From positions 1 to 21,893 of IMG/VR virus record IMGVR_UViG_3300032893_000295: a stretch of DNA of 21,893 nt. One strand, written 5' to 3'. Source of the stretch: a virus. Under the pieces are notes generated by a model. That model did not search any database. It was given only the letters and a program-made list of their open reading frames with translations, and was not told where the DNA came from. This document shows positions 1-21,893 of the stretch, piece by piece. The position numbers were made by a program, and so were the translations under genes. Each line of letters starts with the position of its first letter. Position 1 is the first letter of the stretch.

Positions 1-1
1 C

Positions 2-274
2 ATCGCTAGCCCGTACACGTATAACTCCTCGACCGGATGGAACTCAGCGACGCAGGCGTCTGCGCTATTGCTTGACACCAATAATCAACATCTTGGACCC
101 ACTTATCTGTCGAATAACTTTGGGGATTGGAGCGGATCAAAGGATGGGGCGATGTTTGAGGCTGGCGGCGGCATGACCTGCGCTGTCCCGGTCGTCTCGA
201 CTGGCAATTTTGACATGATTACTGGGAATTCGGCCAACGGCTTCCAAGTTGGCGCTCCAGGAACTGGATGTTGA
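2..274 (+). CDS. 3' end of an unidentified tail or extracellular-type protein (5' partial)
   Basis: The reading frame is open from the left edge of the window to a TGA at 272-274, giving about 90 C-terminal residues. The real start lies outside the window; an in-frame TTG at 68 is not needed as a start. The visible part is rich in Gly, Ser, Asn and Thr, with short beta-like stretches, and ends in GAPGTGC with a terminal cysteine. This composition resembles the larger protein that follows, whose start codon overlaps this gene's last 7 bases, so the two are translationally linked. It could be the end of a tail spike, fibre or other secreted beta-rich protein. No domain is recognisable, so the role is inferred from neighbours only. 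Confidence 0.6.
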
Positions 275-345
275 GAATGAAGGTTCTACGCGTTTTATCA
301 ACTATCGCGGCGCTTCTACTCGGGGCGATAGCGCCTGCATGCGCA
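268..345 (+). other. Sec signal peptide coding region
   Basis: The first 26 residues have two arginines and a lysine (R3, K5, R8), a hydrophobic stretch of Ile, Ala and Leu at about 9-22, and an A-C-A cleavage motif before T27. The lipobox pattern is poor because proline is at -2 relative to C25, so signal peptidase I is more likely than lipoprotein processing. This is read from the sequence; no predictor was run. Confidence 0.7.
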
Positions 346-3300
346 ACGTCGATTCTGACGACCGGCGCGGGCGGGGTCTTTATTGGTTCGGGTCCACTCT
401 CACCCCCCGCCATTACGCCACAGCTTTCGGCGCAGTTCGATATGAATCCGGCGAACGGCAGCAGCAACAACGCGCTGATCTTGCCAACGAACTCGACTTA
501 TTGGCCGTCAACGGTCACGAACTCCGCTTTCTGGACCTTCTCGGGTCGCACCGATTCCTACATGGAAACGGCGTCCAATTATGAATATTTGCTCTCGAAT
601 GGCAACAATTCGCCGCTTTATTTGATCGGGTATGTCGCTGGCAAGCCACAGTTTCTTTCTCAAGCTGTCTATGATGGAACGTCGTTCGGTTGGTGGTGGG
701 GTACACCTGGCGTCAATGTAAGCGCGAGCGGGCCGACTGCGCCTACGCTGACGAATTACAATACTGGTCTTTATCCCTGGACGGCGACTGGCGGCAACTG
801 CCAGCGTGAGCCGTCCGGCTATTACGGGCCGTCGGTCGGGATCGGGATCGTCGATCTCGGCTTCAACTGCGCAATGCAACCTGTCATCGTTCCTGCGGCG
901 ATTCCGGGGTTCGGATCGCAGCAGACGGTTGCAACTGGCGCAACGTCATGCGTCAGTAATTCTCCTGTCTTCGGGGAGATGACCGTCACGACGACGGTCG
1001 CTGTTAAGCATGGCGTTTATCCGAATGGCCAATTTACGCTTTCAGGTTTTAGTGGCGCAGGTAATACTGGCTATAATGCAACTTATAGGGCCACAACCGG
1101 AACGACTGGGACGACGCTGGTCGGCATCGCGTCCGGCTCCTGTCCGGCGAACAGCCCGGACACGTCCGGTGGCCTTGCTAATCCGGGGACTTCCTCTTCG
1201 GGCGGGACTGGCGCTTATGTGACCATGCCGTCGGCGGCCATCTTTAAGAGCAATTGGACCGGCGTTTCGATCAAGCAAAATCAGGAGTTCTGCGGTGTTG
1301 AAGGCGAATACGGCGCGGACTCACTGTTGCCCGGCCTTCAATATCTCCGCATCATTGATGCCAAAACAGGACTTGACCTTTACGGCTCGCCCGCGACTCC
1401 GTACACCCTGAACCAAGGCGCGTCCAATTTCACCGGCTACGTGTTTGGTCTTGGGGCCGTAGGCTCTGCGCCGCAGCAAGATACGTCCTTTCCGATCACC
1501 GCCTCGATCAGTGCAGCCGGGGTAATGAACGTTACTGCCGTTACGTTCACCGCGACTGCCTCGATTTCTGGCACGACCATGACCGTGACCGGCACGCCGA
1601 CGGGCATTCTTGCTACGGGGTTGTCGTTTACCGGCGCGGGCGTGACGGCGGGAACGTCAATCACCGCACTTGGCACAGGCACGGGCGGGGCGGGGACCTA
1701 TACCGTCAACAATAGCCAGACCATTTCGTCGGAGACGATGACGGTCAGCGGCGTGCTGGCGACCGGTATGACAATCACCGGCCCGTCGCTTCCGCCGACC
1801 ACCATTGCGTCATTCGGTTCGGGCTCGGGCGGGACCGGAACCTATAACCTCGCCGCGACTCAGGCAGGCGCGCTGCCGAGCGGGACCTATACCGCGCACA
1901 CCTATAACCCCGCGCTGGTCGTCACCGCGCTCAATTCCTACACGATCACGGCGGCGAGCTATTCGTCGAGCGGCAACGGGCAGGCGACCTTCACCACCTC
2001 CGCCGTGCATGGGCTCATCCCCGGCTCGATCTTCACCGTCTCGGGCGTCACGCCGAGCGGCTACAACGGCGTCTATATCGCGCTGGCGGGCACGGCGAAT
2101 TCGACGCTGGTCGGAACCACGATCACTAGTCCCGCCGTGCCGACGCTGGTCGCGCTCGCTAATCCGGGAACCTATTCTTCGGGTGGCACGGCTCAACCCA
2201 ATATCGTTCCTGGCTTGCTGATCGCCGGGACGACCGGACCCAATTCGTCGATCATGCCCTTCGGCGCGCTCGGATCGACCGGGACAGGTGGGACTGGAAC
2301 CTACGCGATCAACATCAATCAGCCGACCTGGACCTTCACCGGCGGCACCGGCGGCGTCGCTTCGACCTCGCTTGTGGTTACGGCGCAACCTGGCGGTTCC
2401 GGGACCAATTACGAATGGCTCGCCGCAGGTGTTGGCCTTACGGGTTCAGGTGTCAGCGCTGGAACGTATATTGCTACTTCTGTAACAGGTGGTAGCACTG
2501 GAACCTATATCCTCAATCAGAACGCAACTGTCACGGCTGGAACGACCCTGACCACGACCGGGAGCATTTGGACGTCGGGCGCGCCGGGCAACCTCTACGC
2601 CTTGGCGTCGGGCTTCTACTACCATCCGCAACCGAGCACGGCCGTCGCTTACGGCGGCGCTCCCACGGCGCATACGCAAGCGAGCCTTGGCAATTTCATC
2701 GCTACCCTTGGCGCGAAGACGTCCGGCGCTGGAACAAATAATCAGCAGTGGGGCGGAAGCGTCGCCAATTTCGGCACGCATTGGGGCGTCTTTCCTCAGG
2801 ATTCGACTGGCGCGCCGTCGCTTACTGCTTTGCAGGCGATCTGCAACAAAACGCAAGACTATCTTGCCTTCGACACAGTGAACAGTATCACTGCGCAAGC
2901 CCTGTACCGCATGGATGATGCGGGAACGTGGGGCGATTCTAGTGACGCCACGATCACCGGTTACATTTCAGGCGCAAGTGGAACAAGTGGCGGCACGGCC
3001 ACGCTCAATGTCTCTACGACCGTGTTTGGTTCGTTGGTTGGTTCTGGTACAAACTATCTAGCTGGACCGGGCCTCGCTGGTGGTGGGGGTAATTACGCAA
3101 CGCTCACGCTGACTGGTACAGCAGGATCAAGTTATACCATCACGTTTCCGGCTGGCGTAACATCGGCTAATCTTGGTTCTTCTGGCTCGCCGGTTCGCTT
3201 CTCGGTAGGCAAACAAAAACCGATGACTCTTACCGGTAATGGTTATATTAACGGCTATCTCACAACGAGCGGCGGTAGCGGGCCGTGCGCGACGCAAGCT

Positions 3301-6300
3301 TGCCTGCATGTGACCAGCTTCCAGACTTCGACTATGTCCTGGAACGGCTCGGCGCATTTCACTGGCACACTCGGCTCGGGCGGAACGCTTGTCGTTGATG
3401 CAACAACGGCGGGCACACCTGCGGTCAATCAGCTTTGCCTCGATTCAACCAACATCACCGGCGCGCCGATCGGGATTACTTCATACAGCGCGCCAAACGC
3501 GACAACAGCCGGTAGTTATTATTCATCTTTCGCCAGTTCGGGGTCACCGGACACCAATGTCGTTTGCGCTGCCTCTTGGGTGACGCCCAACCAAGTTCTC
3601 TCGGGGACGAGCCTGCCCTATCCGGTCATGATCACCGGCTACGCTAATGGCTCGATCGGCGGGCTTGGCGATTACCTCTTGTCCAATGCCTCGAACGGCG
3701 CGGTTGGCTCGTCCGGCTCGCCGGTCGCGATCACGCTCAGCGGCATCTTTGCCGGTCCCGCCGTTTCCTATGGCCCAGCGCTCACTATCAATGACCATGG
3801 ACCTGGCACAACTTTTGCGATTCCACCCGGCAGTTCGACTGGAAATATTGTTCTTACCGGAGCTTATAACACAACAAGCCTCGGCGGGACGCCGTCGGCG
3901 ATTCAGGCGCAGCTTTCAGCCACGCCTAACGGACCAGCTGTTTCTGGTTTCTCATGGGCGAATCTATCGCCACAGTCAATTAACAGCGGTAATTGGTCAG
4001 GAACGATTAGCAACGTACCTGCGGGGCAGTATTGGGTTAGCGTTCGACCCGCGAATGGTACGGCTTATGTGCAATTGCCAAATTTTATTAAAGTTGGGGC
4101 GGTGTTGGGTATTACTGGTGAGGGCACGATTGGGACCTGTACAGGTGCAACGGCGGGACAGAACGGAACGAGCAATTATGGTTTCCTGGGCGGCGATTTC
4201 TGGCTTTGGGCGGCGTCACCGATTTTCGGACCGCCGATCGTTGCTGACGCCAAGCCCTCGGCGATCCAGTCCGGTTACGTTAATAGATTCCAGGGCGGCG
4301 GGCAATATTCGATCCTGCCTGAGTGCCAACTAGCCATTGCGCAATCGTTTTGGAATCTGACCGGTGTCCCGATCTCCGAAGCTAATCTCGTGCGTAATGG
4401 CGTCGGCGTTTTCCTTCCTTTGCTCGGCAACCAGCCACAGACTCAAACGCTCGGCGTCGGTGACGGGACGTCGACGGAATGGTGTTCCTCATCGACCTAT
4501 TGCGCGAATAGCGCTAACGGTCCGCTCACTTATAATGCGGCTAATCTCTACGGGGCTTCGATTACCGGCTCTGTGGCAACTTCAGGCGGCGTCTCGACAT
4601 TGACGGTAACGGCGCTGACGGGTGTGCTTTCGCCCGGTCTCGTTCTCTCCGGGGCAAACGTAACGGGCTCACCGACGCTGGTCAATTGCGCTTCGCAGTG
4701 TAACTTCAATTCAACTACAGGTGGCACAGCCGTCAATTCAACTTGGACATTGAGCAGTAATCAGGGAACAATCAGTTCGCAGACGTTTACGGTTAAGCCT
4801 GCAGGTGGGGCTCCGCTTCAGCCGTTTCAAAATACAACAGGCGTGGGGCCGGTTTTCAGTTCATCCAATTATGCTATGCAGGCAATCAAGCCGGGCACAT
4901 TCTCAGTCAGTGTTGGCGGAACGAAGGTCTGCGACGATTCCGCCTTTACGTTCGATTACACGAAGTTCGGAGGAACATGCGCCGGGGCGGGCATCGCGTC
5001 TTCATTCGTCAATTACCAGACCGGCGCCTATCAGGTTACATTCTCGACGCCTCCGGCCAATGGCGCGGCGATCAATGCGACCTGGACGAACCTTATGTCC
5101 GACGACCAGACCGGCGTTAGCCCGAATTACTATCCAGAGCTTGTGGACTGGTTTGGCTTCCCGAATGACTCGGCGAGCGGGCTTTGGGCGGCGACGTTCG
5201 ACAAATTCCCGTCCGGCGCATCAGCCATCATTCACGGCGGCTGCGACGGTGACTGGACCGGAACCTCTACTGTTATTGGCTATCCGCTCTGGGCGATTAA
5301 TTATTCGCAGGTGGTCGCATACATCTATGGCACGAAACTTCCGGCGATGATTCCAGCGGCGTCGCCGCCCGCGCTCATCACGGCGACTTATTGGCGGGTC
5401 TTGGGCGCGGCGACTTTCGGCACGAGCAATAGCACCGGCATCTCGGTTTGTCAGCAATGGGCGCATGACGTTTCGGCATCCTCGCATTTCACCGGCTACA
5501 TTACATCGGGCGCGACGCCGACGCTTACTCTCACCGCGACCACGACTGATGAAATGTGGGAGGGTGAGGTTATCGGTTGCAATCCTTACAGTATAAGCTG
5601 TGGGATCACGCCAGGAACCCAGATCGTGGCGCTCACGAGTGGGTCATGGGGCACGAGCGGATCGGTCTATTCGCTCACTGCGCCGGTCCCTCAATCAACC
5701 ACGCGCTCGACGGCGAACGTCGTCGCCTATGGCTCGTCCGGCTCGCCGAAAGCGATGTTGAACGAAGTCTATTATGGCGATGTTCCGGCTAGCGGCGGGG
5801 CTCCGGGTTATTTTGGCGGTTCATGGGCGGATGTGGCGGTCTACGCGACCGACGTCGGGACGGGTCTGACTTCGCATCCGACTTCGGGCTTCAACAGCGG
5901 GCGGCGCATTGGCTCACGTATTGGCTCGCTTGCGGGTGGGTGGCTAAGCGGCGGGCGTACCCAGACGCTGGCTGCGCCGCCGACTGTTTCGCGCTCGACG
6001 ATCGGAGCATGCGACGGGTCGGCTACGGCCTCGCCCTGTTTCGACATCGGCTCAACTTACGGCGCATCGGCGACCGCGACATGGAGCGGCGCGACCGTCA
6101 CGATCACTGGCGGCCTCTCTGCCCATGCGCGGCCATTTGTAAACGGCATGTCGATCTCCTGCTCAGGCTGCAACACCGGCCTTGTAATTACCTCTCTCTC
6201 CGTACCGCCGACGCAATCGACGACGTCCGGTCAGGGACAAGTCGGCAACACTTTCACTTTCACCGCGAGCGGGACAATCGGCGGCTCGGGCTCGGGCACG

Positions 6301-7293
6301 ATCAGCGGCGGCTGCTCGGGAACGTCGGGGACCGGATCGAACTGCATCGACATCAATTTTGCGATTAATACCGGCGGGACTTACGGAACAACGGCCTCGC
6401 TCGCGACTTGTGGAGTGAATAATATCACTGGCGCGTCGGCGCAATATGCTGTATCAAGTGGTCGATGCATCGACAGCGGCATCGGATCACTCGTGCGCAA
6501 TTTACGCATCGGCACGAACGCCTGGATGGGCGCGGCTGACGGAAGTCTGGTTTCAACTGGTGACCTTTATGATGACGGAGCCGATCCGGTCGCGCTTAAC
6601 TGGATTCAGACTGGCGCATTCACATGCAATATTGTTGCGCCGACTGTGGTTCAGTGCGTCAAAGCGCCTGCGCGCTCATTGGGCGTGGTCACGGGAGTTG
6701 GCCAGTGGTTAACTGGCAGTACCTATATTTCTTACGGCAATGGAGCATGGGGCACGGCGCGTGAAGGATCGATTGTCGGCTATCCCGGTGGTCAAACATT
6801 CTCTATCACTAATGCCGGTTCAGGTTATACCAACAATACGACTGTACCTTGGGTCGGCACAGCGACCAGTGGAACATGCACTGCTGTCAATGGCGGCGGC
6901 TATCCAAAGCTTGATGTTTGGGTCTCGGGTGGAGCGATCGTTGATGCCTATCCGAGTTCAACGACAGTCACTTGGGCGAACTATCCAGTCGGCATTCGTG
7001 CAACTACAACGTGCACTTATCCAACGATCAGCAACACTAACTATCCGGGCATTGGGGCAGGATCGAGCGGGACGTTGGCAGGATTAACTGTCGGTCCATC
7101 TGAAGGATTGGCAGGCGTCGCGACCTACAACAGCGACAACAACATGACTGGAACATTTCTGTACGATAATTCAGGCGAGCCGGGCAATCCGCTTAACGCG
7201 GAATTCATGTGCGGGCCTGCGACGCAGTATTGCGAGCCGGGGCTTCAGGTTGTGCCATTCGGCATCTACTTTGGCTTGCAGGTGAGCGGATGA
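268..7293 (+). CDS. Giant secreted-type protein with SGNH (sialate O-acetylesterase-like) core and Gly/Thr repeats
   Basis: The product has 2341 residues. The start at 268 has AGGAA four bases upstream; ATG 277 is an alternative. Residues 1-26 look like a classical Sec signal peptide: basic start, hydrophobic core, then APACA before the predicted cut after A26. About 36 cysteines follow, often closely paired, which fits a disulfide-bonded exported protein. At least six degenerate repeats of 75-80 residues occur near 432-531, 690-767, 1432-1511, 1745-1824 and 1935-2015. A different repeat lies at 247-315 and 580-645, and an SSGSP motif recurs near 971, 1148 and 1822. Between about 1230 and 1900 the order of motifs resembles sialate O-acetylesterases: a beta-sandwich ending in [10 protein letters not shown], a GEGTI segment (1284-1288) where GQSNM is expected, a tGVP-type helix region, and a late SHP (H1870) followed by a GRR-type segment. 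The usual nucleophile serine is not visible, so activity is doubtful. It may modify or bind host surface polysaccharide. A signal peptide is odd for a virion protein. The stop overlaps the next start (ATGA). Confidence 0.6.
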
Positions 7294-8678
7294 TCGCACC
7301 GAGTCTTATGAGCAATGCGGGCGTGCCTTGGGGCGCGAGTAAATGCAAGCGGGCGCAGGACGCCGACCCGCTGCTCGATTATACATGGTGGAAACTCGAC
7401 GAGCTCATTCGCGGATGGGCACGGCGAGATGATTATGATCCGGAAGAAGGGCTTGATGCAGCAAAGCTTCCGGAACATTTATACCATATGACGCGAAAGA
7501 AAAATATTGAATCTATACAAAAGAAAGGTATCTTAGGTTGGCCTGATCCTATTATAAGCAACAGAAAGAACTACAATGGGGTCAATTTTGTAGAATCAGA
7601 AGAATCCGGTGGGGGTCGATTTAAACCAAATAAACCTGAAAATTATATGACAGTTAAAGTAAGCACTCGGAATTTAAATCCTGAAAATTTTGAAAGAAAA
7701 GTTCACGGATGGTGGCGTTATCGTGGCGATATTCCAGCAAAGCATATTGTTGATATTAGACCAACTTCACCAAGTCAGACCCAAGATGCTTTCCGCGAGA
7801 GCGAACACCCTCGCGGACAACCGGAGAACGCAGGGGAATTCGTTGCCAAGGGCGGACAGATCGGGGCTGGAAAGACTTTCAAGGCGCATAAGGCGGGGGA
7901 AGCCCTGCCGCCTCATATCGCAGGCTTAAAGATCCCCCCCGCTTGGCGCGATGTGCACTATGCGACGGACCCGAAGTCAGAGCTTTTGGTGACAGGGCGC
8001 GATGCTGTAGGGCGGCGGGTTGCGATCTATTCGGATGCGCATTGGGCGAAGGCGGCAGCGGCCAAGTTCGCGCGGATCAATGAGTTGAGCAAGAAGTTCA
8101 ACTCGATTAAACAGCAGAACGACAAGAATCGGAAGTCGCCAGATAGACGAGTTCGCGATCTCGCTGATTGTGTACACCTGATCATGACCATGGGCATCAG
8201 ACCCGGCTCGGAGACAGATACCAAGGCGAAAACCAAAGCTTATGGTGCGACTACACTTGAGGGTCAGCACGTGGTCGTCGATGGGGATCAGGTAAGCTTG
8301 CGCTTTGTTGGCAAGAAAGGTGTAAGCTTGAATTTGCTAGTCGATGATCCAGAAACGGCGCGTATGCTGCTCGTGCGTAAGCACTTGAGCGGGGATACGG
8401 GGCAACTTTTCGCTGTGAATGATGCTGCGCTCCGGGATTATGTGCACTCGTTTGATGGTGGTGGATTTAAAACAAAAGATTTTCGCACGTTGCTCGGAAC
8501 GCATTCAGCTGAAGCCGAGATGGCTAAGCTTCTGCCCCCAAAAGATGAAAAGAGCTATAAGCGATCGGTTATGGCAGTTGCTAAGGCAGTTGCGGCGCGA
8601 CTTGGGAATACGCCGACGATCGCGCTCCAATCGTACATTTCGCCTGCCGTCTTTGCACCGTGGAAGATCGCAGCATGA
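7290..8678 (+). CDS. ART-like domain fused to DNA topoisomerase IB
   Basis: The product has 462 residues. The start at 7290 overlaps the upstream stop as ATGA and has an AGGTGAG element before it; an upstream ATG-less extension to 7209 would lie inside the previous gene. Residues 62-158 form an ART-like or KptA-like domain, opening with LYHMT (64-68), then [11 protein letters not shown], and ending in a [11 protein letters not shown] segment (143-153). Residues 168-190 contain [17 protein letters not shown], a linker type common in phage head proteins. Residues 205-462 match bacterial and poxvirus-type topoisomerase IB, which nicks one DNA strand through a tyrosine and relaxes supercoils. The catalytic set appears complete: R304 in GIRPGSE, K342 in FVGKKG, R399 in KDFRT, N440 in LGNTP (Asn in place of the viral His, as in Deinococcus TopIB) and Y449 in SYISP. 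The ART-like segment is strikingly AT-rich. A topoisomerase inside a head operon may be packaged and injected or may act in packaging; both are inference. Confidence 0.8.
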
Positions 8679-8716
8679 ATAAAAACCCTCTGCCGTTCAG
8701 AAGCGTTGCGGCATGA
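8675..8716 (+). CDS. Possible 13-codon coupling mini-ORF
   Basis: ATG at 8675 overlaps the TGA of the topoisomerase gene (ATGA). The frame then reads [13 protein letters not shown] and stops at TGA 8714-8716, which overlaps the ATG of the DUF2213 gene (again ATGA). The downstream ATG at 8713 has no recognisable Shine-Dalgarno sequence (GTTGCGGC precedes it), so passage of ribosomes through this mini-ORF could couple the two genes. It may equally be chance. The peptide has no recognisable function. Confidence 0.35.
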   Translation: MNKNPLPFRSVAA

Positions 8717-9897
8717 ACAATCTTCCTGACGTTCGTTTTGGCAGGATCGACCCGGCGCAAGTCGATTGGCGAGATCTGCTCGACGATGAGCCGGATGACG
8801 ATGAGGAATTGGCGGAGACGCCGGATGACGTGATTGCGATGCTCGGTTTCGATCCACTGGACGAAATTGGGCAGGCGCAAGATGCTTGGTTTACTGGAAA
8901 TCTCCATTCTGTTGATCCGTCAAGGGAAATAATACCGGCAGAAGAAGGTTATCGTTATCACGGTACGAATCTTGAGAATTTGCACGGTATTGTTGAGCGT
9001 CGCGCACTGAGTGTGCACAAACCAAATTACGGCACAGAACAGAATGCTTGGCCTGATGGTGGACGCGAGAAGCGTGCTTACTTTACGCATGATCCGCAAA
9101 TTGCTCGTAATTTTTATCCTGAAGGTCATCCCGTTTTGCTTCGAGTGCCAGAATCAAAGCATGAGTTTCATAAAGAGAAGACTGGTGATACCTTTACCCG
9201 AAAGCCTGTGCCTTTACAACATATCGAAGCTTATCATGGGCAAGGACATTGGGTTCCTTTAAACGAAGCGGCACCGGGACAAGATCAGACGCTCGACGAG
9301 GCTTTCGCCTTTGACCGGAGCTCTGTCAGGTTCGAGGATCGCGACGGCCATCTGCATGTCGCGATGGCCAACATTAGCAAGGCGACGGTCAATCCGTACA
9401 TCGGTAGAGAGATTCCAGGCTGGCAGGAGCTCAAGCTCGATCCGAATAAAGTTTACCTGCTTCTGCGCGATCCGGAAGAATTGAAGAAGGGCGCGTCAAG
9501 TTTTGGTGGCAAGCCATTCCTCATTGAGCATCGCCCGCTCAATGCTAACGATCACCCCTATCGCAAGGTCATTGGCGCAATCCTAAAGCCTGTTAAGTTT
9601 AACGATCCATATTTACAGGCTCCACTTGTAGTTTGGCCAACGGAAGCCATTGATCTGATCAAGAGTGGTGAGCAGCGAGAAATCAGTTGTGGCTATCGCT
9701 ACACTCCGGACATGCGTCCAGGTAAGTATCAAGGTCAGCCTTACGACGGCGTGATGCGCGACATCATCGGCAACCACGTGACCCTCGTCGAGGAAGGGCG
9801 CGCGGGACCGGACGTCAATGCTCTGGTGATGGATGAGGCGATCGATGCTAGGCAATGGAAGCTGATTGAGCAAGCATTATTGGGATTGTACGCATGA
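8713..9897 (+). CDS. DUF2213 prohead protease-like protein with N-terminal ART-like domain
   Basis: The product has 394 residues. Residues 1-60 are acidic (DDEPDDDEE near 24-32). Residues 78-182 form an ART-like domain: YRYHGT (80-85), NLENLHGIVERRAL, RAYFTHDPQIARNF (121-134) and a beta-strand VLLRVPE. Residues 196-375 match DUF2213, a family found beside DUF2184 capsid genes and generally regarded as prohead maturation protease. Conserved blocks are GWQELKLDPNKVY, PFLIEHRPL (H273), EISCGYRYTP (S325) and GNHVTLVEEGRAGPD (H355). H273 or H355 with S325 could be the catalytic pair, but this is inference. The gene lies between the topoisomerase fusion and the scaffold gene, with ATGA overlaps on both sides. 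An ART-like domain in front of a DUF2213 protease is unusual to my knowledge. Such a domain could modify host proteins after injection, as T4 Alt does, or could be structural only. Confidence 0.8.
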   Translation: MNNLPDVRFGRIDPAQVDWRDLLDDEPDDDEELAETPDDVIAMLGFDPLDEIGQAQDAWFTGNLHSVDPSREIIPAEEGYRYHGTNLENLHGIVERRALSVHKPNYGTEQNAWPDGGREKRAYFTHDPQIARNFYPEGHPVLLRVPESKHEFHKEKTGDTFTRKPVPLQHIEAYHGQGHWVPLNEAAPGQDQTLDEAFAFDRSSVRFEDRDGHLHVAMANISKATVNPYIGREIPGWQELKLDPNKVYLLLRDPEELKKGASSFGGKPFLIEHRPLNANDHPYRKVIGAILKPVKFNDPYLQAPLVVWPTEAIDLIKSGEQREISCGYRYTPDMRPGKYQGQPYDGVMRDIIGNHVTLVEEGRAGPDVNALVMDEAIDARQWKLIEQALLGLYA

Positions 9898-10805
9898 CCA
9901 CACTTATCGAAGCCCTGAAAAAGAAATTCGGCACGCCCGCCGCTGCGCTTGCCGCGCTTGGTCTTGATGCGGCGTTACTTGAGGAGAAACCAATGACAAC
10001 GAAGGAAGCGGTGAGCGCCGCGCGCAAGGCTGCGATGGCGTTCGCAGAGGACGCAACGCCGGAAGGACTCAACGTCCTTCTCGAGGCGCTGAGTCAAGTC
10101 AAGCCTGCGGCTGTTGATCCAGCGGCAGGTGGAGGTGGTGGCATGGGCGATGCCCCTCCTGAGGAAGAGCCAACAGACGGTGGCGGAGAAGCCCCCCCGC
10201 TCGACGGTCCGGTTACACGTGAGTCGATCCGGGCTTTCTTGGAACAGGAACTCTCGCCCGAAGCTTTTGCTCAATTCGAGCAGATGCTAGCAGCTTTGTC
10301 CGATGAAGAAGAAGCGCCGCCTGATGACGGTATGGGCGGGGGGCCGGATGAAGATCAGCAGCAAGACGGTCTTGATGGAAGTGGCCCGCCGCCTTTTGAC
10401 GGTCGGCCTAGGATGCCAAACGAAGGAGCGCATGACAGCATGGCAAACGTCGGAATGGACGAGGCGACAGTCCAGAAAATGATCACCGCGTCCACCGACG
10501 CAGTGCGTCGCCAAGAGAAGGAACTCCGTCAGGCAGAGCGTGATGTTCGGCCTTACGTTGGTGACATTATCGGGTGCGACAGCGCCGAGCAGGTTTATCG
10601 GAAGGCGCTGGCGATTAAGGGCGTTGATCCGAAGCAGTTGGAACAGATCAAAGAAGTTCCAGCGCTGAAGATTTTGCTCAGTGCGCAGAAGCCCGCTGGC
10701 GCAGTCGAGAAAAAGTCTACCGCTGAAATGGCGACGGATGGTAAAGCAGCCAAGGGCTTTTTTGAAAGGTTCCCGGAGGCGGCTCGCATTGAGCATGCGA
10801 ACTAA
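9894..10805 (+). CDS. Acidic capsid scaffold protein (detached C-terminal part of a DUF2213-type protein)
   Basis: The product has 303 residues. The start overlaps the protease stop (ATGA). Residues 1-35 include FGTPAAALAALGLD. Residues 70-180 are low complexity and acidic, rich in Gly, Pro, Glu and Asp, and probably disordered. Residues 183-265 are helical, with a charged coil-like stretch (RRQEKELRQAERD) and then VRPYVGDIIGCDSAEQVYRKAL, a block I recall at the C-terminal end of DUF2213 proteins. In relatives the protease and this part are often one chain; here they are two genes. The protein probably nucleates prohead assembly and is then cleaved. A strong internal Shine-Dalgarno and ATG 9993 suggest a shorter form lacking 33 residues, and a second internal ATG at 10440 starts exactly at the conserved C-terminal domain. 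Confidence 0.7.
   Translation: MTTLIEALKKKFGTPAAALAALGLDAALLEEKPMTTKEAVSAARKAAMAFAEDATPEGLNVLLEALSQVKPAAVDPAAGGGGGMGDAPPEEEPTDGGGEAPPLDGPVTRESIRAFLEQELSPEAFAQFEQMLAALSDEEEAPPDDGMGGGPDEDQQQDGLDGSGPPPFDGRPRMPNEGAHDSMANVGMDEATVQKMITASTDAVRRQEKELRQAERDVRPYVGDIIGCDSAEQVYRKALAIKGVDPKQLEQIKEVPALKILLSAQKPAGAVEKKSTAEMATDGKAAKGFFERFPEAARIEHAN
9981..9995 (+). promoter_or_regulatory. Internal ribosome binding site and in-frame start in the scaffold gene
   Basis: GAGGAGA at 9981-9987 is followed by a 5-base spacer and an ATG at 9993, in frame with the scaffold gene at codon 34. It is a much better initiation site than the upstream start at 9894, which has no Shine-Dalgarno and relies on ATGA coupling. 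Phage scaffold genes nested inside larger head genes are known, such as lambda Nu3 within C. Confidence 0.5.
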
Positions 10806-10837
10806 GCCCCTTCCTCTTTTATAAGGAGTATATGGTT

Positions 10838-11854
10838 ATGACTGCAGTTGGTGGTATCCAAACCTCTGTCGGCGGCAAGATGGCTCCCGGCATTGAGGGC
10901 GCATGGGCCTCGACAAATCCGCGATCGAGCTATGTGGCTGGGCCGGGTGGTCTGGTTGCAGGTTCAGCGGGTCTGACGGTTGGTCGTTTTGCTTGGGTTG
11001 ATTGGGCGCAGATGGATGCGGATAACGCTCCTGCTGTTGCCAATAACTTTGGCAGCGGTAATCCGAGTGGCTTCTTTGCTTTCGAGATGCAAGCTTTGAT
11101 TACTGGCTTCCTCGGTAGCGCCAGCATGCTTGCCGTGGCCGGGCAAGGTGTTACGCTCATGACGGATGGTGACTATTGGGTCAAGAACTATGGCTCAAAT
11201 TATGCCACCCCCGGCATGTATTGCTACGCGGATTTGGCGACTGGCAAGCCCTCGTTTGCGAGCGGTGTTAACGCGGCGAATGTCATTTCGCCGAGCTCTG
11301 CTTATGTGACAGCGCAGACGGGTAAAACGGTCACCGGTTACATTATCGACAATATCCTGTATGTGACGACAGCGACCAACCCGATTTATCGGGGCTCGAC
11401 GCTGACGGCAGGTACCGGTGTGACTGTTGGAGCCAAGGTCAAGGATCAGTTGACCTCGACCGAAACGGGTGGGGCGCTCAATGGCAAGGGCACCTATTCG
11501 CTCGATACGGGTGAGATGACGGCCTATAGCGCTGGGTCGCCGGGCACTATCACCTTCAGTTATGGCCAGTTGACGATTACCACTTTGGCCTCGGGGACGG
11601 TGGTATTGGGCGCGATGCTTGGCACGTCGGCGAGCGATACGGTTCCTGCCAACGATGCGGTGACGGATTTCATCACCGGCACAGGCGGCACTGGGAATTA
11701 CGCCGTCAGTAGCGCTACAGCGATCGCGACTTCGGGTGCTCCGTCTTCAACACTCACGTTGACGACCAATGTCGTGACGGTTTGGACAGCACAGTCGGGC
11801 GGTGCAGCAGGAGAACTGATTAAGATCGCAACCCCTCGCCAGAGGCTCATGTAA
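10838..11854 (+). CDS. Capsid decoration or cement protein with C-terminal Gly/Thr repeats
   Basis: AAGGAG at 10823-10828 sits 9 bases before ATG 10838, giving 338 residues; an ATG at 10832 is possible but only 3 bases away. Residues 1-150 carry the pattern TSVGGKMAPGIEGAWAS, GPGGLVAGSAGLTVGRFAW, and a later GDYWVKN. This pattern is seen in structural cement proteins that sit between scaffold and major capsid genes. From about residue 163 the protein turns into two copies (163-230 and 240-321) of the same type of repeat that fills the giant protein upstream, including VTGYI, LTVT-like strands, GTGGTGNYAVSS and GAMLG. These may be surface-exposed Ig-like or beta-strand units. The family assignment is by position and pattern; the function is inferred. 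Confidence 0.65.
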   Translation: MTAVGGIQTSVGGKMAPGIEGAWASTNPRSSYVAGPGGLVAGSAGLTVGRFAWVDWAQMDADNAPAVANNFGSGNPSGFFAFEMQALITGFLGSASMLAVAGQGVTLMTDGDYWVKNYGSNYATPGMYCYADLATGKPSFASGVNAANVISPSSAYVTAQTGKTVTGYIIDNILYVTTATNPIYRGSTLTAGTGVTVGAKVKDQLTSTETGGALNGKGTYSLDTGEMTAYSAGSPGTITFSYGQLTITTLASGTVVLGAMLGTSASDTVPANDAVTDFITGTGGTGNYAVSSATAIATSGAPSSTLTLTTNVVTVWTAQSGGAAGELIKIATPRQRLM

Positions 11855-11873
11855 CCCCCTAAACGCCAGAGAG

Positions 11874-11894
11874 GCGGTGGAGTAAAATAAAATG
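11874..11894 (+). promoter_or_regulatory. Ribosome binding region of the major capsid gene
   Basis: GGTGGAG at 11877-11883 precedes ATG 11892 by 8 bases of A-rich sequence. Just upstream, CGCC (11864-11867) and GGCG (11873-11876) could form a short hairpin with a 5-base loop, leaving the Shine-Dalgarno partly exposed. The A-rich spacer fits the high expression expected of a capsid gene. Confidence 0.5.
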
Positions 11895-13073
11895 ACAGTG
11901 GTTCCGAAGTTTCGCACTTTCGAGGAGGCTCGTCAAGCCTTCATGGAAGACCGGTATATGTTGGAAGATGCGGGTTTTAGCTGGCATGGCTATACTCCGC
12001 ATACTTACATTCCGGAGAGTTGGAAGCGCGATTATCGTCTCGCAGTGGACGAGCTCAGCGGCGCGCTCCAGAAGATGTATGGTCAGGGTTTTGGTCAGGA
12101 CGCGGCGATTACACCAGTAAGTCTTGATCCCAATGCTGGTGTGCCTTGGGCCTTGACCAACATGATTGACCCGACAATCTTCAAGATTCTGTTCGCCCCG
12201 GTTGTCATGGCCGAAATTCTCGGTGAACAGAAGAAGGGTACTTGGACCGATCGCACGATCCAGTTCCCTGTGATCGAGCACTCGGGCGAAGTTGAGACCT
12301 ACGGTGATAATAACGAAGGTGGCAATGCCAACGTCACCATCAACTTTCCCGGTCGGCAAGCGTACATGATGCAGACCGTCATCCGCTATGGCGATTTGGA
12401 AGTTGACATGGCGGGACTGGCCAAGATCAACTACGTCTCGGAGCTTGGCGTGAGTGCCGCCAACGCGCTGAATCGGTATCTGAACCTGATTTACGCTTAT
12501 GGCGTAGCCGGGCTTCAGAATTATGGCACGTTGAATGATCCGCATTTGCCTGCAGCACTCAGCCCGGCCACCAAGGCTGCGTATGGGACGACGGGCACGA
12601 ATGCTTGGTATTATAACGGAGCACCTAACGCGACGCCGAATGAAGTTTACAACGACATCTTGGCGATGTACTACGCGTTGGTTAACAACACGCTTGGTCT
12701 CGTGAATGAGGATACACCGCTGATGTTGGCGCTGTCTCCACAGTCGCAGACCGCGTTGAAGTTCGTCAACTCGTTCAACGTGAATGTGACGACGCTGCTC
12801 AAGGATAACTTTAAGAACCTGACGATTAAGACTGCGCCGCAATATGCAGTCAAATCGGCGGCCAATCCGGAGGGTATTGCAGCGGGCAACTTGATGCAGT
12901 TGATGGCTCCGGAGCTTGATGGGCAGAAGCAGTCATTCTGCGCATATAACGAGAAGCTGCGAAGCTTCCCGATCGTTCGCGGGCTCTCCAATTATAAGCA
13001 GAAGCAGATTTCTGGCGCTTGGGGCGCGGTTTTCCGCTCTACTGTCGGCGTCCAGCAGATGATTGGAGTCTGA
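11892..13073 (+). CDS. Major capsid protein (DUF2184 family)
   Basis: The product has 393 residues and matches the DUF2184 type of HK97-fold capsid protein. Recognisable parts are the N-terminal FRTFEEARQAFMEDRYMLEDAG region, VPWALTNMIDP (about 92-102), the long conserved stretch TWTDRTIQFPVIEHSGEVETYGDNNEGG (about 117-144), QTVIRYGDLEVD and a C-terminal RSTVGVQQMIGV. The length fits the family. It forms the icosahedral shell and is assembled on the scaffold encoded two genes upstream. It lies directly after the decoration gene, and a short stem follows its stop codon. The opposite strand is open for 327 codons here, but only as a shadow of this gene. Confidence 0.85.
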   Translation: MTVVPKFRTFEEARQAFMEDRYMLEDAGFSWHGYTPHTYIPESWKRDYRLAVDELSGALQKMYGQGFGQDAAITPVSLDPNAGVPWALTNMIDPTIFKILFAPVVMAEILGEQKKGTWTDRTIQFPVIEHSGEVETYGDNNEGGNANVTINFPGRQAYMMQTVIRYGDLEVDMAGLAKINYVSELGVSAANALNRYLNLIYAYGVAGLQNYGTLNDPHLPAALSPATKAAYGTTGTNAWYYNGAPNATPNEVYNDILAMYYALVNNTLGLVNEDTPLMLALSPQSQTALKFVNSFNVNVTTLLKDNFKNLTIKTAPQYAVKSAANPEGIAAGNLMQLMAPELDGQKQSFCAYNEKLRSFPIVRGLSNYKQKQISGAWGAVFRSTVGVQQMIGV

Positions 13074-13079
13074 GATCCA

Positions 13080-13102
13080 AAGGGAAAGAGGAACCTTCCC
13101 TT
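13080..13102 (+). terminator. Stem-loop after the major capsid gene (weak terminator or mRNA stabiliser)
   Basis: AAGGGAA (13080-13086) is a perfect inverted match of TTCCCTT (13096-13102), with a 9-base loop. It lies 7 bases after the capsid stop codon. No run of T follows (TTAAAAT), so it is not a classical intrinsic terminator. It may stabilise the 3' end of the capsid message or partly reduce read-through into the less abundant neck genes. Confidence 0.35.
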
Positions 13103-13128
13103 AAAATCCAGTAAAGGAAAAAGTAGCT

Positions 13129-13587
13129 ATGGCGACGTCGAAAGATACAGTCCTTGTTGGGTGCAAAATTCCCAACGGTTTAATGCTGGAGCTTGATACT
13201 TTTATCAAGCAGACAGAGCAAGTGATTGGCGGTGGTGTGCGTGAGTCGCGAATTGCGGCGCGTACCGGAGAAACCTTCAGGTTGAATGGGCCAGCAGTGC
13301 CGTTCGGCCAGCGCCCAACCTTTGATATCAAGGGCGGTTATGCCTTTACGGAGGTTCCCAAGCTGTTTTGGGAGCAGTGGTCGAAAAACCATAAGGATTT
13401 GCTTTCGACTAAGCAGATTATTGTGGCAGAGACCGCTGACGGCTTGCTTGGGCAGGCTCGTGACTTCAAGGATTTGAAAAGCGGCCTACAACCGTTGCGC
13501 CGGGAAGGGAAAGATCCGCGCTTTCCTCGATTGCCTTCGGGAATTACAATTGAAGAAGATAAAGGCAAAGATGGCGGGGATGACTAA
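13129..13587 (+). CDS. Small conserved phage protein after the capsid gene (unknown function)
   Basis: The product has 152 residues. The start has AAAGGA about 13 bases upstream. It opens VLVGCKIPNGLMLEL, a pattern I recall in small hypothetical proteins directly after DUF2184 capsid genes. The middle includes GPAVPFGQRP and YAFTEVPKLFWEQWSKNH, and the end is charged (EEDKGKDGGDD). No signal peptide or membrane segment is seen. The position suggests a head-associated or head-tail joining role, but no activity can be assigned. Its TAA overlaps the next gene's ATG by one base (TAATG), indicating coupling. Confidence 0.7.
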   Translation: MATSKDTVLVGCKIPNGLMLELDTFIKQTEQVIGGGVRESRIAARTGETFRLNGPAVPFGQRPTFDIKGGYAFTEVPKLFWEQWSKNHKDLLSTKQIIVAETADGLLGQARDFKDLKSGLQPLRREGKDPRFPRLPSGITIEEDKGKDGGDD

Positions 13588-14033
13588 TGAATGGTGGCCT
13601 GATAACAATCACCCCCGCTCAGTTCATTGCAACTTTTCCTGAGTTTGCGGCTTACGATACAACGCAAATTCAGAATTGGTTAACTGAAGCGCCAATGGAG
13701 ATTAATACTTGGCGCCTACGGGATGATTTTAATGATGCCCGGCCCATGGCAATTATGCTGTTTACCGCTCATAATTTAGCTCTTGGTAAATATGATCAAC
13801 TAACGGCTGCAGCGGGGGGAGTCCCCGGAGCAACGTCCGGACCGCTTGCGAGTAAATCGGTGGGTGGTGTCTCTATGAGCTATGATGTTGGAGCTACGAC
13901 ATTTCGAGATGCTGGAGACTTTAATTCGACAGGTTATGGCCGTCGTCTCTATCGTCTTTTGCGCAGCTATCGGAAAGGTTTTACTTATAAGACATCTTGG
14001 CGTTCACAAAACCTGTGGAACAAGTTTTTCTAA
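13587..14033 (+). CDS. Head completion adaptor (DUF4054 family)
   Basis: The product has 148 residues. The family pattern is clear: FIATFPEFAAYDTTQIQNWL, then AMEINTWRL-like helices, IMLFTAHNLALG, a Gly-rich loop (GGVPGATSGPLAS), KSVGGVSMSYDVG, and FRDAGDFNSTGYGRRLYRLLRS. DUF4054 proteins are related in position and shape to HK97 gp6-type connectors, which bind under the portal and close the head after packaging. It starts at the TAATG overlap with the previous gene. A shorter protein at 14991 shows similar N- and C-terminal blocks and looks like a paralogue. Confidence 0.75.
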   Translation: MNGGLITITPAQFIATFPEFAAYDTTQIQNWLTEAPMEINTWRLRDDFNDARPMAIMLFTAHNLALGKYDQLTAAAGGVPGATSGPLASKSVGGVSMSYDVGATTFRDAGDFNSTGYGRRLYRLLRSYRKGFTYKTSWRSQNLWNKFF

Positions 14034-14035
14034 AA

Positions 14036-14602
14036 ATGGCTCATCGCGGCGTCCGCATAACGCATGATAAACTGGTCGGGATCTTGGCCAACGTTAAATT
14101 GTTAACTGGAAAAGAGGTTCTTGTCGGAATTACAGCAGAGAAGGATGCTCGACAGGCTGAACCCGGTGAAAAGGCCCCGGCAGCAGGCAATGCGCTCATT
14201 GGCTATGTTATGGAAACAGGGTTGCCTGAAAAGAATATTCCTCAACGATCATTTTTAGTTCCTGGTGTACAAAATAATCAGGATAGAAACATCAAGCGAT
14301 TGAGAGAAGCCGGGATCAATGCGTTAGATGGTGAGATCCGGAAGATGTTAGCGCAGTTCGAGGCGATTGGACTCGAGACGCAAGCGAGTGTCCAGAAGAA
14401 GATCACAAGTGGACCGTTTGCTCCGCTCTCGCCGAGAACCATCGCAGCCAGAGCTCGACGCGGGCGGCAGGGCGCTATCAAGTATTTGCAGGAGATCAAG
14501 GCTGGGCGCACCCCGAGCGGCGATTTGGTTAAACCGTTGATCGATACTGGACAATTGCGTCAAGCAATTACTTACGTGGTGGTGGATCGTGGCGCTCATT
14601 GA
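14036..14602 (+). CDS. Neck or minor tail protein, HK97 gp10-like
   Basis: The start is set at ATG 14036, three bases after the previous stop; a TTG-initiated extension to 13997 would overlap that gene and has no support. The product has 188 residues. The pattern VLVGITAEKDAR, NALIGYVMETGLPEKNIPQRSFLVPG, and a late KPLIDTGQLRQAITYVV is typical of HK97 gp10-like neck proteins that join head and tail. The middle is helical and basic (TIAARARRGRQG). No clear Shine-Dalgarno precedes the start, so translation is probably coupled to the gene before it. The last 14 bases overlap the next gene. Confidence 0.65.
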   Translation: MAHRGVRITHDKLVGILANVKLLTGKEVLVGITAEKDARQAEPGEKAPAAGNALIGYVMETGLPEKNIPQRSFLVPGVQNNQDRNIKRLREAGINALDGEIRKMLAQFEAIGLETQASVQKKITSGPFAPLSPRTIAARARRGRQGAIKYLQEIKAGRTPSGDLVKPLIDTGQLRQAITYVVVDRGAH

Positions 14603-14978
14603 TGTCACACAATTATTGTATGATCCGGATCTTATCGACATTTTTAGTGTGATTAGCTCGACTGCTGTTGTTAATTCTGCCGGGGTCATGGTGATAACTC
14701 AAGGTTCACCAGTTCCGGCAAGGGGCGTCGTCATACCGGGCCGTTCGAACATGCGCCGATTAGACGATGGAACTCGAGTTGAAGCGTATATCGATATCTA
14801 TACCACTTACCGGCTCAACGGTGGCACTAAGGCGGATGATGCGAATTCTGCTCCTGCCGACATCGTTATCTGGCAGTCGCGCAAATATACAGTGGCTGCT
14901 GTCGAGCATTGGGAAGATTTCGGCGCGGGCTTTGTCCATGCGTCATGTGACTTACTGCCATTGAACCCTGCTACTTGA
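14589..14978 (+). CDS. Head-tail connector or collar protein (unknown family)
   Basis: The start is a GTG at 14589, which overlaps the previous gene by 14 bases and is preceded by GGTGGTGG; no ATG occurs until well inside the conserved-looking part. The product has 129 residues with strand-rich blocks (VNSAGVMVITQGSPVPARGVVIPG, RVEAYIDIYTTYRL, ADIVIWQSRKYTVAAVEHWEDFGAGFVHASCDL). The pattern of a small beta-barrel with a central WQSRKYTV strand resembles small joining proteins found between gp10-like and tail terminator genes. No specific function can be named. Confidence 0.6.
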   Translation: MALIDVTQLLYDPDLIDIFSVISSTAVVNSAGVMVITQGSPVPARGVVIPGRSNMRRLDDGTRVEAYIDIYTTYRLNGGTKADDANSAPADIVIWQSRKYTVAAVEHWEDFGAGFVHASCDLLPLNPAT

Positions 14979-14990
14979 AAGGACACGCAA

Positions 14991-15278
14991 ATGCTCACGT
15001 ATGAGATGCTCAGTGCCAAATATCCTGAAGTCAAAGGCTATCCAGGCTCTGAAGTTCAGCAGTGGATTGACACTGCCAATGTTGCAATCAATGAACACCG
15101 CGCGCCCAAGCAAACCGATCGGGCGCGAATGCTTTATGTCATGCACCAACTGATCCGGTTCACTGTTCATAAGCCCCTACCTCCGAAAGACGCGCGGCTG
15201 GCGCGGAGTGCAGGGCGGCAGAACGCATGGTCCACCACTCCACACGGGCATGAGTTGTTGGCACTGACGCGATACTGA
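14991..15278 (+). CDS. Short DUF4054-like head-tail protein
   Basis: The product has 95 residues, with AAAGGA 8 bases before the ATG. The N-terminal block YPEVKGYPGSEVQQWIDTA parallels the FPEFAAYDTTQIQNWLTEA block of the gene at 13587. The C-terminal SAGRQNAWSTTPHGHELLAL parallels DAGDFNSTGYGRRLYRLL there. The Gly-rich loop and SVGGVS strand between them are missing. It may be a second adaptor ring component or a partly degraded duplicate. Neighbours are neck proteins on both sides. Confidence 0.6.
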   Translation: MLTYEMLSAKYPEVKGYPGSEVQQWIDTANVAINEHRAPKQTDRARMLYVMHQLIRFTVHKPLPPKDARLARSAGRQNAWSTTPHGHELLALTRY

Positions 15279-15279
15279 G

Positions 15280-15900
15280 ATGAACGACTCAAGTACAGGC
15301 GGCTACATCCAGCCAGTTGCCAGCGGGCAATTAGTCGAGGACGCTGCGCTTGACGCTGTGCTCCAGGGTTTGGTCAGCGGCATCACCGGCATGCCCGGCA
15401 ACATGGTACGACCGCGCTGGCAACTCGTCCCCCCGCCTCAGCCCGATCAAAATACGGATTGGTGTGCAATCGGGGTGACGAGTGAAGATCCGTATCCTTC
15501 ATTGGGCGATGAGACACATTTCAGCGCTGATACTTCTGGGAACAATCCGAAGGGCTTGAGTGTAACGAACGAATGGGCTGAGCTTCATATTCTTGCCAGT
15601 TTCTACGGACCGAACGCGCGTGGTAATGCGACCCTGTTTCGAAGCGGAATTTGCGTTGCGCAAAATCGTGAGGCGCTTTACGGAACAGGGTTGGGACTAA
15701 AAGAACGGCCTGATAGAATTGTTAATGTTTCATATGAAGAAAATCAACAAACCGTTCGTCGCTATGACATGGAATTTTGCTTAAATCGCACGGTCACGCG
15801 CATCTGGCCGATCGATGATCTGCTAAGCGCGGCTGGCGATGTTGTGACGGCTGAGATGGGATCACAGCCTTTCCTGACCCCAAACATTCCGGACCCGTAA
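15280..15900 (+). CDS. Neck/tail terminator protein (gp12-like, LIC_12616-type)
   Basis: The product has 206 residues and starts one base after the previous stop. Blocks include VRPRWQLVPPPQP, DWCAIGVTSEDPYPSLGDE, EWAELHILASFYGPNARGNATLFRSGICVAQNREAL, and VNVSYEENQQTVRRYDMEFCLNRTVTR. This is the pattern of the phage neck terminator family, which caps the finished tail and forms the interface to the head. It directly precedes the sheath gene, as expected for a terminator. The C-terminal 25 residues look flexible. The assignment is from pattern memory and position. Confidence 0.65.
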   Translation: MNDSSTGGYIQPVASGQLVEDAALDAVLQGLVSGITGMPGNMVRPRWQLVPPPQPDQNTDWCAIGVTSEDPYPSLGDETHFSADTSGNNPKGLSVTNEWAELHILASFYGPNARGNATLFRSGICVAQNREALYGTGLGLKERPDRIVNVSYEENQQTVRRYDMEFCLNRTVTRIWPIDDLLSAAGDVVTAEMGSQPFLTPNIPDP

Positions 15901-15912
15901 AGGATCGAAACC

Positions 15913-17778
15913 ATGGGTATCATGCCAACTGTCGATGTCGGCGACTTTGTCAATGTTCAAGTCAATATCAGCCCGATTGCTGTACCGTTTAGTCTGTTCG
16001 GGGTGCCGCTCGTCCTGGGCGATAGTGGGGTGATCGATACGACGACCCGCGTCAGAACCTATTCGACGATTACTGAGGTCGGGGCGGATTTTGGCAATAC
16101 ATCGCCGGAATATTTAGCGGCAGAAGTCTTCTTCGAGCAGAGCCCGCAACCATCAACTTGCATGATTGGCGCATGGGCGGCGTCGGCGATCGGCGGTGCG
16201 ATTGAAGGTGGCTCGCTTTCAGCGACTCAACAACAACTCGCCAATTTCACGGCGATCACTGCTGGCAACATGTTAATTTGGATTGACGGTGTTCCTTATA
16301 ATGTGTCGGGCGTCAATTTCAGCGCGGCGCTCAACTTGAACGGTGTCGCAGCGACATTGCAGACGGCCTTGCGTGCGGTTGGCGGGTCAGCGACAGCAGC
16401 CGTCAAATGTGTTTGGGACCCGGAATTCGAACGATTCGAGATCACCTCGGGTACGACCGGGGTCACGTCTTCGGTGAGCTTTGCCTCCGTAACAACAGCT
16501 ATCGATTCCGTTGCCTTTTCCGGACAACCAACGGCAGGCACCGATAGTCTCACCGTCAATGGAACTCAGGTCAATTTTGTTTCATCACTGACATCTGGGA
16601 TACAATGCCTGGAAGGTTCGAATTTGGCCGGAACGTTGGCCAACTTGGTTGCGTTGCTCAATTCCTCGACCGATACGAATATTTCAAAAGGAACTTATTA
16701 TGTCGTCGGTACGACGCTCTATATGGTATCGATCGCAACCGGGACAGCCGGAAATTCCTATACGCTTGCCAAATCTGGCAGCACTATGACGCTTGGCTCG
16801 TCCACTTGGTTAGGAGGTCTATCTACCGGTACGCCATTGGGGCCGGTGCTTGGGCTACTTTCAACAAGCGGTGGCTATTTGGTTCCGGGACTGGCGGCAG
16901 AAAGTTTGCTCAGTGCGGTGCAGGCTTGCGCCAATGTTTCTAACCAATGGTATGGGCTTTATGTCGCTTCAACGGCTGTACCGCAGGTTAGCGACTATAC
17001 AGCAGTCGCCGCCTATATTCTCGCCTCGACGCGCTCCCGCATCTTTGGCGTGACGATCCAGAATCCGGCCTGCCTCAACTCGGCGATTACTAACGGGCTT
17101 GCTGACGTTCTCCAGAGCTTCAACAATAAACGGGTCTTCTGGCATTATTCGTCAAGCAATCCGTATGCAGCCATGACGCTTATGGGACGAGCGTTCACCG
17201 TCAACTTCCTCGGTTCGCTCACTACTTTGACGCTCGCATGGAAGCAGGCTCCGGGCATCGCGGCAGAGTATCTAAACGAGAGCCAATTTGCCGCATTGCA
17301 GGCCAAGTCAGGCAACGTCGTCATTGCCATTGACAATGGCGCACAGATGATTTGGCCCGGTCAGATGAGCAACGGCAATCCGATCGGGCCGGTCAACGGC
17401 TTCTGGTTTGATGAGGTGCATGGCGTCGATTGGTTTGCGAACTATATCCAGACCAATGTCTTCAACTTCATGTATACGGTCCAAACCAAGGTTCCTCAGG
17501 ATGATGACGGAACCAATCAACTCATGAACAATATCGAGGCGAGTTGCGTGCAGGCTGTGAACAATGGCCTCGTTGCGCCGGGCATCTGGACAGGCGCTGG
17601 CTTCGGCGCTCTGACGACCAACACTCAATTGTCTAAGGGTTGGTACGTCTACGCCCCCGCCATTGCGACGCAATCGCAGGCGGCGCGCGAGGCGCGGCAG
17701 AGCGTGCCGATTCAGGTGGCAGCTAAGCTTGCGGGAGCCGTACATACCGTCGATGTCATTCTCAACATCAATCGCTAA
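15913..17778 (+). CDS. Contractile tail sheath protein (DUF3383 family)
   Basis: The product has 621 residues, with AAAGGA 8 bases before the start. The N-terminus (VNVQVNISPIAVPFSLFGVPLVLGDS) and the end (QAAREARQSVPIQVAAKLAGAVHTVDVILNINR) are characteristic of DUF3383 sheath subunits. Between them lie RTYSTITEVGADFG, a long EFERFEITSGTTG segment, VFWHYSS, and QMIWPGQMSNGNPIGPVNGFWFDEVHGVDWF. Members are usually nearer 480-500 residues. The extra length seems to be a beta-rich insert at about 197-305 with the pattern DSLTVNGTQVNF, TLANLVALLNSST and GTAGNSYTLAKSGS. Sheath subunits stack around the tube and contract to drive it through the cell envelope. It is followed by the tube gene. Confidence 0.85.
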   Translation: MGIMPTVDVGDFVNVQVNISPIAVPFSLFGVPLVLGDSGVIDTTTRVRTYSTITEVGADFGNTSPEYLAAEVFFEQSPQPSTCMIGAWAASAIGGAIEGGSLSATQQQLANFTAITAGNMLIWIDGVPYNVSGVNFSAALNLNGVAATLQTALRAVGGSATAAVKCVWDPEFERFEITSGTTGVTSSVSFASVTTAIDSVAFSGQPTAGTDSLTVNGTQVNFVSSLTSGIQCLEGSNLAGTLANLVALLNSSTDTNISKGTYYVVGTTLYMVSIATGTAGNSYTLAKSGSTMTLGSSTWLGGLSTGTPLGPVLGLLSTSGGYLVPGLAAESLLSAVQACANVSNQWYGLYVASTAVPQVSDYTAVAAYILASTRSRIFGVTIQNPACLNSAITNGLADVLQSFNNKRVFWHYSSSNPYAAMTLMGRAFTVNFLGSLTTLTLAWKQAPGIAAEYLNESQFAALQAKSGNVVIAIDNGAQMIWPGQMSNGNPIGPVNGFWFDEVHGVDWFANYIQTNVFNFMYTVQTKVPQDDDGTNQLMNNIEASCVQAVNNGLVAPGIWTGAGFGALTTNTQLSKGWYVYAPAIATQSQAAREARQSVPIQVAAKLAGAVHTVDVILNINR

Positions 17779-17807
17779 TCTTGGCGATTGGATAAAGGAG
17801 TAAACTC

Positions 17808-18284
17808 ATGGCCATCGAACTGCAAGGTGGAGCGTACAGCTTTGCCGATGTCAATATCGCGATCACCGGGCCGTTTATCAATGCTTCGCTTTCTAAGCCA
17901 GGCGTCTCTAATGAAGGCGCAGTGGTCCGGATGGATGGGGAGAAGAACCGTAAGACGGTCGGTGCGGGCGGGAGTTGGATGCAGTCGCTGATCGTGGCGC
18001 AATCGGGGCGGGTACGTTTGAGCTTGCTCAAGACTGGGGTGGGTAATTCCATCCTTTCTGCTGCATACAATTCTCAGAAATCCTCTGCTGCTTATTGGGG
18101 TCAGAATCTGATTACCATTAATAATCCAGTCAGTCTTGACAATGTGACGGCGCAAGGTGGAGCGTTTCTTAAACTGCCGGACGTGACCTATAGCGCTGAT
18201 GGAACAGCGTTGATGGAATGGGAATTTGATTGCGGGTTGATTGAAATGTTGTTGGGCGCGGGCGCGCTTACTCAGGGGCTTTAA
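17808..18284 (+). CDS. Tail tube protein (DUF3277 family)
   Basis: The product has 158 residues. A strong AAAGGAG (17794-17800) precedes ATG 17808. The length and the pattern fit DUF3277 tubes: YSFADVNIAITGPF, a GEKNRKTVGAGGSWMQSLIVAQSGRVRLSLLKTG stretch, SAAYWGQNLITINNP, and a C-terminal MEWEFDCGLIEMLLGAG. Position between the DUF3383 sheath and the chaperone is the standard layout. It forms the inner hollow tube through which DNA leaves. Confidence 0.85.
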   Translation: MAIELQGGAYSFADVNIAITGPFINASLSKPGVSNEGAVVRMDGEKNRKTVGAGGSWMQSLIVAQSGRVRLSLLKTGVGNSILSAAYNSQKSSAAYWGQNLITINNPVSLDNVTAQGGAFLKLPDVTYSADGTALMEWEFDCGLIEMLLGAGALTQGL

Positions 18285-18288
18285 CTAA

Positions 18289-18762
18289 ATGCCGCAGGAT
18301 GTTGTCGAGTTCAAGATTGGGGCACAACGCTATCAATGCGCGCCGATCGATTTGTTTACGCAATTGGGCATTGTTGCGCGTATCTCCCCACTTTATGCGA
18401 GTGGCTTTGCCGAGATGGTGCCTTTCATGGTCTGGTTTCGGGACGCAGGTATCAGCAGTCTTGATAACCTGACAGTTGAGAAGGTTACGCAAATCATGAC
18501 GCCCATCGCACGTGAAGTGGCCAAGATGAGCGATGCCGATCGCAATTTTGTCATCTCTTCTTGCCTCGGAGCAGTTGCTCGCTGGCGCGATCCGGGGGGT
18601 CCCTGGGAGCCGGTCTGGAACAAGGCGGCTAATGTGGCTATGCTCGATGACATCAACGACGCGATGTTGGCGCTTCGCATATCGATGGAGGTTGTCCGGA
18701 TCAGGCTCTCTAGTTTTTTTCCAGAGCGCCTCTTCACATTCCTCGAAGGGGCGACGTCCTAA
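18289..18762 (+). CDS. Tail assembly chaperone, short (unshifted) form
   Basis: The product has 157 residues. The N-terminal KIGAQRYQCAPIDLFTQLGIVARISPLY is followed by helical, hydrophobic blocks and WRDPGGPWEPVWN. Tail assembly chaperones of this position bind the tape measure protein before tube assembly. The gene has a T7 run in phase at codons 142-144 with a stem just downstream, and the -1 frame runs open into the ORF at 18774-18959. Frameshifting would give a longer form of 223 residues, with 144 from this frame and 79 from the other. This mirrors lambda G and GT. It starts 4 bases after the tube gene's stop. Confidence 0.75.
   Translation: MPQDVVEFKIGAQRYQCAPIDLFTQLGIVARISPLYASGFAEMVPFMVWFRDAGISSLDNLTVEKVTQIMTPIAREVAKMSDADRNFVISSCLGAVARWRDPGGPWEPVWNKAANVAMLDDINDAMLALRISMEVVRIRLSSFFPERLFTFLEGATS
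18714..18753 (+). promoter_or_regulatory. Programmed -1 ribosomal frameshift site
   Basis: T TTT TTT at 18714-18720 is in the exact phase required (0-frame codons AGT TTT TTT). After 6 spacer bases (18721-18726), CGCCTCTTC (18727-18735) pairs with GAAGGGGCG (18745-18753), forming 9 base pairs, one of them G-U, around a 9-base loop. A -1 shift leads into a frame free of stops until TAA 18957-18959. Position just before the tape measure gene is where tail chaperone frameshifts are known. Confidence 0.8.
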
Positions 18763-18773
18763 GTTTCGAAGTT

Positions 18774-18959
18774 ATGCGCATGCCGCATGATGAAGATTGG
18801 TTACTTGCTCCTTGTGCGGCAAACATGTATCGTTATGAGAGTTTGTTTGATGGGAAATTAGACTTGGTAGACGTAATGCGTGCTAATGAATATCTTGCTG
18901 TGCGCGCAGAAAATCAAGCGCGGGCGCAAGAGGCAGCAATAGTAAAGGCTAGGCGTTAA
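18774..18959 (+). CDS. Frameshift extension of the tail assembly chaperone
   Basis: In the -1 frame relative to the gene at 18289, this region continues from the frameshift site without a stop. It encodes RAPLHIPRRGDVLSFEV, then MRMPHDEDW, MYRYESLFDGKLDLVDVMRANEYLAVRAENQARAQEAAI and KARR. The ATG at 18774 has no good Shine-Dalgarno, so most product is expected as the C-terminal 79 residues of the fusion. The helical Ala- and Glu-rich end matches the second chaperone domain found in other phages. It ends right before the tape measure ATG (TAA then ATG). Confidence 0.75.
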   Translation: MRMPHDEDWLLAPCAANMYRYESLFDGKLDLVDVMRANEYLAVRAENQARAQEAAIVKARR

Positions 18960-21251
18960 ATGCCAGAGACTATCCGCGAATTTCTTGTTGGTCTTGGCTG
19001 GACGAATGATGAAGCCAGCCAACGGAAATTTGAAACAGCGATCACGACTGCAACATTGCAGGCCAAGTTGCTTGGCGATGCGATCGAGGCGACTGCGCGT
19101 AAAGTTGCCGCTTCAGTCACTTCGGTAACAGCTAATTTTGAGAATTTGTTTTATCAGTCCAGCCGTATGAACATGACGGCGCGAGACATTACTAATTTGC
19201 GTTATGCTTTAGAACAGACTGGCGTTCCTCTCGGGGAGGCGAATGCCGGGCTTGAAGCAATGGGCCAACAGTTTAGGGAAAACCCACAAGCCGCCATGTA
19301 CTGGTGGGGAAAGTTCGGATTGGAGCTTGATCGAGTTACTGGCAAATTTAAATATAATGCTGAAGAGGCGCGCAGGAATGCAGGCTCGGTAACATCTCCA
19401 ATTTTCGAGATGTATCGCGCGCATACCGGGATGAGTGAGCAGATGGCGCAGGCGCTTGCGCGCCATCCTGAAGAGATTGCCCGGTTCATTGCGCAAAGCG
19501 AAGGGATGTTGCAAGGGGCAGGGCTCGATCCAGAGGCTGCGGCAAAACAGGGGCAAGCTCTTGAGCGGGTGTTCCGGGAAACCTTTACTCGCATTTCGGT
19601 AATCGCCAATCAATTTTCAACGGATCTTGGGGCCGATCTACAAGGCCCGGTGACAGCATTTAATAAATGGCTTGACGATAATAGTCCAACCATTTCGACG
19701 ACACTTAAAGATATTTCTAAGGATCTAGGAGAAATTGCATCGGCTACCACAACAGCATTCAAGGAGTTTGTTATCAGCGATGAAGCAAAGCAGGGATGGG
19801 GCGAATTGCGTCAGGATATGCAAGATATTCGTTCTGTTATGGAATGGTTCATTGCACATAGCAAAGAAGCCGTTGATTGGCTGAACTATTTGTCTGGCGT
19901 AGGTCGAGGCCCGCATGCGGCGACTGATCTTAATCGAGCCATCACAGGACGAGAACATCCTCTTGTTGACCTTTACAATTGGCTCCAAAGCTTTACGCCC
20001 AAAACTATGTCTTCGGCAGAAGAGCTTGAAAGGATGCGTACTGGGCGAGCAATTTCTCCCGGATCTGTCTTCTTGCGTCAGCTAAATGAATTGTTTGGTA
20101 TTGAGGAAGCTCATCCAGCTGAACTTCCATTTATTTATCCTGGACGTCCACATACACCGACGCCGGGTACGGCTTATCCATTTGAACAACCAGAGCACCC
20201 GCATACGCCGACTCCGCAACGTAGTTGGTGGCAGCGGGCTGGGGATTTGGGCAGTTCGATTTGGAATCGGTTGACGGGTCTTTTAATCAATGGCCAACCA
20301 GTTTCGCAGTCGAATCCTCTACCAGTTACACTATCGACACAAGATATGTTGGCTTTGGAAGGACAACAAGCTTTTGGCGGGGGGGCTGCTATTGCTGGCG
20401 CAGGGGGCGTTAATGCAGGCGTGGCCGGGGGTGTTGGTTCAAGTGGCTTAGGACCGGGTAGTGGAGGACGTGGTGGCGGTGCGGTAAGCGGATCGTTTAT
20501 GGATGCTCTTGCTCAGATCGAGAGCGGCAATCAAAATATTCCTAGTGGGGTTGATCCTGATCCTCCCGGCTATCCTGGTGGACGAAGTCAAGGATACTTT
20601 CAGATCAATACACCAACATGGCGGATGTTTGCGGTAGGGACGCGCGGTGCTGATTACCCGAATGCCATGGCTGCTCCGCGTGATGTGCAAGCTGAAGTTG
20701 CTGCTCGCATTCCGCTTGCTCGATTTGGTCCTCGAACACAAAGAATGCTTATACAGGAGTTTGGTCCACTCAGTTTGCAAGAAACGATTGGTCAACTTGC
20801 ACATGAACATGGAACGCAGCCGAGTGCAGCAACAGATAAAGTTGCTATACAAGCTTCACCGACTGGAACCGGCATGCGTGCTCGCCCTCCCAGAACTAGC
20901 CCCCCGCCTGTTCCGACGGGCTGGCGCTTTGTTCCACAGACCGGGCCGCGCGATGCTCCTGATGCCGCTGGTCTGCCGACAGGTGCGATGCGCTTAGTAC
21001 CAGAACAGCATCCAGCAGGTTGGACTGCCCCGGTTCATACTTCGATGATCAGTGATCATCTGCAAAGGCTCGCGGCGCTTGGTCATCAGGTGACGCATAA
21101 TCATCAGGCGACGACGCATCAAGTTGCGCAAGACGTCAGTATTAAAATTGAAGGAGCCAATGATCCGGAGATGGTAGCGCGGGCAGTGGGCACACGACTC
21201 AAGCGTGATGCGATCGCGGCGACGACCAATCTCAAAGGGGCCTTCGCATGA
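18960..21251 (+). CDS. Tape measure protein with lytic transglycosylase-like domain
   Basis: The product has 763 residues and starts directly after the chaperone frame's stop. Residues 1-330 are helical and have the tape-measure pattern: FLVGLGWTNDEASQRKFETAI, EATARKVAASVTSVTANFENLFYQSSR, TARDITNLRYALEQTGV. Residues 385-425 hold a duplicated HTPTP motif in a Pro-rich linker. A Gly-rich linker follows at about 470-505. Residues 512-640 are a lysozyme-like domain: FMDALAQIESGN with a probable catalytic E521, and SQGYFQINTPTW starting at S543. The end has a His-rich stretch and VSIKIEGANDPEMVARAVG, typical of tape measure C-termini. The protein sets tail length and is ejected at infection; the hydrolase probably opens peptidoglycan locally. 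The end (LKGAFA) is closely repeated in the following mini-ORF. Confidence 0.8.
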   Translation: MPETIREFLVGLGWTNDEASQRKFETAITTATLQAKLLGDAIEATARKVAASVTSVTANFENLFYQSSRMNMTARDITNLRYALEQTGVPLGEANAGLEAMGQQFRENPQAAMYWWGKFGLELDRVTGKFKYNAEEARRNAGSVTSPIFEMYRAHTGMSEQMAQALARHPEEIARFIAQSEGMLQGAGLDPEAAAKQGQALERVFRETFTRISVIANQFSTDLGADLQGPVTAFNKWLDDNSPTISTTLKDISKDLGEIASATTTAFKEFVISDEAKQGWGELRQDMQDIRSVMEWFIAHSKEAVDWLNYLSGVGRGPHAATDLNRAITGREHPLVDLYNWLQSFTPKTMSSAEELERMRTGRAISPGSVFLRQLNELFGIEEAHPAELPFIYPGRPHTPTPGTAYPFEQPEHPHTPTPQRSWWQRAGDLGSSIWNRLTGLLINGQPVSQSNPLPVTLSTQDMLALEGQQAFGGGAAIAGAGGVNAGVAGGVGSSGLGPGSGGRGGGAVSGSFMDALAQIESGNQNIPSGVDPDPPGYPGGRSQGYFQINTPTWRMFAVGTRGADYPNAMAAPRDVQAEVAARIPLARFGPRTQRMLIQEFGPLSLQETIGQLAHEHGTQPSAATDKVAIQASPTGTGMRARPPRTSPPPVPTGWRFVPQTGPRDAPDAAGLPTGAMRLVPEQHPAGWTAPVHTSMISDHLQRLAALGHQVTHNHQATTHQVAQDVSIKIEGANDPEMVARAVGTRLKRDAIAATTNLKGAFA

Positions 21252-21299
21252 GGAATATCGGAAGCGGCAGTGCTCAGATTAAAGGAGCATTCGCATGAG
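21231..21299 (+). repeat. Imperfect 22-base direct repeat spanning the tape measure gene end
   Basis: Copies at 21231-21252 and 21278-21299 match at 18 of 22 positions and are 47 bases apart. Each includes AAAGG.G, TTCGCATGAG and an ATGA overlap. The second copy holds the Shine-Dalgarno and start of the Dit-like gene. Confidence 0.55.
21248..21298 (+). CDS. Possible 16-codon mini-ORF between tape measure and Dit genes
   Basis: ATG 21248 overlaps the tape measure stop (ATGA). The frame encodes MRNIGSGSAQIKGAFA and ends at TGA 21296-21298, which overlaps the next ATG at 21295. Its end resembles the tape measure's end at both DNA and protein level: 21278-21299 matches 21231-21252 at 18 of 22 positions. 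It may be a coupling device or a leftover of a small duplication. The next gene also has its own AAAGGAG at 21281-21286. Confidence 0.35.
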   Translation: MRNIGSGSAQIKGAFA

Positions 21300-21893
21300 C
21301 CTCGCCGATTTTGGTCCGCTCATTGGGGATGCGGCTAACAATTTTGCGTTGATCACAACACAGAACTCAGCGATCGGTTCACTTTATCCGGACGTAGTCA
21401 CGCGTGAGATTCATCACGATGACTTAATGATCACGGTCCAGCCGCGAGAGGTGGGTACCCCGGCCTCCGATCATGCTTACAAGCAACCGGTGACAGTCGA
21501 GATTTTTGGTGGCTATTCAGACTCGAACGCGCAGACCGAAGGCTATGTGGAATTCATCTATCAGCAATTCTTGGCTTTGCAGGCGAGCAAACAACCTTTT
21601 ACAGTAACGACGCGCAAGCGCGGCTACTCCAATATGCTCATTCGGAGCTTCTTGACTAAGACTGATGAAACGACATGGAGCACCCTCGAGTTTGTTGCCT
21701 TTTGTCAGGAAAGCATCATCGTTACGACCCAAACCTTGAACGAAGGAACAACGACGCAAGATCCGAGCGACGGCAATCAAGCTCTAGGGGATGGTCTTCC
21801 GGCAGGCGTCAATAACAATCTGGGTGGAGCTCAGGCATCCAGCTTTCCAGCCGTGACTAATGTTACAGGCACCGGGGTTTATCCGACTTGGAC
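21295..21893 (+). CDS. Dit-like baseplate protein, N-terminal part (3' partial)
   Basis: The frame is open from ATG 21295 to the end of the window, giving about 199 residues without a stop. AAAGGAG lies 8 bases upstream. The pattern IGSLYPDVVTREIHHDDLMITVQPREVGTPASDHAYKQPVTVEIFGG fits the N-terminal domain of Dit-like phage baseplate proteins, which start the tail tube and organise the baseplate. It continues with QQFLALQASKQPFTVTTRKRGYSNMLIRSF and VAFCQESI. From about residue 150 the sequence turns to low complexity (Asn, Gly, Thr, Ser), suggesting a linker to a further domain beyond the window. It follows the tape measure gene, as expected. Confidence 0.75.
   Translation, partial: MSLADFGPLIGDAANNFALITTQNSAIGSLYPDVVTREIHHDDLMITVQPREVGTPASDHAYKQPVTVEIFGGYSDSNAQTEGYVEFIYQQFLALQASKQPFTVTTRKRGYSNMLIRSFLTKTDETTWSTLEFVAFCQESIIVTTQTLNEGTTTQDPSDGNQALGDGLPAGVNNNLGGAQASSFPAVTNVTGTGVYPTW

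What the first reader, a model, noticed from the sequence alone, without database searches (positions are those of the whole stretch)
7290..8678. ART-like domain fused to a complete topoisomerase IB inside a phage head operon
The protein has a full TopIB catalytic set (R304, K342, R399, N440, Y449) and an ART-like module at 62-158, joined by an EHPRG-type head-protein linker. Topoisomerase IB is uncommon in phages and is not a usual head-gene neighbour. Such a protein could be packaged and injected to relax entering DNA while modifying a host target, or could act on the packaging substrate. The head location and linker favour a virion role, but this is inference.
Basis: partly seen in the sequence, partly recalled or inferred. 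Interest (0 to 1): 0.8.

Follow-up and report, generated by a model that had tools for sequence, protein, structure and literature searches.

The report
Phage head-linked type IB topoisomerase
This virus gene joins a complete DNA-relaxing enzyme (topoisomerase IB) to a short tag that marks cargo of phage heads, and dozens of related uncultured phages weld the same enzyme to their DNA-entry portal or neighbouring head proteins, so many phages probably carry a topoisomerase inside the particle, much as poxviruses do.

Summary
The 462-aa protein at 7290-8678 carries a full topoisomerase IB domain (res ~205-460; Topoisom_I 2.4e-21; high-confidence model closest to Deinococcus and variola TopIB). 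All five catalytic residues are conserved and invariant in 45 phage TopIBs. The ART-like label for res 62-158 has only weak support: a partial KptA-like profile match, no usable fold model. A scan with the TopIB domain alone found 70 IMG/VR contigs. In 62 distinct ones TopIB lies next to, or is fused to, portal, MuF, head protease or capsid genes in at least 57; portal was always upstream or fused, capsid always downstream. Fusions to portals and to MuF arose repeatedly. Directly before TopIB sits a conserved linker, [WF]xE..HPR...G[KE]F..GGG (44/59 versus 0/53 bacterial TopIBs). The same linker joins Nudix, Zeta-toxin, GNAT and ART cargo in such phages. Best reading: a head-packaged cargo TopIB, ejected with the genome to manage its supercoiling, analogous to the encapsidated poxvirus TopIB: a new enzyme class for the known polyvalent/head-effector scheme. 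I found no report of it in the open-access library searched. Virion presence and activity are not shown.

The parts
7290..8678 (+). Gene of the 462-aa protein (P0001); ATG overlaps the stop of the upstream gene (ATGA)
7473..7763 (+). Res 62-158, possible KptA/ART-like domain (LYHMT..N..SI..GI ... [10 protein letters not shown]); weakly supported
   Evidence: no structure support
7785..7859 (+). Res 166-190, head-cargo linker [25 protein letters not shown]
   Evidence: invariant [12 protein letters not shown] in 4 TopIB relatives; motif 44/59 vs 0/53 bacterial; census
7902..8675 (+). Res 205-462, topoisomerase IB (N-terminal DNA-binding part + catalytic core); Arg304, Lys342, Arg399, Asn440, nucleophile Tyr449 (codon 8634-8636)
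8713..9897 (+). DUF2213 head maturation protease with an N-terminal YHGT-type domain (phrog_3147)
9894..10805 (+). C-terminal part of head protease / scaffold-like protein
10832..11854 (+). Minor head protein (XM1 gp53 family)
11892..13073 (+). Major head protein (phrog_264)

Best explanation
The protein is a head-packaged cargo protein whose working part is an active type IB topoisomerase. It is made late with the head proteins, brought into the procapsid through the HPRG...GEF..GG linker (or, in relatives, by direct fusion to the portal or MuF), and leaves with the DNA at infection. There it breaks and reseals one strand through Tyr449, without ATP or metal, to relieve supercoils created by the first rounds of transcription or replication of the incoming genome, before phage proteins are made. 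The N-terminal ART-like domain would be a second, exchangeable effector; relatives carry Nudix in the same position. Shown: TopIB fold, catalytic set, linker, head-operon location, recurrent portal/MuF fusions. Inferred: packaging, release from the linker, ejection, and the supercoiling role.
For: Catalytic pentad invariant in 45 phage TopIBs; structure and fold. In 62 distinct TopIB loci, 131 recognised head genes all lie on the same strand as TopIB; portal upstream or fused 37/37, capsid downstream 23/23. Most of the remainder have other portal/MuF families next to or in the TopIB gene. 20 portal fusions and 6 MuF fusions among the tree rows; the portal label needs at least 8 changes on the TopIB tree and MuF at least 2. 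The linker is shared with cargo whose substrates are cytoplasmic: Nudix, Zeta toxin, GNAT, ART-PolyVal, ADPrib_exo_Tox. TopIB is single-copy in 48/49 records, so the head copy is the phage's only recognised TopIB. Precedent: vaccinia encapsidates a TopIB that acts mainly in early transcription (PMC12188299 and its references).
Against: No virion proteomics or activity data. Portal-fused copies, if not cleaved, could not be ejected. All relatives are uncultivated contigs. Freshly injected linear DNA is not strongly constrained, so the need for relaxation is assumed. No cleavage site in the linker was tested.
Confidence: 0.55

Rival explanations
1. The TopIB works during DNA packaging or storage, not after ejection: held at the portal on the capsid-lumen side, it relieves twist built up while DNA is pumped in and coiled.
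For: Repeated C-terminal fusion to the portal of several families. Portal C-termini generally face the capsid interior (own knowledge, not tested here).
Against: More than half of the relatives are not fused to the portal. The same linker and the same portals carry Nudix, InPase and Zeta-toxin cargo that have no packaging substrate. Most tailed phages package without a TopIB.
Confidence: 0.2
2. Host-directed effector: after injection the TopIB relaxes or damages the host chromosome, or disturbs a supercoiling-dependent defence or regulation, together with the ART-like partner.
For: Its company is effector domains typical of polyvalent proteins (PMC5512222). The TopIB clade is distinct from bacterial enzymes.
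Against: No immunity or toxicity evidence; relaxing host DNA would also act on phage DNA; no specificity module recognised.
Confidence: 0.15
3. An ordinary late cytoplasmic phage topoisomerase that happens to lie in the head operon; the linker is a passive, recombination-spread spacer.
For: Jumbo phages carry standalone TopIBs outside head modules. Linker copies within one contig share codons slightly more than expected (0.494 vs 0.418).
Against: Head-module position in at least 57 of 62 loci and many independent portal/MuF fusions are hard to explain by chance.
Confidence: 0.1

Closest known systems
Polyvalent proteins / head-packaged effectors (Iyer et al. 2017, PMC5512222; ARTs in heads, PMC9503650)
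   Same: Multi-domain protein in a head gene neighbourhood; portal and MuF fusions; ART, Nudix and InPase partners
   Different: TopIB is not mentioned as a domain in the main text; the word linker does not occur in that text, and the shared HPR..GF..GGG linker is not described in the passages read
Bacterial topoisomerase IB (Deinococcus radiodurans TopIB, PDB 2f4q)
   Same: Fold, N-terminal domain, catalytic pentad
   Different: Phage forms lie apart from bacterial ones in the tree, 30-36% identity, and carry head-linker/portal/MuF extensions; the linker is absent from bacterial forms (0/53)
Encapsidated poxvirus TopIB (vaccinia H6R; variola PDB 2h7f)
   Same: TopIB fold; virus-encoded; predicted particle-borne, early role
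   Different: Not fused to virion proteins; unrelated virus type; virion presence of the phage form is only inferred
Jumbo-phage TopIB (Lu11, PaBG; phrog_23460; PMC7824862)
   Same: Phage TopIB
   Different: Standalone ~560 aa proteins, no head genes annotated in the stretches viewed; separate, distant branch
MuF polymorphic toxins (PMC5576092)
   Same: Effector carried by a portal-adjacent head protein; some relatives here are MuF-TopIB fusions
   Different: The window protein has no MuF domain; TopIB is not mentioned in that paper

Membership tests
Topoisomerase IB | Catalytic Arg-Lys-Arg-Asn(His)-Tyr set | tested here: met
   R304, K342, R399, N440, Y449; invariant in 45 sequences
Topoisomerase IB | TopIB fold rather than tyrosine recombinase | tested here: met
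   Foldseek TopIB 4e-15, XerH 0.017
Topoisomerase IB | Metal- and ATP-independent relaxation activity | not testable with these tools
   needs purified protein
Polyvalent / head-packaged effector protein | Two or more disparate domains in one protein encoded among virion genes | tested here: inconclusive
   TopIB is certain and the gene lies in the head operon, but the second (ART-like) domain is weak in the window protein; clearer in relatives (Nudix-TopIB, InPase-TopIB)
Polyvalent / head-packaged effector protein | Packaged in the head and injected | not testable with these tools
   only context and fusions
KptA/ART superfamily (res 62-158) | Significant profile match over the domain | tested here: inconclusive
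   hhalign E 2.3e-4, prob 45, above shuffles; Pfam KptA 0.15, DUF7002 0.0097 over ~20 residues only
KptA/ART superfamily (res 62-158) | ART fold and NAD-binding residues | tested here: inconclusive
   no usable model
MuF polymorphic toxin | MuF domain in the protein | tested here: not met
   no MuF match in P0001; present in some relatives
Jumbo-phage TopIB | Groups with the Lu11/PaBG branch | tested here: not met
   jumbo enzymes form their own branch, 100/99

The most novel reading that the evidence does not exclude
The [WF]xE..HPR...G[KE]F..GGG linker is a general address/release tag by which many uncultured tailed phages load interchangeable enzymes, including TopIB, into the head. It would be read by a phage-specific partner (for example the head protease), and the packaged TopIB would give the incoming genome control of its own supercoiling independent of host gyrase.
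Probability: 0.3. Interest if true: 0.82.

Novelty: new variant of a known kind. Interest (0 to 1): 0.64.

Why it matters
If true, tailed phages repeatedly evolved particle-borne TopIB, in parallel with poxviruses, so control of DNA topology would be a very early need of infection. The shared linker would be a simple tool for loading proteins into phage heads and a handle for finding unknown head-packaged effectors. Portal-TopIB fusions also allow a direct test of whether packaged DNA needs torsional relief.

Tried and rejected
ART homologues: the ART region has no relative in IMG/VR, GenBank phages (best E 6) or among the fetched loci; the DUF2213 ART-like region likewise. PDB search of the ART region: none. 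DarT profile: not above shuffles; DUF7002 profile: marginal, built from few sequences. A first hhalign run used wrongly picked frames and is discarded. AF2 of the ART region alone: pLDDT 47, not used. Integrase/tyrosine recombinase reading: rejected by fold. Bacterial prophages: a genome-contig scan gave only TopIBs at 36% identity or less among the best 80, no close prophage copy. Linker in GenBank phages: no match for the HPRG form, one weak match (E 0.6) for the DEPRD form in a Nocardia phage capsid maturation protease; such short queries have low power. Literature: no open-access paper found that describes portal-fused or head-linked TopIB.

Full report
What is there. The window is a 21,893-base IMG/VR virus record carrying a contractile-tail head/tail operon on the + strand: DUF2213 head-maturation protease, minor head protein, major head protein (phrog_264), neck/connector proteins, tail sheath and tape measure. 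The gene at 7290-8678 lies just upstream of the protease gene, between a 2341-aa ORF with a signal-peptide-like start and the head genes. Its ATG overlaps the upstream stop.

TopIB. Residues ~205-462 match Pfam Topoisom_I (2.4e-21) and Top1B_N_bact (1.1e-7) and Deinococcus TopIB 2f4q (6e-25). In an alignment with 44 phage relatives the five catalytic residues are invariant. The AF2 model has pLDDT above 90 over nearly the whole domain, and Foldseek puts it with Deinococcus and variola TopIB (4e-15, 2e-14), well ahead of tyrosine recombinases (0.017). The observation of a complete TopIB is solid.

ART-like part. Residues 62-158 show a KptA/DarT-like start (LYHMT..N..SI..GI) and an IPAKHI end. 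The only quantitative support is hhalign against ten KptA proteins fetched: score 31.2 against a shuffle maximum of 17.3, E 2.3e-4, probability 45. Pfam hits are sub-threshold and cover about 20 residues. No structure could be obtained. 'KptA/ART-like' is a reasonable lead, not a result.

Relatives. A scan of viral contigs with the TopIB domain alone (no linker) found 70 contigs, 33-67% identical; TopIBs of the GTDB genome collection reach only 36%. The tree separates those bacterial TopIBs (one side of a branch, 96/92) and jumbo-phage TopIBs (100/99) from the viral ones. The window's nearest relative is L024, a portal-TopIB fusion at 67% identity. GenBank phages contain only the distant standalone jumbo type and one Bacteroides phage. 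Three of the four sequences in the scan alignment were first found through linker peptides, so some bias toward linker-bearing TopIBs is possible.

Head association. Of 62 distinct TopIB loci, 42 have portal, MuF, protease, capsid or large-terminase genes recognised within the fetched flanks by models built from a few seeds. All 131 such genes are on the same strand, with portal upstream or fused in 37/37 and capsid downstream in 23/23. PHROG scans add 15 more loci with portals or MuF-type head proteins of other families (phrog_21, 113, 213, 12, 104, 2662 and others) next to or inside the TopIB gene, so at least 57 of 62. Portal-TopIB fusions (e.g. L004/L084: Phage_portal_3 - linker - TopIB) and MuF-TopIB fusions (L052, L063, L081, L086, L088, L093) are scattered over the tree: the portal label needs 13 changes (at least 8 forced by well-supported branches), MuF 4 (at least 2). 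These count gains and losses together. Each phage record searched has a single TopIB (48/49; the one without a hit is L025's record, where the scan had found it).

Linker. Immediately before TopIB sits [WF]xE..HPR...G[KEQ][FW]..GGG, or variants such as DEPRDESGKWTSGGG and GHEFHGNQWTEGGG. By a pattern chosen after looking at the sequences it is present in 44 of 59 viral TopIB genes, against 0.2 expected from shuffles and 0 of 53 bacterial TopIBs. The same linker occurs beside Zeta-toxin, Nudix, GNAT, ART-PolyVal, ADPrib_exo_Tox and DUF7178 domains in portal, protease and other fusions; one L003/L056 polyprotein has four copies. Copies within one contig resemble each other more than expected (mean similarity 0.535 vs 0.398 in permutations, 0 of 1000 as high), while codon identity at shared residues is only slightly above chance (0.494 vs 0.418). 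That fits mostly protein-level co-evolution with a phage-specific partner plus some spread by duplication. Common descent within a genome is not excluded.

Mechanism. Cargo sharing this linker acts on cytoplasmic substrates, and head-packaged ARTs/effectors are an established idea (PMC5512222, PMC9503650). The simplest reading is that TopIB is loaded in the head and delivered with the DNA, to handle supercoiling of the incoming genome. Vaccinia gives a working precedent: it encapsidates a type I topoisomerase that functions mainly in early transcription (PMC12188299 and references cited there). A role at the portal during packaging is the main rival.

Novelty. TopIB in phages is known from jumbo phages as a standalone enzyme (PMC7824862). 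I found no description of head-linked or portal-fused TopIB in the open-access library; subscription papers and supplementary domain tables were not checked. I file it as a new variant of the head-packaged polyvalent-effector kind.

Noticed in passing
window 8713-9897 (res ~75-190): The head protease gene next door also has an N-terminal YHGT-type, possibly ART-like domain (phrog_3147, function unknown) fused to DUF2213; none of the 47 other TopIB phage records searched has a phrog_3147 match.
   Followed up: partly
window 268-7293: A 2341-aa ORF with a signal-peptide-like start and many '[11 protein letters not shown]'-type repeats lies just upstream of the TopIB gene; no Pfam match. Similar repeats appear in the C-terminal half of the minor head protein at 10832-11854.
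   Followed up: no
L068:7254-8813: InPase - short DUF7211 motif (HGIKGMKWGV) - TopIB: a different short motif takes the place of the HPR linker, suggesting several interchangeable head-cargo tags.
   Followed up: no
L006:6896-12835; L014:7464-10217: Phage portal proteins fused through the same linker to Zeta-toxin kinase domains; L006 is 1979 aa with at least four linker copies.
   Followed up: partly
L019:3294-8576, L021:4003-8250: DUF7178 domains follow linkers in protease and portal fusions: an uncharacterised, apparently common head-cargo domain.
   Followed up: no
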